Positions 1 through 64,000 of a stretch of DNA of 64,000 bases are shown here, piece by piece. The position numbers were made by a program, and so were the translations under genes. Every line of letters starts with the position of its first letter. The first letter of the stretch is position 1. The notes beneath the pieces were generated by a model. It did no database searches. It was not told where the DNA came from and saw nothing but the letters and a program-made list of their open reading frames with translations. The stretch comes from Gymnodinialimonas sp. 57CJ19 (GTDB lineage Bacteria > Pseudomonadota > Alphaproteobacteria > Rhodobacterales > Rhodobacteraceae), in assembly GCF_038396845.1 (NCBI RefSeq), contig NZ_CP151587.1, positions 3,756,001 to 3,820,000 of the forward strand, given 5' to 3'.

Positions 1-1
1 T

Positions 2-160
2 GTGACGGGCCAGACCCGCGCGCTTTTGCCGGAGGACATGGCCCTGACCGGATCGTCCGAAGCCGCCGCCAGCGCCGCCGCTATGGAGATCGGCGACGAC
101 GCGGGCGAAGATGTGGTGGAGCGCCTGTCGCGCGCGTCCAAAGGCCGAAGCGAGGGCTAA
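2..160 (+). CDS. C-terminal fragment of an unidentified protein
   Basis: An open frame runs from the window edge to a TAA at 158-160 and encodes the last 52 residues of a protein. The tail is rich in Ala, Gly, Glu and Asp and ends in a basic stretch (SRASKGRSEG). No domain is recognisable and the start lies outside the window. The continuous frame and the high-GC codon use argue for a real gene. It converges on the SnoaL-like gene, whose stop is 3 bases away on the other strand. Confidence 0.55.
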   Translation: MTGQTRALLPEDMALTGSSEAAASAAAMEIGDDAGEDVVERLSRASKGRSEG

Positions 161-163
161 GGC

Positions 164-532
164 CTACTCAGAAGCGAAGAACTCTTCACGGATGATCTTG
201 CCATTCTCGACCGTGTAAATCGCGACTTCGTTCATTTTGGATCGTTCCCCACTGGCCTTGTGGGTGGCGTCGATCATGAAGGTAACGGCGAACTTGTCAT
301 CGCCGTGCAGATACGGGCCACTTACGTCACCACCGTGAACCTCGAAGTTTTCAGCCCACCAGGCGTGTTTGCCGCGGATACCGTCAACGCCCTTGGTCTC
401 GCGCCCCATGCCTGAGAAATCCGCAGCCTCCACAGACACCGCGTCAGGATGATAATGGTCGTCCAAAAGTGCCGCTTCGCCTTGGGTGCGGCATGCTTCG
501 ACCAAGGTATTTGCTATCGTTTTAATATCCAT
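164..532 (-). CDS. SnoaL-like / NTF2-fold family protein
   Basis: This 122-residue protein has the length and layout of the SnoaL/NTF2-like fold: N-terminal helices, a central WWAENFEVHG segment, and C-terminal strands ending in VENGKIIREEFF, a typical signature of such small alpha+beta barrels. Members act as cyclases, isomerases or simple ligand-binding proteins, so the substrate cannot be deduced. There is no signal peptide, so it should be cytoplasmic. The ATG at 530-532 is preceded on the minus strand by a GGGGGAG ribosome-binding site. It stands alone, divergent from the small secreted protein gene at 728. Confidence 0.7.
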   Translation of the reverse strand: MDIKTIANTLVEACRTQGEAALLDDHYHPDAVSVEAADFSGMGRETKGVDGIRGKHAWWAENFEVHGGDVSGPYLHGDDKFAVTFMIDATHKASGERSKMNEVAIYTVENGKIIREEFFASE

Positions 533-727
533 CGGTTAACTCCCCCTAAATATGTTCCTGTAATGTTCGCACCATGCCACGAAACTCGCGTTTTGTCATC
601 TGTCTCCACGGCGGGCACGTCGGCGGGGCTTTGCTGACTATTGCGGATATCCCCCCTGTCTTGGGCCGTCGCAGCCCTGCAAGCTGTGGGTGGGAAATGG
701 GATCATCGACACCAAGGAGTATTACCG

Positions 728-1036
728 ATGACCCGACTGATGAAACTGACCTGCGCAGCGCTTGTGCTGCTGACGCCCATGACCGCGTCTGCCCAGTACG
801 TGCCAGTGCAGAACTATGAGTTTCGCCCCAACATTCGCGTGCAAGAGCCGCCGCGTTTGATCGAGATGGAAGTCCCCTCTCCCGCGCCCGGCCTGCGTGC
901 GGCATCTGCGGCCGGCGCAACTGCCGGAGATAACTCCGACTTCTGCGGCAACGGCGAAATGTTCTATTGGTACGAAGAAGATGCCGACGGAAACGAGATC
1001 GACGGCACACGCCAATATGGCTGTGATTACGATTGA
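728..1036 (+). CDS. small secreted hypothetical protein
   Basis: This 102-residue protein begins MTRLMKLTCAALVLL and has a Sec-type signal peptide with likely cleavage after ASA-Q (about residue 20). The mature part is short and acidic, and contains two Cys residues near the C-terminus (FCGN and QYGCDYD) that could form a disulfide in the periplasm. A longer in-frame start exists at 641, but the ATG at 728 has an AAGGAG ribosome-binding site at 713-718 and gives a proper signal peptide. The family is not recognised. It lies 49 bases upstream of prfC, possibly in one transcript. Confidence 0.7.
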   Translation: MTRLMKLTCAALVLLTPMTASAQYVPVQNYEFRPNIRVQEPPRLIEMEVPSPAPGLRAASAAGATAGDNSDFCGNGEMFYWYEEDADGNEIDGTRQYGCDYD

Positions 1037-1085
1037 CGCATGATGGCGATTGTCCCTGCCGCCCGCGCCCAATATATGCGGGGGC

Positions 1086-2696
1086 ATGTTGGACAATCGC
1101 CCCACCCTGCCCCCGGAAATCGCACGTCGCCGCACGTTCGCGATCATCTCGCACCCTGACGCCGGTAAAACGACGCTGACCGAGAAGTTCCTTCTCTATG
1201 GGGGCGCGATCCAGATGGCCGGCCAAGTCCGTGCCAAAGGCGAGGCGCGGCGCACGCGCTCGGACTTCATGCAGATGGAGAAGGACCGGGGCATCTCTGT
1301 CTCGGCTTCGGCCATGTCGTTCGACTTCCAGACGCCCGAGGTGAACTTCCGCTTCAATCTGGTGGATACGCCCGGCCACAGCGACTTCTCGGAAGATACC
1401 TACCGCACGCTGACCGCCGTGGACGCCGCGATCATGGTCATCGACGGCGCCAAGGGCGTGGAGAGCCAGACGCAGAAGCTGTTCGAGGTCTGCCGTATGC
1501 GCGACCTGCCGATCCTGACCTTCTGTAACAAGATGGACCGCGAAAGCCGCGACACGTTCGAGATCATTGACGAAATTCAGGAAAACCTTGCCATCGACGT
1601 GACGCCTGCTTCGTGGCCGATCGGCGTGGGGCGCGATTTTCTTGGCTGTTATGACCTGCTGCACGACCGTCTGGAACTGATGGACCGGGCGGACCGCAAC
1701 AAGGTGGCGGAATCCGTGAAACTTCAAGGTCTGGACGATCCGGCGCTGGCCGATCACGTGCCCGCCGAGTTGCTGGAGAAGCTGCGCGAAGAGGTCGAGA
1801 TGGCGCGCGAATTGCTGCCTGCGATGGACATCGCCGCGTTCCAGGAGGGCTCGCTGACGCCGATCTGGTTCGGCTCTGCAATGAACTCGTTCGGGGTGAA
1901 GGAACTGATGGACGGCATCGCCGAATACGGCCCCGAGCCGCAGGTGCAGAACGCCGACCCGCGCCAGGTCTCGCCGGATGAGAAGAAGGTCACGGGCTTC
2001 GTCTTCAAGGTGCAGGCCAACATGGACCCCAAGCACCGGGACCGGGTGGCCTTCGTGCGTATGGTGTCGGGGCATTTCAACCGCGGCATGAAGCTGACCC
2101 ATGTGCGGTCTAAAAAGCCGATGTCGATCAGCAACCCGGTGATGTTCCTGGCGTCAGACCGGGAACTGGCGGAAGAGGCCTGGGCCGGCGATATCATCGG
2201 CATCCCCAACCACGGCCAGTTGCGCATCGGTGACGCCCTGACCGAGGGCGAGGCTTTGCGGTTTACCGGCATCCCCAGCTTCGCGCCGGAACTGCTGCAA
2301 TCGTGCCGCGCGGGCGATCCGCTGAAGGCCAAGCATCTGGACAAGGCGTTGATGCAGTTCGCCGAAGAAGGTGCCGCGAAGGTGTTCAAGCCCACGTTCG
2401 GCTCGGGCTTCATCGTCGGCGTTGTGGGCGCGTTGCAGTTTGAGGTTCTGGCCAGCCGGATCGAGCTGGAATACGGCCTTCCCGTGCGGTTTGAGGCATC
2501 GCAATTCACCTCGGCCCGTTGGGTTCATGGCGACAAGGACGCGGTGGAGGCTTTCGCCGATGCCAACAAGCAGCACATCGCCACCGACAACGACGGCGAC
2601 CCTGTCTATCTGACGCGGCTGCAGTGGGATATTGACCGCGTGGCCCGCGACTACCCCGACGTGACGCTGTCAGCGACAAAAGAGCTGATGGTGTGA
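1086..2696 (+). CDS. prfC: peptide chain release factor 3
   Basis: RF3 is a translational GTPase that removes RF1/RF2 from the ribosome after termination. The 536-residue product follows the E. coli RF3 pattern closely. It starts with RRRTFAIISHPDAGKTT (the P-loop is AHPDAGKT-like), followed by the switch II segment DTPGHSDFSEDTYRTL, the NKMD guanine-specificity motif in FCNKMDRE, and the long ANMDPKHRDRVAF signature of domain II. Length is normal for the family (about 530). The ATG at 1086 was preferred to a TTG at 1050 because the conserved part starts just after it. The stop overlaps the next gene by four bases (GTGA), which suggests translational coupling. Confidence 0.97.
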   Translation: MLDNRPTLPPEIARRRTFAIISHPDAGKTTLTEKFLLYGGAIQMAGQVRAKGEARRTRSDFMQMEKDRGISVSASAMSFDFQTPEVNFRFNLVDTPGHSDFSEDTYRTLTAVDAAIMVIDGAKGVESQTQKLFEVCRMRDLPILTFCNKMDRESRDTFEIIDEIQENLAIDVTPASWPIGVGRDFLGCYDLLHDRLELMDRADRNKVAESVKLQGLDDPALADHVPAELLEKLREEVEMARELLPAMDIAAFQEGSLTPIWFGSAMNSFGVKELMDGIAEYGPEPQVQNADPRQVSPDEKKVTGFVFKVQANMDPKHRDRVAFVRMVSGHFNRGMKLTHVRSKKPMSISNPVMFLASDRELAEEAWAGDIIGIPNHGQLRIGDALTEGEALRFTGIPSFAPELLQSCRAGDPLKAKHLDKALMQFAEEGAAKVFKPTFGSGFIVGVVGALQFEVLASRIELEYGLPVRFEASQFTSARWVHGDKDAVEAFADANKQHIATDNDGDPVYLTRLQWDIDRVARDYPDVTLSATKELMV

Positions 2697-3100
2697 TCCG
2701 CTGGTTTCGCAAGCGGCCCGTCATCCACCACGGGCCGCCCGTGGGCCGCGACCGGGCAAGCCGCGTGTGCGATCACCTGGATCAGGAATTTGCCGGATCG
2801 GACCGATCAGACACCGCCTTCGCCGGTCTGATCAATTACCACCGCGATTACTGTGGGCATGGCGTGTTTCGGGATCACAGAGGCTACTTCGTGGCCCTGT
2901 CCACGGACGGCTATCCCACGACGGCACTGCACCTTTGCGAGGACCGGGAGGCGTTCGTGGCGTGGCTGTCCGAACGCACGGATGAAGAAATGTCCGGAGA
3001 AGCTGGCGGCTTGTTTGGAAGCCGCGCCGCTGGTCCGATTGGCAATCAGCGCCTGTCACGAGGCCGGATCGACCATTTGCTGGCAGTCGCAAAAAGCTGA
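2693..3100 (+). CDS. hypothetical protein coupled to prfC
   Basis: This 135-residue cytoplasmic protein starts with a GTG that overlaps the prfC stop by four bases, so it is probably co-translated with it. The sequence contains several Cys and His residues (VCDHLDQEF, INYHRDYCGHGVF, LHLCEDREAF) that could bind a metal, but the spacing matches no motif I know. No transmembrane segment or signal peptide is seen. The function is unknown. Confidence 0.6.
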   Translation: MIRWFRKRPVIHHGPPVGRDRASRVCDHLDQEFAGSDRSDTAFAGLINYHRDYCGHGVFRDHRGYFVALSTDGYPTTALHLCEDREAFVAWLSERTDEEMSGEAGGLFGSRAAGPIGNQRLSRGRIDHLLAVAKS

Positions 3101-3145
3101 TTCCCCCCAAAAAATTCCAGATGGTGCAGAGGCGGGGCAGTTGGT

Positions 3146-3424
3146 TCAGTCGCGCGCGGTCCGGTTGGCGCGGTCCAGGAATTCCTTCGGCACGATCGGA
3201 GGCGGCAATGTGATGCCTTTTCCAGATCGTTGGCGGGCGCTGTGGCGGGCCCGCTCATCGGCGTTGCCCGACCACACAAGGTAGGCCGCACAGGCCGCCA
3301 GCAGGATCAAGCCTGCGGTCATGGGGTCAATATTTGCCAAATAGGTCGGCACCTCGGAAATTGAGGTCGGAAATCGGGAACTGCCGTAGGCGTGGCCACT
3401 CAAATCACTTAGTCTCTGTGTCAC
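3146..3424 (-). CDS. small single-span membrane protein, hypothetical
   Basis: This 92-residue frame starts at a GTG. It contains one clear hydrophobic span, TAGLILLAACAAYLVW (about residues 36-51), followed by a basic Arg-rich stretch and a PPPIVPKEFLDRA tail. The positive side suggests a cytoplasmic C-terminus. A shorter product of 58 residues would start at the ATG at 3320-3322, directly before the membrane span, and is equally plausible because neither start has a strong ribosome-binding site. The family is not recognised. It is convergent with the gene at 2693-3100. Confidence 0.5.
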   Translation of the reverse strand: MTQRLSDLSGHAYGSSRFPTSISEVPTYLANIDPMTAGLILLAACAAYLVWSGNADERARHSARQRSGKGITLPPPIVPKEFLDRANRTARD

Positions 3425-3510
3425 TGGTTATACTTTCTGCTCGGTTTACACATTTCTCGTTTTGCTCATCCAAGGACAATCGCGGCGTACTGTGATTATT
3501 GCTCGCCGAA

Positions 3511-4170
3511 ATGCGTCAATCTCTGGGGAATGTGCCGAGCTTTGACAGAATTGAGACGCAATTGACCCATCGCAATCGTGTCCTTCCCGACGGGCGCATC
3601 GTCGCCCATCCTGCCCGCGGCACGTTTACCGGCAATCGCGGCATCCTGGTGGACCGCGCTGGCCGCATGACAAACCGTCAATGGGCCGGGAAAGCGTGGA
3701 TTACCTGTGTGTTGGACTTCCGCGGCCGCCGCCGCCCGATTGCGCAGCCCGGCACATGGACGGAGCTGTTTTTCCTGGATGAGGCTGTCGCCCTCGCTGC
3801 CGGCCACCGACCCTGCGCCTATTGTCGGCGGACCGATTACACGGCGTTTCGGGATCGTTTCCCCGGGGCCCCGAAGGCAGTGGAAATCGACGCGGTGATG
3901 CATGGAGAGCGTCTGACAGACCGCGAAAAGCGCCTGCATCCGGTGGAGATGGATACCCTTCCGGACGGGGCATTCGTAAACCATCTTGGGGCCGCTCATT
4001 TGGTGCAAGGCGACCGCCTGGTGCCTTACAATCCGCAAGGCTACGGCCATGCCATCCCACGCCCCTCAGACGCGACCATGGCGCTGACCCCGCCAAGCAC
4101 GCTGGCGGTTCTGTCCGAAGGATACACGCCCGATCTTCACGTCTCCGCTGCACCGGAGCCGGTTTCTTAA
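3511..4170 (+). CDS. conserved-looking hypothetical protein with CxxC motif
   Basis: This 219-residue soluble protein carries a central HRPCAYCRRTDY motif (a CxxC pair, about residue 102) that could bind zinc or be redox-active. It also has well-ordered segments around it (HPARGTFTGNRGILV, WTELFFLDEAVALAAGHRP) that look like a folded enzyme or nucleic-acid-binding domain. No family name can be given. An in-frame TTG at 3499 would add four residues; the ATG at 3511 was chosen. It stands alone, upstream of a lipoprotein gene on the same strand. Confidence 0.65.
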   Translation: MRQSLGNVPSFDRIETQLTHRNRVLPDGRIVAHPARGTFTGNRGILVDRAGRMTNRQWAGKAWITCVLDFRGRRRPIAQPGTWTELFFLDEAVALAAGHRPCAYCRRTDYTAFRDRFPGAPKAVEIDAVMHGERLTDREKRLHPVEMDTLPDGAFVNHLGAAHLVQGDRLVPYNPQGYGHAIPRPSDATMALTPPSTLAVLSEGYTPDLHVSAAPEPVS

Positions 4171-4204
4171 ACCTCCCTTAACCAGAAGCCTCTAGTTTGA
4201 GGGG

Positions 4205-4663
4205 ATGTGGCGCCTAACCCTCTTTTTTGCTTTGTTCACGGCAGCTTGTGCGCCGCAATCTGGTGGTCTTGTGGCCTCGGACACGGGGCTGTCGGGGCAC
4301 TTTTCCAATCAAGTCGTGATCTCGAACCATATGCACCACGTGCTTCTTGGCCATGTCATCGTGGCCGAGCGCGACGGTGAAGCCACCCGCGCCTTGGTTG
4401 TGACGCAACGGCGCGACGGCGTTCATAACCTTCGGTTTCAAGAGGCGTGGAGCGGTGGGGTAGAACTCCCCTTCCGGCGCGCTGGGGGAACGGATGGCTG
4501 TAGCCACGGCCACTGCCGAAACGCCCACGTCGGCTTTATTTTCCTGTCAGCCTCGCTGTTTGTCCACGCTCAAGACCACGGGCTGCACGCGCGGCTGATT
4601 TCCGGCACCGACAACGTGTCGATCTTCGCCCCTCCAGCGCTTTTCCACCGGCCCCAGCCGTGA
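4205..4663 (+). CDS. putative lipoprotein
   Basis: This 152-residue product begins MWRLTLFFALFTAACAPQ. That is a lipoprotein signal peptide with lipobox FTAAC, so Cys15 is the expected lipidated residue. The mature region is rich in His (HMHHVLLGHV, CSHGHCRNAHVGF, HAQDHGLHA), with a CSHGHC cluster that might bind a metal. No family is recognised. It precedes the helicase gene by 176 bases; the probable helicase promoter lies in that gap, so the two are probably separate transcripts. Confidence 0.65.
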   Translation: MWRLTLFFALFTAACAPQSGGLVASDTGLSGHFSNQVVISNHMHHVLLGHVIVAERDGEATRALVVTQRRDGVHNLRFQEAWSGGVELPFRRAGGTDGCSHGHCRNAHVGFIFLSASLFVHAQDHGLHARLISGTDNVSIFAPPALFHRPQP

Positions 4664-4703
4664 CACATCGGCACCGCTAAGTTCCCGCACCAGCGGGCAT
4701 AGT

Positions 4704-4759
4704 TTGACGACTCTGTGGGAATGCAATAATGCGTTGCCTGTCCGCGATCCGCGCGGACA
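4704..4759 (+). promoter_or_regulatory. likely helicase promoter and leader hairpin
   Basis: TTGACG at 4704-4709 is a good -35 element. An AT-rich AATAAT at 4725-4730 (15-base spacing) or TAATGC at 4727-4732 (17-base spacing) could serve as the -10. The predicted transcript would begin close to a hairpin with arms TGTCCGCG (4739-4746) and CGCGGACA (4752-4759) and a 5-base loop. This leaves a leader of about 100 bases before the helicase ATG at 4840. Long structured leaders are common on cold-inducible DEAD-box helicase genes, but that role is inferred here. Confidence 0.4.
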
Positions 4760-4839
4760 AGTCTCGCGGAGCGCGCTGGCAAATTTTGCGCTCCATCACC
4801 CCGCCGAACGGCACTACGCCTCGGCAAGATTGGACGCCC

Positions 4840-6801
4840 ATGACGACTTTCGCTGATCTCGATCTCAATACCAAAGTACAAAAAGCCATTGCGGAGGCGG
4901 GATACGAATCCCCCACCCCCATCCAGGCCGGCGCGATTCCGCCCGCGCTGTTGGGGCGCGACGTTCTGGGAATCGCCCAGACTGGCACTGGCAAAACAGC
5001 GTCTTTCACGCTGCCGATGATTACCATGCTGGCCCGTGGCCGCGCCCGTGCGCGTATGCCCCGGTCCTTGGTTCTTTGCCCCACCCGCGAACTCGCGGCT
5101 CAGGTGGCCGAAAACTTCGACATTTACGCCAAGCACGTGAAGCTGACCAAAGCGCTGCTGATTGGTGGCGTGTCATTCAAGGAACAAGAGGCCGCCATCG
5201 ACAAAGGCGTAGATGTTCTGATCGCCACGCCCGGTCGCCTTCTGGACCATTTTGAACGCGGCAAACTGATTCTCAACGACGTGAAGGTCATGGTCGTTGA
5301 TGAGGCGGACCGGATGCTCGACATGGGGTTCATTCCCGATATCGAAAAGATCTTCGGCCTTGTCCCCTTCACCCGTCAGACGCTGTTTTTCTCGGCCACC
5401 ATGGCGCCTGAGATTGAGCGGATCACCAACACGTTCCTGTCCAACCCCGAAAAGGTCGAGGTTGAGCGTCAATCAACGACTTCCGACACGATCGAGCAGC
5501 GGTTGATCGAATTCAAAGCCCCACGCCGCGATGCGCAGGCCAAGATGAAGCGCGACATGCTGCGTGCTGCGATCACTGCCGAGGGCGAAGCGTTCCGCAA
5601 CGCGATCATCTTCTGCAACCGTAAGGTGGATGTGGATATCGTTGCCAAGTCCCTGAAAAAGCACGGCCTCAACGCCGAGCCGATCCACGGGGATCTGGAC
5701 CAAGCTCATAGAATGCGGACCCTTGCGGGCTTCCGCGACGGGACGATCACGTTCCTTGTCGCCTCCGATGTGGCGGCACGCGGGCTTGATATTCCAAACG
5801 TGAGCCACGTGTTCAACTACGACGTTCCAAGCCATGCCGAGGATTATGTGCACCGCATCGGCCGCACGGGGCGCGCCGGGAAAACTGGTGTTGCGATCAC
5901 GCTTTGCGTGCCCTCGGATGAGAAATATCTCGGGGCGATTGAAGGACTGATCAAGCAACCTATCCCACGCGCGGAACCTCCCATGGCCGTCAACGCGCCC
6001 GCCGCGCCAGCAGCCGCGACCGAGGACAAACCGCGCCGGACCCGGCGTCGTCGCACCGAAGAACCCAAGGCCGAGCAACCCAAAGCCGAAGAGCCAAAGG
6101 TGGAGGCAACGCCTGAGGCCGCGCCGGCGGCCAAGCCCGATCCGCAGCCGCAACCCCAACAGCAGCAGCCCCGCCGCGAGCGTGGCGACCGCGGTGGCCG
6201 GGGTCGTGGCCGTGACCGGAATGGTGATCGCGGTCCGCGCATCGTCGGCATGGGAGAATTCACCCCCGATTTCATCGGCCTGAGCTTTGATGAACGCCGT
6301 GGTGGTCCCGCCCGTGAAATGAACATGGAAGAGGATGAGGCCGCCGTTGTAGAAGCGCCTCAGGTCGAGGCAGAGCCCGAGGTCCAAGCCGAGGCTCCCA
6401 CTGAAAAGCCCAAGCGCCGCCGCACACGCAAGCCGAAGGCCGAGCCGGAGGCGACAGCCGACGACGCGCCGAAGGCGGAGGAGGCGACTGCGGAGGCGCA
6501 AGCCGACGCAGCGCCGGAAGCGGAGGCGCAGGCCGAAGCAGCGCCGGAGGCGGAAGCCACACCTGAGGAAAAGCCCAAGCGTCGCCGTACCCGCAAGCCG
6601 AAGGCGGAAGCCACGCCAGAGGTGGAAGCAGCCCCTGCCGAAGCCGCGTCTGAGGGCGAAGCGGTAGAAGAGAAGCCCAAGCGCCGCCGTGCGCCACGCA
6701 AGAAGAAGGTTGCAGAGGAAACACCGACCGAGGCTACGGACGCCCCGGCATCGGAAGACACCCCTGCCCCAGCATCCGAAGGTACCCCGTCACCGGAGTA
6801 A
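4840..6801 (+). CDS. DEAD-box RNA helicase, RhlE-like, with long charged C-terminal tail
   Basis: This ATP-dependent RNA helicase of 653 residues would act in RNA remodelling, ribosome assembly or RNA decay. Visible motifs in order are the Q motif (ESPTPIQAGAIP), motif I AQTGTGKT, PTRELA, VDEADRML (DEAD box), SATM, ARGLDIP and HRIGRTGRAG, all within the first 375 residues. The remaining part, about 270 residues, is low complexity: Arg/Gly-rich (ERGDRGGRGRGRDRNGD), then Ala/Glu-rich stretches with repeated EKPKRRRTRKPKAE blocks. That tail probably binds RNA or partner proteins and is longer than in enterobacterial RhlE. The ATG at 4840 was chosen over one at 4729 because the core begins MTTFADLDLN. 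RNase J lies convergently downstream. Confidence 0.93.
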   Translation: MTTFADLDLNTKVQKAIAEAGYESPTPIQAGAIPPALLGRDVLGIAQTGTGKTASFTLPMITMLARGRARARMPRSLVLCPTRELAAQVAENFDIYAKHVKLTKALLIGGVSFKEQEAAIDKGVDVLIATPGRLLDHFERGKLILNDVKVMVVDEADRMLDMGFIPDIEKIFGLVPFTRQTLFFSATMAPEIERITNTFLSNPEKVEVERQSTTSDTIEQRLIEFKAPRRDAQAKMKRDMLRAAITAEGEAFRNAIIFCNRKVDVDIVAKSLKKHGLNAEPIHGDLDQAHRMRTLAGFRDGTITFLVASDVAARGLDIPNVSHVFNYDVPSHAEDYVHRIGRTGRAGKTGVAITLCVPSDEKYLGAIEGLIKQPIPRAEPPMAVNAPAAPAAATEDKPRRTRRRRTEEPKAEQPKAEEPKVEATPEAAPAAKPDPQPQPQQQQPRRERGDRGGRGRGRDRNGDRGPRIVGMGEFTPDFIGLSFDERRGGPAREMNMEEDEAAVVEAPQVEAEPEVQAEAPTEKPKRRRTRKPKAEPEATADDAPKAEEATAEAQADAAPEAEAQAEAAPEAEATPEEKPKRRRTRKPKAEATPEVEAAPAEAASEGEAVEEKPKRRRAPRKKKVAEETPTEATDAPASEDTPAPASEGTPSPE

Positions 6802-6837
6802 TCCTTCAAGCCGGGGCATCTCCCGCCCCAAAACACA

Positions 6838-6876
6838 AAAACGCCGCGCGGAGCATTCAGCCCCGCGCGGCGTTTT
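6838..6876. terminator. bidirectional intrinsic terminator
   Basis: The arms AAAACGCCGCGCGG (6838-6851) and CCGCGCGGCGTTTT (6863-6876) form a perfect 14-bp stem with an 11-base loop. The stem is flanked by A-runs on the left and T-runs on the right, so it works as a terminator on both strands. It lies between the convergent helicase and RNase J genes. Confidence 0.9.
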
Positions 6877-6897
6877 CGTTTCAGGCAGGGACGAGGT

Positions 6898-8574
6898 TTA
6901 CTCGGCCATCAGACGGCTCACCAGCAGCGTCACTTCTGGCTTTTTGCCGATTTCCTGCAAGCACGTCTTCCGGGCGACGCGCTTCACCGCCTCTTCCAGC
7001 TTGTCGTCGTCGTCGATGATCTTTGCATCCAAACGCGGCAGCAGGCGCGAGATTTCGTCCTCTACCAGCTCTTGCAGATCAACACCGGAAGATCCTTTCT
7101 CGGGCAGGCCCTTGAGCGAAACCCATGCGTCTTCAAGCACTTCGTCGGTCTCGTCCACGATCAGGGCGACCACGACCATTCCATTCAGCGCCATTTTCAT
7201 ACGCTCACGGATCACGCCATCGTATTGGCCCACGAACGCATCGCCATCCAGGTAGGTGCGGCCCACGTCCACATGCTCGACCACGTCAGGCGCATTGCCC
7301 GACAGCTGCACCATCATCCCGTTCGCCGCGACCACGCCGGCCATGCCCTTCGACATCGCAAGGCGTGCATGTTCGCGCAGGTGGCGGAACTCACCGTGGC
7401 AAGGCACCACGATCTGCGCTTTCAGGACTTCGTGCATCAACTCGATATCCGGGCGGTTCGCGTGGCCCGAGACGTGGTAGAAGCCAGAATTGTCATCGAC
7501 AATCTCAACGCCGATTTCGGCAAGCGCGTTCTGGATATAGCCCACGGAAACCTCGTTTCCGGGGATCGTTTTGGACGAGAACAGGAAGGTATCACCCTCT
7601 TTCAGCTCGTGGCCGAGGTACTTCCCCCGGGACAGCGACGCCGATGCGGCCCGCCGTTCCCCCTGCGACCCGGTCACGATTAGCATCAAGCTTTCGCGTG
7701 GTATATCAAGGGCTTCTTCCGGCGACACGGTCGAAGGGAAGTCCGTCAGAACGCCGGCTTCCTTGCCCGCTTTTACCATGCGCTGCATGGCGCGGCCCAT
7801 CAGGCAGATGGAACGGCCCGCCGCAATACCCGCATCGGCCAACGTTTGCAGCCGGGCGATATTGGACGCGAATGTCGTGGCCACAACCATGCCACGCGCG
7901 TTGGCCACCAGCTCTGTGATCTGCGGCGGCAGCTCGGATTCCGAGCGGCCCGGATGGCGAGAGAAAACGTTGGTGGAATCGCAGACGTAGGCCAGCACGC
8001 CGTCCGAGGCGATCTGGCGCCACATGTCTTCGTCAAAAGCCTCGCCCACGACCGGAGTGCGGTCGATCTTGAAGTCGCCCGAATGGATAACCCGGCCCGC
8101 TTTCGTGTCGATCACAAGGCCAGACGCCTCGGGGATCGAGTGAGAGACAGGCGCGAAAGACACCTTGAACGGGCCCAATTCCACCACCTCTGGATAGGCC
8201 TCAACCACCCGCACCTGCGCCGGGTCGTGGCCCGCTTCATCCATCTTGCGCATCGCGTGGATGGCGGTGAACTTGCGGCAATAGACCGGCGCTTCCAGAC
8301 GCCCCCACAGGTGCCCGATCGCCCCCACGTGGTCCTCATGGGCGTGAGTGATAAAGATCCCCTCGATCCGGTCCTTGCGGTCTTCCAGCCATTCAACGTC
8401 GGGCAGGATCAGGTCCACGCCCGGCTGGCCGTCCATGTCGGGGAAGGCAACGCCTGTATCCACGACAATCAACCGCTCCTGCCCTTCCGGCCCAAAGCCG
8501 TAGACATAGCAGTTCATCCCAATCTCCCCGGCGCCGCCGATGGGAAGGTAGATGAGGCGGTTGCGATCACTCAT
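6898..8574 (-). CDS. rnj: ribonuclease J
   Basis: RNase J is a metallo-beta-lactamase/beta-CASP nuclease with endo- and 5'-3' exonuclease activity in mRNA decay and rRNA maturation. The 558-residue product shows the zinc-binding motif HAHEDH (residues 77-82), a later HSGDFKID segment, and the C-terminal PCHGEFRHL motif of the family. Length is normal. Its start overlaps the coaX stop by four bases, so it is the last gene of the nuoN-birA-coaX-rnj string, an arrangement I recall as common in Rhodobacteraceae. Confidence 0.95.
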   Translation of the reverse strand: MSDRNRLIYLPIGGAGEIGMNCYVYGFGPEGQERLIVVDTGVAFPDMDGQPGVDLILPDVEWLEDRKDRIEGIFITHAHEDHVGAIGHLWGRLEAPVYCRKFTAIHAMRKMDEAGHDPAQVRVVEAYPEVVELGPFKVSFAPVSHSIPEASGLVIDTKAGRVIHSGDFKIDRTPVVGEAFDEDMWRQIASDGVLAYVCDSTNVFSRHPGRSESELPPQITELVANARGMVVATTFASNIARLQTLADAGIAAGRSICLMGRAMQRMVKAGKEAGVLTDFPSTVSPEEALDIPRESLMLIVTGSQGERRAASASLSRGKYLGHELKEGDTFLFSSKTIPGNEVSVGYIQNALAEIGVEIVDDNSGFYHVSGHANRPDIELMHEVLKAQIVVPCHGEFRHLREHARLAMSKGMAGVVAANGMMVQLSGNAPDVVEHVDVGRTYLDGDAFVGQYDGVIRERMKMALNGMVVVALIVDETDEVLEDAWVSLKGLPEKGSSGVDLQELVEDEISRLLPRLDAKIIDDDDKLEEAVKRVARKTCLQEIGKKPEVTLLVSRLMAE

Positions 8575-9362
8575 GTGGGGTTTTTATCCTTGTTGTATTT
8601 GTGGATGACGGTCAGCCCGTGCATCGTCAGATCATCTTCGATTTGGTCAAATAGCACATCTCCGCTGGAGAACAACGGGGCGAGGCCCCCTGTGCCGATC
8701 ACACGCATGTCAGCGTTCCATGACGCAGCGTATTCCGTGCGAATTCGGTCACAGACCTCACGCACAAGGCCGATGTAGCCCCAAAACACACCCGACTGCA
8801 TGCAAGTCACCGTGTTGGTGCCAATCACGACATTCGGTTTGGTCACATCGATATGGGGAAGTGCGGCGGCCGCTTGGTGCAGCGCTTCAAGCGACAGGTT
8901 TACGCCGGGCGCAATGACGCCGCCGACGTAAGCGCCGTCTGTGGCTACCACGTCAAAGGTGGTGGCGGTGCCAAAGTCTACCACGATCAGGTCGCCCCCG
9001 TGGCGGTCATAGGCGCCAGCGGTGTTGACCAAGCGGTCTGGTCCCACAATCGTGCCGTCATCGACACGGGATTCCGTGGGCAGAAGGCATTCGGGTTTGC
9101 CCACCACCAGCGGACGCGTGCCAAAATAGCGATCACACAGCACGCGCAGGTTGAACACGACCCGAGGCACCGTGGACGAGATGATGCATTCAGACACGTT
9201 CACAGACAGCTGTTCGTGGTCCATCAGGGTCGAGAACCAGACGAAATACTGGTCTGCCGTCCGGGTATGTTCCGTTGCCGTGCGGAACGTGGCGATGAAC
9301 TTTTCGCCGTCCCAGACGCTGAAAACAGTGTTGGTGTTGCCGCAGTCGATACACAGGAGCAT
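8571..9362 (-). CDS. coaX: type III pantothenate kinase
   Basis: CoaX phosphorylates pantothenate, the first step of coenzyme A synthesis. The 263-residue product has the acetate/sugar kinase-like fold signature: DCGNTNT at residues 6-12 (phosphate loop), GPDRLVN, and DFGTATTFDVV. Type III enzymes are insensitive to feedback by CoA. It overlaps rnj downstream and follows birA by 12 bases, so all three should be on one transcript. Confidence 0.95.
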   Translation of the reverse strand: MLLCIDCGNTNTVFSVWDGEKFIATFRTATEHTRTADQYFVWFSTLMDHEQLSVNVSECIISSTVPRVVFNLRVLCDRYFGTRPLVVGKPECLLPTESRVDDGTIVGPDRLVNTAGAYDRHGGDLIVVDFGTATTFDVVATDGAYVGGVIAPGVNLSLEALHQAAAALPHIDVTKPNVVIGTNTVTCMQSGVFWGYIGLVREVCDRIRTEYAASWNADMRVIGTGGLAPLFSSGDVLFDQIEDDLTMHGLTVIHKYNKDKNPT

Positions 9363-9374
9363 GGATGCCTCCGT

Positions 9375-10115
9375 TCAAAAATAGATATCAGCCGCCGAAA
9401 TGGCCCGAGGGCCTTTGGCGGTATCCAGGATCAAATTGCCCGTCTCGTCCACGTCGCGGAATGTGCCGGTGATTTCTTCATTGGGCAGGCGCGCAGTGAT
9501 GACCTCTCCCAATCGGGCGGCATGGGACAACCATTCGGTCCGGGTCGGGCCGAAACCGTAGGTGGCGAGGCTGTGTTCACGGGCGGCAAAGGCAGGGGCG
9601 AGAGCGTCCAGCAACGCCTCGGGCGTCACATCTTGCGCAAGGGCAACGGGGCGCAACGCGCCGGGTTCAACCTGCCCCGGATCCGGCGCTTCGGCCAGGT
9701 TGACGCCGATCCCGATAATCAGATGCGAAACGCCGCCACGACCATCGCCAAGGCTTTCAAGCAAAATGCCCGCCAACTTGCCGCCGTTATACAGCACGTC
9801 ATTGGGCCACTTCAGCGATAGCGCCTCATCCGGGCATCCAACGGCGATGAGCGCTTCGCGAAGAGCCGTTGCCGCCGCAAAAGAGCGTAAAGCGATTTCC
9901 GCCACGGGTCCGGTTGGTTGCATCGTCAGAGACGCGGCGAAGTTACCTTCAGGCATTGACCAAGCGCGGCCACGGCGGCCCTTGGCGGCGGTCTGTTGCA
10001 ATGCCAGGACCCATTCCGGTCCGCGGATGAAGGGGGCCGAGCGGGCGGCCTCCATCATGGTACTGTCACAAGACAACACCACACGGCGGCCCACGCCTTG
10101 GGGCCAGTCCGTCAT
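9375..10115 (-). CDS. birA: biotin--[acetyl-CoA-carboxylase] ligase
   Basis: This enzyme attaches biotin to carrier domains such as that of acetyl-CoA carboxylase. Here it could also modify the methylcrotonyl-CoA carboxylase alpha subunit encoded at 38447-40387. The 246-residue protein has the KGRRGRAW motif that binds biotinyl-AMP and the SLKWPNDV motif. It lacks the N-terminal winged-helix DNA-binding domain of E. coli BirA, so it is a ligase only. Its ATG directly follows the nuoN stop. Confidence 0.93.
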   Translation of the reverse strand: MTDWPQGVGRRVVLSCDSTMMEAARSAPFIRGPEWVLALQQTAAKGRRGRAWSMPEGNFAASLTMQPTGPVAEIALRSFAAATALREALIAVGCPDEALSLKWPNDVLYNGGKLAGILLESLGDGRGGVSHLIIGIGVNLAEAPDPGQVEPGALRPVALAQDVTPEALLDALAPAFAAREHSLATYGFGPTRTEWLSHAARLGEVITARLPNEEITGTFRDVDETGNLILDTAKGPRAISAADIYF

Positions 10116-11564
10116 TTAGCGGGTAAGCATCGCGGCGGCAGTCTCTGCCGGGGCCTCGATCCCAAAAAGGTTCACGCCGGGAATCCAGCCCAAGCCGATG
10201 AGCGCTGCCATGCCGATCAGGCCGATGTAAGGCACAAGCCCCATCTTGCCGTCCAGCCCCTCTCGCTCTTCCCCGAAATACATCAGGTAGACGATACGGA
10301 TGTAGTAGAACGCGCCGATGACCGAGGCGATGACGCCCGCAACCGCCAACCAGACAAGGCCCGATTCCACGGCCGCAACCAGCACGGCATATTTACCAAA
10401 GAAGCCAAGCAGCGGCGGCACACCGGCAAGCGAGAACATCAGGACCAGAATCGCCAGCGCTTTGGCCGGCTCTTTGCTGGCATAGCCCGATAGCGACGAG
10501 ATTTCCGTGACGTGGCGGCCATCACGCTCCATCGACAGGATGAACGCGAAGGTGCCGATGTTCATCGCCACGTAGATCGCCATGTAGATCAACATCGCCT
10601 CAACACCCTGCGCGGTGCCCGCCGACAGGCCCATCAGGGCGAAGCCCATGTGCGAGATCGAGGAATAGGCCATCAGGCGTTTGATATCGGTCTGACCGAT
10701 GGCGGCAATCGCGCCAAGGAACATGGAGAGCACGGCAAGGAAGGCCACGATCTGCTGCCAATCGCCGATCACGCCACCGAAAGCATCGTGAACGACGCGG
10801 GCGAACAGCGCCATGGCCGCCACTTTCGGCGCAGTGGCAAACAAGGCGGTGATCGGCGTGGGAGAGCCCTCATAGACGTCTGGGGTCCACATGTGGAACG
10901 GCGCAGCGGACACTTTGAACGCTAGGCCCGCAGTGATGAAGACAAGGCCGAATAGCAGGCCAAGGGGCATGTCGCCGCCCTGCGCCGCTTCGATGACCCC
11001 GGCGAATTGCGTGGTCCCCGCAAAGCCATAAGCCAGCGAGGAGCCATAAAGCAGCAGGCCAGAGGACAGCGCACCGAGCACGAAGTACTTCAGGCCCGCT
11101 TCCGTGGACCGAACCGAGTCGCGACGCATCGCGGCCACGACGTAGAGCGCCAAGGATTGCAGCTCCAACCCCATGTAAAGCGCGATCAAATCTCCGGCGG
11201 AGACCATGATCATCATGCCCACAACGGCCAGTACGATAAGCATCGGGAATTCGAAGCGCAGCAGGTCCGCCTTTGCCATGAACTCCTGGCTGATCGCCAG
11301 AATCGCGGCGGCCGACAACAGGATCGCCACCTTGGCAAAGCGAGAGAATGCGTCATCCACGAACATGCCATGGAAGGCTTCGTGAGCACCCGAGCCCGTG
11401 ACGCCGATGTAGAAGGCCAACACGACAAACAGCGCCGCCGTGACCCAACACATGACCGAGGCCAGCGCATCTTTGGTGGTGTAGACAGCGCCCAAAAGCC
11501 CCGCCATCGCGAACAGCGACAGGACAATCTCGGGCGTCAGAATGGCAAGATCAGCGGAGATCAT
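10116..11564 (-). CDS. nuoN: NADH-quinone oxidoreductase subunit N
   Basis: NuoN is one of three antiporter-like, proton-pumping membrane subunits of Complex I. The 482-residue product is hydrophobic throughout, with roughly 14 expected transmembrane helices. It carries characteristic segments such as [29 protein letters not shown] and [15 protein letters not shown]. Length is normal. It is the last core subunit of the operon, 47 bases after nuoM. Confidence 0.97.
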
Positions 11565-11611
11565 AGCGGTTCGTCCTTAGTCAGTGCGTTCAATGGCGAG
11601 ATCGAACGGCA

Positions 11612-13156
11612 TCAGTGGCTGGCGGCGACGGCAGTGTGGGGCTCGAATGCCGCCACGGCCACGTCGTAGTTTTCAACAAGGGCGGCAACCGAGGGGCCGA
11701 TCACATCGGTCACAAGGCTGGGGTAAACGCCCAAAAGGATCGTCATGATGATAAGCGGCGCGAAGATCGCCCTTTCTCTCGTCGTCATGTCGGTGATGGA
11801 TTTGAGGCTTTCCTTGATCAGGTCGCCAAAGACCACCCGGCGGTACAGCCACAGCGCGTAGGAAGCCGACAGGATGACGCCGGTACAGGCCAGCAGGCCG
11901 ACCCAGGTGTTCACCTGGAAGACGCCGATCAGGGTCAGGAATTCACCCACAAAACCGCTCGTGCCGGGCAGGCCGACATTGGCCATGGTGAACAGCATGA
12001 ACACCGCCGCATAGGCCGGCATCCGCACCACAAGGCCGCCGTAGGCGTCGATGTCACGGGTATGCATCCGGTCGTAGATCACGCCGACGCACAGGAACAA
12101 CGCGCCCGAGATGAAGCCGTGGCTGATCATCTGGAAGATCGCCCCATCGACGCCGTTCTGGTTTGCCGCGAAGATCCCCATGGTGACAAAGCCCATGTGC
12201 GCGACCGAGGAATAGGCGATCAGCTTCTTCATGTCCTCTTGGACCATCGCCACCAGCGACGTGTAGATGATCGCGATGACCGACAGCCACAGGATGAACG
12301 GCGCCATGATGTCCGAGGCGACAGGGAACATCGGTAGGCTGAAGCGCAGGAAGCCGTAGCCGCCCATCTTCAACAGGATCGCCGCCAGAACGACCGAGCC
12401 TGCCGTGGGGGCCTGAACGTGCGCGTCGGGCAACCAGGTGTGGACCGGCCACATGGGCATTTTCACAGCAAAGGACGCGAAGAAGGCGAGGAACAGCATG
12501 GTTTGCAGGCCGCCGACAACGGTGAAGCCCATGATGCTGAAGGTTTCTGTCCCGAAGGTGTGGTTCAGCAGCGTCGGGATGTCCGTCGTGCCCGCGTCCA
12601 CATACATCGCCACCATGGCGACCAGCATCAGAACCGAGCCAAGGAAGGTGTAGAGGAAGAATTTGAAGGACGCGTAGATCCGGTTCGCCCCGCCCCAGAT
12701 GCCGATGATCAGGAACATCGGGATCAGGCCGGCCTCGAAGAACAGGTAGAACAGCACCATGTCGAGGGCCACGAAAACGCCGATCATCAGCGTCTCAAGG
12801 ATCAACAGCGCGATCATGTATTCCTTCACGCGGTGCGTGACACCCCAGCAAGCGGCGATGGTGATCGGCATCAGGAAGGTGGTCAGCATCACGAAAAGGA
12901 TCGAAATGCCGTCCACGCCAACCTTGTAGGTCAGGCCGAACATCCATTCACGCTCTTCCACAAGCTGGAAGCCGGTGTTGGCAGTGTCGAATTGCACCAG
13001 AAGGAAGATCGACACGACGAACGTCGCCGCCGTGGCCGCCAAGGCCAGGCGCTTGGCGTTCAATTGTGCCGCTTCATCATCGCCGCGCAGAAACACAGCC
13101 ATAATGACCGCTGCCACCAACGGCAGGAAAGTGACGATGGAGATCAGGTTATCCAT
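11612..13156 (-). CDS. nuoM: NADH-quinone oxidoreductase subunit M
   Basis: This is the second antiporter-like proton-pumping subunit, with 514 residues and many transmembrane helices. Recognisable parts are [21 protein letters not shown] near the lysine/glutamate relay, [19 protein letters not shown], and [15 protein letters not shown]. These Glu, Lys and His residues form the membrane proton channel in the family. Six bases separate it from nuoL and 47 from nuoN. Confidence 0.97.
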
Positions 13157-13162
13157 GATGCC

Positions 13163-15316
13163 TTACCCTGCGCTCAACGTGACGAAGGTGATCAGGGCGA
13201 CAAGCCCCAAGACCATCGCGAACGCGTAATGGAAGATGTAGCCAGATTGGGCGCGGCCCGCGAGGCGTGTGAAGAAGGGGATGATCCCCATGGCCAGCCC
13301 GTTGATACCGCCGTCAATCGTGTCGGTATCGCCGCGCTTCCACAGGAAGCGACCGATGGCTTGGGCGGGCTTGATGAAGAGGAACTCATACGCCTCATCG
13401 AAGTACCACTTGTTCAACAGGAAGTTGTAAAGCGGGCTTTGCTGCTTGGCGAGGCGTCCGGGGATCGAAGGGTTCACGATGTAGAACACGAACGCAGTGC
13501 CGAAGCCGATCAGCATCGCAAAGAACGGCGCAAGCTTGACCCAAGTGGGAACCGAATGGGCGTCATTCAGGACGTGGTTGTCGGGCGCGTGGTGAATTGC
13601 CCCCTCGCCCGGTGCGCCGGTGAAGACGTAGTGGGTCTCTCCGTGGCCGTCTGCTTCTTCGGCATGAGCCTCATCAGCGTGAGCTTCATCGCCGTGCGCT
13701 TCCTCAGCCTGCTCCTCCGCGCCAAGCGCGTCCTCGCCGTGGCCCGCATCCGCATGCTCTTCCGCCGCATAGGGCACGCCGAAGAACTGCGCCACGTAAT
13801 TGGTTTTGCCAAAGAAGCTGCCGTACCAGACCATACCGGCCAGAACCGCGCCAACCGCTAGCGCACCAAGGGGCACGAGCATGGTCATCGGGCTTTCATG
13901 GGCGTGGTCATGGGTGTGTTTGTTGCCTCGCGCCTCGCCATAGAAAGTCATGAACATCAGACGCCAGCTGTAGAAGCTGGTGAACAGCGCGCCAATGACC
14001 AGCGCCCAGAAGGCAAATTGGCCAAGGTCGCCGCCGAAGGCATAGGCGCTCTCGATCACCGCGTCCTTGGAGACGAAGCCCGCGAAACCGACCGGGAAGC
14101 CGAAGTACAGTAGTGGAATGCCGACGCCGGTGATGGCCAGCGTGCCGATCATCATCGCCGCAAAGGTGTAGGGGATCTTTTTACGCAACCCGCCATAATT
14201 CCGCATGTCCTGCTCGTGGTGCATCGCGTGAATGACCGAGCCCGCGCCGAGGAACAGCATCGCCTTGAAGAAGGCGTGGGTCAGCAGGTGGAACATGGCG
14301 ACCGAGTAGACGCCGACGCCCGCCGCCACGAACATGTAGCCAAGCTGCGACATCGTCGAATAGGCGATCACGCGCTTGATGTCGTTCTGCACGAGGCCGA
14401 TGGTGGCGGCCACGAAGGCCGACAGGGCGCCCACGATGATGATGAAGTTGCCCGCGATGGGCGCGTACTCGATCACCGGTGACATGCGGCAGACAAGGAA
14501 GACGCCCGCCGTCACCATGGTTGCCGCGTGGATCAGGGCCGACACGGGCGTCGGGCCTTCCATCGCGTCCGGCAACCAGACGTGCAGCAAAAGCTGCGCC
14601 GATTTACCCATCGCGCCGATGAACAGCAGGAAGGCGATGGTCTCGGCCGCGTTCAGCTCCATGCCGAGGAACGACATGGTCATGGAGGCCAGTTCTTCGC
14701 CCATGGGCAGGATCACGTCGAACTGGATCGAGTCCGTCATCCAGAACAGGGCGAAGATGCCCAGAAGGAAGCCGAAGTCACCCACGCGGTTGACGATAAA
14801 CGCTTTCATGGCGGCAGCACCGGCAGAGGGCTTGCGGTAGTAGAAGCCGATCAGAAGATACGAGGCGACGCCCACGCCTTCCCAGCCGAAGAACAATTGC
14901 AGAAGGTTATCGGCGGTCACCAGCATCAACATGGTGAAGGTGAAGAACGACAGGTAGGCGAAGAACCGGGGGCGGTAGCTTTCGCCCTCTTTGAAGTTCT
15001 CGTCATGGGCCATGTAGCCGAAGGAATAGAGGTGCACGAGCGCCGAAACCGAGGTGATCACGATCAGCATGATCGCCGTCAGACGGTCCACCCGGATCGC
15101 CCAGTCGGTGAAGAGCGTGCCGGATTCGATCCATGTCATGATGGAGCGTGTGTAGGTCTCTCCATCAAAGCCGAGGAAGACGACCCAGGACAGCAGGCAG
15201 GCCAAGAAAAGGAACGCCGTGGCGACAACACAGGCCGCCTGCTCACCGATCAAGCGCCAGGCGAAACCGCAAATCAATGCGCCAACGAGAGGCGAGAAGA
15301 GAAGGATCGTTTCCAT
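13163..15316 (-). CDS. nuoL: NADH-quinone oxidoreductase subunit L with His/Glu-rich insert
   Basis: NuoL is the distal antiporter-like subunit and carries the long lateral helix that runs along the membrane arm. The 717-residue product shows [37 protein letters not shown] and [18 protein letters not shown]. coli NuoL is shorter (about 613). Part of the extra length is a charged stretch after about residue 500, containing [21 protein letters not shown] and other His/Glu/Asp repeats, preceded by THDHAHES. Such a segment would sit in a loop outside the conserved helices and could bind metal ions or be a flexible linker. The frame is intact across it. Confidence 0.96.
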
Positions 15317-15322
15317 GTGCCC

Positions 15323-15631
15323 TTAACCCTTCATATTGGCGACGTCTTCAACGTCGACCGTACCGCGGTTGCGGAAGTAACAAACAAGAATGGCGAGGCC
15401 GATCGCAGCCTCGGCCGCGGCGACGGTCAGGATGAACAGCGTAAACACCTGCCCCGTGAGATCGCCAAGAAAGGACGAAAACGCGACCATGTTGATGTTC
15501 ACCGACAGCAACATCAATTCCAACGACATCAGGATGATGATGACGTTCTTGCGATTCAGGAAAATCCCGAAAATGCCGATGACAAATAGCGCGGCGGCTA
15601 CTGTCAGGTAATGTTCCAAGCCAATGGTCAT
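15323..15631 (-). CDS. nuoK: NADH-quinone oxidoreductase subunit K
   Basis: This small membrane subunit (102 residues, three transmembrane helices) is homologous to mitochondrial ND4L. It begins [20 protein letters not shown] and contains the conserved Glu-bearing helix [16 protein letters not shown] and [15 protein letters not shown], which belong to the proton pathway near the quinone site. Six bases separate it from nuoL. Confidence 0.96.
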
Positions 15632-15722
15632 GGCGTCGTCCTTACTTAGTAACCCAGCGCGGTAGCGCGCGGGGATCGTCGGTTTTGCAGCGCGTCACAG
15701 CGCCCGTCACGCAGCGTGCGCC

Positions 15723-16337
15723 TTACAGGCCCTGCCCCGGTTTCACATCTTTCAGTTCCATCGCTTTCGCCGGGTCGCGCATCATCTGCGCCACGACATC
15801 CTGCCGCTTCACGTCCACCCGGTGGCGCAGCGTCAGAACGATCGCGCCGACCATGGCGACAAGAAGGATGAGCCCCGAGATCTGGAAAGCCATGAAGTAA
15901 TCATCGTACACGAGCAGACCCAAAGCCTGGGTGTTATGCGCCTCATCCAACGCAGGCACCGGGTTGCCAAGACGGCTGTCAACGCCGTCCGAATAGGTCC
16001 ACGATCCAAACGCCAGCGTCAGTTGCATCAGCAAAATCACCCCGATCAGGCCCGCCATCGGCACATATTTGGCCATTTCGGCCTTCAGCTCGGCGAAATC
16101 CACGTCCAGCATCATGACCACGAACAGGAACAGCACCGCGACGGCGCCCACGTAGACAATAATCATCAGCATCGCCACGAACTCCGCGCCCAAAAGCACG
16201 AACAGACCCGCCGAAGACAAGAACGTGAGGATCAGCCACAGCACCGAGTGTACCGGGTTTTTTGACGTCACGGTAAACAGGCCTCCAGCAACCACAGACA
16301 GCGCAAAGAGGTAGAAGGTGAAATCCGCGATGGTCAT
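15723..16337 (-). CDS. nuoJ: NADH-quinone oxidoreductase subunit J
   Basis: This is the ND6 homologue, 204 residues and five expected transmembrane helices. It has the typical [21 protein letters not shown] and [21 protein letters not shown] segments; the latter is the helix with the pi-bulge that changes during coupling. The ATG at 16335-16337 was chosen because [11 protein letters not shown] is the family start; an upstream in-frame start would overlap the preceding gene. Confidence 0.95.
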
Positions 16338-16338
16338 A

Positions 16339-16764
16339 TCAATCGTCCTCTCCGGTGGCCTGTGTGCCACCGTCTTCGTCCATGGCCTCTTTGGCCAAAT
16401 TCATCGCCTTGTTCATCGCCGGCAAACCGCCGAACAGGCTGGCAAGACCGATGGTCTCTGCAATCTCTTGGGGTGTGGCCCCCATGGAAAGGGCGTGGCG
16501 CACCGTGATCTTGATCTGCGCCTCGGCCAGGGCGCCCTGAATGGTCAACCCCTGCAAGGTTAGCAACAGGCGCGTTTTGGCGTCCAACCCTTCGGGGTTG
16601 AACTGCTTGCCCAGAAACGCCTCCAGCATTTCCGGCGGCACCTGTAGCCACTGCATACCCACCTTCCCTGCAGACAAAGCCGGAGCAGCGGCTTTCATCC
16701 ACTCCTCCGTCATGTCTTGGGTCTGCTTGAGCAGCGCCTCGAATGGGTTGGGGGTGTCGGTCAT
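16339..16764 (-). CDS. carboxymuconolactone decarboxylase-like protein inside nuo operon
   Basis: This 141-residue protein has the helical core of the CMD/AhpD-like family ([54 protein letters not shown]). It lacks the CxxC pair of the peroxidase members, so a redox role like AhpD is unlikely. Its start overlaps the nuoI stop by four bases and its stop lies one base before nuoJ, so it is translated with Complex I. A role in assembly or as an accessory protein is inferred from position only. Confidence 0.8.
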
Positions 16765-17255
16765 CGGTACGGCGCGTCCAGTTCAAGGTTGTGGGCAATC
16801 GCCGATTCCCAGCGCTCGCCGTTGGCCAGCAGCTTTTCCTTGTCGTAGTACAGCTCTTCGCGGGTTTCGGTGGCGAACTCGAAGTTCGGGCCCTCCACGA
16901 TGGCATCCACCGGGCAGGCTTCCTGACAGAACCCGCAGTAGATGCACTTCGTCATGTCGATGTCATAGCGCGTCGTGCGGCGAGAGCCATCTTCGCGGGG
17001 TTCTGCGTCAATCGTGATCGCCTGCGCGGGGCAAACGGCCTCGCACAGTTTACAGGCGATGCACCGCTCTTCCCCATTGGGGTAGCGACGCAAGGCGTGT
17101 TCGCCGCGGAACCGAGGCGACAAGGGCCCCTTTTCGTGCGGGTAGTTGATCGTGACCTTGGGCGAGAAGAAGTACTTGAAGCCCAGTTTGAAGCCTTTGA
17201 AGAAATCCGCCAGCAGGAAGTATTTCGCGGCGCGGGTGTAGTCGATCTGCGTCAT
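16761..17255 (-). CDS. nuoI: NADH-quinone oxidoreductase subunit I
   Basis: This peripheral-arm subunit carries two [4Fe-4S] clusters (N6a and N6b), which pass electrons towards NuoB. The 164-residue product has both ferredoxin motifs, [12 protein letters not shown] and [12 protein letters not shown], each followed by the distant Cys-Pro. It sits 3 bases after nuoH and overlaps the CMD-like gene. Confidence 0.97.
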
Positions 17256-17258
17256 GAA

Positions 17259-18299
17259 TTAACCTCCAACGGCGAAGCGGGCCCAGAAGCCGCCAAGCAC
17301 TTCGTAACGCGCCATGAAGGCAACAAACACCACCCAGAACAGCGACATCGGCAGGAACACCTTCCACCCCAGGCGCATAAGCTGGTCATAGCGGTAGCGG
17401 GGCACGATCGCCTTCACCATCGAGAACATGAAGAACACCGCCAGCATCTTCAGGATCATCCACAAGATGCCATCGGGCAGGCCGGGGATGGGCGACAGCC
17501 AGCCGCCGAAGAACAGAAGTGTGGTCAGCGCGCACATCAAAACGACAGCGACAAGTTCACCGATCATGAACAGCAGGAACGGGGTCGAGGAATACTCCAC
17601 CTGGTAACCCGCGACCAGTTCAGCCTCGGCCTCGGGCAGGTCAAATGGTGGGCGGTTGGTTTCCGCCAAGGCCGAGATGAAGAACAGGAACAGCATCGGG
17701 AAATGCGGCAGGAAGTACCAGTTCAGCAGGCCAAAGTCGCCGTCCTGCGCGTGGACAATCGCGGTGAAATTCATCGAGCCGGTGGAGATGATCACACCGA
17801 TGATGATCAGGCCGATGGAAACCTCGTAAGAGATCATCTGCGCCGCAGAGCGCAGCGAGCCCAGGAACGGGTATTTCGAGTTCGAGGCCCACCCGCCCAT
17901 GATCACGCCGTACACCTCGAGCGAGGAGACCGCGAAGACATAGAGAACGGCGACGTTCAGGCTGGAGAGCACCCAACCGTCATTGAACGGGATAACCGCC
18001 CAAGCGATCAGCGCCATCACAAGGCTGACAATCGGGGCAAGGAAATAGACCGCCCGGTCCGCCCCCGCAGGCACGACGATTTCCTTGACGATATACTTCA
18101 GGAAGTCTGCAAAACTTTGCAGCAGGCCAAAGGCGCCAACGACGTTGGGGCCCTTCCGCATCATGACTGCGGCCCAGATCTTGCGGTCGGCATACATCAG
18201 GAACGCCAAAGCGACCAGAAGTGGCACGACCAGCAGCAAACACTGCAACAGGATCAACAGGCCCATGCCCAATGTTGTCTCGGTGAAAAACTCTACCAT
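17259..18299 (-). CDS. nuoH: NADH-quinone oxidoreductase subunit H
   Basis: NuoH (ND1) is the membrane subunit that forms the quinone tunnel with NuoB and NuoD. The 346-residue product has the expected eight helices and the conserved [44 protein letters not shown] and [24 protein letters not shown] loops. The last two contain the acidic residues of the E-channel. The ATG at 18297-18299 starts at MVEFFTET; an upstream in-frame start would extend into the preceding lipoprotein gene. Confidence 0.97.
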
Positions 18300-18309
18300 G
18301 GGGCGTCCC

Positions 18310-18735
18310 TTAAACCGTCGGTATCCCTTGCTCTGCGCAATCGGCCGCAACTATTTCTGCTTCCAGGGTTTGTAACCCTCGTGGCAGGTCCGGCGAGATG
18401 GTGTAAACCGCATCTGCCGCCCAAACGCCACCCTCTTCCGTAATACTTGTGCGCACATGTCGCGCAAAAGAATATCCTCGGATCAGTGTATATTGTGCTG
18501 CCGCACACCGGGCATAGGCGTCAAGATCGGCGCGTGTGGCCACGCCCGTCATCTGTGCCCGGAAATTTACCAGATCTTCATCCAACAGACGGGTCTCGAC
18601 CCCATCATAGGTCGCCGGCGGTGCCTCGTTCAGCGTCGGGCCGTCTGCGGCGGGCGTGCAGCCCGCCACGGCAACAGCGGCGCAGACACCCGTCAGGGTG
18701 GATAAGCCGTTGGAGTGTCGCAACGCGACCCCCAT
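18310..18735 (-). CDS. putative lipoprotein between nuoG and nuoH
   Basis: This 141-residue product has an N-terminal hydrophobic stretch ending VAVAGCTP, a lipobox-like sequence that predicts lipidation at about Cys26. The mature part is a small domain with two further Cys residues (YARCAAAQY and AADCAEQG) likely to form a disulfide in the periplasm. It sits 10 bases upstream of nuoH and 4 after nuoG, so it is co-transcribed with Complex I. The family is not recognised. Confidence 0.65.
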
Positions 18736-18739
18736 TCCC

Positions 18740-20761
18740 TTATTCCGCCGCGATTGGTTCTTGGCGACGGGCTTTCGCCGCCGCAGCCAGCTCCGCCATC
18801 AAGGTGGAGGCCCGGGCGATCGGGTTGGTCAGATAATGATCTGCCACGGCCGAGGTGAAGCCCCCCTGCCCCATATCCGCCAAGGCCAAAGCCGCGCCTT
18901 CGTTCTCGGCAACCTCGTCTATCATCTTCAGATGGCCCGCATCAGCGGTCATCAACTGGCGCAATGCGGCAATCGAATCAAACGGCAGGACTGCGCCAAC
19001 TTCTGCGGACAACGCCCGAAGAATCGCCCAGTTCTCGCGGGCATCGCCGGGAGGGAAGCCCGCACGTTGCGCCATTTGTGGCCGTCCTTCGGTATTCACG
19101 AAGATGCCGGTTTCTTCCGTATAGGCCGCGCCGGGCAGAATCACGTCCGCGCGGTGCGCGCCACGATCCCCGTGGGAGCCTTGATAAATCACGAACGGCC
19201 CCGCAGGTACGGCCATCTCGTCCGCGCCGAGATTGTAGACCACATCGGCCCCGTCCAGCGCCGCATCCACGCCGCCTTCGGTCACTGCGCCCAGGTCCAT
19301 CGCGCCGACCCGTGCGGCCGCGGTGTGCAGCACCAGCAGCTTCGACTCGGTTTCCTCACAGAATTTTTGCACGTGGGCCAGAACGGCTTCGCCATCTTCG
19401 CCGGTCAATGCGCCTTGGCCGACGATCACAAGGCTCGCCTTGCCGATGACCGAGGGGTGATCGACACCCAATTGATCCGCCAGCGCCTTACGATCCGTGC
19501 CGAGGTGGACGTATTCGTATGTCAAATCAACCGCTTCGCCGATCAGGCCGACAACGGCGCCTTTGGTCCAAGCCTTGCGGATGCGGGCGTTCAACACCGG
19601 CGCTTCTGCGCGGGGGTTCGTGCCGACCAACATGATTGCCTGCGCGTCGTCGATGTCTTCAATGCTCGCGGTGCCCACGTAAGCGGCGCGGTTGCCGGCG
19701 GGCAGTTTCGCCCCATCGGTCCGGCATTCAACGTTGCCGCCTTGACCCTCGACCAGAGATTTCAGCGCGAATGTCGCCTCGGTCGAGGCCAGATCACCCA
19801 CCAGACCGGCCACTTTCGTGGCGCCTTTGATCTTCTCGGCCGTAAGGCCCATCGCCTCACCCCATGTGGCGGGGCGCAGCTTGCCGTTCTCGCGGATGTA
19901 GGGCTGGTCCAAACGCTGGCGCTTCAGCCCGTCCCAAACGTAGCGGGACTTATCGCTCAGCCACTCCTCGTTCACGCCATCATGGTTGCGCGGCAGGATA
20001 CGCATCACTTCGCGGCCCTTGGTGTCCACGCGGATGTTGGAGCCGAGCGCGTCCATTACGTCAATCGACTCGGTCTTGGTCAGTTCCCAAGGGCGGGCGG
20101 TGAAGGAGTAGGGCTTGTTGGTCAAAGCGCCCACGGGACACAGATCCACGATATTGCCCTGCATCTCTGATTCGAGCGTCGCACCCAGATAGCTGGTAAT
20201 CTCGGCATCTTCGCCCCGGCCCGTCTGGCCCAGTTCCGGCATGCCTGCCACTTCGGTGATGAAGCGCACGCAGCGCGTGCAGGAGATGCAGCGCGTCATC
20301 GCAGTGTCGACCAGCGGCCCCAGCTCCAGGTTGTCCACGGCGCGCTTGGGCTCGCGGAAGCGCGAGAAGTCGACGCCGTAGGCCATGGCCTGGTCCTGCA
20401 AATCGCACTCGCCGCCCTGATCGCAGATCGGGCAATCCAGCGGGTGGTTGATCAGGAGGAACTCCATCACGCCCTCACGGGCCTTTTTTACCATGGGCGA
20501 ATTGGTTTTCACGACCGGAGGCGCGCCTTCTGGTCCGGGGCGCAAATCCTTGACCTGCATGGCGCAAGACGCGGCGGGCTTGGGCGGGCCGCCCACGACT
20601 TCCACCAGACACATCCGGCAGTTGCCCGCGATCGTCAGACGCTCGTGATAGCAGAACCGTGGGATCTCAACCCCGGCCTGCTCGCAGGCCTGGATCAAGG
20701 TCATGGCGGGATCAACCTCTACCTCTGTATCGTCGATGATAATCGTGCGCAGATCGCTCAT
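18740..20761 (-). CDS. nuoG: NADH-quinone oxidoreductase subunit G
   Basis: This is the 75-kDa-type subunit carrying clusters N1b, N4 and N5. The 673-residue product shows the 2Fe-2S ferredoxin motif ([19 protein letters not shown]), the His-Cys3 cluster region ([17 protein letters not shown]) and a ferredoxin motif [11 protein letters not shown]. These are followed by a degenerate molybdopterin-oxidoreductase domain to the C-terminus. It is closer in length to the mitochondrial/alphaproteobacterial form (about 690) than to E. coli NuoG (about 900). Confidence 0.97.
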
Positions 20762-20824
20762 GGGTCGGTCCCTTTTTGGGCTCGCGCGGACACGCGCAAG
20801 CAGTCGTTTGACCCGCTTCTACCC

Positions 20825-21250
20825 CTACCGGAGCAATCTGCCAATCTGAGAGCCGGTGGTAATTTCGTCGCGGCCCAGGCGACAGACGCCTTCGGCATCG
20901 TCATGGGCCACGCCACGCTCGGCAAACCAGGCCTGCATGACGGCGTCATACCGTTGCTGTTCTGCCCGATTCTCGATGAAGGCGTAGACCTCGCGCCGGG
21001 TCAGGCCCAGTTCCAGGGCCCGGTCGCCCAGATTTTCGGCAAAGCCAAGGGCGCGCATCATGCGCGGGCTGATATCATCGCAGACATTCTGCATGTGCCG
21101 ACCCACGGCAATGACCGTCAGGCCCTGGTGGATTTCAGGGTCGTCGCGCAGCACCTGCCAGTTTTCGCTTTGCGCGTGGCTCATGGTCGTGAACAGGCCA
21201 AAGGCAAGCACCACGCCTGCGGCGGCCATAATACGGAAGGGGGTAATCAT
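20825..21250 (-). CDS. secreted DUF5333-like protein in nuo operon
   Basis: This 141-residue protein starts MITPFRIMAAAGVVLAFGLF and has a signal peptide cleaved after SHA. The mature domain is mostly helical with two Cys residues (VCDDISP and GVCRLGRD). It resembles the DUF5333 family that I recall next to nuo genes in Rhodobacteraceae; that name is from memory. The ATG at 21248-21250 gives the correct signal peptide. It is placed between nuoF and nuoG, so an accessory or assembly role for Complex I is a reasonable inference. Confidence 0.7.
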   Translation of the reverse strand: MITPFRIMAAAGVVLAFGLFTTMSHAQSENWQVLRDDPEIHQGLTVIAVGRHMQNVCDDISPRMMRALGFAENLGDRALELGLTRREVYAFIENRAEQQRYDAVMQAWFAERGVAHDDAEGVCRLGRDEITTGSQIGRLLR

Positions 21251-21355
21251 TTTCGTTGTCGTCCCTTGAATGGTAAGTCCGTTTCCCGGCCGCATACATG
21301 GGCGCTGTGACGACGGTTATTCAATGTCACAAAGGAGTTATCCGCGCTTTCGGCG

Positions 21356-21736
21356 TCATTCCGCCCCGGAAAAGGCGGATGTGTCCTGCATGGGCACATC
21401 GCATCCGGCAGAAGACCAAACCCCTTCGTCCGCGGCCTCTCTCCAGCCGAAAAACAGCGGAACCTGAGGCACCGGCAAATCCCTGCAATGGGCCTCTAGC
21501 GCCTCTAATGCGGCATCTCGGGCCTCAAAGGGCACGGCGCGGCCATTGATCGTGCGCACCGCCAGGCCGCCTTGGATTGGGGTCGGTTCGATCACGCCGC
21601 CGTCTGGCAAGGCCACAGGATTGAAGATCGTCACGTCCGGCTCAGGCACGACGCGAAGCGGGCCGATGGAGGTCACGTAGACCTGAGGTGTTACGCAAGC
21701 AGCCAATAGCAGCGGCGCCGCCCAATGGGCTTTCAT
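21356..21736 (-). CDS. putative lipoprotein in nuo operon
   Basis: This 126-residue product begins MKAHWAAPLLLAACVTPQ, a short lipoprotein signal with lipobox LAAC (Cys14). The mature part contains a strand-rich segment (VYVTSIGPLRVVPEPDVTIFNPVALPDGGVIEPTPIQGG) and two further Cys. The ATG at 21734-21736 overlaps the stop of the upstream membrane-protein gene by four bases, and the longer in-frame start at 22027 would shadow that gene. The function is unknown. Confidence 0.65.
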   Translation of the reverse strand: MKAHWAAPLLLAACVTPQVYVTSIGPLRVVPEPDVTIFNPVALPDGGVIEPTPIQGGLAVRTINGRAVPFEARDAALEALEAHCRDLPVPQVPLFFGWREAADEGVWSSAGCDVPMQDTSAFSGAE

Positions 21737-21990
21737 ATCCGAACGCCCCAAAACGTCACGATCAGCCAAACCAGCAACGTCATGAACAGCAGCGCCAAGA
21801 CGATGTAGATCGCCGCCTCCATTCTTTCGGGAGTGTTGAGGATAATCGCCACCCCCGAGGCGATCATGCCGCCCATCACCGCGCCCAATATCGCGCCGCC
21901 AACGCCCCATTGCCCATAGCCCAACGTCGCGCCAAGCACCGCGAAAGCCAAATAAATCAACGCCAGTGAATACCAGTAAACACGCACCAT
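21733..21990 (-). CDS. small three-span membrane protein in nuo operon
   Basis: This 85-residue protein is almost entirely hydrophobic, with three spans: WYSLALIYLAFAVLGATLGY, VGGAILGAVMGGMIASGVAII and AAIYIVLALLFMTLLVWLIV. The family is not recognised. It precedes the lipoprotein gene with a four-base overlap, so the two may form a membrane-lipoprotein pair. The position between nuoF and nuoG suggests a link to Complex I. Confidence 0.65.
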   Translation of the reverse strand: MVRVYWYSLALIYLAFAVLGATLGYGQWGVGGAILGAVMGGMIASGVAIILNTPERMEAAIYIVLALLFMTLLVWLIVTFWGVRI

Positions 21991-22207
21991 AGTGCCGCCC
22001 TTTGCCCTTACCACGCCAATCCGTCACACAATGCGCGGTTGGTCATTTTGCAGGCAGGGTAGGAAAAAGCGGGGTTTTCGGCAAGAAGGGCAGCGGCGTT
22101 GTTGCCCATTGGTGAGTCCGCCGCGCCACAGGACGCGCGACGAGAGCTATCCCCACGCGCGCGCCCCCTTGGGCCGTGTTTCGCAAATTTAGCGATAATC
22201 GCCGCGA

Positions 22208-23503
22208 TTATTCGGCGGCGATTTCCACGACACCGCCGCGCTTCACGCGAATGCGGTCTTCAATCTCGTCGCGGAAGTTGCGAATCAGACCTTGGATCGG
22301 CCAAGCCGCCGCGTCGCCGAGGGCGCAGATCGTGTGGCCTTCGACTTGCTTGGTAACGTCAAACAGCATGTCGATCTCCTCGACCCGCGCCTCGCCCTTC
22401 ACCAAGCGTTCCATCACGCGCATCATCCAGCCGGTGCCTTCGCGGCAGGGCGTGCATTGCCCGCACGACTCATGCTTGTAGAACGCGGCCAGACGCCAGA
22501 TCGCTTTGATCATATCGGTCGAGTTATCCATCACGATGACCGCCGCCGTACCCAGACCGGACTGCAAATCATTGCGCAGGTAATCGAAATCCATGATCGC
22601 CTCGCGCATGTGCTCTCCCCGAACACACGGCACCGAGGACCCACCGGGAATCACCGCCTTCAGGTTGTCCCACCCGCCGCGAATACCGCCGCAGTGCTTG
22701 TCGATCAGCTCTTCAAACGTGATACTCATCGCTTCTTCCACGACACAGGGCTGGTTCACGTGGCCCGAAATCGCGAACAGCTTGGTGCCTGCATTGTTGG
22801 GGCGACCGAAACCTGCGAACCATTCAGCACCCCGGCGCAGGATCGTCGGGACAACGGCGATTGATTCGACGTTGTTGACCGTGGTGGGGCAGCCATAGAG
22901 ACCCGCGCCCGCGGGGAACGGCGGCTTCATGCGAGGCATGCCCTTGCGGCCTTCCAGCGATTCGAGCAGCGCGGTTTCTTCGCCGCAGATGTAGGCGCCC
23001 GCACCGTGGGCCAGATACAGATCAAAGTCCCACCCGCTGTCAGCGGCGTTCTTTCCCAGAAGACCATCGTCATAGGCCGCGTCGATCGCGGCCTGCAGCG
23101 CCTCGCGCTCGCGGATGTATTCGCCGCGGATGTAGATGTAGCAGGCGTTGGCGTTCATCGCGAAGCTGGCAATCAGGCAGCCCTCAATCAACGTATGGGG
23201 ATCATTGCGCATGATCTCCCGGTCTTTGCAGGTGCCGGGCTCGGATTCGTCGGCGTTCACGACCAGATACGCCGGGCGTCCGTCCGATTCCTTGGGCATG
23301 AACGACCACTTCAGACCGGTCGGGAAACCCGCGCCACCACGTCCACGCAGGCCCGAGGCTTTCATGATCTCGACAATCTTGTCACGGCCCAAGCCGATCA
23401 AATCCTTGGTGCCATCCCAATGGCCGCGCGCCTTGGCGCCCGCAAGCGTCCGGTCGTGCATGCCGTAGATATTGGTGAAGATCCGGTCTTTATCTTGCAA
23501 CAT
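22208..23503 (-). CDS. nuoF: NADH-quinone oxidoreductase subunit F
   Basis: NuoF is the NADH-binding subunit with FMN and the [4Fe-4S] cluster N3. The 431-residue product has the glycine-rich NADH/FMN motifs ([32 protein letters not shown]) and the N3 ligands [12 protein letters not shown] with the distant Cys in HTICALGD. The ATG at 23501-23503 begins [14 protein letters not shown], a typical alphaproteobacterial start. The 217-base gap downstream (21991-22207) shows no gene. Confidence 0.97.
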
Positions 23504-23538
23504 GTGCTCAAGTCCTTGGTCGGTGCGCGCGATGGATC

Positions 23539-23784
23539 TTAGCGGTGATCCGGGTCGCGCTTTCGCTCTTTCCACACCCAATACGTCACCACGAGCGCCC
23601 ACACCAGTGCCGCAAACGCCGCAAGGTCGAAGAGAAACGCGAAGCGCGGTTGCCAACCTTGCTGGCCCCCGATGAATTGAGCGCCCATCCACACCACCAT
23701 CGTGATCGCCATCACCGCCGCCGCACGCCTGATTTGGCGGACCCTGCGGCGCTCTGCTTCCGAGATCTTTGGGGTGTTTGGCAT
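23539..23784 (-). CDS. DUF5337-like two-span membrane protein
   Basis: This 81-residue protein has a charged N-terminus ([15 protein letters not shown]) followed by two hydrophobic spans ([20 protein letters not shown] and [24 protein letters not shown]). It matches my recollection of the DUF5337 family found beside nuoF in Rhodobacteraceae. It lies 35 bases upstream of nuoF. The role is unknown; an accessory membrane protein of Complex I or its assembly is an inference. Confidence 0.7.
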
Positions 23785-23882
23785 GTTTAAGCGCCCCGTG
23801 GCGGCTGCGGTGTCATGAAAAAGGATGCGCGACTTGGCCGCACATCCCAACCTATGTAGCGCCCGAAGGCGGCGCGGTCAGA

Positions 23883-24809
23883 TCAATAGACGTTACCGTC
23901 GTCAACCTTCTTGGAAAACTCGGTTTCTTGACCCGAGGCCAGCAAGGCAGCCTGTTCCACCCATGCATCCCGTGTCACCCGGCCCTTGAAGCCTTTGAGG
24001 TTCTGATCGACCCAGCGCACCTCGTCGGGCGTCCAAGCGGCGATCTGGTCGAAGTGGTAGAAGCCGAGCGCGTTGCACATCTGCTCCATTTTCGGGCCAA
24101 CGCCCTTGATCCGCTTCAGGTCGTCGGCTGTGCCGCCCCTTGGGCCATCCAGCGCGGCGGGGCGTGTGCCCTCCATCTCTGCGGGGGGCGGGGCCGCCGC
24201 GATTGTTTCTGCGGCGTCACTGGCGGCATTTGCTTCAGCGGTGGCTTGCGCTTCCACACGCGCGGCAGCGTCGGCTTCGGCTTGAGCAACCGCAGCGGCT
24301 TCAGCCGCCCGATCCGCTTCGCCCAATGCTGCTTCCGTCTGCTCAGTGGCAGCATCGGCAGCGCGGTCCAGTTCGATCTGTTCTGCGTGGGCCAGTTCTG
24401 CTTCGGCGGCGGCCGCATCTTCAGACGCGCGCAGCGCTGTTTCCTCTGCCTCTTCGGCAGCAGCGGCGACTTCTTCCACGACCGGGTGCGTTGCTTCAGG
24501 CTCAGCGACAGGTTCCACGGCTGCGGCAGGCGCCACGGTGGGCGTAGGCGTAGGCGACGGAGCAGGCGCAGGCGCAGACGCGGCGGAAGCCGTGGCAGCT
24601 CCGGCACCCTGACCGGACCCCACCTGTTCACGGCACATCATCCACGTCAGCAACGCGCCGAGGATCACCGCGCACAGGACGCCCAACAACAGACCCGCGA
24701 AGAACGACCAGTCGCCCAATCCCCACAGCACCAGCCACAGGACAATGCCCGTCACGATGGCGATGCCCCATGTCCATTTACGGCACTCGGCCCCAGCGGA
24801 ATTATTCAT
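23883..24809 (-). CDS. membrane-anchored protein with C-terminal helix-hairpin-helix domain
   Basis: This 308-residue protein has two N-terminal hydrophobic segments (about residues 12-32 and 36-58), a very Ala/Glu/Pro-rich linker of about 160 residues, and a C-terminal domain beginning ADDLKRIKGVGPKMEQMCNAL. The domain is a helix-hairpin-helix of the kind often labelled 'predicted 5' DNA nuclease, flap endonuclease-like'. The same domain ends the neighbouring NuoE (about 70% similar by eye, with shared [11 protein letters not shown]), so the two probably arose by duplication. Nothing shows catalytic nuclease residues. Confidence 0.8.
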   Translation of the reverse strand: MNNSAGAECRKWTWGIAIVTGIVLWLVLWGLGDWSFFAGLLLGVLCAVILGALLTWMMCREQVGSGQGAGAATASAASAPAPAPSPTPTPTVAPAAAVEPVAEPEATHPVVEEVAAAAEEAEETALRASEDAAAAEAELAHAEQIELDRAADAATEQTEAALGEADRAAEAAAVAQAEADAAARVEAQATAEANAASDAAETIAAAPPPAEMEGTRPAALDGPRGGTADDLKRIKGVGPKMEQMCNALGFYHFDQIAAWTPDEVRWVDQNLKGFKGRVTRDAWVEQAALLASGQETEFSKKVDDGNVY

Positions 24810-25016
24810 GTGTGAACCCCCAAGTTCGTCATTTGTTGTGTGTTGTGCATAGTCTTAACGCACCAAGCCCCCGGTGTCTTCCACCGAGTTGACATGATGC
24901 CGCAGGGGGCAGTTGACCTGTGCAAATGGGGTCACACTCCGAAGGGGGTTTCCCCTTGGTCGGGGACGCTTTCCGCAGCGACTTACGCCCCGGAAAACGG
25001 CCAACCGCGAGGGGGC

Positions 25017-26210
25017 TTACCCCTCGGCAGCGAAAGCAGCGGCTTGGCCGATCCAATCGTCACGCTCGATCCGGCCTTTGAACGTCAGGCGGGCATCGAC
25101 CCAAGCGACCTCTGCCGGGCCCCAGGCTGCGATTTGGTCGAAGTGGTAGAAACCCAACTCGTTCAGCACGCCTTCCAGCTTCGGTCCCACGCCGGAAATC
25201 CGCTTCAGGTCATCGGCGCCACCCTCGCGGGCGGCTGTCAGCAGTTCGGGCTTTTGCTCCACGACTGCGGCCTCAGCCCCATCCGTCGGTGCAGCCACCT
25301 TGGGCGCCGAGCCGGCTGCCGCATGGGTGCCGTCCGGGGCGGGGTTCGGCGTATCCTTGGCCGGAGGGGCGCTGGCCTTGGGCCGGGCCTTCTCGGTAGC
25401 AGGCGCTTCCTGCTTGGTGATGCCGGTCTTGTCGGCTGATTTGTCTTTGGCCCGGTTCGCAGGCTTGGGACGCTCTGGCTCCGCCGGAATGCCCTCGCCG
25501 GATTGACGCCCCCATGGGGCCAGCATCGGCACTTCGGTGCCGTCGATCCGCTTGATCGTGTCGCCAATATCCGCCGCCAATCGGGCAGAGATGTTCAGCT
25601 CGTCCCGGCCCGCTTCATACTCGGTCAGGGATGTCAGGCCGCCCGCAGGTTCCGAGGCATAGCGCCCGTTTTGCGGCCCCGGCGTCGGCACCTCACCGCG
25701 CGCCATGGCGTCGATGATGCCGGCAAAGCTTTCGGCCGTCAGGTCTTCGTAGTAATCTTTCCCGATCTGGGCCATCGGCGCGTTAGAGCACGCGCCCAGG
25801 CATTCGACTTCTTCCCAGCTGAACTTGCCGTCCGCACTGATTTGATGCGCCTTGGGGGCGATCTTCTCTCTCGCCACGGCGATCAGGTCTTCCGCGCCGC
25901 AGATCATGCACGACAAGGTGCCGCAAATCTGAATGTGTGCGACCGAGCCCACGGGGGCAAGTTGGAACATGAAGTAGAACGTCGCCACTTCCAGCGCCCG
26001 GATGTAGGCCAAACCCAGCATATCAGCCACGTATTCAATCGCAGGGCGGGTCAACCATCCCTCTTGCTCTTGCGCACGCCACAACAGGGGAATGATCGCG
26101 GAAGCCGCGCGCCCCTCGGGGTATTTGGTGATCTGAGCCTCAGCCCACTCCTGATTGTCAGGCGTGAAGGCAAAGCTTGAAGGCTGCTCGGGGTGGAGGC
26201 GTCGGAGCAT
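25017..26210 (-). CDS. nuoE: NADH-quinone oxidoreductase subunit E fused to a helix-hairpin-helix domain
   Basis: NuoE carries the [2Fe-2S] cluster N1a near the FMN site. The 397-residue protein has the thioredoxin-like NuoE domain in the first 175 residues. Its cluster ligands are Cys96, Cys101, Cys137 and Cys141 (CGTLSC and CLGAC). After it come a Pro/Ala/Lys-rich linker and a C-terminal domain (about 331-397, [18 protein letters not shown]) that copies the one in the protein at 23883-24809. Usual NuoE is about 160-240 residues, so this is an extended form. The sequence is continuous with no frameshift. Confidence 0.95.
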
Positions 26211-26301
26211 CGGTATCGTCCCTGGCGTTCATCTGTTGTGCAGGGTTTCGCGCAATCCGGCCCGGTTGTCCATGCGCGGGAGGGCCGCAGGGGCGGTTCC
26301 T

Positions 26302-27141
26302 TCACTCAAATTGCGCATCTCCGGGGGGAAGAGCTTCAATCGCGGCGCGGCGTTCGGCAAAAGTTGCAGCGCAAAGGGGCTCTGGCACGGTTAAATAAGC
26401 CTCTCCGCTTTCTACGACGCCACCGTCCAGCAATGGCACGATGACCGACGCCAGCGTGTTTTCGAATCCAAATGCGCCCATTCCCGCCGTGGCCCCGGCT
26501 TGGGGCGCCCGGCAGCCCTGCGACACGATCCATTCCACGAACATGGTTCTTGCGCCCCGGCGGCTGGCGGTGAAGCTAAGCTGGTTGCTTGCGGGCAATA
26601 TCAGCATTTCCCCGACCTGTGCGGCAAAGCTCTCAAGCACGGTATCATCGGCGTCGCAAACTCGGTCCGCCATCACTGCGCTGGAAAAAGACCGGCTCAT
26701 GTGGATCAGGTTCACCGTGTCCAGGTTTCGCAAGTGTCCCATGATTTCTTCTCTGGGGCCAAGGGGCAGGAACAGCGCATCCGCCCCCGCTTCGGTCACG
26801 ACGCAGCCGTTGTCACGAATGGCGCGCATCGTTGCCACCAGGCTTTCCGGTGCGGGCGCCGCCGTTTCCGTCGCCCCGGCACAAGCCCCGCCCACCATCA
26901 CCAATTCGCCGCCTTGAAGCTGTAGGATTCCCGCATTCAGTAGCTCATTACCACTGGCCTCCAGCGCCGCCGAGCTTTGGCCCAACGCCGCAAACAATGC
27001 CTCTTGATTGCCCTCATTCACCACACATCCCGCAGCCGCGACAGCATCCATCAAGGCCAGTGCATCCGCCGATTGCGCAAGGGTAGGCGCGGCCCAAAAC
27101 GATGCGGCCCCAATCAGACCGGCACTGAGAATTGCTTTCAT
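26302..27141 (-). CDS. secreted protein with three Cys-flanked repeats, in nuo operon
   Basis: This 279-residue protein starts MKAILSAGLIGAASFWAAP and has a signal peptide cleaved near TLAQS. The mature part seems to hold three related units, each starting with a helix that ends in GC (VAAAGCVVNEGNQEAL, IRDNGCVVTEAGADAL, IVSQGCRAPQAGATAG) and each closing about 50 residues later with a second Cys. The same unit occurs once in the next upstream gene (27443-27805). A Cys pair per unit suggests a disulfide-stabilised periplasmic domain. The family is not recognised. Confidence 0.7.
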   Translation of the reverse strand: MKAILSAGLIGAASFWAAPTLAQSADALALMDAVAAAGCVVNEGNQEALFAALGQSSAALEASGNELLNAGILQLQGGELVMVGGACAGATETAAPAPESLVATMRAIRDNGCVVTEAGADALFLPLGPREEIMGHLRNLDTVNLIHMSRSFSSAVMADRVCDADDTVLESFAAQVGEMLILPASNQLSFTASRRGARTMFVEWIVSQGCRAPQAGATAGMGAFGFENTLASVIVPLLDGGVVESGEAYLTVPEPLCAATFAERRAAIEALPPGDAQFE

Positions 27142-27442
27142 CGGGGGGCTCCTGTAGCGGCATTGATCTGGTCAATTTTGACTAAATAAAGATTCTGAAA
27201 GAAGTAGGGCGTCTTTCTTGGGTTAATGCAAGAAAAACGCCCTCGCCCGGGCCGGACCCCTTCTTTCCGCCGGGCTAACTGGTGCAAGCCGCGCCGCTGC
27301 GGCGCGTTCACTGGCCAAGACGTGTCTCGTCGCGCGGGATGCGGCGAGGAAAGAGGCGTCTTGGTCAGTCATTCAGGCTCACGTATTCGTGACACCAATT
27401 TGGCCGGAGAGGCGGCAGGCGACAACGGAGGGAATCCGTAAG
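27142..27442. other. gap between two secreted-protein genes, with two hairpins
   Basis: No gene is supported in these 301 bases. They hold a long hairpin at 27206-27243 (arms AGGGCGTCTTTCTTG and CAAGAAAAACGCCCT, one mismatch, 8-base loop). They also hold a short GC-rich hairpin, CGCGCCG-CTG-CGGCGCG, at 27290-27306. On the minus strand the first hairpin could act as a partial terminator or an mRNA-stabilising structure inside the nuo operon. Confidence 0.6.
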
Positions 27443-27805
27443 TTACTCGGTCTGGGCGGGCGTGGTTTCATCGTCCGGTTGCGCGGGTTCCATGCTGGCC
27501 TCTGCATCTGCCTCAGGCTCCACACACAGACCCCAGTTCACCAGGGTCATCGTGCCTTGACCACTGGGCATCAGAAACCCGTCGCGCATCAGCGGCACGG
27601 CCATCTGAGGGAATTGCGCATTCTCAAGGCCAAGTTCTTCCAACATCCCGTTCACATCATCCTGATGCAAAACGCAGCCTTGAGCGGCCACCGCTTCGGC
27701 CAGCAGAAATCCGGGGTGGTCTTCCGGCGTCACCGCCTGCGCCGTCGCCACACAAGGGACAACTGCGAGGAGCGTAGCGAGGAGGGGTTGGGTCAATCTA
27801 GTCAC
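27443..27805 (-). CDS. secreted protein with one Cys-flanked repeat, in nuo operon
   Basis: This 120-residue protein begins at a GTG (27803-27805) with a GAAGGA ribosome-binding site and a signal peptide VTRLTQPLLATLLAVV cleaved after ATAQ. A longer frame to 27898 lacks a signal peptide at its start. The mature part has one unit of the repeat seen in the next gene: AVAAQGCVLHQDDVNGML, then LGLEN, VPLMRDGF and a closing LC. An acidic Pro-rich tail follows. It is placed directly downstream of nuoD. The function is unknown. Confidence 0.65.
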   Translation of the reverse strand: MTRLTQPLLATLLAVVPCVATAQAVTPEDHPGFLLAEAVAAQGCVLHQDDVNGMLEELGLENAQFPQMAVPLMRDGFLMPSGQGTMTLVNWGLCVEPEADAEASMEPAQPDDETTPAQTE

Positions 27806-27918
27806 AGCGAAGCGTCCTTCATTTGGGGTCGTCCAGACCCTACCACGCCCCGAAGATAGCAAAAGGGCAGGCAACCCTCCGGTCCCCTGCCCTTTCAAAT
27901 CACAAAGCCGTGCGGCGA

Positions 27919-29157
27919 TTACCGGTCCACTTCGCCAAACACGATATCAAGGCTGCCCAGAACCGCCGAAACATCCGCCAGCTGGTGGCCCTTGCACAGG
28001 TGATCCATCGCTTGCAAATGCGCAAAACCCGGCGCGCGCAGCTTGGCGCGGTAGGGTTTGTTGGTGCCATCGGCCACCAGATACACGCCGAACTCGCCCT
28101 TGGGGGCCTCGACGCTGGCGTAAATCTCGCCCTCGGGCACGTGGAAACCTTCGGTATAAAGCTTGAAGTGGTGAATCAGCGCTTCCATCGACGTCTTCAT
28201 GTCGCCCCGTGTCGGTGGCGTCATCTTGCCCCGCGCCATGATCTCTCCGGGCTCGTTGCGCAGTTTCTCGCAGGCCTGATGGATGATCTTGGTCGATTCG
28301 CGCATCTCGGCCATGCGGCACAGGTAGCGATCGTAGCAGTCGCCGTTCTTGCCCACGGGGATCTGGAAATCGAACTCGTCATAGCACTCATAGGGCTGCG
28401 CACGGCGCAAATCCCATGCAAAGCCCGAGCCGCGCACCATCACGCCCGAGAAACCCCAGTCCTGAATATCTTCCTCGGTCACCACGCCAATATCGACGTT
28501 ACGCTGCTTGAAAATGCGGTTCTCCGACAGCAGCCCGTCGATGTCGTTCAGCATGTTGGGAAACTCGTGGGCCCAGGTGTCGATGTCTTCGATCAACTCT
28601 GGCGGCAGGTCTTGGTGCACACCGCCGGGACGGAAATAGGCCGCGTGCAGACGCGCCCCCGAGGCCCGCTCGTAGAAAATCATCAGCTTTTCGCGCTCTT
28701 CAAATCCCCAAAGGGGCGGCGTCAACGCGCCCACGTCCAAGGCCTGCGTCGTCACGTTCAGCAAGTGGTTCAGAATACGGCCGATTTCGCAGTACAGCAC
28801 CCGGATCAGCTGGGCGCGGCGGGGCACTTCGGTGCCTGTCATCCGCTCGATCGCCAGGCACCATGCGTGCTCCTGGTTCATCGTGCCAACATAGTCGAGC
28901 CGGTCGAAGTAGGGCAGGTTTTGCAGGTACGTCCGGCTTTCCATCAGCTTTTCGGTGCCACGGTGCAGCAGCCCGATGTGCGGGTCGCAGCGTTCGCAAA
29001 TCTCGCCGTCCAGTTCCAACACCAGACGCAACACGCCGTGGGCCGCGGGATGCTGAGGGCCGAAGTTCAGGTTGAAGTTCCTGATCTTCTGCTCACCGGT
29101 CTCGAAATCGGTGGAGCCGTCATCGTAGGTGTTCACGCGGATATCGCCGTCCATCAT
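27919..29157 (-). CDS. nuoD: NADH-quinone oxidoreductase subunit D
   Basis: NuoD is the 49-kDa-type subunit that builds the quinone pocket together with NuoB. The 412-residue product shows [34 protein letters not shown], the [15 protein letters not shown] segment, and the C-terminal [13 protein letters not shown]. The start ATGATG at 29157 overlaps the stop of the sulfotransferase by four bases, so the two are coupled. Length is normal. Confidence 0.97.
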
Positions 29158-30059
29158 CTCGTGCGCCCTTGCAAGTTCTGTTCGTCTATCTCGGAGCCCG
29201 TCAGAGCCTCCGGCCGTATCGCGGTTTGCGCGTCCATGTCCCAAGCCTCGGGGATGGCCGCGCCTTCAAGCCCGTGTATCGCCCGATATGTCGGCCCATT
29301 CAACCAGCGAAGCGTCGCATGCTGCGCCTGCGTCATCATGAGCGTCTTTCCCGCACGCACCCGCTTTTCCAACGGCGCTTCCACATAGTCCACCTGCATA
29401 AAGTCGCAAAGCGCTTTTATCTGCGCCTTCTCAAACAGGGTCTCGTAATACATCACCTTCACACACTCTGCGGGCAAGGCACGAAGGCGCTGCAGGGTCG
29501 CGGCCATATCGCTCCGCTGCCAGATCACCTGACCCCGCCCCTTGATCATCTGCGCAATCATCCGGTCCGCCGCAGCGCTTGTCGCCTCGGCCGAGCCCGC
29601 CTCGCACTGCATCCTGATCTGCGACCACATGCGCTGCACCGGGTCGCGCATCACGAAAAGCAGTTTGGCCGGGGCAAATTCCGTTAACAGGCGCTGCAAA
29701 TGCTCGGTGTGGAGGTTGCAGTAAGATGGCGTCAGATCGGCGATGCAGGTTTCATCGTTGCGCCCTTGGGTCAGCGCATCCAGATAGGCCGAGTGGTCGC
29801 CCTCCGGCGCATCATGCATCCGCACCAAGGCCCGTAATTCTGCAAGGTCAGGGCTGCCTTGCGACTCCAGTTCTCGCAAACGCTCTCGCCTGCGGTCAGC
29901 GAACCCGGCGCTGCGCGGCAGCCAGAGCGCATCGAAATAGTGCATTTCCTTGCAGGCAGGGACGTGGATCTGGGGGTGTTGGCGAAAATAGGCGTGCAGC
30001 CACGTCGTTCCGGCCTTCTGGGCGCCCAGACCAAACAGCACCATCGGGCGCGTCGCCAT
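29154..30059 (-). CDS. sulfotransferase inserted between nuoC and nuoD
   Basis: This 301-residue protein has the cytosolic sulfotransferase fold. It has the 5'-phosphosulfate loop [15 protein letters not shown] (about residues 10-24) and the 3'-phosphate-binding motif [15 protein letters not shown] (about 136-150), both needed to bind PAPS. The acceptor could be a carbohydrate, lipid or protein; nothing in the sequence decides. It lies 43 bases from nuoC and overlaps nuoD by four bases, so it depends on Complex I transcription. Sulfotransferases are not a known part of nuo operons. Confidence 0.85.
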
Positions 30060-30102
30060 GGTCAGGTAGGCGCGGTGGCCAAGGCTTGGCCACCGTCAGT
30101 CA

Positions 30103-30720
30103 TTAATCTGCGGCCTTCTCGTCCGCTTTCTCGTCACCGGGCAGCACATATTGCGCGCCTTCCCAGGGAGACATGAAATCGAACTGGCGGTATTCTTGCA
30201 CCAGGCTCACCGGCTCATAGACCACGCGCTTGAGCTCTTCGTCATAGCGCACTTCGGTGTAACCCGTTGTCGGGAAATCCTTGCGCAGCGGATGCCCGCG
30301 GAAGCCGTAATCCGTCAGCAGACGGCGCAGATCCGCGTGGCCGGTGAACAAGATGCCGAACATGTCGTAGATTTCACGCTCATACCAACCCGCACCCGGA
30401 TGCACCGACGAGATCGAGGGCAGCGTGTCCTCTTCCCGGATCGCCACTTTCAGGCGGATGCGGTGATTCTGGTACATGCTCAGGAAGTGGTAAACCACGT
30501 CAAAGCGGCGATCCCGGCTGGGGTAATCCACACCCGTGATGTCGATCAGGGTCGAGAATCGGCAGGTCCGGTCCGTCTTCAGGAAGTCGATGAAATCCAC
30601 CAGATTGGCGGGCGCCACCGTCACGCTCAACTCGCCCACGGCGTTGATGTCCGTGGACAACACGTCGTCGCTGCGTTTTTCGGTCAGGAAATCTGCCAGT
30701 TCTTGCAATGCTGCGGTCAT
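30103..30720 (-). CDS. nuoC: NADH-quinone oxidoreductase subunit C
   Basis: This is the 30-kDa-type peripheral subunit, 205 residues, which scaffolds NuoD. Family signatures are [22 protein letters not shown] and the strongly conserved ERETYDMFGI-like stretch [38 protein letters not shown] charged tail rich in Asp, Glu and Lys ends the protein. It is separated from nuoB by 10 bases. Confidence 0.97.
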
Positions 30721-30730
30721 GTCTTTCCCC

Positions 30731-31270
<540 letters not shown>

Positions 31271-31296
31271 TCATCCCTCAGTATCGTTCGTCTTCG

Positions 31297-31325
31297 GAGA
31301 TACGGCTGCAACGCGCCGGGGTCAA
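31297..31325 (-). promoter_or_regulatory. predicted nuoB promoter overlapping a 63-bp repeat
   Basis: On the minus strand, TTGACC (31325-31320) and TATCTC (31302-31297) are separated by exactly 17 bases. They would start transcription about 25 bases before the nuoB ATG. The -35 lies inside the 63-bp repeat and the -10 begins one base outside it. At the other repeat copy (32838-32900) the corresponding -10 position reads CACGCG, so no promoter is formed there. Confidence 0.5.
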
Positions 31326-31365
31326 CGCAGGTGCGCAAATTGGTCGGCGTGACCTTGTCGCACCC
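31303..31365 (+). repeat. 63-bp direct repeat, copy 1
   Basis: This 63-base segment is identical to 32838-32900 and in the same orientation. It starts CGGCTGCAACGCGCCGGGGT and ends CGTGACCTTGTCGCACCC. Its second half can fold into an imperfect hairpin: GGTGCG/CGCACC, then CAA/TTG, then GGTC/GACC, with small bulges. It lies between the divergent nuoB and DUF3137-like genes. Confidence 0.95.
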
Positions 31366-31489
31366 CGCCCGCCCCTCCGCGCCGCCCGCCCCCCCGGCTG
31401 ATGCGGGAAAACATCTCTTTGTCCCCGCGCTGAATAGAGGCAAGCTTGTACCCATCGCCCCTTCTTCCGGTTTACCCAAGGCCCACAGT

Positions 31490-32500
31490 ATGAATTTCAC
31501 CGAACGCAGCCCCATCGAGGACGGCTTTGCCACCGTCTTCCACGCCGACATCAAGCCGAAACTGCAGGAGTTGGAGTTCGACAGGCAGGCCGTGGCCCGC
31601 AAGACCCTGATCCAATGCGCCATCGCAGTCGCGGCCATCGTGTTGATCGGGCTCCTGCTCCTTTGGAGCTTCGGCGACGAAGAAGGCCCCCTCATCCCGG
31701 TCCTGATTGGCGTCGGTGGCGGCTATTTTGCCTTTCACTGGATCCGTTCGCGTGCAAACAGTCGATGGCGTGCGCAGGTCAAGGACATCGCGATTCCTAC
31801 CATCTGCGCGCATCTGGGCGAGCTGACCCACAGCGAAAAGGGCGAGAACTTCTCGGTCGACACCATGGTCGAGATGAAGTTGCTTCCCGACACCGACTAT
31901 AAACACCGCAACAACCTGCTGCGCGGCAGCCACAACGGCACGCGCTTTTCCATGGTTCATGCCCGGTTCGCAAATCAGGATGGCAACGGCCGCAGCAACC
32001 CCGTCACCGACCCACGGCTGTTCAAGGGCCTGCTGTTCAAAGTGGACCTACCGACCCCCGCGCCGGGTCGCATTGCCCTGATCCGAGACCGGGGCGCCCT
32101 CGGCAACAAACTGGCCGAGAAGCTGTCATTTGGCGGCGCGCGCTCGATGCCGAAAGTGGCCGTCAGCCAGGTCGATCTGGAAGAGGGGTTCGAGGTCTAC
32201 GCAGAAAATCCGGAAAAGGCGCAGGCCTATCTGTCGGACAATCTGGTCAACGTTCTGTTGCGCATCGGCTATGAAAACGGTCAAGGGATGGGCGCAAAAT
32301 CCTTCACGGCAGGCTTTGACAACGACACCTTCTACCTCGCCCTGCGCCGCGACAGCACCTTCTCAAAGGTGGGTGACCTCAACACCCCGGTGGGCGAGGT
32401 CGAGGATGATCTGCACAATGTCTTTGACACCATCGCGCTCGTCTACCACGTCATCGACAGGCTGAACCTTGCATTTGCGGCACCCGATGCAGCCTCTTGA
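31490..32500 (+). CDS. DUF3137-like membrane protein
   Basis: This 336-residue protein has an N-terminal cytosolic region, two close transmembrane segments (about residues 45-65 and 69-84, IVLIGLLLLW and LIPVLIGVGGGYFAF) and a large soluble C-terminal domain. The layout and the VDTMVEMKLLPDTDYKHRNNLLRGSHNG stretch resemble the DUF3137 family of unknown function. The ATG at 31490 was chosen because homology to the truncated copy downstream starts exactly there. It is transcribed against the nuo genes that flank it and sits between two 63-bp repeats. Confidence 0.75.
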   Translation: MNFTERSPIEDGFATVFHADIKPKLQELEFDRQAVARKTLIQCAIAVAAIVLIGLLLLWSFGDEEGPLIPVLIGVGGGYFAFHWIRSRANSRWRAQVKDIAIPTICAHLGELTHSEKGENFSVDTMVEMKLLPDTDYKHRNNLLRGSHNGTRFSMVHARFANQDGNGRSNPVTDPRLFKGLLFKVDLPTPAPGRIALIRDRGALGNKLAEKLSFGGARSMPKVAVSQVDLEEGFEVYAENPEKAQAYLSDNLVNVLLRIGYENGQGMGAKSFTAGFDNDTFYLALRRDSTFSKVGDLNTPVGEVEDDLHNVFDTIALVYHVIDRLNLAFAAPDAAS

Positions 32501-32607
32501 TCTGGCGGAAAACTAGGCCTGATCATAGGCCCGCTATGTCGGCAGGTTCCGGGGATGATCCCGGGCGGCACCCCTTCGTCCCTCACCGCCCCCAAAGGAC
32601 CCCGCCC

Positions 32608-32837
32608 ATGCCCGTCACCGCACGCACCCCCGTTAAACACGGCTTCGCCGCCCCCTACATCGCCACCACACAGCCGCACCTGGCTGAGGTGGAATTTGAC
32701 CTTGAAACGCTCCTCAACCGGTCAACACAGCGACACCTGATGATCGCGGGCGCGGTCGTCGTGGCCTGCGTTTCGACCTGTATTCTCACCGTTGAACTAC
32801 AGACGTTTCCGGTTCTGACGGCCGTCTTGGCCGCGTG
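32608..32837 (+). pseudogene. truncated copy of the DUF3137-like gene
   Basis: The frame from the ATG at 32608 (ribosome-binding site AAAGGA) aligns without gaps to the N-terminus of the preceding gene. It shares T-x-R-x-P, GFA, P-x-L-x-E and EFD; 14 of the first 31 residues are identical. It then has a similar hydrophobic region. Homology stops at about residue 76, where the 63-bp repeat begins; the frame runs on to 32997 through unrelated sequence. The remaining ~260 residues of the family are missing. It is a duplicated gene, cut at the repeat. Confidence 0.75.
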
Positions 32838-32900
32838 CGGCTGCAACGCGCCGGGGTCAACGCAGGTGCGCAAATTGGTCGGCGTGACCTTGTCGCACCC
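32838..32900 (+). repeat. 63-bp direct repeat, copy 2
   Basis: This is identical to 31303-31365 over 63 bases and in the same orientation. It marks the exact point at which the truncated DUF3137-like copy loses homology, and lies 43 bases from the end of the serine protease gene on the other strand. Confidence 0.95.
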
Positions 32901-32943
32901 TCTCCCTTACTTCCGGATTAATGGCCGCCTTGTGTCTGCCCCT

Positions 32944-33882
32944 TCAGGGGAGAATATCCATCGTCGTGACCAAGGGTCCCGCGCTGTAACACGATGAATA
33001 GCCCACCTCCGGGCACCGATCCGCGCCGCGCAGGCTATCGGTGACAATGCCCCAGACGTAGGGTGCGCCCTCGTGCCATCCGAAGATCCCCGACCCAGAT
33101 CCTCCGCGGCCCAAATCGCAATCATACCGCGCCACATGCCATTCATCTCCGGGCTCGGCCAGGCGGCCAATGATCTCGTCCCCCACCAGATGCGAGGCCG
33201 TGGGCGGTACCCCGAAATAACGACAGACCTGCGCGTTAAATCCAGCAATCTCTAGGTTATCCTGCGGCCCCGCGATGTTGATCACCCTTGCGCCCTGCTC
33301 CAACACCATCGTGTCACGATCCGCCAGCGGCAGCGGCACCGCCCCGTGGGGCGCCCGTACGAGGGGCACGATCACCCAATCGTGGCGGGTAATCGCGATC
33401 GAGAAATGCCCGCCAAGTTCCTCAGGAATACCAAAGCGGCCCGATTTCATACCTTGCGGCCGGATCGCCACCGCGTCGCCCCTTGGGTGCAGCACCATGC
33501 AATTGATCCGGGACCAATCGGGATCGCCATCGTCGTGGTAGAACACATGGGCCGCTGACAGCATCCTTGTGCCATCGCCAATCAAAACCCCGCCCCCGGT
33601 GCCGCCGCCATTGCAACTGATGCGCACAACGGCGTTTTGGACGTCTTCCCAGCCGGGAAAGTCTTCTGGGGTGTCTGGGGTGAAACGGGCCAGCGGCACA
33701 CGGTCATCGCGGCCGATGATGCCGGGCTCTGGCGCATTGTCGAGCTTGTCGGGCAAGGGCGGCTCGGGGACGCTCAGCACCAGTGCCGCAAAGGCCGTTC
33801 CTGCAAATAGCACGCTGGCGAGGACGCCTTTGGCGGAAGAGCCGCCGGGGACGCCTTTGGCGGAAGAGCCGCCCGAACTCAC
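32944..33882 (-). CDS. trypsin-like serine protease, membrane-anchored
   Basis: This 312-residue protein has an N-terminal hydrophobic anchor or signal (about residues 20-39, VLASVLFAGTAFAALVLSV) and a chymotrypsin-fold domain. The likely catalytic triad is His in LSAAHVFYHD, Asp in RHDWVIVPL, and Ser in GRGGSGSGIFG. Several Cys residues suggest disulfides in the periplasm. The first 20 residues come from a 27-base tandem duplication (GGSSAKGVP/GGSSAKGVL). The start is a GTG without a strong ribosome-binding site. It follows nuoA by 49 bases on the same strand. Confidence 0.8.
   Translation of the reverse strand: MSSGGSSAKGVPGGSSAKGVLASVLFAGTAFAALVLSVPEPPLPDKLDNAPEPGIIGRDDRVPLARFTPDTPEDFPGWEDVQNAVVRISCNGGGTGGGVLIGDGTRMLSAAHVFYHDDGDPDWSRINCMVLHPRGDAVAIRPQGMKSGRFGIPEELGGHFSIAITRHDWVIVPLVRAPHGAVPLPLADRDTMVLEQGARVINIAGPQDNLEIAGFNAQVCRYFGVPPTASHLVGDEIIGRLAEPGDEWHVARYDCDLGRGGSGSGIFGWHEGAPYVWGIVTDSLRGADRCPEVGYSSCYSAGPLVTTMDILP
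33822..33875 (-). repeat. 27-bp tandem duplication at the start of the protease gene
   Basis: Two units, 33822-33848 and 33849-33875, are identical at 26 of 27 bases. Both encode GGSSAKGV in the protease N-terminus, ahead of the hydrophobic segment. A multiple of three keeps the frame open. Confidence 0.85.
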
Positions 33883-33931
33883 CGAAGCACCGTCAAAGGC
33901 GCGGCATCAGGAGGGAAACAGCCAAACCGGC

Positions 33932-34297
33932 TTACTCCCAGTCCAACGCGCCTTTTTTCCACTCGTAGGCGAAGCCGATGGTCAGAACCGCAAGGAAAAC
34001 CATCATCGACCAGAAGCCCAGATCCGTCAGATCAGGGAAGGCTGTGGCCCAGGGGAACAGAAACGCGATTTCGAGGTCAAAGATGATGAACAGGATCGCC
34101 ACCAGATAGAACCGTACGTCAAACTTCATCCGCGCATCGTCGAAGGCGTTGAACCCGCACTCATAGGCGCTGACCTTTTCCGGGTCCGGGTTGCTGACCG
34201 CTACAACCACTGCCGCAAGGATCAACACCACAGACAGGCCAATGGCCAGCCCAAGGAAAATCAGGATCGGGGCGTATTCAGTAAGCAGCTCGGACAT
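33932..34297 (-). CDS. nuoA: NADH-quinone oxidoreductase subunit A
   Basis: This is the ND3 homologue, 121 residues and three transmembrane helices. It has the conserved [39 protein letters not shown] stretch, in which the Cys loop senses the active/deactive state in mitochondria. The ATG at 34295-34297 has a GGAG ribosome-binding site. Unusually, nuoB is not next to it: the protease gene and an opposite-strand insert lie between them. Confidence 0.97.
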
Positions 34298-34326
34298 GGT
34301 CGCTCCATGGATGCGGTACGGGATTG

Positions 34327-34355
34327 GGTTTACGCCGCCCACTGGGGGCGGTCAA
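34327..34355 (-). promoter_or_regulatory. candidate nuoA promoter
   Basis: On the minus strand, TTGACC (34355-34350) and TAAACC (34332-34327) are separated by 17 bases, giving a leader of about 22 bases before the nuoA ATG. The -10 is a weak match to consensus. No other good candidate was seen between nuoA and the acyl-CoA synthetase stop. Confidence 0.4.
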
Positions 34356-34426
34356 CGCCGCTCGGTGCGACGAAATGGGAGGGCGCGCCATCCGCGCCCC
34401 CCACCATTTGCCGGTTCGGCCCCGCG

Positions 34427-35977
34427 CTACAGAATCTCTCGCAACTCCCGGCGCAAGATCTTGCCGCTGGCGCTTTTAGGCACGCTATCGACGAAGCGGT
34501 ACTCTACCGGGTGCTTGTAATGGGCCAGGCACCCTTCGCAATGGCTGCGCAAATCGGCCTCTGTCACCGCGCCCGAGGTCACGACAAAGGCAACCGGCAA
34601 TTCGCCTGCCTCTGCGTCCGTGCGGCCGATCACGGCGGCATCGGTGACCCCTTCGCAGCCGCAAAGGGCGGCTTCCACTTCGGCGGGGGCGACCTGAAAA
34701 CCTTTGTATTTAATCAATTCCTTCAGACGATCTCGGATGAACATGAAGCCATCATCGTCGATCTCTGCCAGATCGCCCGTGCGCAGCCAGCCGTCTTCCG
34801 TCAGTGATTCCGCCGTCGCCTCTACATTGTTGAGGTAACCTTTCATCACCTGTGGCCCGCGCACCCAAAGCTCTCCCTCCAGGCCAGCGGGCAAATCTTC
34901 CAGCGTGTCGGGGTCCACGATCCGGCACTCGGTCGAGGGCACCGCCTGCCCGCTGGAGCCGTGGCGGATCGAGTCGCCCTTGGTCATGTGGCTGATCGGG
35001 CTCATCTCTGTCATGCCGTAGCCCTGTACAGAATGCGCCCCAAACCGCGTGCCGACGGCGGCCTCGATCTCGGCCCCCAAGGGGGCTGCGCCCGAGAAGA
35101 CTTCGGTGACCGAGGAGACATCGTACTCCTCCACCATCGGATGTTTCGCCAAGCCCAAGGCGACCGGCGGCACGATATAGAGGCGCGTTGCCTTGTGGTC
35201 CTGGATCAAGCGCAAGTACATTTCCAGATCAAACCTTGGCATCGTGATGATGACCGCGCGCTGGTTCAGAAACAGGTTCATCATCACCGTCATGCCGTAG
35301 ATGTGAAAGAACGGCAGAAAGGCAATCGCCTTGTCCTTCTCGGTTATCCCCGACATCGAGGCCGCCTGAACCACATTCGCCACCAGATTTCGATGGGTCA
35401 GCATCACGCCCTTGGGCTTGCCCGTGGTGCCGCTGGAATAGGGCAACACGACCACGTCTTCGGCCCAATTGCCGGGGACCTGCTCGGGCATCTCGGCCCC
35501 CATGATATCGGCCGCGCTCAAGGCGCCGTTCTTGCCGTCGCCATCCAGCACCACCAGATCACGGCAGTTGGTGCCGACCATGGCGGTACGGGCGGCTTCC
35601 TCAAAGGCGCTGATGGTGACAAGCATCACCGCGCCCGCGTCGTTGAGCTGGTGCTTGATTTCGGGGGCCGTATAGGTGGGGTTGATCGTCGTGATGGTAC
35701 CGCCGCCCCAAGCCACGCCGTGGAACAACACCGGATATTCGGGAATGTTGGGGGCCAGAATTGCCACCGTACCGCCGGGCAAAACGTCCTTCGCGGTCAA
35801 GCCACCTGCCACGGATTTGATCCGCGACATCAACTCTCCGGCGGTGGTTTCCTTGCCCGAGGGCCCGTCGATCACGGCGACCTTGTCTTCTCGCCCCGAA
35901 AGGCCCTCGAACAAAAGTTGCGTCACCGATTGGTCCGGCACCGAGATATCGGCGTAGCGGCTCTTGAAAATAGCCAT
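34427..35977 (-). CDS. AMP-forming acyl-CoA synthetase, 4-coumarate-CoA ligase-like
   Basis: This ANL-superfamily ligase of 516 residues activates a carboxylic acid with ATP and CoA. Core motifs are visible: the P-loop LPYSSGTTGKPKGVMLTH, the QGYGMTEMSP motif, WLRTGDLAEIDDDGFMFIRDRLKELIKYKG, and the C-terminal catalytic Lys in PKSASGKILRR. The 4CL-like pattern would fit an aryl- or medium-chain acid. It lies 166 bases downstream of the leucine-degradation genes on the same strand and might be co-expressed with them. Confidence 0.88.
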   Translation of the reverse strand: MAIFKSRYADISVPDQSVTQLLFEGLSGREDKVAVIDGPSGKETTAGELMSRIKSVAGGLTAKDVLPGGTVAILAPNIPEYPVLFHGVAWGGGTITTINPTYTAPEIKHQLNDAGAVMLVTISAFEEAARTAMVGTNCRDLVVLDGDGKNGALSAADIMGAEMPEQVPGNWAEDVVVLPYSSGTTGKPKGVMLTHRNLVANVVQAASMSGITEKDKAIAFLPFFHIYGMTVMMNLFLNQRAVIITMPRFDLEMYLRLIQDHKATRLYIVPPVALGLAKHPMVEEYDVSSVTEVFSGAAPLGAEIEAAVGTRFGAHSVQGYGMTEMSPISHMTKGDSIRHGSSGQAVPSTECRIVDPDTLEDLPAGLEGELWVRGPQVMKGYLNNVEATAESLTEDGWLRTGDLAEIDDDGFMFIRDRLKELIKYKGFQVAPAEVEAALCGCEGVTDAAVIGRTDAEAGELPVAFVVTSGAVTEADLRSHCEGCLAHYKHPVEYRFVDSVPKSASGKILRRELREIL

Positions 35978-36143
35978 CGTCTTCCTCCCATTCCGGCAGC
36001 TCTTTTGGCGCCGATAAGGGCCTACGATGGGCGATCAAGGCGCGCCCTGTCCATAGTCTTGCGCGCCTTTGCCTCGAAAGCGGGTCTTGCTGCCGAAACC
36101 GCTGTCCCCCCGCTTGCGGGTCAGGGGGGATCTGTTCCGGCGA

Positions 36144-36926
36144 TCAGCCTTCCAACCAGCGCGGCTTGCGCTTGGCAAAAAACGCCTCGATCCCGTCCGA
36201 GGCCTCCTGGCTTTCCCAACGGCCCACCAAGGCGTCAATCGTCGCCGTGATTTCGGCCTCGGAAACGCGCCCGCCCAGGGTCGCAACCAGCGCTTTGCCT
36301 TCGGCGACCGCGCCGGGCGCGGCGGAAAGATAGGGCTTCACTTCGGCCTCTATCGCGGCGTCCAGATCGTCCTCGGCCACCACCTTCGCCAGCAACCCCA
36401 GGTCCACCGCCTCGGCCGCGCTGAAACGGCGGCCCGAGAAGAACACCCGTCGCGCCCGTGTCGCGCCCATGCGGGCCACCACATAGGGCCCGATTGTTGC
36501 CGGGATCAGCCCAAGGCGCACCTCGGTCAGACCGAACTTCGCCCCTTCCACGCCGATGGCCACGTCACAGACCGACATCAACCCGATGCCGCCGCCAAAG
36601 GACTGCCCCTGAATACGCCCAATGAGGGGCTTGGGCAGGCGGTCCAACGCCCCGAGCATTTCCGCCAGCGCCCGTGCTTCCCGTGCCCTTGTGGGGCCAT
36701 CGGCGGCCATCTGGTCGCGCATCCAGCCCAGATCGCCCCCGGCGCAGAAACTCGCGCCCGTGCCCGTCAGGACGACGACCCTCACGGCGGGATCTCGGCC
36801 CAAACGCTCTGCGGCCTGCGTCAGCTCTGCAATCATCGCGGCGTTCATGGCGTTGTGGACATCCGGGCGGTTCAGCCTCAGCGTCGCCACGCCTCTCTCA
36901 TCAACGCGTACCTGCAACGTATCCAT
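36144..36926 (-). CDS. liuC: enoyl-CoA hydratase/isomerase family, likely methylglutaconyl-CoA hydratase
   Basis: This crotonase-fold protein of 260 residues has the oxyanion-hole segments GASFCAGGDLGWM and IQGQSFGGGIGLMSVCDVAI, plus the conserved EVRLGLIPATIGPYVVARMG. The last motif is typical of 3-methylglutaconyl-CoA hydratases. In leucine degradation this step turns methylglutaconyl-CoA into HMG-CoA. It sits two bases after the HMG-CoA lyase gene, which supports the assignment; another enoyl-CoA hydratase activity is possible. Confidence 0.85.
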   Translation of the reverse strand: MDTLQVRVDERGVATLRLNRPDVHNAMNAAMIAELTQAAERLGRDPAVRVVVLTGTGASFCAGGDLGWMRDQMAADGPTRAREARALAEMLGALDRLPKPLIGRIQGQSFGGGIGLMSVCDVAIGVEGAKFGLTEVRLGLIPATIGPYVVARMGATRARRVFFSGRRFSAAEAVDLGLLAKVVAEDDLDAAIEAEVKPYLSAAPGAVAEGKALVATLGGRVSEAEITATIDALVGRWESQEASDGIEAFFAKRKPRWLEG

Positions 36927-36928
36927 TT

Positions 36929-37783
36929 TCAGCCCTCCCTCAATGTTCTTGCGAAATCAGCCGCTTGGGCGATGATCTCGGCGTTCAGTCCAGTCTCGAA
37001 ACCACGTTGACGCAGATGCGCTTCCAGCCTTTCCGTGGCGACATTTCCCGCCGCGCCGGGCGCATAGGGGCAACCGCCAAGCCCGCCCACAGCGGCGTCA
37101 AAGACCCGCACACCCCGGGCCAGCGCCACGTCCACATTCTCTAACGCGCGTCCGCTGGTGTCGTGAAAGTGTCCCGCCAGTTTTTCGGCGGGCAACTCCT
37201 GCACCACCGCCTCCAGCATCTTGTCCATCCGTTCCGGCAAACCGCGCCCGATCGTATCGCCAAGGGACACCTCATAAGCGCCCATCTCGCGCAACGCCGC
37301 CACCACGCGGGCCACGTCGCCGGGCTCGGTTTCCCCGTCAAACGGGCAATCGGTGACGCACGACACATAGCCCCGCATCCGCATTCCATCGGCCTTCGCG
37401 GCCTTGGCCACATCGGCAAAGCGCGCCATGCTTTCGTCAATGGTCGCGTTCAGGTTCGCCTTGGAGAACCCTTCCGAGGCGCTGGCGAAAATCGCGATCT
37501 CGTCCGCTTTCGCCGCCACCGCCCCGCCATAACCGCGCATATTCGGCGTAAGCGCCGCGTAGCTGACCCCTTCAGCGCGCGTGATCCCGGCCAAGACCTG
37601 CGCCCCGTCCGCCATCTGCGGCACCCACTTGGGCGACACGAAAGACGCCACCTCGATCCGGGTGAACCCCGCGCGCGACAGCATGTCGATCAATGCCACC
37701 TTATCGGCGGTCGAGATCATGCGAGCCTCATTCTGCAACCCATCGCGGGGGCCAACCTCGAATATCTCTGCGCGGTCAGTCAT
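36929..37783 (-). CDS. liuE: hydroxymethylglutaryl-CoA lyase
   Basis: This TIM-barrel enzyme splits HMG-CoA into acetoacetate and acetyl-CoA, the last step of leucine breakdown. The 284-residue product has EVGPRDGLQNE at the start, SFVSPKWVPQMAD, HFHDTSGRALEN, and the signature GGCPYAPGAAGNVATE containing the catalytic Cys. The ATG at 37781-37783 begins MTDRAEIFEVGPRD; the longer frame runs into the GST gene, with which the true start overlaps by 8 bases. Confidence 0.95.
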   Translation of the reverse strand: MTDRAEIFEVGPRDGLQNEARMISTADKVALIDMLSRAGFTRIEVASFVSPKWVPQMADGAQVLAGITRAEGVSYAALTPNMRGYGGAVAAKADEIAIFASASEGFSKANLNATIDESMARFADVAKAAKADGMRMRGYVSCVTDCPFDGETEPGDVARVVAALREMGAYEVSLGDTIGRGLPERMDKMLEAVVQELPAEKLAGHFHDTSGRALENVDVALARGVRVFDAAVGGLGGCPYAPGAAGNVATERLEAHLRQRGFETGLNAEIIAQAADFARTLREG

Positions 37784-38450
37784 CTTGGGGCACCTCGTAA
37801 AAATCCTTTGCATAGAATGCCTGCGGTCCCTCGATCCGGGCTGCGGCCTGAAAACCGGGGCGGGTTTGCAGGCGCTCCCAATAGGCTTGCAGGTTTGGCC
37901 AGGGATCAAGGCGCACGTAGTACGGCGCTGCGAACAGGTTGAACCCCAACATCGCATCCGCGGCCGAGAATCCCGAGGGCAGAAAATACTCCCCCGCAAT
38001 CATCCCATCCAGCGCCCTCAGCGTGTCGGCCAGCCGCAGGGTGTTTAACTTGACTACGGTGCCCGAGGGCTTGGCCGGGGGCCGCAGAAACAGGTGGTTC
38101 AGGTTCAGCTGCTCAATGAGCGAGGCCATCGTTTCCGCAAACCCCATCGCCTCCAGATAGGCCACCCGATCTTGGTGGCCGGGCGCACGGCCAAAGCCAT
38201 GCTCTGGACGGCTTTCGCAGAGGTATTGCAAGATCGCCGCAGATTCGAAAACGGTGATCCCGTCGATTTCCAATGCCGGGATTCGGCCCGCCGGAGATTG
38301 CGCCAGAAACCCTGGCGCGCGCATCCCCTTGGTGCCAATCTGATAGGTCACAATCTCGGGCGTGATCCCCATCTCTTGCAACAGCCACAGCACCCGGAAA
38401 GAGCGGCCCCACGGAACATGGTGCAGACGCACGAGGGCCGCGTCGCTCAT
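37776..38450 (-). CDS. glutathione S-transferase family protein
   Basis: This 224-residue protein has an N-terminal thioredoxin-like domain (VPWGRSFRVLWLLQEMGI; PAGRIPALEIDG with the cis-Pro; TVFESAAILQYLCE) and a helical C-terminal domain. It could detoxify reactive acyl intermediates or act on an unrelated substrate. It is embedded in the leucine operon, overlapping the carboxylase alpha subunit gene by four bases and the lyase gene by eight, so it is co-translated with them. Confidence 0.88.
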   Translation of the reverse strand: MSDAALVRLHHVPWGRSFRVLWLLQEMGITPEIVTYQIGTKGMRAPGFLAQSPAGRIPALEIDGITVFESAAILQYLCESRPEHGFGRAPGHQDRVAYLEAMGFAETMASLIEQLNLNHLFLRPPAKPSGTVVKLNTLRLADTLRALDGMIAGEYFLPSGFSAADAMLGFNLFAAPYYVRLDPWPNLQAYWERLQTRPGFQAAARIEGPQAFYAKDFYEVPQDD

Positions 38451-40387
38451 GCCTCGTCTTCCAGCACGATCAACGCCGCGCCCGCGTCCACCTGCGCGCC
38501 GGCCACAGCCATAACCTCGGCCACGGTGCCATCGCGCCCGGCGGTCAGAACATGCTCCATCTTCATCGCTTCAAGCACGGCCAAACGGTCGCCCGCGCTT
38601 ACCTGCGCGCCCACTTCCACGAAGACGGCTTTCACCAGTCCCGGCATCGGCGCCACGATATGGCCCGCCGAGGCCCCCGGCCCCGTCGTCACATCCAACG
38701 GATCGGGCAACGTGAAGTGGTAGTTGTTGCCCCAAAAAACCGACAATCCAGCCCCGTGGCGCACCACTTCAGCCGCCACCGGCGTGCCGTCCACGGCCCA
38801 TTGGGTGTCGCCCTCGGTTTCCGTCCATGTCACCTCATGGGTGGCAGCGTCCGAAACAACTTGCGCCCGACCGGGCCCGGAAATTGTAACCTTCAGCGTC
38901 TCGGGCTCCTCCTCGAACGCCAGCACGACCGAGTGCTCCAGCGGCGCCCACAGGTTGAACCCCTGCACCGGGTCGTCCTCCATCCCCAAGGCCTCCACAG
39001 CTGCAACGGCTCGGCAGCGCGTGCAGGGCTCGGGTGCTTTCGACAAAGCCTCGACCTCTCGGTCGATCAGGCCGGTATCCACTTCCCCGCGCCCGAAACC
39101 TTCGTGCCTCGCCAAGGCTCTCAGAAAGCTGAGGTTGGTGACAGATCCCGCCACCTGCGTGTTCGCCAAAGCCTTTTCCAACCGCGCCAGGGCGATGGCG
39201 CGTGTGGGGCCGTGTACGATCAGCTTGGCGATCATCGGATCATACCACGGGCTGATCTCATCCCCCTCCCGCACGCCGGTGTCGGCACGGGCCCCTTCAG
39301 GAAATGCCAAATGGGTAAGCGTCCCCGTCGCGGGCAAGAACCCCTTCGGCACATCCTCTGCGTAAAGGCGCGCCTCAAAGGAATGCCCATCAATCGACAG
39401 GTCTTCCTGCGCCTTGGGCAAAGCCTCTCCGCTGGCCACGCGCAACTGCCATGCCACTAGGTCCACCCCGGTGATTGCTTCCGTGACCGGATGCTCCACC
39501 TGCAAGCGCGTGTTCATCTCCATGAAATAGAACCGATCCGCCTGTAACCCGTCGCTGGCGTCCACGATGAACTCCACCGTGCCTGCGCCCTTGTAGCCGA
39601 TCGCCTCCGCCGCGCGGACCGCCGCCGCGCCCATCGCCTGGCGCATGTCCTCGGTCATCCCGGGGGCGGGCGCTTCCTCAATCACCTTCTGGTGGCGGCG
39701 CTGAAGCGAGCAATCTCGCTCGAACAAATGCACCGCCCTTTCGCCGTCTCCAAAGACTTGCACCTCGATGTGCCTGGGGGTGGAGACGTATTTTTCGATC
39801 AACACCGCCTCGTTGCCAAAGGCCGTGGCCGCCTCTCCTTGAGCACTGGCCAGCGCGTCGGCGAATTCCTCCGGCGCATCGACACGGCGCATGCCCTTGC
39901 CGCCGCCGCCCGCCACAGCCTTGATCAACACCGGATAGCCGATCTCACTGGCCCTCTCGGCCAATCCTTCCTGCGACGCGCCATGATAGCCCGGCACCAC
40001 GGGCACGCCCGCCTCCACCATCAAGGCCTTCGCCGCATCCTTCAGACCCATCGCCCGGATCGCTTGGGCAGATGGCCCGATAAACACCAATCCCGCTGCC
40101 TCCACCGCATCGACAAACTCCGGGTTCTCCGACAAAAACCCGTAGCCCGGATGCACTGCCTGCGCGCCCGTGCGCAACGCCGCCTCGATGATCACCTCAC
40201 CGCGCAGATAGCTTTCCTTGGGCGCCGCCCCGCCAACATGCACCGCCTCATCGGCCATCTGCACGTGGCGTGCCCCGGCATCGGCGTCGGAATACACCGC
40301 CACCGTCCGCACACCCATGGCGCGGGCCGTGTCCATCACCCGGCACGCAATCTCACCGCGGTTCGCGATCAATACCTTCTTAAACAT
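38447..40387 (-). CDS. liuD: methylcrotonyl-CoA carboxylase, biotin-carrying alpha subunit
   Basis: The 646-residue product has the biotin carboxylase domain (MFKKVLIANRGEIACRV, GGGGKGMRRV, FERDCSLQRRHQKVIEEAPAP, FMEMNTRLQVEHPVTE) and ends with a biotinyl domain whose VLEAMKMEHVL motif holds the modified Lys. It carboxylates biotin for the beta subunit at 40518. Neighbouring beta subunit, hydratase and lyase genes point to methylcrotonyl-CoA rather than propionyl- or acetyl-CoA. The ATG at 40385-40387 is the family start; the upstream extension is unlike the family. Confidence 0.95.
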   Translation of the reverse strand: MFKKVLIANRGEIACRVMDTARAMGVRTVAVYSDADAGARHVQMADEAVHVGGAAPKESYLRGEVIIEAALRTGAQAVHPGYGFLSENPEFVDAVEAAGLVFIGPSAQAIRAMGLKDAAKALMVEAGVPVVPGYHGASQEGLAERASEIGYPVLIKAVAGGGGKGMRRVDAPEEFADALASAQGEAATAFGNEAVLIEKYVSTPRHIEVQVFGDGERAVHLFERDCSLQRRHQKVIEEAPAPGMTEDMRQAMGAAAVRAAEAIGYKGAGTVEFIVDASDGLQADRFYFMEMNTRLQVEHPVTEAITGVDLVAWQLRVASGEALPKAQEDLSIDGHSFEARLYAEDVPKGFLPATGTLTHLAFPEGARADTGVREGDEISPWYDPMIAKLIVHGPTRAIALARLEKALANTQVAGSVTNLSFLRALARHEGFGRGEVDTGLIDREVEALSKAPEPCTRCRAVAAVEALGMEDDPVQGFNLWAPLEHSVVLAFEEEPETLKVTISGPGRAQVVSDAATHEVTWTETEGDTQWAVDGTPVAAEVVRHGAGLSVFWGNNYHFTLPDPLDVTTGPGASAGHIVAPMPGLVKAVFVEVGAQVSAGDRLAVLEAMKMEHVLTAGRDGTVAEVMAVAGAQVDAGAALIVLEDEA

Positions 40388-40460
40388 CCTCAGCCCTTTC
40401 CGAGCACTCAATCCCCGCCAATCCGACCCTGCGCCCCCGCGCCCGGCCCAAGGAAACGCA

Positions 40461-40494
40461 CAACGCTCCCCCTTCACCTTGGCCCATACAACTC
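40461..40494 (+). repeat. 34-bp intergenic element, copy 1
   Basis: The sequence CAACGCTCCCCCTTCACCTT followed by GGCCCATACAACTC recurs with small changes at 43119-43150 and 52454-52487. Here it fills part of the 130-base gap between the two carboxylase subunit genes. Confidence 0.75.
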
Positions 40495-40517
40495 AATCCC
40501 GAACCCTCAGCCCGCAC

Positions 40518-42122
40518 CTACATCCTGAACAAGCCAAACTTCGTCTCCTCAATCGGCGCATTCAACGCCGCCGCCAGCGACAAACCCAACACTTCCCGAG
40601 ACTTGCGCGGGTCAACAACCCCGTCATCCCACAGCCTCGCGCTGGCATACAACGGATGCGACTGCTCCTCGAACATGTCGATGGTGGGCTGCTTGAAGGC
40701 CGCCTCCGCCTCCGCAGACCAGCTCTCCCCCGCCCGCTCCATCGCGTCGCGCTTGACCGTGGCCAGAACCCCCGCCGCCTGTGCGCCGCCCATGACCGAG
40801 ATCCGCGCGTTCGGCCAGGACCACAGGAACCTTGGCGAATAGGCCCGCCCCGCCATCCCGTAGTTGCCCGCCCCGAAGGACCCGCCCACCAACATCGTCA
40901 CTTTTGGCACCGCAGTCGTCGCCACCGCGGTCACCATCTTGGCGCCGTGCCGTGCAATCCCCTCGTTCTCATACTTCCGCCCGACCATGAAGCCGGTGAT
41001 GTTCTGCAAAAAGACCAGCGGGATCTTCCGGGCCGAGCACAATTCCACAAAATGCGCCGCCTTCTGTGCCGCCTCGCTGAACAACACGCCATTGTTGGCG
41101 ATAATGCCCACGGGCAGGCCCATGACTTCGGCGAAACCGCAGACGATCGTCTCGCCGAAACGCGCCTTGAATTCGTCAAAGTAACTGTCATCCACGACCC
41201 GGGCGATGACCTCTCGAATGTCATAGGGCGTGGTCAGGGATCCAGGCACTACGCCCAACAGCTCGTCGGGGTCATAGGCTGGCGGCCGCCCGCCCAATGT
41301 CACGCCATAGCTTTCGCTGAACCCTTCCAGCGACCCCACGGCGCGGCGCGCCAGGGCCAGCGCATGGGCGTCGTCCTCTGCCAGATAGTCCGCCACGCCA
41401 GACAGGCGCGTGTGCACGTCGCCGCCGCCCAAATCCTCGGCCGAAACAACTTCTCCCGTGGCCGCTTTCACCAGCGGTGGCCCGGCCAAAAAGATCGTCC
41501 CCTGCTCTTTCACGATGATCGACACATCGGCCATGGCGGGCACATAGGCGCCCCCCGCGGTGCAAGAGCCCATGACCACGGCAATCTGCGCAATCCCCTT
41601 GGCGCTCATCCGGGCCTGGTTGTAAAAAATGCGCCCGAAATGGTCTCGGTCGGGAAAAACCTCATCCTGGTTGGGCAGGTTCGCCCCGCCACTATCGACC
41701 AGATAGACGCAGGTCAGACCACATTCCTCGGCAATCTCCTGGGCGCGCAAATGCTTCTTCACGGTGATCGGGTAATACGTGCCGCCCTTCACGGTGGCAT
41801 CGTTGCAAATCACCATTACCTCGCGCCCATGCACCCGGCCCACACCGGCAATCACACCGCCACAGGGCGCCGCCCCGTCATAAAGCCCATGGCCCGCCAA
41901 AGCCCCAACCTCCAGAAACGGCGATCCCGCATCCAGCAGGTTCGCCACGCGCTCCCGGGGCAGCATCTTGCCTCGGCCCACATGCCTTTCCCGAGACCGC
42001 GCCCCGCCCCCCGCCGCCGCCAATCCGGCCGCCTCCGAGATGACATCCAGCGCCTCCAGATGCGCCGCGCGGTTGACTTTGGCCTGCTCCGAGCCGCCGA
42101 TGAATTGAGAGTTCAGTTTCAC
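40518..42122 (-). CDS. liuB: methylcrotonyl-CoA carboxylase, carboxyltransferase beta subunit
   Basis: The 534-residue carboxyltransferase moves the carboxyl group from biotin to 3-methylcrotonyl-CoA. Visible family parts are [62 protein letters not shown], and [24 protein letters not shown]. The GTG at 42120-42122 starts VKLNSQF, which fits the usual MKL-S start and the normal length of about 535; another in-frame GTG at 42161 would add 13 residues. Confidence 0.95.
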
Positions 42123-42200
42123 AGTTTCATTCCCTTTCGCCCGCCCGATCCACGGCGGCACCTAATCCAAATCCTGTTGCGCCGTGCCCGCGCCGCGCCG

Positions 42201-42767
42201 CTATTGCGCGGCGTCCAAGTCACTCAACACGGCCCAATCCAACGGCCCCAGGACCCCCATCAACCGTGCCACCTGCCAGGCATGCACCGCCTCTTCAAAC
42301 TTCAACGCGGCCTGAAAACTCTCGCACCACAAGGCGCGTCTGGCGTCCCATCCCGCGCAGGAATCCCCCGCGTCCTGGCCATGGGCCAAGGCCCAGACCC
42401 TCTCGTACAATGGCGCCAACGCGCCCCCCCCCACAGCTTCCGGCTCTGGCAACAGCGCCCGCATCTGCGCGCCTCTGGCTTCAAACGCCGCCCGCAGCCG
42501 CCGCTGGCAGTCCATCGCCCCGGTCGAGACCTCACAGATCCCCATCGCCAAGTAGCCGCAATGCTGCACCCAATGGGCATTCATCGCCCCGATCTCCCAG
42601 TCCGCCCCGTAACCGGGGCCCCGCACCGCCCCTTCAAACTCCGCCATAGCCCCCGGCAAACAGACCCCAAACCTTGGCGTCTCCGGTGCCCCATCTCCCC
42701 ACGACTGCGCCGCACCCTCGCCGGTGCCCAGCGCCAGAACCCCGCAGAGCACCAGCCACAACCTCAC
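42201..42767 (-). CDS. secreted hypothetical protein in the leucine operon
   Basis: This 188-residue protein has a signal peptide (MRLWLVLCGVLALGTGEGAAQS). The mature domain holds six Cys residues (VCLPG, HCGYL, ICEVS, DCQRR, SCAGW, WCESF), probably three disulfides. The Cys spacing and the WVQHCGYLAMGICEVS segment look like a folded periplasmic domain, but no family is recognised. It overlaps the next upstream small gene by four bases. Its place between leucine-pathway genes does not explain its role. Confidence 0.65.
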   Translation of the reverse strand: MRLWLVLCGVLALGTGEGAAQSWGDGAPETPRFGVCLPGAMAEFEGAVRGPGYGADWEIGAMNAHWVQHCGYLAMGICEVSTGAMDCQRRLRAAFEARGAQMRALLPEPEAVGGGALAPLYERVWALAHGQDAGDSCAGWDARRALWCESFQAALKFEEAVHAWQVARLMGVLGPLDWAVLSDLDAAQ

Positions 42768-43066
42768 GTTGCATCCTCCCCTAAGATCAACGCCTCATCC
42801 ACCGGCTCCCCTCGGGCGTCGACCGCCACGAACCACGCTTCCGATCCCTCGGCCTCGCAGATCACCATCAACCTCACGCCCTCCACACCCGCCGGCACGC
42901 CGTAGCAATCACTCAAATCACCCCCGGTCTCCGCCACATAGACGGCGCCGTGCCGCGCGATGATATCCCCCTCCGAGATCGGTGCCGATAGAACGCCCAA
43001 GTACAACCCGAACGCCCCCGCCAAAGCCAGCGCCGCCGCCAACGGCAAGATCAGCCCCCGGGTCAT
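42764..43066 (-). CDS. small membrane-anchored hypothetical protein
   Basis: This 100-residue protein starts MTRGLILPLAAALALAGAFG, with one transmembrane or signal-anchor segment, then a periplasmic domain with two Cys (SDCYGVPAG and VICEAEGSEAWF) likely paired. The ATG at 43064-43066 was chosen over a frame reaching 43147, which would run through the 34-bp repeat. Its stop overlaps the start of the secreted protein gene (ATGA), so the two are coupled. The function is unknown. Confidence 0.6.
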   Translation of the reverse strand: MTRGLILPLAAALALAGAFGLYLGVLSAPISEGDIIARHGAVYVAETGGDLSDCYGVPAGVEGVRLMVICEAEGSEAWFVAVDARGEPVDEALILGEDAT

Positions 43067-43118
43067 CACGCGCGCATCTCCTCCCCTGCCCGCAAGCGCA
43101 AAGCCCGCAAACCAGACA

Positions 43119-43150
43119 CAACGCCCCCGTTCACCTTGGCCATACAACTC
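43119..43150 (+). repeat. 34-bp intergenic element, copy 2 (32 bp)
   Basis: This reads CAACGCCCCCGTTCACCTTG then GCCATACAACTC. It differs from copy 1 mainly by two single-base deletions. It lies in the 103-base gap downstream of isovaleryl-CoA dehydrogenase. Confidence 0.75.
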
Positions 43151-43169
43151 ATCGCAACAGCTGCCACAC

Positions 43170-44330
43170 TCACATCATTCCCATAAGTTCCCGCCCGACC
43201 AGCATGCGCCGGATCTCCGACGTCCCGGCTCCAATTTCCATCAGCTTGGCATCGCGGAACATCCGGCTCACGGGCGCGTCGTTCATAAACCCCGCGCCCC
43301 CCATGGCCTGCACCGCCTGATGGGCCACCTTCATCCCCTCTTCGCTTGCGTATAGCACACAAGCCGCCGCATCCTGGCGTGTGACCTGCCCCCGGTCACA
43401 GGCCTTGGCGACCTCGTAGGCGTAAGCGCGCGCCGAGTTCATCGAGGTATACATATCCGCAATCTTGCCCTGCATCAGTTGGAAATCCCCAATCGACTGC
43501 CCGAACTGCTTGCGTTCCTTCATGTAAGGCATGACCTCATCCAGACAGCCCGCCATGATGCCGATGTTCACGCCCGACAGCACCACGCGCTCATAATCCA
43601 ACCCGCTCATCAGCACGCGGACACCGCGTCCTTCTTCGCCAAGCACATTCTCGAACGGCACTTCCACGTCTTCGAATACCAGTTCCGCCGTGTTCGACCC
43701 GCGCATACCCATCTTGTCGAAATGCGGGCTGGTGCTGAAACCAACCATCTCCTTTTCGATGATGAACGCGGTCATCCCCTTGCTGCCGGCCTCCGGGTCC
43801 GTCTTGGCATAGACAACCAACGTGTCGGCATCGGGCCCATTTGTGATCCAGTACTTCGTGCCATTCAGCACATAGCGATCGTTGCGCTTTTCTGCCCTCA
43901 ACGACATCGACACCACGTCCGATCCCGCGCCCGCCTCGGACATCGCCAAGGCGCCTACGTGTTCACCGGATACCAGTCGCGGCAGGTACTTTTCCTTCTG
44001 CTCGACCGAACCGTTCAACTTGATCTGGTTCACGCAAAGGTTCGAATGCGCCCCGTAGGACAACCCGATCGAGGCAGAGACCCGGCTGATCTCTTCCACC
44101 GCCACCAGATGCGCCAGATAGCCCATACCCGCGCCGCCATAGGCCTCGTCAACGGTCACGCCCAAAAGGCCCAACTCACCCATCTCGGGCCACAACTCGT
44201 TGGGGAAAGCATTGTCGGCATCGACGGCGGCGGCCATGGGCTTCACCCGCTCCTGCGCCCACGTATGCACCATGTCACGCAAGGCATTCACATCCTCGCC
44301 CAGATCAAAACTCATCGAACCCAGAAACAT
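43170..44330 (-). CDS. liuA: isovaleryl-CoA dehydrogenase
   Basis: This FAD enzyme oxidises isovaleryl-CoA to 3-methylcrotonyl-CoA, the first committed step of leucine degradation, passing electrons to ETF. The 386-residue product has the acyl-CoA dehydrogenase motifs [70 protein letters not shown] and [20 protein letters not shown]. The start [14 protein letters not shown] (44330) has a GAGAG ribosome-binding site; the upstream extension would cross the promoter. Another Met at 44315 is possible. It is the first gene of the minus-strand liu cluster. Confidence 0.93.
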
Positions 44331-44350
44331 CGCCCATCTCTCCCGGTAAT

Positions 44351-44395
44351 TGAACGCTCGTTCATTTAATGGCACAGCCCCCGCGTCCGAGTCAA
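44351..44395 (-). promoter_or_regulatory. liu promoter with overlapping TetR-type operator
   Basis: On the minus strand, TTGACT (44395-44390) and CATTAA (44371-44366) are spaced by 18 bases. Directly downstream lies the inverted repeat TGAACG-AG-CGTTCA (44364-44351), 20 bases before the isovaleryl-CoA dehydrogenase ATG. A palindrome at the transcription start is the classic position for a repressor. The shape suits a TetR-family regulator of acyl-CoA metabolism; the regulator gene is not in this window. The rest of the 44331-44807 gap holds two short GC palindromes (44528-44543, 44642-44657) and no gene. Confidence 0.6.
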
Positions 44396-44807
44396 AGGAT
44401 ATTGCCTCCCTCAAGCCCGTGCCCCCACCGCGCGCACCATAAGGCTTTGGCGCAACACCCCATTTTTCCGCGCTATAGAGGCTTTTGAAGATCTTCACCG
44501 GGCGTGGGTCAACACCCGCCCAACTTTACGGCCCTGTGGCCGTGTTGCCCCAGACCGCCCCCTCATTGGGCGCAGGCGCACGGCTCGGATCGCGCATATC
44601 TCCGACCCGCCGGGTGACGCCGGTGGGGGCAATCCCGTTTCAAAGCGGGCCCGCTTTTCTTTACGCCGCAATACCGCTGCCACCCATTCCGCAGCCCCCG
44701 CCAGACAGAGGCCCCCGGCAATGACACCTATCACGGATCGTCATGGCCCCCGCCCTTGTGCACCGCGCCCAAGCGCGTAACCCTGTGCCCAAAGCGCAGG
44801 AGGTCTC

Positions 44808-45668
44808 ATGCTCAATTTCCATATCTATGATGTCTTCACCGACACGGCGTTTACCGGCAATCCTCTGGCCATCGTCGAAGGGGCAGACGGCCTGACCACG
44901 GCGCAGATGCAAACCATCGCGCGGCAGTTCAACCTGTCGGAAACCATCTTCATCCAGACGCACGATGACCCTTCGCACACCGCGAAAGTACGCATCTTTT
45001 TTCCCACTGCGGAAATCCCCTTCGCGGGGCATCCCACCATCGGCTGCGCCCTGCATCTGGCCAACGGCGCCCCCACCGTCACCCTGGAGGAGGTCGCAGG
45101 CCTCGTGCCCGTGACCATCTCCGATGGCACCGCCGAATTCACCGCCCCGATACTCCCCCGTGCGCTGAACACCACCCCAGACCGCGCGACCATGGCCGCG
45201 GCTCTCGGGCTGGCTGAACACGATCTCGCGCCCACCGCGTTCGGGAATTTTGAGGGTGGGCCGTCCTTTCTCTACGTCGAGCTCACCACGCTCGAGGCCC
45301 TGTCCCGCTGCAAAATCTCCGAACCCGCCTTCTCGGAAACCCGCAAGACTGCTGGCGACACCGGCGCGATCTATGCCTATGTGCCCACCGGGCCAAATAC
45401 GATCCAAGGCCGGATGTTCGATCCCCCCGCTGGCATCGCGGAAGATCCCGCCACAGGCTCTGCCACGGCCCTTCTGGCGGGCCACCTGCACGCGACCGGG
45501 CGCTTGCCCGCCTCCGGCACAACCACCTTCACCCTGCGCCAAGGGGTCGAAATGGGCCGCCCCTCGGACCTGCGGCTGACCATCGACACGGCCTCGAATG
45601 CCCTCACCGCTGTGCGTGTCGCGGGCCAGGCGGTTCCCGTGGCCTCCGGCCAGATCCGCATCCCCTAA
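44808..45668 (+). CDS. PhzF-family isomerase
   Basis: This 286-residue protein has the two-lobed diaminopimelate-epimerase-like fold of the PhzF family. Visible parts are FHIYDVFTDTAFTGNPLAIVEGADGL at the N-terminus, NLSETIFIQ with the expected catalytic Glu, FPTAEIPFAGHPTIGCA, and the second-lobe motif GIAEDPATGSATALLAGHL. Most members have unknown substrates. It faces away from the liu operon across a 477-base gap and is followed by a TerB-like gene. Confidence 0.92.
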   Translation: MLNFHIYDVFTDTAFTGNPLAIVEGADGLTTAQMQTIARQFNLSETIFIQTHDDPSHTAKVRIFFPTAEIPFAGHPTIGCALHLANGAPTVTLEEVAGLVPVTISDGTAEFTAPILPRALNTTPDRATMAAALGLAEHDLAPTAFGNFEGGPSFLYVELTTLEALSRCKISEPAFSETRKTAGDTGAIYAYVPTGPNTIQGRMFDPPAGIAEDPATGSATALLAGHLHATGRLPASGTTTFTLRQGVEMGRPSDLRLTIDTASNALTAVRVAGQAVPVASGQIRIP

Positions 45669-45814
45669 GACGCCTCCGCCCGCGCTACCGCCCCCTCCTC
45701 GGCGCTGTCACATCGGCCCACGCCACCGAAAAAATGTCGTCCTGCACCGCAGGGCACTTCTTAAGGGCGCTCCGGGGCCTTCCCCCCGCGCCACGCCGTG
45801 CCTATAGTCGACCG

Positions 45815-46255
45815 ATGATTTCAGATCTGCTCAGCCGCCTTCTGGCCCCCGCCCCTGAACCGCTTCCCCAAGCCGACGCCCGCCTTGCGCTTGCCGCCCT
45901 TCTGGTGCGTGTTGCCCGTTCCGACGGGGATTACGCCGCCGTGGAAATCGCCCGCATTGATGCGCTTCTGGCCGATCGCTACGGGCTTCTTCCGGGCCAA
46001 GCCAAGACCCTGCGCGCGCAGGCCGAGGCGCTCGAGGCTCAGGCCCCCGACACCGTCCGTTTTACCCGCGCCATCAAGGAGTCGGTTGATCATGACGACC
46101 GTCTGGATGTGGTCGAGGCGCTTTGGGACATTGCCCTTGCCGATGGCGAGCGTGACGAGGATGAAAACGCCCTGATGCGCCTGGTCGCCCCGATGCTCGG
46201 CATCAATGATCGCGACAGCAATCTGGCCCGACGCCGGGTCGAGGCAAACCTTTAA
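45815..46255 (+). CDS. TerB-like domain protein
   Basis: This 146-residue helical protein resembles the TerB/DjlA N-terminal domain. It has two similar halves, each with an acidic loop able to bind a metal: VARSDGDYAAVEIARIDALL and IALADGERDEDENALMRLV. The usual A-x-x-DG-x-x-x-x-E pattern is present in both. The ATG at 45815 is taken because the upstream frame extension (from 45734) is non-conserved. The function in this context is unknown. Confidence 0.82.
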   Translation: MISDLLSRLLAPAPEPLPQADARLALAALLVRVARSDGDYAAVEIARIDALLADRYGLLPGQAKTLRAQAEALEAQAPDTVRFTRAIKESVDHDDRLDVVEALWDIALADGERDEDENALMRLVAPMLGINDRDSNLARRRVEANL

Positions 46256-46548
46256 GGGACTATGCAGGCCTCCGCCCGCCGCCTCCCCCCCGGCCATCTC
46301 CGCCGGGGCGCACCGGTCCTGACCATGTGCGCCACCGTCCCGATATGTCTGCGTGCCCAAACCCGGGTGGCTTGTGATGCGTGCGACACCCTCCCCCCCA
46401 TTTAGGTTTCGGCGACCACGGCCATGGCCGCAAGCTGGCCCGGCATACGGCCGAAATCGACAACTTCCCCTGCGGCACCCACCCCTTGCCCGTTGCATTT
46501 CTTGGCCATTTCGGCACAACTCAGACGAAACATCAGGGACAAGACCAC

Positions 46549-47328
46549 GTGACAACCGCCTCCCCCCCCGTGATCGAGATCAACGGATTGCACAAAAGCT
46601 TCGGTACGCTCGACGTGCTCAAAGGCGTCGACCTCTCCGCCCATGCGGGCGATGTGGTGTCGCTGATCGGCTCTTCGGGGTCGGGGAAATCCACGCTTCT
46701 GCGCTGCGCCAACCTTCTGGAGGACAGCCAGCAGGGCGAGATCATTTTTGAGGGCGATCCGATCCGTTGGACTGGCACCGGCGACAACCGACGCCCCGCC
46801 GACTCCGAGCAGGTCCGCCTGATCCGCACCAACCTGTCGATGGTGTTTCAAAGCTTTAATCTATGGTCCCACATGACCATTTTGCAGAACGTCATGGAAG
46901 CGCCGGTTACGGTTCTGGGCGAGGATAAGGCCGAGGTCGAAGACCGCGCGCGCCGCCTGCTCGACAAGGTGGGCATCGGCGCGAAATGCGACGCCTGGCC
47001 GTCAGAGCTGTCCGGCGGGCAACAGCAACGCGCCGCCATCGCGCGGGCACTCTGCATGGAGCCGCGCGCCCTGCTGTTCGATGAGCCGACATCGGCCCTC
47101 GATCCCGAGCTGGAGCAAGAGGTGATCCGCGTCATCCGTGATCTGGCCGAGGAAGGCCGCACGATGATTCTCGTGACCCACGACATGCGCATGGCCCGCG
47201 ATATCTCCTCTCACGTGATATTCCTGCACCAGGGCCTGATCGAGGAACAAGGCGCCCCGGCCGAGCTGTTCGGCCACGCCAAATCCGCGCGGCTGCGCCA
47301 ATTCCTCAGCCACTCCGACGCCGCCTGA
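46549..47328 (+). CDS. ABC transporter ATP-binding protein, polar amino-acid uptake type
   Basis: This 259-residue ATPase of the HisP/GlnQ group has Walker A GSSGSGKST, Q-loop MVFQSFNLWSHMT, signature LSGGQQQR and Walker B ALLFDEPTSALDPE with an H-loop at LVTHDM. The GTG at 46549 has an AGGGAC ribosome-binding site. It powers the permeases at 49170 and 50167. The FQSFNLWSHMT wording is typical of histidine/arginine/ornithine-type importers. It is the first gene of a five-gene importer unit, and the binding protein gene follows without a gap. Confidence 0.93.
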   Translation: MTTASPPVIEINGLHKSFGTLDVLKGVDLSAHAGDVVSLIGSSGSGKSTLLRCANLLEDSQQGEIIFEGDPIRWTGTGDNRRPADSEQVRLIRTNLSMVFQSFNLWSHMTILQNVMEAPVTVLGEDKAEVEDRARRLLDKVGIGAKCDAWPSELSGGQQQRAAIARALCMEPRALLFDEPTSALDPELEQEVIRVIRDLAEEGRTMILVTHDMRMARDISSHVIFLHQGLIEEQGAPAELFGHAKSARLRQFLSHSDAA

Positions 47329-48087
47329 ATGCCGCGCTTTCTGGCTCTTGTGCTGGCCGTGATCGCCCCCCTGTGCGCCAAGGCTGAAACCCTGCGCCTC
47401 GCCACTTCTGCCGCCTATCCGCCGATGATAATTCACAACGGCGCGCCGCCCGTCAGCGGGCTCGAGGGCGATCTTCTGGCTGCCCTTTGCGCCCGCGCCG
47501 GGTGGGATTGCCAGTGGCAAATCATGCCTTTTGATGCGATCTTTGTGGCGCTGGAGGCAGGCGAAATCGACATTGCGGCCAATTCCCTTGGCTATACCGC
47601 GGCCCGAGCGGCGCGCGTGCACATGACCTGCCCCTATCGCCCCTCCTCATCCGATGGCGCTCAGGGGACGTTCTATGTGCTCGATCCCTCCCATGACCCT
47701 CGCAGCGGCCCGATTGCAGTGCTGCGCGAAACGCTGCACGCCACCGCGCTGGCGCGTGCCGGGCTGGAGGCGCGTCCGTTTTCCGACGATCACACCGCGC
47801 TCGATGCCGTCGTGGCGGGCGACATTCCCGCCTATTTCGGGGCCGACCCGGCGGTCGAAAGCTACCCCGACCGGGGCCTTCTTGCCGCCTCGGGCGCGAT
47901 GGCGATCGAAAGCGGCGGCACCTCTATCGCCGTAACGCCGTTGCGTCCCGACCTCGCGGCAGAGGTTGACGCGCAGCTGGCAAATCTATCCCGTGACGGT
48001 ACCATTACGCGCCTGACCACCCTCTGGACCGGGACGGGCGTAGACGACCCAATCGCTCTATGCGACATTGGCCTACCAATAAGCTAA
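47329..48087 (+). CDS. solute-binding protein family 3, divergent
   Basis: This 252-residue periplasmic protein has a signal peptide (MPRFLALVLAVIAPLCAKAE) and the family 3 core: TLRLATSAAYPPMII, SGLEGDLLAALCARAGWDCQWQ, MPFDAIFVALEAGEIDIAANSLGYT and LDAVVAGDIPAYFGADP. It starts on the base after the ATPase stop. It is clearly different from the second binding protein at 48108, so the importer may have two receptors with distinct ligands. Confidence 0.88.
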   Translation: MPRFLALVLAVIAPLCAKAETLRLATSAAYPPMIIHNGAPPVSGLEGDLLAALCARAGWDCQWQIMPFDAIFVALEAGEIDIAANSLGYTAARAARVHMTCPYRPSSSDGAQGTFYVLDPSHDPRSGPIAVLRETLHATALARAGLEARPFSDDHTALDAVVAGDIPAYFGADPAVESYPDRGLLAASGAMAIESGGTSIAVTPLRPDLAAEVDAQLANLSRDGTITRLTTLWTGTGVDDPIALCDIGLPIS

Positions 48088-48107
48088 CCAACAGGGAGTA
48101 TCCCAAA

Positions 48108-48836
48108 ATGAAAAAACTGATCCTCGCCACTACGGCACTGACCATGACCGCTGGCATGGCCTTGGCCGATGGCCATTCCGTCGTGCGCATGGGCACCGAA
48201 GGGGCCTACCCTCCGTATAACTTCATCAACGATGATGGCGAAGTGGACGGTCTGGAACGCGCTCTGGGCGATGAACTCTGCGCCCGTGCCGAACTGACCT
48301 GCGAATGGGTCACCAACGAGTGGGACAGCATCATCCCGAACCTGACTTCCGGCAACTACGACACGATCATTGCCGGCATGTCGATCACCGACGAGCGTGA
48401 CGAAGTCATCGACTTCACCCAAGCCTATATCCCCAACACACCCACACTTTTCATGGGCATGGACGAGGATCTGGAACTGGACGGCGCGGTTATCGCGGCT
48501 CAGACCAACACGATCCAGGCAGGCTACATCGCCGAGCTGGAGAACGTGACACTGATCGAATTCGCCACCCCCGATGAAACCGTCGCGGCGGTACGCAACG
48601 GCGAAGCGGATGCCGTATTTGCCGACAACGACTTCATCCTGCAAGTCGCAGCCGAAGACGATGACTTGATGATCATCCTCGATCCCGTGACCCTCGGCCA
48701 GGGCGTTGGCATGGGCCTGCGTGAAGGCGATGAACTGATCGCCGTCTTTGATGCTGCCATCACCTCGATGAAGGAAGACGGCTCTCTGAACGCGCTCCTG
48801 CTGGAATGGTTCGGCGAAGACGCCATCACCTGGTAG
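48108..48836 (+). CDS. solute-binding protein family 3 (lysine/arginine/ornithine type)
   Basis: This 242-residue protein has a signal peptide (MKKLILATTALTMTAGMALA) and typical family 3 motifs: RMGTEGAYPPYNFINDDGEVDGLERALGDELCARA, EWDSIIPNLTSGNYDTIIAGMSITDERDEVIDFTQ. A strong AGGGAG ribosome-binding site lies before the ATG. The conserved ligand-binding pattern is close to lysine/arginine/ornithine-binding proteins, but given the downstream pathway a polyamine-like or other cationic amine is possible. A hairpin follows the gene. Confidence 0.93.
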   Translation: MKKLILATTALTMTAGMALADGHSVVRMGTEGAYPPYNFINDDGEVDGLERALGDELCARAELTCEWVTNEWDSIIPNLTSGNYDTIIAGMSITDERDEVIDFTQAYIPNTPTLFMGMDEDLELDGAVIAAQTNTIQAGYIAELENVTLIEFATPDETVAAVRNGEADAVFADNDFILQVAAEDDDLMIILDPVTLGQGVGMGLREGDELIAVFDAAITSMKEDGSLNALLLEWFGEDAITW

Positions 48837-48855
48837 GGCCGCTTCAACGCAACAA

Positions 48856-48894
48856 TGAAAGCGCGGGCTGCTGAAGGCTTGGCTCGCGCTTTCA
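48856..48894 (+). terminator. hairpin after the binding-protein gene
   Basis: The arms TGAAAGCGCG (48856-48865) and CGCGCTTTCA (48885-48894) form a 10-bp stem with a 19-base loop and no following T-run. Such structures after binding-protein genes usually protect the upstream mRNA or cause partial termination, giving more receptor than permease. The rest of the 333-base gap (48837-49169) holds the 22-bp repeat and no supported gene. Confidence 0.5.
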
Positions 48895-49121
48895 ATCCTC
48901 CGGACCTTGCGGATTGCGACCTACCTGACCTACGTGCTCTGCGACAAGCTCTACAGGGCGCCGATCAGCGGCCTGCTTATTGCCTTGACCCTACTATACC
49001 CTCTACCGTTGGGCACTCTGCCTCTCGTCCGCAACTTCGCGCTCGGCGCGCGCATCATCGGGATCATCGACCACCTTCACCCTCCTCACACCGCCCAGTT
49101 TTGAAACGCCCCCCCTTCGCG

Positions 49122-49143
49122 CTTCACCTTTTTATAAATATCG
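49122..49143 (+). repeat. 22-bp element, copy A
   Basis: The sequence CTTCACCTTTTTATAAATAT plus CG recurs at 59158-59179 on the opposite strand with one mismatch. Here it lies 26 bases before the permease start codon. It is much more AT-rich than its surroundings. Confidence 0.7.
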
Positions 49144-49169
49144 AAAAAACGGCCCGCTCCACACACCCC

Positions 49170-50051
49170 ATGTTCAGCTTTTGCTCCGATCCCTCCACCC
49201 TCGACACGTTCCGCTGGTTCAGCTGCTACCTGACCAACGGCGTTCATATCCTGTTTTATCAGAGCTTTCTGACCGTCGGCCTGCTGCTGTTAATCGCCGC
49301 CCCCCTGTCGCTTGGCATCGGCTTTGCCGCCGCCACCGCCAGCCGCGCCCGTAACCTGCCCGCGCGACTGATCGGCAAAACCTACACCGCCATGGTGCGT
49401 GGCGTGCCCGATATCGTGTTCTTCCTGTTCTTCGTGCTCGTGCTGGATCAAGGGATCGAATACATCCGCCATATCGTAACCTGCCCCGACTGGGACGAGC
49501 CGATCCGCCAAGGCGCCAACTTCCTCGTGTGCGACGCGGCCCGCACGCCCCAAGGCAACGCCCCACAATGGGTACATGAAAGCTACAACTTCGCCCTGGC
49601 TACATTCACCTACGCCATCGTCTTCGGCGCATTTTGCGGCAACGTGCTCTACGGCGCGATGGGCGCTGTTCCCAAAACTCAATTGGAGACCGCAAGCGCA
49701 TATGGCATGTCTCAACGGCAAATCTTCTGGCGCATCTTGGTGCCGCAAATGTGGGTCTACGCGCTGCCGGGCCTATCCAACATCTGGATGATCCTGATCA
49801 AGGCGACCCCCCTGCTGTTCCTCCTGGGGATCGAAGATATCGTCTACTGGGCCCGTGAAATCGGTGGCTCTCGCAATTCCCGCTTTGCGTATCCGCACCC
49901 GGATTGGCGCTTCTGGTACTTCCTTGGGCTGTTGATCTTCTATCTCTGCTTCACTCGTGTGTCGGAACTCGTCCTCTCTCGCCTCACCCACCGCCTCTCC
50001 CGGGGCCAAGCCACCGCGGGCGGCGAAGCCCTGCGCAAGGCCGCCCCATGA
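49170..50051 (+). CDS. amino-acid/amine ABC transporter permease
   Basis: This 293-residue inner-membrane protein of the HisQ/HisM family has an EAA-loop related stretch GAVPKTQLETASAYGMSQRQIFWRILVPQMW. It has five or more transmembrane helices, including FYQSFLTVGLLLLIAAPLSLGIGF and MVRGVPDIVFFLFFVLVLD. The start MFSFCSDPSTLD fits the family; the upstream frame extension has no similarity. It should pair with the permease at 50167 in a heterodimeric importer. Confidence 0.92.
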   Translation: MFSFCSDPSTLDTFRWFSCYLTNGVHILFYQSFLTVGLLLLIAAPLSLGIGFAAATASRARNLPARLIGKTYTAMVRGVPDIVFFLFFVLVLDQGIEYIRHIVTCPDWDEPIRQGANFLVCDAARTPQGNAPQWVHESYNFALATFTYAIVFGAFCGNVLYGAMGAVPKTQLETASAYGMSQRQIFWRILVPQMWVYALPGLSNIWMILIKATPLLFLLGIEDIVYWAREIGGSRNSRFAYPHPDWRFWYFLGLLIFYLCFTRVSELVLSRLTHRLSRGQATAGGEALRKAAP

Positions 50052-50074
50052 GCGCCCGCCGCCCCGCTCCGCCA

Positions 50075-50160
50075 AAGACTTTTGCAAAAGTCTTCCCAGA
50101 GCCTTGCAAGGCTCTGCCCACGCCCTTGCAAGGGCGTGCCAAATCCTTTGCAAAGGATTT
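50075..50160. repeat. array of four 20-bp palindromes, TTGCAA centre
   Basis: Four perfect 20-bp palindromes occur at 50075-50094 (AAGACTTTTGCAAAAGTCTT), 50097-50116 (CAGAGCCTTGCAAGGCTCTG), 50119-50138 (CACGCCCTTGCAAGGGCGTG) and 50141-50160 (AAATCCTTTGCAAAGGATTT). All are centred on TTGCAA and separated by the dinucleotide CC, giving an exact 22-base period. The array fills the gap between the two permease genes and ends 6 bases before the second start codon. A second, related array lies at 57569-57656. Confidence 0.95.
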
Positions 50161-50166
50161 CCCCGC

Positions 50167-51006
50167 ATGACCTGCATCGACGCGATCCAAGCCTACGCCC
50201 TGCGTGCCATCGGCATCGGCGAACGCGCCTTGCCCCAGGGCGAAATCAGCCTTTGCGAACAATTCGTTCTGATCGGCTCCGGCATGATCTGGAACGTCTA
50301 CTTCGGCGTCCTCGCCCTCTCCTTCGGCTTCTTCTTCGCCCTGGCCCTCGCCTTGGCGAAAACCTCGCCGCGCTGGCTGATCCGCAAACCGGCAGAATGG
50401 TTCATCTTTCTGTTCCGAGGCTCGCCTCTCTTCATCCAATTCTTCATGGCCTATGAAGCCTTCGTGATGATCCCCCGCATGGGCTACGAATTCGAGCTGT
50501 TCGGCATCGCGATCGAAGCTGAAACCCGTTGGTTGGCCCGGGCCTGGCTTGGCGCCCTGATCGTCTTGTTTTGCAACACCTCCGCCTATGCCGCCGAGAT
50601 CTTCTACGGCGCGCTCCGCTCCGTTCCCAAAGGTGATCTGGAAGCCGCCGATGCCTACGGCCTGACCGGCTGGAAAAAGTTTCGCCGCATTACCTTCCCC
50701 ACTACCATGCGCCTCGCTTGGCCTGCCTACACTAATGAAGCGATCTTCCTGTTTCACGCCACAGCGTTGGTGTTCTTCAGCTCTTTCCCCGCTTTCCAAC
50801 AGCGCGGCGACGCGCTCTATTACGCCTCATATTTCGCCGACCGGACGTTCAACCCCTTCATCCCCTACCCCATCGTGGCGGGCTATTTCATCGCCGTGGC
50901 TCTGCTGGTCATTGCGCTATTTGGCGCCATCAACCGCCGCCTCAACCGTCACCTCCCCTCTGACCAGAAGCGTCGCCTCCGCATCCGCCCCACTCTCATC
51001 CGCTAA
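50167..51006 (+). CDS. amino-acid/amine ABC transporter permease, second subunit
   Basis: This 279-residue HisM-like permease has transmembrane segments such as MIWNVYFGVLALSFGFFFALALALA and the EAA loop GALRSVPKGDLEAADAYGLTGWKKFRRITFPTTMRLAWP. The segment FRGSPLFIQFFMAYEA is typical of polar amino-acid importers. The ATG at 50167 lies just after the palindrome array, so the ribosome-binding region is formed by the array's last palindrome and the following CCCC, with no purine-rich site. Translation may thus be weak or structure-dependent. Confidence 0.92.
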   Translation: MTCIDAIQAYALRAIGIGERALPQGEISLCEQFVLIGSGMIWNVYFGVLALSFGFFFALALALAKTSPRWLIRKPAEWFIFLFRGSPLFIQFFMAYEAFVMIPRMGYEFELFGIAIEAETRWLARAWLGALIVLFCNTSAYAAEIFYGALRSVPKGDLEAADAYGLTGWKKFRRITFPTTMRLAWPAYTNEAIFLFHATALVFFSSFPAFQQRGDALYYASYFADRTFNPFIPYPIVAGYFIAVALLVIALFGAINRRLNRHLPSDQKRRLRIRPTLIR

Positions 51007-51092
51007 GCCTGCCCCCACAAACGGCACTTGCGAGGTCACCGCCTCAGGCGTAAGGCTCATGCATCTCAACCCTCTTTACCCCCCTGTGTCCC

Positions 51093-52445
51093 ATGACCGC
51101 TCCCCAGGCTCCGGCCGACTTCCTTCACGATAATCCGCAAATCAAATCCATCCGTATGGTCGCCTCTGACCTGAACGGCCAAGCCCGTGGCAAACGGGTT
51201 GCCCGGCGTTTCGCGGGCAAGGCGATCAAGGACGGTACCCGCTTTCCCTATTCGGTCCTTAACCTCGATATCTGGGGCGAAGACATCGACGACAGCCCCC
51301 TGGTGTTCGAGGCCGGTGACCCCGATGGCATCCTCTACCCCACCTCCCGTGGCCTGGTGCCCGTCCCTTGGCTGGAAACCCCTACGGCGATCCTGCCGAT
51401 CTGGATGTTCCACGACGACGGCACCCCCTATATGGGCGACCCTCGCCACGCCCTGGCCCGTGTGGTCGACCGCTACAAGGCGCGCGGCCTCACCCCCGTG
51501 GTCGCCACGGAGCTGGAGTTCTACATCATCGACGACCGGGGCCGCGAACTCCGCGTGCCGCCCTCGCCGCGCTCCGGCATCCGCCGCCAACAGGCCGAGA
51601 TCCTCGCCCTGCGCCAACTCGACGCCTTCGACACCTTCCTCACCGCGCTCTATGACGCTTGCGAGGCGATGGATATCCCCGCCGACACGATGATCTCCGA
51701 AGCCGGCCCCGGCCAGTTCGAGATCAATATGGACCACCAGCCCGATGCGATGAAAGCCGCCGACGACGCTTGGCTGTTCAAGGTCCTGACCCGGGGCCTC
51801 GCCCGCTCCCATGGGTTTGCCGCCAGCTTCATGGCCAAACCCTACCCCGATTACGCCGGTAATGGCCTCCATACGCACTTCAGCGTCCTCGACGCCGACG
51901 GGAACAACATCTTCGACAACGGCGGCGCTGAAGGCTCCGACACGCTGCAGCACGCCATCGCCGGCTGCCTCGCCGCCATGCCCGGCTCCATGCTGATCTT
52001 TGCGCCCCATGCCACCAGCTACGACCGCTTCGTGCCCGGTGCCCATGCCCCCACCGCCGCCGCTTGGGCCTATGAGAACCGGACCACCGCCCTGCGTATC
52101 CCCGCGGGCAACCCCTCAGCGCGCCGGATCGAACACCGCGTCGCGGGCGGCGATATCAATCCCTACCTCTTCCTCGCCGCCGTCCTCGGCGCCGCCCTCG
52201 ATGGGATCGAACAAGGCCTCCCCCCCGCCCCTGCGATCCAAGGCAGCGCCTACACGGCCGAGCTGCCGCAACTGCCCCTTACCTGGGCCGATGCCATCAC
52301 AGCTTTCGACCAATCCCCTGAGATTCAACGCATCTTCGCCCCCGAACTGCGCGAAACCTTCCTCGCCACCAAACGCCAGGAACTCAAATACATGGCCGAC
52401 CTCTCCCCCGAAGAACAACAGGAGCTCTACCTCGACACCGTCTGA
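51093..52445 (+). CDS. glutamine-synthetase-like ligase, PuuA type (first copy)
   Basis: This 450-residue enzyme of the glutamine synthetase fold most likely joins glutamate to an amine, as gamma-glutamylputrescine synthetase does. Active-site landmarks are present: ATELEFYII, SEAGPGQFEINMDHQ, NGLHTHFSVLD and SYDRFVPGAHAPTAAAWAYENRTTALRIP with the ATP/glutamate-binding Arg, followed by RRIEHRVAGGDINPYL. The N-terminal MVASDLNGQARGKRV is typical of the PuuA-like group rather than true GlnA. It opens the catabolic cluster directly after the importer genes. Confidence 0.88.
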   Translation: MTAPQAPADFLHDNPQIKSIRMVASDLNGQARGKRVARRFAGKAIKDGTRFPYSVLNLDIWGEDIDDSPLVFEAGDPDGILYPTSRGLVPVPWLETPTAILPIWMFHDDGTPYMGDPRHALARVVDRYKARGLTPVVATELEFYIIDDRGRELRVPPSPRSGIRRQQAEILALRQLDAFDTFLTALYDACEAMDIPADTMISEAGPGQFEINMDHQPDAMKAADDAWLFKVLTRGLARSHGFAASFMAKPYPDYAGNGLHTHFSVLDADGNNIFDNGGAEGSDTLQHAIAGCLAAMPGSMLIFAPHATSYDRFVPGAHAPTAAAWAYENRTTALRIPAGNPSARRIEHRVAGGDINPYLFLAAVLGAALDGIEQGLPPAPAIQGSAYTAELPQLPLTWADAITAFDQSPEIQRIFAPELRETFLATKRQELKYMADLSPEEQQELYLDTV

Positions 52446-52453
52446 CCCTCACG

Positions 52454-52487
52454 CAACGCTCCCCCATTCATCTTGGCCTTACAACTC
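52454..52487 (+). repeat. 34-bp intergenic element, copy 3
   Basis: This reads CAACGCTCCCCCATTCATCT then TGGCCTTACAACTC. It matches copies 1 and 2 with a few substitutions and runs directly into the tandem GC palindromes at 52493-52542. It lies in the gap between the first ligase and the amidotransferase gene. Confidence 0.75.
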
Positions 52488-52492
52488 CGGGG

Positions 52493-52542
52493 GTTTGGGG
52501 GCTGGCCCCCAATGAAGGTTGCGTTTGGGGGCTGGCCCCCAA
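52493..52542 (+). repeat. two tandem GC-rich palindromic units
   Basis: The 20-base unit GTTTGGGGGCTGGCCCCCAA occurs at 52493-52512 and 52523-52542, 30 bases apart. Each contains arms TTGGGGG and CCCCCAA around CTGG, a strong hairpin. The pair resembles REP-type intergenic repeats. Confidence 0.9.
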
Positions 52543-52588
52543 GTCGCCAACCAATCCACCCACCACTCCAAACCACACGAGCTTCCCC

Positions 52589-53290
52589 ATGCACCTCGGC
52601 ATCTTGCAAACCGGACACGTCCCCACCGAAGTCGCTTCCACCGATGGCCCCTATGCCACACTGTTCCGCAAGCTCTTTGCGCACCGCGGCTTCAGCCAAA
52701 CGCTATGGTCCGTGGTCGATGGAGAATTCCCCTCCGGCCCCGAAGCGGCCGACGCTTGGCTGGTGACGGGCTCCAAACACGGTGCTTATGAAGATCACGC
52801 CTGGATCCCCCCGCTGGAGGACCTGATCCGCGCGATCCGTGAAGCGGAAATCCCTCTCGTGGGGTCCTGCTTCGGGCACCAGATCATTGCCCAAGCGCTC
52901 GGCGGCACGGTGGAAAAATACGCCGAGGGTTGGTCCGTGGGCCGCACTCAATACAAGGTCGGCGACCAGACCCTGAACCTCAACGCCTGGCACCAGGACC
53001 AAGTCACCCAGCTGCCCGACGGGGCGACGGTCCATGCCTCTTCCGACTTCTGCGCCAACGCGATCGTGGCCATCGGGCCGCGCATCCTGACCACACAACC
53101 GCACCCGGAATTCGCCAACTCGGTCATCGAGTCGTTGATCGACCTGAAAGGCGACGCCGTGGAACCCGACCGTTTGGCCATCGCCAAAACCCTGCTGTCC
53201 GAGCCCAACGACAACCGCCTGATCGCCGATTGGCTCGCCGACGTGCTAGAAGGGGCGGACGCCACAAAACCAAGGGACTTTTCCCAATGA
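52589..53290 (+). CDS. class I glutamine amidotransferase-like hydrolase
   Basis: This 233-residue protein has the full class I amidotransferase triad: Cys94 in GSCFGHQ, His172 and Glu174 in QPHPEF. Stand-alone members include GMP synthase-like hydrolases, and related Puu enzymes release glutamate from gamma-glutamyl-GABA. In this cluster a gamma-glutamyl hydrolase role fits well, though it belongs to the GuaA-like branch rather than the PuuD branch by its GSCFGHQ motif. Its stop overlaps the next ligase gene by four bases. Confidence 0.85.
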   Translation: MHLGILQTGHVPTEVASTDGPYATLFRKLFAHRGFSQTLWSVVDGEFPSGPEAADAWLVTGSKHGAYEDHAWIPPLEDLIRAIREAEIPLVGSCFGHQIIAQALGGTVEKYAEGWSVGRTQYKVGDQTLNLNAWHQDQVTQLPDGATVHASSDFCANAIVAIGPRILTTQPHPEFANSVIESLIDLKGDAVEPDRLAIAKTLLSEPNDNRLIADWLADVLEGADATKPRDFSQ

Positions 53291-54648
53291 TTCCCGCCGA
53301 ATTTCTCGCCAAACTGCCCGATGTCGCCCGCACCTACCTGGAGGGCCGCACCCTGGATGAGGTCGAATGTATCGTCTCGGACCTTGCGGGCGTGGCGCGG
53401 GGCAAGGCGATGCCGGGTACGAAATTTGCGCGCCAGACCCAGTTCTACCTGCCCAACTCGATCTTTTTCCAGACCATTACAGGGGATTGGGCCGATGAGG
53501 TCGGCGATGGCTTCACCGAGCCGGACATGATCCTGACCCCGGATTTTGACACCGCCCTGCCCGCCCCTTGGACAGCCGATTGGACGCTTCAGGTGATCCA
53601 CGACATCCACGACCAACAGGGCGACCCGGTCTCTTTCGCGCCGCGCAACGTGCTGAAACGGGTGGTGGAGCTCTACAACGCGCGGGGCTGGCAGCCGATT
53701 GTTGCCCCCGAGATGGAATTCTACCTCGTCGCCCCCAACACCGACCCGGCGCAGGAAATCGTGCCGCCCATGGGCCGCTCTGGCAGACGCGCGGCGGCGC
53801 GGCAGGCGTATTCCATGTCCGCCGTGGATGAATACGGTCAAGTCATTGATGATATTTACGATTTCGCCGAGGCGATGGGGCTGGAGATTGACGGCATCCT
53901 GCAAGAAGGCGGCGCAGGCCAGATCGAATTGAACCTGCGTCACGGCGATCCGGTCAAGCTCGCCGATGAGATGTTCTACTTCAAGCGGATGATCCGGGAA
54001 GCGGCGCTGAAGCACGATATGTACGCGACTTTCATGGCCAAACCCATCGCCGGAGAGCCGGGGTCCGCGATGCATATCCACCACTCGGTCGTGGACGCGG
54101 CGACGGGGCAAAACATCTTCTCGGACGCCGATGGCGCGGAGACCCCCGCCTTCATGCATTTCATCGGCGGCATGCAACGCAACATGCCCGCCGTGATCGC
54201 CCTTCTGGCGCCCTATGTGAACAGCTATCGCCGCTATGTACCTGATTTCGCCGCCCCAATTAACCTCGAATGGGGGCGCGACAACCGGACCACAGGGCTG
54301 CGGGTGCCGGTCTCCGGCCCCGAGGCGCGGCGGGTGGAAAACCGTCTTCCGGGGATGGATTGCAACCCTTATCTGGGTATCGCCGCCAGCCTTGCGACAG
54401 GCTATCTGGGCTTGGTGGAGGGCAAAGGTCCGTCCGAGGAATTCAAGGGCGACGCCTATTCCGCCGAAAGCGGTGTGCCGCGCGGGTTGGGTGACGCTCT
54501 GGGCCTGCTGGAGGCCAACCTGGGCGTGCGCCAATGCTTGGGAGAGGACTTCTGCCGCGTCTATTCCGGCGTCAAGCAGTTGGAATATAACGAGTTCCTG
54601 CACGTCATCAGCCCTTGGGAGCGGGAGCATTTGTTGCTGAATGTCTAG
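53287..54648 (+). CDS. glutamine-synthetase-like ligase, PuuA type (second copy)
   Basis: This 453-residue protein is a second glutamine synthetase homologue with intact active-site motifs: APEMEFYLV, EGGAGQIELNLRHG, AMHIHHSVVD, NSYRRYVPDFAAPINLEWGRDNRTTGLRVP, and RRVENRLPGMDCNPYL. It is only distantly similar to the first copy, so the two probably act on different amines or one is regulatory. The ATG overlaps the amidotransferase stop (ATGA), giving translational coupling. Confidence 0.88.
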   Translation: MIPAEFLAKLPDVARTYLEGRTLDEVECIVSDLAGVARGKAMPGTKFARQTQFYLPNSIFFQTITGDWADEVGDGFTEPDMILTPDFDTALPAPWTADWTLQVIHDIHDQQGDPVSFAPRNVLKRVVELYNARGWQPIVAPEMEFYLVAPNTDPAQEIVPPMGRSGRRAAARQAYSMSAVDEYGQVIDDIYDFAEAMGLEIDGILQEGGAGQIELNLRHGDPVKLADEMFYFKRMIREAALKHDMYATFMAKPIAGEPGSAMHIHHSVVDAATGQNIFSDADGAETPAFMHFIGGMQRNMPAVIALLAPYVNSYRRYVPDFAAPINLEWGRDNRTTGLRVPVSGPEARRVENRLPGMDCNPYLGIAASLATGYLGLVEGKGPSEEFKGDAYSAESGVPRGLGDALGLLEANLGVRQCLGEDFCRVYSGVKQLEYNEFLHVISPWEREHLLLNV

Positions 54649-54952
54649 ACACGCGCCCGGCAGCAAGGATTGGTGGCTTGAGACCGCCCTGATCGCGGGC
54701 AGCGGCGTTGCTCTGGCGGCTTTCCTTTGGGACGGGCCGATATTTGCGGGCGGCGACGCCGTGTCTGCGGCCACGCCAATGGTCGCGCCCGGACCTGCGC
54801 GCGCCCCCGCGCCTGTGCCTGTGCCTGTGCCTCGAACGGTGGCGGACCTGGTGGATGCGGGCTGCCTGACCCAGGAAAACCTTCGCGCCATGGTGGAAGG
54901 CCGAACGATCTACGTGGCCTGCCCGTTGCATCCGCAGGATCCCTCGCCATGA
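54641..54952 (+). CDS. small membrane-anchored hypothetical protein
   Basis: This 103-residue protein has one hydrophobic stretch (TALIAGSGVALAAFLW), a Pro/Ala-rich linker (APAPVPVPVPR) and a short C-terminal part with two Cys (GCLTQENL and ACPLHPQ). It overlaps the ligase gene by 8 bases and the FAD oxidase gene by 4, so the frame is enclosed in a tightly packed operon. The family is not recognised. Confidence 0.55.
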   Translation: MSRHAPGSKDWWLETALIAGSGVALAAFLWDGPIFAGGDAVSAATPMVAPGPARAPAPVPVPVPRTVADLVDAGCLTQENLRAMVEGRTIYVACPLHPQDPSP

Positions 54953-56244
54953 ACGCGCTTTATCGCAACGACCGCCCCGGACGCCACGCGCCTTCGGTCT
55001 ATGCAGCGGGCGTCAGTGCGCCGGAACGCGCCCCCCTGACCGGAGAAATCAGCGTTGATGTGGCGGTGATCGGCGCGGGCTTCACCGGGTTGTGGGCCGC
55101 GTTGACCTTGGCGAAAGCCGGGCGGTCTGTGGTGGTGCTGGACGCGCACCGCGTGGGTTTTGGCGCCTCTGGGCGCAACGGCGGGCAGGTGCATTCGGGC
55201 TTCAACATGGGCCAACGGGCGTTGGAGGACCGCTTGGGCAAGGACCGCGCCCACGCCCTGTGGGACTTGGCGGAAGCGGGCAAGGACCAGCTCCGCGCTT
55301 TTTGCGAAACGGCCCCGGAAACCCACTATCGCCCCGGCGTGGCCCATGGCGAATACAGCCCCCTGTCTTTGGCAGAGGCCCGCCTGGAGGCCGATCATAT
55401 GGCCCGGAACTACGGGCTGAAAACCGACGTCATGGGCCGTGACGCCTTTGCAGAATTGGTCAAAGCCCCCGCCTATGTGGGTGGCACTTTGGACGAAAGC
55501 GGCGGGCATTTGCAGCCTTTGGCCTATGCCTTGGCTTTGGCCCGCGCCGCCGAGGCCGCAGGCGCGGTCATATTCGAGCGGACCGAAGTGCTGAGCGTGA
55601 CAGAGGGGACGCGGGTGCGCCTGACCACGCCGCGCGGGCGCATCAATGCGGGCCACGTGATTGCCGCGGGCAATGGCTATCTGCCGAACCTGTTGCCGCA
55701 GGTAAACCGCAGGGTCATGCCGATCAATTCCTTCATCGCCGCGACCGAGCCGCTTCCCGAGCGCTGGCACGAGGTCATGGCCCGAGACATCGCCGTATCC
55801 GATAGCAAGTTCGTGGTGAATTATTATCGCTTCGACCACGAGAGGCGGTTCCTGTTTGGCGGGCGGGAAAGCTACTCCATCGGATTTCCCAAAGACATTA
55901 AGACGGCCCTCGTTGCGCGGATGGCGCAACTGTTCCCGCAGCTCTCCGGCGTGAAGGTGGATTACGTGTGGGGCGGATCGCTGGGAATAACGCCAAGCCG
56001 CCTGCCCCATGTGGCCCGCGTCGGCTCCAAGGTGCTGTCTGGGGCCGGATTTTCCGGCCACGGGGTCGCGCTGAGCGGGATGGCGGGCCGGGTAATGGCC
56101 GAGGCTGTTCTGGGCCAAGAAGACGGCTTGGCCACGTTCGACACCCTGAAAATCCCTGCGTTTCCAGGGGGTACGGCCCTGCGCACGCCGATCCTGACGC
56201 TGGCCATGTCGTGGTTTGCGTTGCGCGATCGCATCGGCCTCTAG
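54949..56244 (+). CDS. FAD-dependent amine oxidase, PuuB/OrdL-like
   Basis: This 431-residue DAO-family flavoprotein has a Rossmann motif DVAVIGAGFTGLWAALTLAKAGRSVVVLDA, then GFGASGRNGGQVHSGF and the C-terminal GAGFSGHGVALSGMAGRVMAEAV that closes the FAD site. In the Puu pathway the equivalent enzyme oxidises gamma-glutamylputrescine to an aldehyde. The partner aldehyde dehydrogenase is not in this window. It overlaps the preceding small gene by four bases. Confidence 0.9.
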   Translation: MNALYRNDRPGRHAPSVYAAGVSAPERAPLTGEISVDVAVIGAGFTGLWAALTLAKAGRSVVVLDAHRVGFGASGRNGGQVHSGFNMGQRALEDRLGKDRAHALWDLAEAGKDQLRAFCETAPETHYRPGVAHGEYSPLSLAEARLEADHMARNYGLKTDVMGRDAFAELVKAPAYVGGTLDESGGHLQPLAYALALARAAEAAGAVIFERTEVLSVTEGTRVRLTTPRGRINAGHVIAAGNGYLPNLLPQVNRRVMPINSFIAATEPLPERWHEVMARDIAVSDSKFVVNYYRFDHERRFLFGGRESYSIGFPKDIKTALVARMAQLFPQLSGVKVDYVWGGSLGITPSRLPHVARVGSKVLSGAGFSGHGVALSGMAGRVMAEAVLGQEDGLATFDTLKIPAFPGGTALRTPILTLAMSWFALRDRIGL

Positions 56245-56349
56245 GCAAAAACCGGACAATTTCCGCTGACGGCGACGTTGTCGCTTTTCTGTGCCGTTCT
56301 TCTGCATATATAAGCAAAACGAAATATCACATTTTGAAATGGTGAATAT

Positions 56350-57561
56350 ATGTCCACGCTGTCCGCTCCGAACGTCTACGACGCCGAACCGATCCCCGAG
56401 GCCGCCCGCGCCGAGATTGACCGTCTTCTGCAAAGCGGCGACCTGTTTCGCTACACCGCCCCCGAAGACGCGCCCGTAGCCCTGCTGGAGCGTGAATTCG
56501 CCGCGATGATGGGCACGAAATACGCGCTGGCGGTGTCGAGCTGTTCGGCCGCGCTGTTCTTGTCGTTGGAGGCGCTGGATCTGGGCAAGGACGCCAAGGT
56601 AATGATCCCCGCGTTCACCTTTGCCGCCGTCCCGTCGTCCATCGTGCACGCGGGCTTGCAGCCGGTCCTGTGTGAAGTGGCCGACAACTACCGCGTCGAT
56701 ATGGTTGATTTCATGGAGAAACTACCCGGCGTGCAAGCGGTTCTGATCAGCCACATGCGGGGCCATACCTCGGACATGGACGCGATCTCGGCCGCCTGTG
56801 AAGCGGCGGGCGTGCCACTGATCGAAGATGCGGCCCATTCCCTGGGAACCGAGTGGCACGGCAAGAAGATCGGCACGATCGGCAAGGTTGGCTGCTTCAG
56901 CTTCCAGTCCTACAAATTGATTAACGCGGGCGAAGGCGGGATCATGATCACCGACGACGCAGATCTGGTGGCGCGCGCCGTGATCATGTCGGGCGCCTAT
57001 GAGCATAATTGGGCGAAGCACGGCGATGACACTGCGCTGGTAGAGGCCTTTGGCCGCTGGCAGAACAAGCTGCCGCTCTACAACCTGCGGATGCAGAACC
57101 TGAGTGCAGCCGTGATCCGGCCCCAATTGCCCGAAGTGGCGCGTCGGGTACGCGACGGCCGCAAGAACCACGACTACGTAGCTGCGGCGCTGAACACCTC
57201 GGATTGGCTGAATGTGCCGGACCCCCTTGGCCCGGAAGAGCGCGCACCGGATTCAATCCAGTTCAACCTGCAAGGCTTTGACAGCGACGCCGAGGCCCGC
57301 GCCTTCGCGGACGCCGCCGCCGCAAGGGGCGTGAAGGTGCAGATCTTCGGCCTGAGCACGGACAACGCACGGGCCTTCTGGAACTGGCAATTTATCCCCG
57401 GGGACCTGCCCGAGCTGCCCCAAACCCGAGCGATGCTGATGCGCGCCTGTGACGCCCGTTTGCCCGCGAGGCTGCAAAAAGCAGACCTCGACCACATCAT
57501 CGGGGCGCTCCTGTCCGCCGCCGAAGACGTCAAAGGCACCGCTCGCGCCTACGGCACGTGA
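56350..57561 (+). CDS. DegT/DnrJ/EryC1-family PLP aminotransferase
   Basis: This 403-residue fold-type I PLP enzyme has the family pattern MMGTKYALAVSSCSAALFLSLEAL, PAFTFAAVPSSIVHAGLQPV, IEDAAHSLGTEWHGKKIGTIG, and the Schiff-base Lys in FQSYKLINAGEGG. The family usually transfers an amino group to sugars, although others act on amino acids or alcohols, so the function in an amine pathway is open. A 105-base AT-rich gap separates it from the oxidase; the palindrome array follows its stop. Confidence 0.88.
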   Translation: MSTLSAPNVYDAEPIPEAARAEIDRLLQSGDLFRYTAPEDAPVALLEREFAAMMGTKYALAVSSCSAALFLSLEALDLGKDAKVMIPAFTFAAVPSSIVHAGLQPVLCEVADNYRVDMVDFMEKLPGVQAVLISHMRGHTSDMDAISAACEAAGVPLIEDAAHSLGTEWHGKKIGTIGKVGCFSFQSYKLINAGEGGIMITDDADLVARAVIMSGAYEHNWAKHGDDTALVEAFGRWQNKLPLYNLRMQNLSAAVIRPQLPEVARRVRDGRKNHDYVAAALNTSDWLNVPDPLGPEERAPDSIQFNLQGFDSDAEARAFADAAAARGVKVQIFGLSTDNARAFWNWQFIPGDLPELPQTRAMLMRACDARLPARLQKADLDHIIGALLSAAEDVKGTARAYGT

Positions 57562-57568
57562 GCCGCAC

Positions 57569-57656
57569 AAATCTTTTGCAAAAGATTTGCGAACGCCCTT
57601 GCAAGGGCGTTGGACAGAGCCTTGCAAGGCTCTGTTCAGGGTTTTGCAAAACCCTG
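57569..57656. repeat. second array of four 20-bp palindromes, TTGCAA centre
   Basis: Palindromes at 57569-57588 (AAATCTTTTGCAAAAGATTT), 57592-57611 (AACGCCCTTGCAAGGGCGTT), 57615-57634 (CAGAGCCTTGCAAGGCTCTG) and 57637-57656 (CAGGGTTTTGCAAAACCCTG) have spacers of 3, 3 and 2 bases. The middle two match palindromes 3 and 2 of the array at 50075-50160, and the first resembles its last one, so the order is reversed. It lies 7 bases after the aminotransferase stop. Confidence 0.95.
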
Positions 57657-57771
57657 ATGCCGGACGGGAGAGAAGGGCGGCGGGTGAGATAATGCGCCGT
57701 CTCGATAATCCCTATTGAGGGAGGCGCGGCGCAGGCGTACCTTCGGGCAACCTTGTTTGAGAGTGTTCGAC

Positions 57772-59133
57772 ATGACGACAAATCCCCCCAACTCCTGGGA
57801 AGCCCGTGCCGAGGAATATTCGCTTTACGGCTTCACTGATCTGCCTTCGATCCGAGACCGTGGCACGGTGGTCGTGACCCATGGCGAGGGTCCGTATATC
57901 TATGACACCAATGGCAAAAAGTACCTCGATAGCAATTCCGGCCTGTGGAACATGGTGGCCGGATTTGATCACAAAGGTTTAGCCGAGGCCGCCAAGGCGC
58001 AGTATGATCGCTTCCCCGGCTACCATGCCTTTTTTGGCCGGATGTCAGATCAGACCGTCGCGCTATCGGAGCGGCTTATCGATGTCAGCCCTTGGGACCG
58101 GGGCAAGGTATTTTACACCAACTCGGGATCTGAGGCCAATGACACCATGGTCAAGATGCTGTGGTTCATGGGTCGCGCAGAAGGAACGCCGCAGAAGCGG
58201 AAAATCCTGACACGGGGCAACGGGTACCATGGGGTAACGGCGGTCGCGGCCTCGATGACGGCGAAGCCCTACAATGAGGTGTTTGGCCTACCGATGGACG
58301 GGTTCATTCATCTGACCTGTCCACATTATTGGCGTGAGGGCGCTGAGGGGGAGACTGAGGCCGCCTTTACCGCCCGTCTTGCCCGTGAGTTGGAGGATGT
58401 GATCGCGCGCGAAGGCGCGGACACCATCGCCGGTTTCTTTGCCGAGCCGGTTCTGGGTGCGGGCGGTGTGATCCCGCCGCCGGAAGGCTATTTCCAAGCT
58501 ATGCAGGCGGTGCTTGAGAAGCATGACATTCCCTTGATCTCTGACGAGGTTATCTGCGGGTTCGGCCGAACGGGCAATACGTGGGGGTGCGAGACCTATG
58601 ACTTTGTGCCGGATGTCATCATCTCCTCTAAGGCTCTGACCGCCGGGTATTTTCCCATGGGCGCGGTGATGCTTGGGCCGCGGATGGCGGACCGTTTGCT
58701 GGCCGCCATTGATCCGATTGAGGAGTTCCCGCACGGGTTCACCGCCAGCGGCCATCCGGTGGGCTGTGCAGTGGCGTTGAAGGCCATCGACGTCGTGCTT
58801 GAGGAGGGCCTCCTGGACATGGTGCGCGCGGGCACGGGCCGGATGGAGGCTGGCCTTCGAGACATCGCCAAGCACCCCAACATCGGAGAGTTGCGCGGCG
58901 TGGGATACATGTGGGCGTTGGAGGCGGTGCGAGAGGGCAAGATTCCGTTTGAAGGCCATTTGAGCGTCTCGGAGCGGATTGCAAATGCCTGCACGGATCA
59001 CGGGTTGATCTGTCGTCCCTTGGGACAAGCGGTGGTGTTGTGCCCGGCGTTTACGCTGACGGATGGGCAGATGGACGAGATGTTTGAAAAGCTCGACGCT
59101 GCGTTGCAGCAGGTATTCTCCGAGATCACGTGA
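57772..59133 (+). CDS. class III PLP aminotransferase
   Basis: This 453-residue omega-aminotransferase has a C-terminal PLP core: FYTNSGSEANDTMVKMLW, GNGYHGVTAVAASMT, EPVLGAGGVIPPPEGYF, ISDEVICGFGRTG, and the Schiff-base Lys in ISSKALTAGYFPMGAVM. The family transfers the terminal amino group of diamines, beta-alanine, taurine or similar compounds to pyruvate or 2-oxoglutarate. In this cluster a polyamine or another amine released by the pathway is the likely donor. The ATG at 57772 precedes MTTNPPNSW; the upstream frame extension is unlike the family. Confidence 0.92.
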   Translation: MTTNPPNSWEARAEEYSLYGFTDLPSIRDRGTVVVTHGEGPYIYDTNGKKYLDSNSGLWNMVAGFDHKGLAEAAKAQYDRFPGYHAFFGRMSDQTVALSERLIDVSPWDRGKVFYTNSGSEANDTMVKMLWFMGRAEGTPQKRKILTRGNGYHGVTAVAASMTAKPYNEVFGLPMDGFIHLTCPHYWREGAEGETEAAFTARLARELEDVIAREGADTIAGFFAEPVLGAGGVIPPPEGYFQAMQAVLEKHDIPLISDEVICGFGRTGNTWGCETYDFVPDVIISSKALTAGYFPMGAVMLGPRMADRLLAAIDPIEEFPHGFTASGHPVGCAVALKAIDVVLEEGLLDMVRAGTGRMEAGLRDIAKHPNIGELRGVGYMWALEAVREGKIPFEGHLSVSERIANACTDHGLICRPLGQAVVLCPAFTLTDGQMDEMFEKLDAALQQVFSEIT

Positions 59134-59157
59134 GGTGCTGGTTGAGGGTGCGGGAGT

Positions 59158-59179
59158 CGATATTTATGAAAAGGTGAAG
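59158..59179 (-). repeat. 22-bp element, copy B (inverted)
   Basis: On the minus strand this reads CTTCACCTTTTCATAAATAT plus CG, 21 of 22 bases identical to 49122-49143. It lies directly upstream of the acetyltransferase pseudogene and overlaps its leader. Confidence 0.7.
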
Positions 59180-59191
59180 GGAGGCGGCGCG

Positions 59192-59422
59192 ATGGATATT
59201 CGGGCGTTGCCGAGTGGATTTTCGGTAGGTGAGCTTGCGGGCGACCGAGTGTCTGTCAGCCCTTTGGCTTGCGCGGATCACAAGGCGTTGGCGGAAGCGG
59301 CCAGCGACCCCGGCATTTGGGCCGGACATCCGGAGACATACCGGTATCGGGCACGGGTTTTTGAGCCCTAGTTTGACGGAATACTGTCGGCGGGAGGCGG
59401 TGTCTTTTTCCGAGAAGGCGAT
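59192..59422 (+). pseudogene. GNAT acetyltransferase remnant with in-frame stop
   Basis: The frame begins with an ATG and a good GGGAGG ribosome-binding site. It encodes 59 residues of a GNAT acetyltransferase N-terminus (LAGDRVSVSPLACADHKALAEAASDPGIWAGHPETYRYRARVFEP), then hits TAG at 59369-59371. Reading through, the family pattern continues as FDGILSAGGGVFFREGD, so the stop replaces the Tyr of the usual FEPYFDG. After about 59422 the sequence loses similarity, so the 3' half is gone as well. Confidence 0.75.
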
Positions 59423-59533
59423 GGCCAAGCTTGGGCCCGGGCCAGAGGACAGCCGGGACTTGGATCTCGGGGCCGGGCCGACGGAATGGGTGCGGATGCG
59501 GTTGCAAAAGGCGCAGTGGCACGCGGCCCGGCA

Positions 59534-59848
59534 TCAGCGTGCCAGGAGGGCTTCCTGACACCGGGCGTTTGCCGCCACGACGCGGTCCATCTCGTAGAAA
59601 TGATCTGGATTGGTGGGCTGCACCACGGCGGTCATGGTGTTTGCCGCCGCAGCCAAACGCGCGCCTGCGGCGGCACGGTCGGCGGGGTTTGGCGCGGTTT
59701 CGCACAGGGAGAAATCGGCCATCGCGGCGTCATAGGTGCTGAGATCGTCAGGGGGGCTGTCGAGCCCGAAAATCGGCGCGAGGATCGAGCAGGACGCCGT
59801 GGTCGAGACCACGAGGACGGAGAGGGTAATACGAATCAAGGGGGTCAC
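59534..59848 (-). CDS. putative lipoprotein downstream of phaR
   Basis: This 104-residue product begins at a GTG that overlaps the phaR stop (GTGA). The signal MTPLIRITLSVLVVSTTASC ends in a lipobox (TASC, Cys20). The mature part is helical, with Cys residues at LCETAP and ARCQEAL. The function is unknown; co-transcription with the PHA regulator is implied by the overlap. Confidence 0.65.
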   Translation of the reverse strand: MTPLIRITLSVLVVSTTASCSILAPIFGLDSPPDDLSTYDAAMADFSLCETAPNPADRAAAGARLAAAANTMTAVVQPTNPDHFYEMDRVVAANARCQEALLAR

Positions 59849-60399
59849 AACTTGCTGAGTTTGCTTTGTAATTCGGCGAGTTGGCGTTTGATGGCATCCA
59901 ACTCTTCCGAGGGGGTGGCGTCGTCGGACGCAGCGGGTGGAGCGCTTTGCCCTGACCCGCCTGTGGCGGCGCCGGACATGGCGTTGAAGAACGCTTCTTG
60001 CTGCGCGCGCATGGCGTCGAAACCGGGCATCGCGGCCATGGGATTGATCGCCGCCATATTGTCCATGATGGTCGATTGCCCCTCTTTCAGCATCTCGAAG
60101 GACGAGGCGAGGAACTCGGGCACCACGGAATGGGCTTGGGTGGTGTAGCTGCGCACCAGATCGGTCAGCACCGAGATTGGCAGCACCGATTCCCCGCGCG
60201 ATTCGTGGTCGGCCACGATTTGCAGAAGGTATTGGCGGGTCAGGTCGTCGCCGGACTTGAGGTCCACGATTTTCACCTCGCGGCCATCACGGATGAAGCC
60301 TGCAATGTCTTCCAGCGTCACATAGTCAGAGGTTTCCGTGTTATAGAGCCTCCGGCTGGCGTAGCGCTTGATGAGAAGCGGCTCGGGTGTGTTGGTCAT
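59845..60399 (-). CDS. phaR: polyhydroxyalkanoate synthesis repressor PhaR
   Basis: PhaR binds DNA and represses phasin and its own gene until it is drawn off by nascent PHA granules. The 184-residue protein has the conserved N-terminal domain PEPLLIKRYASRRLYNTETSDYVTLEDIAGFIRDGREVKIVDLKSGDDLTR and a second region with a PHA-accumulation repeat-like helix (SVVPEFLASSFEMLKEGQ). The start MTNTPEPLLIKRY (60399) has a GAGGAG ribosome-binding site. Two matching CTGC-N3-GCAG sites stand in the phaP promoter nearby. Confidence 0.95.
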   Translation of the reverse strand: MTNTPEPLLIKRYASRRLYNTETSDYVTLEDIAGFIRDGREVKIVDLKSGDDLTRQYLLQIVADHESRGESVLPISVLTDLVRSYTTQAHSVVPEFLASSFEMLKEGQSTIMDNMAAINPMAAMPGFDAMRAQQEAFFNAMSGAATGGSGQSAPPAASDDATPSEELDAIKRQLAELQSKLSKL

Positions 60400-60418
60400 G
60401 GCTGGCCCTCCTCTGGTA

Positions 60419-60429
60419 TTGCGGTGCAG
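60419..60429 (-). promoter_or_regulatory. possible PhaR autoregulatory site
   Basis: On the minus strand this reads CTGC-ACC-GCAA, one base short of the CTGC-N3-GCAG pattern. It lies about 20-30 bases upstream of the phaR start codon. PhaR is known to control its own gene in related bacteria, so the position is suggestive only. Confidence 0.35.
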
Positions 60430-60523
60430 CATTCGCAGCCTACGCTCCTTATCTGAGAATGCAAACGGGCCATTTTGTGGCGCATTCTTTCATAAGATTT
60501 AAAACAGCACGCGAGAGTCAGAA

Positions 60524-60553
60524 AAGGCGGACCTGCGCATGCGGGTCCGCCTT
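60524..60553 (-). terminator. intrinsic terminator of the phasin gene
   Basis: The arms AAGGCGGACC and GGTCCGCCTT form a 10-bp stem around a 10-base loop. On the minus strand the stem is followed by TTTTCT. It lies 90 bases after the phasin stop, separating phaP from phaR transcription. Confidence 0.8.
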
Positions 60554-60642
60554 ATCCGGTTCAGCGATATATAAGGGGGGAGGACCCTTTATCGCCTATG
60601 TGAAAGCCGTTCGCGCCTGGGAGGATGGCGCGAAGGGGCCGC

Positions 60643-61098
60643 TTACTTGGCGGTTGCGGCTTTCTTGGCAGCAGTCGTCACGTCAGCAGTTGCTTTCTTG
60701 ACGGCGGCAGTTGCTTCTTCGGAAGCTTCTTTGCCAGCTGCCATCATCAGCTCAACTGTTTCCATCTGAACTTTTTTCGCGATCTCAGCGAAAGCGGCCA
60801 TGGACTCGGAAGCCATTTCAGCTTGAGCGGAGGCGAAGTCAGTCATGGATTTGGTGTAGTCAGCAGGCTGGTCCTTGACGGCTGTGACGTCACCGATTTT
60901 GGCGATGGTGTCTTTTGTCCACTTGGAAGAAACCTCGGTGGATTTCTCAGCAGCTTCCAGAGCGACTTTGGACATTTTCTCGGACACGGCGGCCTGAGTT
61001 TTGAACGAGTCGGAAATGGAGGACATGTCTACAGGGAAAGACGCCATCATTTCGGTCATGTACTTCGAGAAGTCGGGGGTTGTTGCAGTTTTAGCCAT
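60643..61098 (-). CDS. phaP: phasin
   Basis: This small amphipathic protein coats PHA granules and controls their size. The 151-residue product is mostly helical with many Ala, Lys and Glu, ending in AAVKKATADVTTAAKKAATAK. It follows the alphaproteobacterial phasin pattern TPDFSKYMTEMMASFP near the start. The ATG at 61096-61098 has a GGAG ribosome-binding site; an upstream frame extension would cross the promoter. Phasin genes are typically under PhaR control, which the sites at 61158-61195 support. Confidence 0.93.
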   Translation of the reverse strand: MAKTATTPDFSKYMTEMMASFPVDMSSISDSFKTQAAVSEKMSKVALEAAEKSTEVSSKWTKDTIAKIGDVTAVKDQPADYTKSMTDFASAQAEMASESMAAFAEIAKKVQMETVELMMAAGKEASEEATAAVKKATADVTTAAKKAATAK

Positions 61099-61147
61099 TG
61101 GAATTCTCCGATTTGAGTACCCGTGCCGGGTGTTTGAATATGGAGAA

Positions 61148-61195
61148 TATATGTATGCTGCACTGCAGAAAGTCAACCTTTATTCTGCAGCGCAG
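61148..61195 (-). promoter_or_regulatory. phaP promoter with two PhaR-type sites
   Basis: On the minus strand, TTGACT (61176-61171) and CATATA (61153-61148) are spaced by exactly 17 bases. One palindrome-like CTGC-N3-GCAG (61158-61168) lies inside that spacer and a second (61185-61195) just upstream of the -35. PhaR in Rhodobacter and Paracoccus is reported to bind this motif. Binding here would block RNA polymerase directly, so phasin should be made only when granules remove PhaR. Confidence 0.8.
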
Positions 61196-61231
61196 CATAA
61201 CCCAGGGTTAAGCCAAAAAAACTGATTGAAA

Positions 61232-63058
61232 TCAGAGCTTTTTGCCTTCTTTTACGTAAGACCCGGGGGCTGGAGCCAGAATTTCCCGCCCATTATCTCC
61301 GGGTGCACGTGCAGCAATTTGCGCTCCGGAGCGTGGTTTCAGCCACGAATCCCACTGCGGCCACCAAGACCCCTCGTTGAAGTCCGCGGCCTCCAGCCAA
61401 TCCGCCGCCTCGCCCGAGACCTTGGGGTTGGTGAAGTGGCCGTATTTCTTTTTGGAGGGCGGGTTCACGATGCCTGCGATGTGGCCGGATTCCGAGACGA
61501 TGAAGGTTTTGTCCTTCGACCCCATCTTGGTTACGCCGCGGAAGCAATCCACCCAAGGGGCGATATGGTCCGTTTTGCAGGCAATCGCGCAGACTGGCAC
61601 GGTCACGTCCTTCAGGGACAGGGTTTCACCGCCAAGCTCAAACCCGTCCGTGGCCAGCGCATTGCTTTGGCACAACCCGCGGAGATATTCCTTTGCCATC
61701 TTGCCGGGCAGGTTGGTGCTGTCGCCGTTCCAGTAGAGCAGATCAAAGGCCGGGGGCGTTTCGCCCATCATGTAGCTGCGCACGGCGGGGCCGTAGATCA
61801 GGTCCTTGGAGCGCAGGAACGACATCGTCTTGGACATGAAATAGCTGCTCAGGACACCATCCTGAGCGATCTGCCGTTCAATGGCGTCGACGAAATCGTC
61901 TTGCAGGAACGGAGTGAATTCCCCCTGCACCGAGAAGTCGGTCAGCGTGGTGAAGAAGGTGGCCGATTTGATCGACTTGTCGCCGCGCTTCTTCATCAGG
62001 CCAAGGGTCAAGTTCAGGGTCGTGCCGGCGATGCAGTAGCCCACGGCGTTTACCTGTTTCTCGCCGGTGATCTCTTTCACCTGTTCGATCGCCGCAAGAT
62101 AGCCGTCTTCGACGTAATCTTGCAGGCCCACATCAGCATAGGTTTCGTCGGGGTTCTTCCAGCTCGCTACGAACAGGGTGTAGCCCTGATCCACCGCCCA
62201 TTTGATCAGGCTGTTCTGCGGCTTCAGGTCCAGCACGTAGAATTTGTTGATCCACGGGGGGAAAATAATGAGCGGGATTTTATGCACTTTTTCGGTCGTC
62301 GGAGCGTATTGGATAAGCTCCAGCATCCGGTTGCGATAAACGACCGAGCCTTCGCAGGTGCCAATGTTCACGCCCACTTCAAAGGCATCGGGATCGGCGA
62401 GGGTTGGAAGCAGCTCTCCGCCATGGGCTTCAAAATCCCGAACGAGGTTTTCGAGACCCTGAACAAGGCTTTCGCCCTCGGTCTCCACCGCCTTTTCCAG
62501 GGCATCGGGGTTGGTCGCGAAGTAGTTGGTGGGGGAGAACAATTCGATCACCTGAGAGGCGAAGAACTCGACCCGCTGCTTGTCTTTGCTATCGAGTCCT
62601 TCAAGTTCCGTCACCGCCTTGCGGATCGCGTCGGAGCCCAAGACATATTGGTGGCGCACGAAGTTGAAATAGGGGTGCGTTTTCCAAAGCGGGTTCGCGA
62701 AGCGCTTGTCATCGGGCAGGTCGCTGTCGGCGATCACAGGCATCTGCCCCGCGGCCAGCGCGTCGCGCATTTCCATGTATTGAGCCATCGCCTGGCCCCA
62801 ATACATCGCCTGTTGCTCCAGCAGCTTGCCGGGGTTGGCAATGGCTTCGGTCCAATAGGCGGCACCGGCTTTCAGGTAGAGGTCCTGGCTTGGCCCCGAA
62901 AGCCCCTGATCGGACGGTGTCCGCTGGCCCATGGCAGCCACAAGACGTGTGGAGAGGGCTTCAACCTTGGCCAGATTTGCGTTCAACTTCTCCAGCGCTT
63001 CGGCACCATCTGGGGCTGTGTCTTTTGTTGCGCCGTCATTTTCTGTTTTCTGTGACAC
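61232..63058 (-). CDS. phaC: class I polyhydroxyalkanoate synthase
   Basis: PhaC polymerises (R)-3-hydroxyacyl-CoA into PHA. The 608-residue product has the lipase-like box GYCIAG with the catalytic Cys at about residue 342, followed by the Asp in CKTDHIAPW and the His in SESGHIAGIVNPP. The substrate pattern PFKNPLWKTHPYFNFVRHQYVLGS-like region (PLWKTHPYFNFVRHQYVLGS) is typical of class I. A perfect TATAAT -10 at 63107-63102 would put the transcription start near 63095, so the GTG at 63058, not the ATG at 63100, is the likely start. Confidence 0.93.
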   Translation of the reverse strand: MSQKTENDGATKDTAPDGAEALEKLNANLAKVEALSTRLVAAMGQRTPSDQGLSGPSQDLYLKAGAAYWTEAIANPGKLLEQQAMYWGQAMAQYMEMRDALAAGQMPVIADSDLPDDKRFANPLWKTHPYFNFVRHQYVLGSDAIRKAVTELEGLDSKDKQRVEFFASQVIELFSPTNYFATNPDALEKAVETEGESLVQGLENLVRDFEAHGGELLPTLADPDAFEVGVNIGTCEGSVVYRNRMLELIQYAPTTEKVHKIPLIIFPPWINKFYVLDLKPQNSLIKWAVDQGYTLFVASWKNPDETYADVGLQDYVEDGYLAAIEQVKEITGEKQVNAVGYCIAGTTLNLTLGLMKKRGDKSIKSATFFTTLTDFSVQGEFTPFLQDDFVDAIERQIAQDGVLSSYFMSKTMSFLRSKDLIYGPAVRSYMMGETPPAFDLLYWNGDSTNLPGKMAKEYLRGLCQSNALATDGFELGGETLSLKDVTVPVCAIACKTDHIAPWVDCFRGVTKMGSKDKTFIVSESGHIAGIVNPPSKKKYGHFTNPKVSGEAADWLEAADFNEGSWWPQWDSWLKPRSGAQIAARAPGDNGREILAPAPGSYVKEGKKL

Positions 63059-63079
63059 CTTGATTTCCCCGTCCCGATG

Positions 63080-63107
63080 CTGCATCTGCATAATGACCAT
63101 AATTATA
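63080..63107 (-). promoter_or_regulatory. phaC promoter with PhaR-like site at the transcription start
   Basis: TATAAT on the minus strand (63107-63102) is an exact -10; the -35 would be GGACCG at 63130-63125, a weak match. At 63080-63091 the plus strand reads CTGC-ATCT-GCAT, one base off CTGC-N4-GCAG. It would cover positions about +5 to +16 of the transcript, a good place for a repressor. Confidence 0.5.
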
Positions 63108-63155
63108 CGGGGACCAGGGTGAGGCGGTCCACGTGACGAAATGATCCGGCTTGTA

Positions 63156-63170
63156 TGCAGATCATCTGCA
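63156..63170. promoter_or_regulatory. 15-bp inverted repeat between phaC and phaZ
   Basis: TGCAGAT-C-ATCTGCA is a perfect inverted repeat around one central base, 20-34 bases before the phaZ start codon. It contains GCAG-N5-CTGC, the reversed arrangement of the PhaR pattern, so a PhaR or other regulator site is possible but not established. Confidence 0.45.
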
Positions 63171-63189
63171 CCGGACGCTTGGAGTTACT

Positions 63190-64000
63190 ATGCGACAGCT
63201 ACTCACCTATGACCTAATGGAATCGATGCGCGTCACAAATCAGTGGATGGGCGCGTCGGCCCGGGCGCTGTGCAGCTACCCGCAGCTTGGCCTTGCCGCG
63301 AACCCCTTCATTCAGCTGACCGCCGCTTGGGGCGAAGTCACAGAGCGCAGTTTTGAGCGTATGGCAGCCAAGCCCGATTGGGGCATCTCCTCGATCCCCG
63401 GCAAAGACGGTCGCGACCACATTGTCTCGATCGAGCCCGTGGTGAAACGCCCCTTCGGCGACCTGATCCGCTTCGACGTGCAGGGCCGAGAGCCCACAGG
63501 CCGCAAGATCCTGCTCGTGGCACCGATGTCGGGCCACTACGCCACGCTGCTGCGCAAAACGGTGATCTCGCTGCTGCCCGATGCCGATGTCTACATCACG
63601 GATTGGCACAATGCGCGCGATATTCCGGTTAGCGAGGGCAAGTTCGATATTGAGGATTACACCCTCTACCTTGTTGATTTCATGCGCGAGATGGGTCCCG
63701 AAACCAATGTGATCGCGGTTTGTCAGCCGGCGCCACTGGCGCTGGCCGCCACGGCCTATCTGGCCGAGGAAGACCCCAAGGCGCAGCCCCGAACCCTGAC
63801 GCTGATCGGCGGGCCGATTGACCCTGACGCCGCCGCAACCGACGTGACCGACTTTGGCCGCCGGGTGACGATGGGCCAGTTGGAAAAGTTCGTCGTCCAG
63901 CGCGTCGGCTTCAAATACGCGGGCGCAGGACGGATGGTCTATCCGGGCATCCAGCAGCTTTCCAGCTTCATGGCGATGAACGCCGAGAACCACGCCAAGG
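63190..64000 (+). CDS. phaZ: intracellular polyhydroxyalkanoate depolymerase (5' part)
   Basis: PhaZ degrades stored PHA. The frame runs from the ATG at 63190 (ribosome-binding site TTGGAG) to the window end and gives 270 residues without a stop. It shows the family pattern MRQLLTYDLMESMRVTNQWMGA, PFGDLIRFDV, ILLVAPMSGHYATLLR, and TNVIAVCQPAPLALAA, where the Cys of VCQP is the likely nucleophile. The rest of the gene lies outside the window. It is divergent from phaC. Confidence 0.92.
   Translation, partial: MRQLLTYDLMESMRVTNQWMGASARALCSYPQLGLAANPFIQLTAAWGEVTERSFERMAAKPDWGISSIPGKDGRDHIVSIEPVVKRPFGDLIRFDVQGREPTGRKILLVAPMSGHYATLLRKTVISLLPDADVYITDWHNARDIPVSEGKFDIEDYTLYLVDFMREMGPETNVIAVCQPAPLALAATAYLAEEDPKAQPRTLTLIGGPIDPDAAATDVTDFGRRVTMGQLEKFVVQRVGFKYAGAGRMVYPGIQQLSSFMAMNAENHAK

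Follow-up and report, generated by a model that had tools for sequence, protein, structure and literature searches.

Tandem palindromes with conserved pairing and spacing behind stop codons in Gymnodinialimonas, filed as REP-like extragenic hairpins

The stretch of 64,000 nucleotides analysed here (the window) belongs to the genome of Gymnodinialimonas sp. 57CJ19 (G000), which consists of a single contig of 3.86 Mb. Two neighbouring permease genes are found on its forward strand. The upstream gene (49170..50051) is assigned to a HisQ/ArtQ-like permease of a polar amino-acid ABC transporter and the downstream gene (50167..51006) to a second, HisM-like permease, both below the curated cut-offs. 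The named records most similar to the downstream permease come from Rhodobacteraceae-type genomes, including four that bear the label Roseicyclus. The intergenic gap (50052-50166) houses an array of four palindromes, listed from the sequence without a strand: AAGACTT-TTGCAA-AAGTCTT (unit 1, 50075..50094), CAGAGCC-TTGCAA-GGCTCTG (unit 2, 50097..50116), CACGCCC-TTGCAA-GGGCGTG (unit 3, 50119..50138) and AAATCCT-TTGCAA-AGGATTT (unit 4, 50141..50160). The array lies 23 nt behind the TGA of the upstream permease. A sequence-only reading of the window had described four TTGCAA-centred palindromes, each perfect over its 20 bp and followed by CC, at a period of exactly 22, and all of this is borne out by the sequence. 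The constant CC is seen in the window array and in its orthologues in two related genomes (G002 and G012); over the 96 arrays chained in five genomes (see below), CC makes up 17 of the 113 two-base linkers.

The ATG of the second permease starts 116 nt past the last base of the upstream stop codon. The sole Shine-Dalgarno-like stretch seen by eye near this start is AAAGGA (50152-50157), which is part of the 3' arm of unit 4, within the last hairpin, at a distance of 9 nt from the ATG that starts at 50167. The same reading held that the array replaces the expected ribosome-binding site. The site is not simply lost, given the Shine-Dalgarno-like stretch within unit 4, and in six relatives (G001, G003, G006, G008, G009 and G010) the permease genes overlap as a bare ATGA which, by eye, leaves no room for a separate site.

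A second array of four TTGCAA palindromes, with spacings of 23, 23 and 22, was identified from the sequence at 57568..57657 (no strand assigned); the sequence-only reading had not listed it. It begins 6 nt after the stop codon of a forward-strand ORF of 403 amino acids (56350..57561), which appears aminotransferase-like by eye. Altogether, the window contains 8 palindromes of at least 20 bp in two clusters, compared with 0, 0, 1, 1 and 0 in five first-order Markov versions.

For the whole genome, the pattern TTGCAA-N10-24-TTGCAA gave 44 forward matches vs 1 for a reversed control pattern. Three loci without palindromes (L003, L020 and L028) were excluded, which leaves 23 TTGCAA-centred arrays of two to four units each. 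A predicted stop codon faces the array at a distance of at most 30 bp in 22 of them; the exception at 2713140 lies between divergent genes. Ten array-adjoining proteins were profiled. Those that scored above the curated cut-offs are RuvA, RuvB, PaaA, PaaB, release factor 2 and a beta-ketothiolase, which share no common theme. The ruvA-ruvB and paaA-paaB gaps are examples of arrays inside operons. A stretch of 0.84 Mb (1503758-2343137) of the 3.86-Mb chromosome is free of arrays and may lie on the side of the replication terminus.

In five genomes of the genus (G000, G002, G004, G011 and G012) 96 arrays with 260 units were chained, 14-26 arrays in each. Two units are present in 52 arrays, three in 20 and four in 24. 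The spacing is 22 (113 steps), 23 (44), 24 (4) or 25 (3), so that 157 of 164 steps are 22 or 23; the corresponding linkers measure 2, 3, 4 and 5 nt. Spacings of 20, 21, 26 and 27 were permitted by the chaining and did not occur among the 164 steps. The chaining script skips arrays in which the linker creates an extra TTGCAA (2851514 in G000, 1034402 in G004 and 2315843 in G011), and therefore 22 of the 23 arrays of G000 enter the statistics. Arrays 60-80 bp apart, of which G004 has four pairs and G011 has one, were counted separately. Pattern matches which were non-palindromic by their matched letters were excluded (G012: 1187331; G004: 1371583 and 2115097; G002: 866437, 1083499 and 2545104; G011: 475796, 2586017, 3429337 and 3449352). 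Outside the chained arrays, 372 kb of loci contain 8 TTGCAA palindromes of at least 16 bp, all of them 41-49 bp from an array, and in 7 of the 8 cases the intervening step is occupied by an inverted repeat whose centre is altered. Solitary units were not found in the window or in these 372 kb, which consist of loci chosen for their arrays.

The letters of the arms are largely free. The 260 units carry 57 distinct arm words, of which CAGAGCC, the word of unit 2 in the window, is the commonest (35 of 260). Near-constant positions are the centre, which is fixed by the search design, and the A2/T19 pair. At the same time, when the seven outer pairs of each unit are counted, 1805 of the 1820 arm cells form Watson-Crick pairs, for a set that by construction requires at least 4 of 7 cells to be paired and leaves out units with other centres. 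Two of the 15 exceptions are G-T, and 247 of the 260 units are perfect over all seven pairs. Among 64 distinct units, 98.1% of 576 cells are paired and the covariation score is 0.748, vs 0.216 (sd 0.018) after shuffling and at most 0.287 for slid partners. Comparison of orthologous arrays gives the same picture. In 91 comparisons, restricted to equal unit numbers and drawn from ten non-independent genome pairs, differences are seen at 165 of 312 linker sites and in the length of 25 linkers. Of the 1792 arm pairs, 98 show two-sided changes, all of them still paired, and 13 show one-sided changes. Arms that are kept despite such widely changed linkers indicate that the units are old and constrained. 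Identical units do not occur within any one array (0 of 256; shuffle mean 9.9 for the 96 arrays); one array outside the 96 (L140 in G007) has two. The lack of identical neighbours could arise from loss by slippage.

The centre can vary as well. For 58 units of G007, in which at least 8 of 9 pairs were demanded and the strands collapsed, the central two bases are GC (22), CG (21), CA (10), AC (3) or GA (2), so that the central pair is non-self-complementary in 15 units. Centres such as GG, GA, TC and GT are also found in in-register units outside G007. In G003, where the same demand on pairing was made, two units made of G and C only stand in register among TTGCAA units at similar spacing (L351 1488-1600 and L353 1503-1620). 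A free centre between paired arms means that asymmetry is allowed at the apex and symmetry is required in the arms, which matches the requirement of a hairpin. The central claim of the sequence-only reading, that it is symmetry and spacing and not sequence that are conserved, is thus strongly supported by the pairing and spacing of the units, the covariation, the two-sided arm changes and the varied centres. The variable yet matching arms also speak for hairpins over an ordinary dimer-binding site.

The arrays are tied to the 3' ends of genes. Using gene calls from a simple codon-score script, 94 of the 96 arrays face a predicted stop codon, 82 of these at a distance of at most 30 bp and 62 of at most 15 bp, with a median of 12 nt. 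The two others, the array of G000 mentioned above as an exception (L019 2440-2482) and its orthologue in G002 (L275), are located between divergently predicted genes; a short gene or transcript may have been overlooked there. Convergent genes flank 39 arrays, many of which are 15 bp or less from both stops, and co-directional genes flank 55, with the next start at most 50 bp away in 27 of them. In 29 tandem gaps with at least 80 bp to spare, the array is closer to the upstream stop in 24. TGA is the stop codon in 83 of 112 cases at arrays vs 190 of 329 elsewhere, a count that includes non-independent orthologues. Taken together, the position next to the stop and the nearness to the upstream stop in roomy tandem gaps point to the transcript.

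When folded as RNA, the window array is predicted to form four hairpins with -38.6 kcal/mol for 86 nt, and with its flanks it reaches a z of -3.6. The ensemble defect of the 96 arrays is 0.256 vs 0.377 (sd 0.034) for 20 re-deals of their units; they are thus predicted to fold into separate hairpins better than re-dealt units. A row of independent hairpins is exactly the structure of minimum energy in no more than 56 of the 96. No T-run follows the arrays, as the T fraction is 0.00-0.30 at each position from +1 to +15 of 61 oriented arrays. In 61 arrays no convincing polarity of the sense strand was detected: the arm G+C is 3.26 of 7 in the first and 3.57 of 7 in the last unit, and it is higher in the first unit of 15 arrays and in the last of 28.

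Within the genus, arrays of this kind are found in part of the genomes. The sequence-only reading had named two outcomes that would refute it, the lack of a second genome with such runs and unrelated random palindromes in the permease gaps of relatives, and neither came about: seven of 13 genomes of the genus carry TTGCAA arrays and six have none, and six genomes have an array at this junction. These are G000, G002, G004, G007, G011 and G012, where GGAGG (G004) and CGGAG (G012) can be seen by eye between the array and the permease start. In the six genomes with the bare overlap, the second permease starts inside the ATGA of the first, and therefore translation of the array-free pair is probably coupled. 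With regard to the target-site duplication of a MITE-like mobile element, ATGA flanks the permease insert on both sides, a motif that the two genes themselves require. In the remaining genome (G005, L144, ~1350-1500) the junction holds a different insert, in which two hairpin-like inverted repeats, TCTTTTCC-ATAA-GGAAAAGA and GGGGGC-AGA-GCCCCC, were recognised by eye, and therefore this junction accepts other inserts. The ruvA-ruvB array is limited to G000, G002 and G004 and absent from the other ten genomes. On a tree of ruvB and the permease for the 13 genomes, at least two changes in array presence are needed. Runs longer than 28 bp are shared by 3 of 918 array pairs within genomes, two of which represent one event in G000 and G002. 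The longest, of 50 bp, connects the paaA-paaB array with the window array. Shared unit pairs keep the same linker in 3 of 15 cases. Arrays can be copied, with few recent traces left.

Beyond the genus, 198 genomes sampled from the family were searched. A TTCGAA version is conspicuous in some of them, for example with 46 matches vs 0 for the control in G219, 44 vs 0 in G214, 20 vs 0 in G096 and 19 vs 1 in G014. TTGCAA is conspicuous outside the genus mainly in G053 (18 vs 1), and the majority of the 198 genomes have few matches and no clear excess with either fixed-centre pattern. Pairing is again nearly complete, with 446 of 448 cells at 28 loci of G214 (spacing 21-26) and 307 of 308 cells at 22 loci of G219 (spacing 22-23). 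Gene calls are weak in both genomes, so that no orientation could be assigned to 17 of 30 arrays in G214 and to 14 of 22 in G219. In G219 (odd-numbered L225-L239 and L286-L299) the linker is exactly GC in 19 of 22 cases, and therefore TTT-GC-AAA forms an extra small palindrome; linkers in the own genus are free. A census independent of the centre was made at 80 named permease loci (1,477,060 bases). It revealed 72 palindromes, compared with 11 in a single Markov-shuffled version. Neighbours at most 200 bp apart gave 17 distances, of which 13 are 22-24; the shuffled version had none of these. These 13 fall in six of the 80 loci (L057, L058, L060, L104, L118 and L124), of which L057/L058 and L104/L124 have similar, non-independent arrays, and their centres are TTGCAA, TTCGAA, CTCGAG, CCCGGG and others.

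The sequence-only reading had offered a protein-binding array, a structured RNA and a mobile palindromic element, and the structured RNA fits best. We propose that the arrays act as REP-like hairpin fences on mRNA, a reading to which we would give an even chance of being correct. In the mRNA that continues beyond the stop codon, each palindrome would form a hairpin with 8 pairs and the apex UNNA, and two or more of these hairpins would line up immediately after the ORF, with mostly 2-3 nt between them. RNA would be the active form. By analogy with REPs of E. coli, the row of hairpins would hinder 3'-to-5' exonucleases, the terminating ribosome or both, and would thus set the level of the upstream vs the downstream cistron, here of permease 1 vs permease 2. 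With a start 116 nt past the stop and a Shine-Dalgarno-like stretch inside a hairpin, the window array may alter the ratio of the two permeases. The position on the transcript side, the missing T-run, the sites within operons and the reports on REPs and mRNA decay lead us to favour this reading. The six array-free genomes of the genus count against it, as do the lack of a convincing polarity of the sense strand and the limited share of arrays (56 of 96) whose exact minimum-energy structure is a row of independent hairpins.

Its main difficulty is the scarcity of G-U, as RNA helices usually tolerate some. G-T pairs make up 2 of 1820 cells and are absent from the 3 mismatches in G214 and G219 and the 10 in G007 and G003. 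The modelled cost of one U-G pair has a median of 2.7 kcal/mol, for hairpins with a median of -7.7 kcal/mol, and this cost may explain the scarcity. No G-U excess was found in the arrays, and ordinary gene 3' ends of the family (685 analysed) have stems with one G-U in 34 cases and stems with one A-C in 32. Since ordinary 3' hairpins lack this excess over A-C too, the scarcity does not separate RNA from DNA. The best 9-bp stem of the ordinary 3' ends is perfect in 65 cases, compared with 5.3 in shuffles, and contains a single non-Watson-Crick pair in 92, compared with 39.3. It is their perfection that sets the arrays apart from ordinary 3' hairpins, given 247 perfect units of 260 under criteria that are not identical.

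A fairly unlikely alternative to the mRNA fence is that the arrays are transcription terminators or attenuators, i.e., hairpin clusters without a U-tract that work in both directions between convergent genes. The 39 arrays between convergent genes, many of them close to both stops, would fit this function, as would the 9-bp stems found well above chance at ordinary 3' ends of the family. In passages of Gupta and Pal (PMC8355165), hairpin clusters near stop codons are described to terminate transcription and poly-U is often absent. However, 55 of the 96 arrays are co-directional, 27 of them with a nearby start, and full termination would be costly in ruvA-ruvB, paaA-paaB and the permease pair. 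The lack of a T-run together with the positions in operons argues against plain termination.

More doubtful is an element that acts at the level of DNA, where the palindromes would either extrude hairpins or cruciforms or offer an architectural protein an array in helical phase. A distance of 22 bp is close to two helical turns, and TNNA is a favourable apex in DNA hairpins. Strict Watson-Crick pairing, the absence of convincing sense-strand polarity, and a spacing of 22-24 bp where centres and arms differ between genera are in line with such an element. However, anchoring behind stops and near absence from divergent gaps would be unexpected for an architectural site, the spread of 21-26 in G214 weakens the phasing, and ordinary 3' hairpins are also free of a G-U excess over A-C. 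A related reading, which we consider just as improbable, extends to several genera: pairing and spacing would be inherited, letters free and apices lineage-specific, and the near absence of G-U would mark DNA, or both strands, as the selected form, read by a hairpin-recognising factor that spreads or repairs the element.

No more probable is a selfish dispersed repeat that is copied from 3' end to 3' end, is tolerated at these sites and owes its perfect pairing to copying or to hairpin-templated repair and not to a use for the cell. The lineage-specific presence, with at least two changes on the tree, the empty sites at the permease junction (six genomes) and at ruvA-ruvB (ten genomes), and the 50-bp run shared by two arrays of the own genome would be expected from such a repeat. 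Shared runs and kept linkers are rare, however, and orthologues keep their arms even where the linkers have widely changed. The mobile palindromic element of the earlier reading fits the presence in particular lineages and the few arrays that have been copied, but no Y1 transposase (PF01797) was matched in the five array genomes G000, G002, G004, G011 and G012. The two other array genomes gave one weak PF01797 match each, at 21.2 bits in G003, which is below the cut-off, and at 22.9 in G007 (23.3 with its neighbours, over the cut-off), and 5 of 14 control genomes have a match. The base-for-base covariation of the variable arm positions makes a protein-binding array of the usual dimer type less likely, and a dimer-binding protein cannot account for arms that vary and still match.

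The arrays are a natural experiment in structure without sequence, with compensated arms, freely changing linkers and other-centre versions in further genera. They would permit a clean test of how, within operons, tandem hairpins behind stops influence termination, the decay of mRNA and translation, and of the origin and spread of such elements where no REP transposase is detected.

Several known systems were compared with the arrays. A known RNA family was rejected because no Rfam covariance model matched, neither in the window at 49900-58000 (E up to 1) nor at 19 array loci (gathering score). The search for plasmid and phage relatives yielded four 26-bp matches to Bradyrhizobium plasmids, at E 0.9 only, and none to phages. 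Iteron and operator arrays of dimeric proteins are palindromes in helical phase. The arrays share this phasing and differ in that the arm letters are free and pairing alone is kept; an array of this type was rejected because the arms co-vary without a common half-site, and in G007 the centre varies too. A canonical Rho-independent terminator was rejected for the missing T-run. Hairpin-cluster terminators (passages of PMC8355165) are more similar, with hairpins less than 15 nt apart behind the stop and a dispensable poly-U, and the arrays show this geometry, with linkers of 2-5 nt and a median of 12 nt from the stop. In contrast to these terminators, the arrays have a regular spacing of 22-23, a centre shared within the clade, near-perfect palindromes and sites within operons. 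The main text of that paper contains none of the terms 'rhodobacter', 'palindrom' and 'spacing'. Inverted repeats enriched 3' of stop codons, with arms less polymorphic than spacers, are described in passages of PMC13155455; arrays with fixed spacing do not appear in those passages.

The closest likeness is to REP/BIME elements, as both are short hairpins of extragenic DNA that occur between cistrons and at the 3' ends of genes; of the 94 arrays that face a predicted stop, 82 lie within 30 bp of it. Known REPs go with a Y1 transposase (RAYT), and a REP/RAYT system proper was rejected because the transposase was not found in the five array genomes. The arrays also have no REP-type palindrome consensus, given their 57 distinct arm words in 260 units. 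They differ from REP/BIME elements further in their near-perfect pairing, their units, which in the loci covered were seen only in or next to arrays of two or more, and their spacing of mostly 22-23. REP hairpins of E. coli affect mRNA decay. In passages of PMC12306157, E. coli REPs less than 16 nt from the stop are reported to lower translation, and according to passages of PMC7866481 secondary structures can shield RNA from 3'-to-5' decay. In the literature covered, which is without most subscription papers, no description of such arrays was found in Rhodobacterales. We file the arrays as REP-like extragenic hairpins that stand out by their tandem order, near-fixed spacing, near-perfect pairing and free letters.
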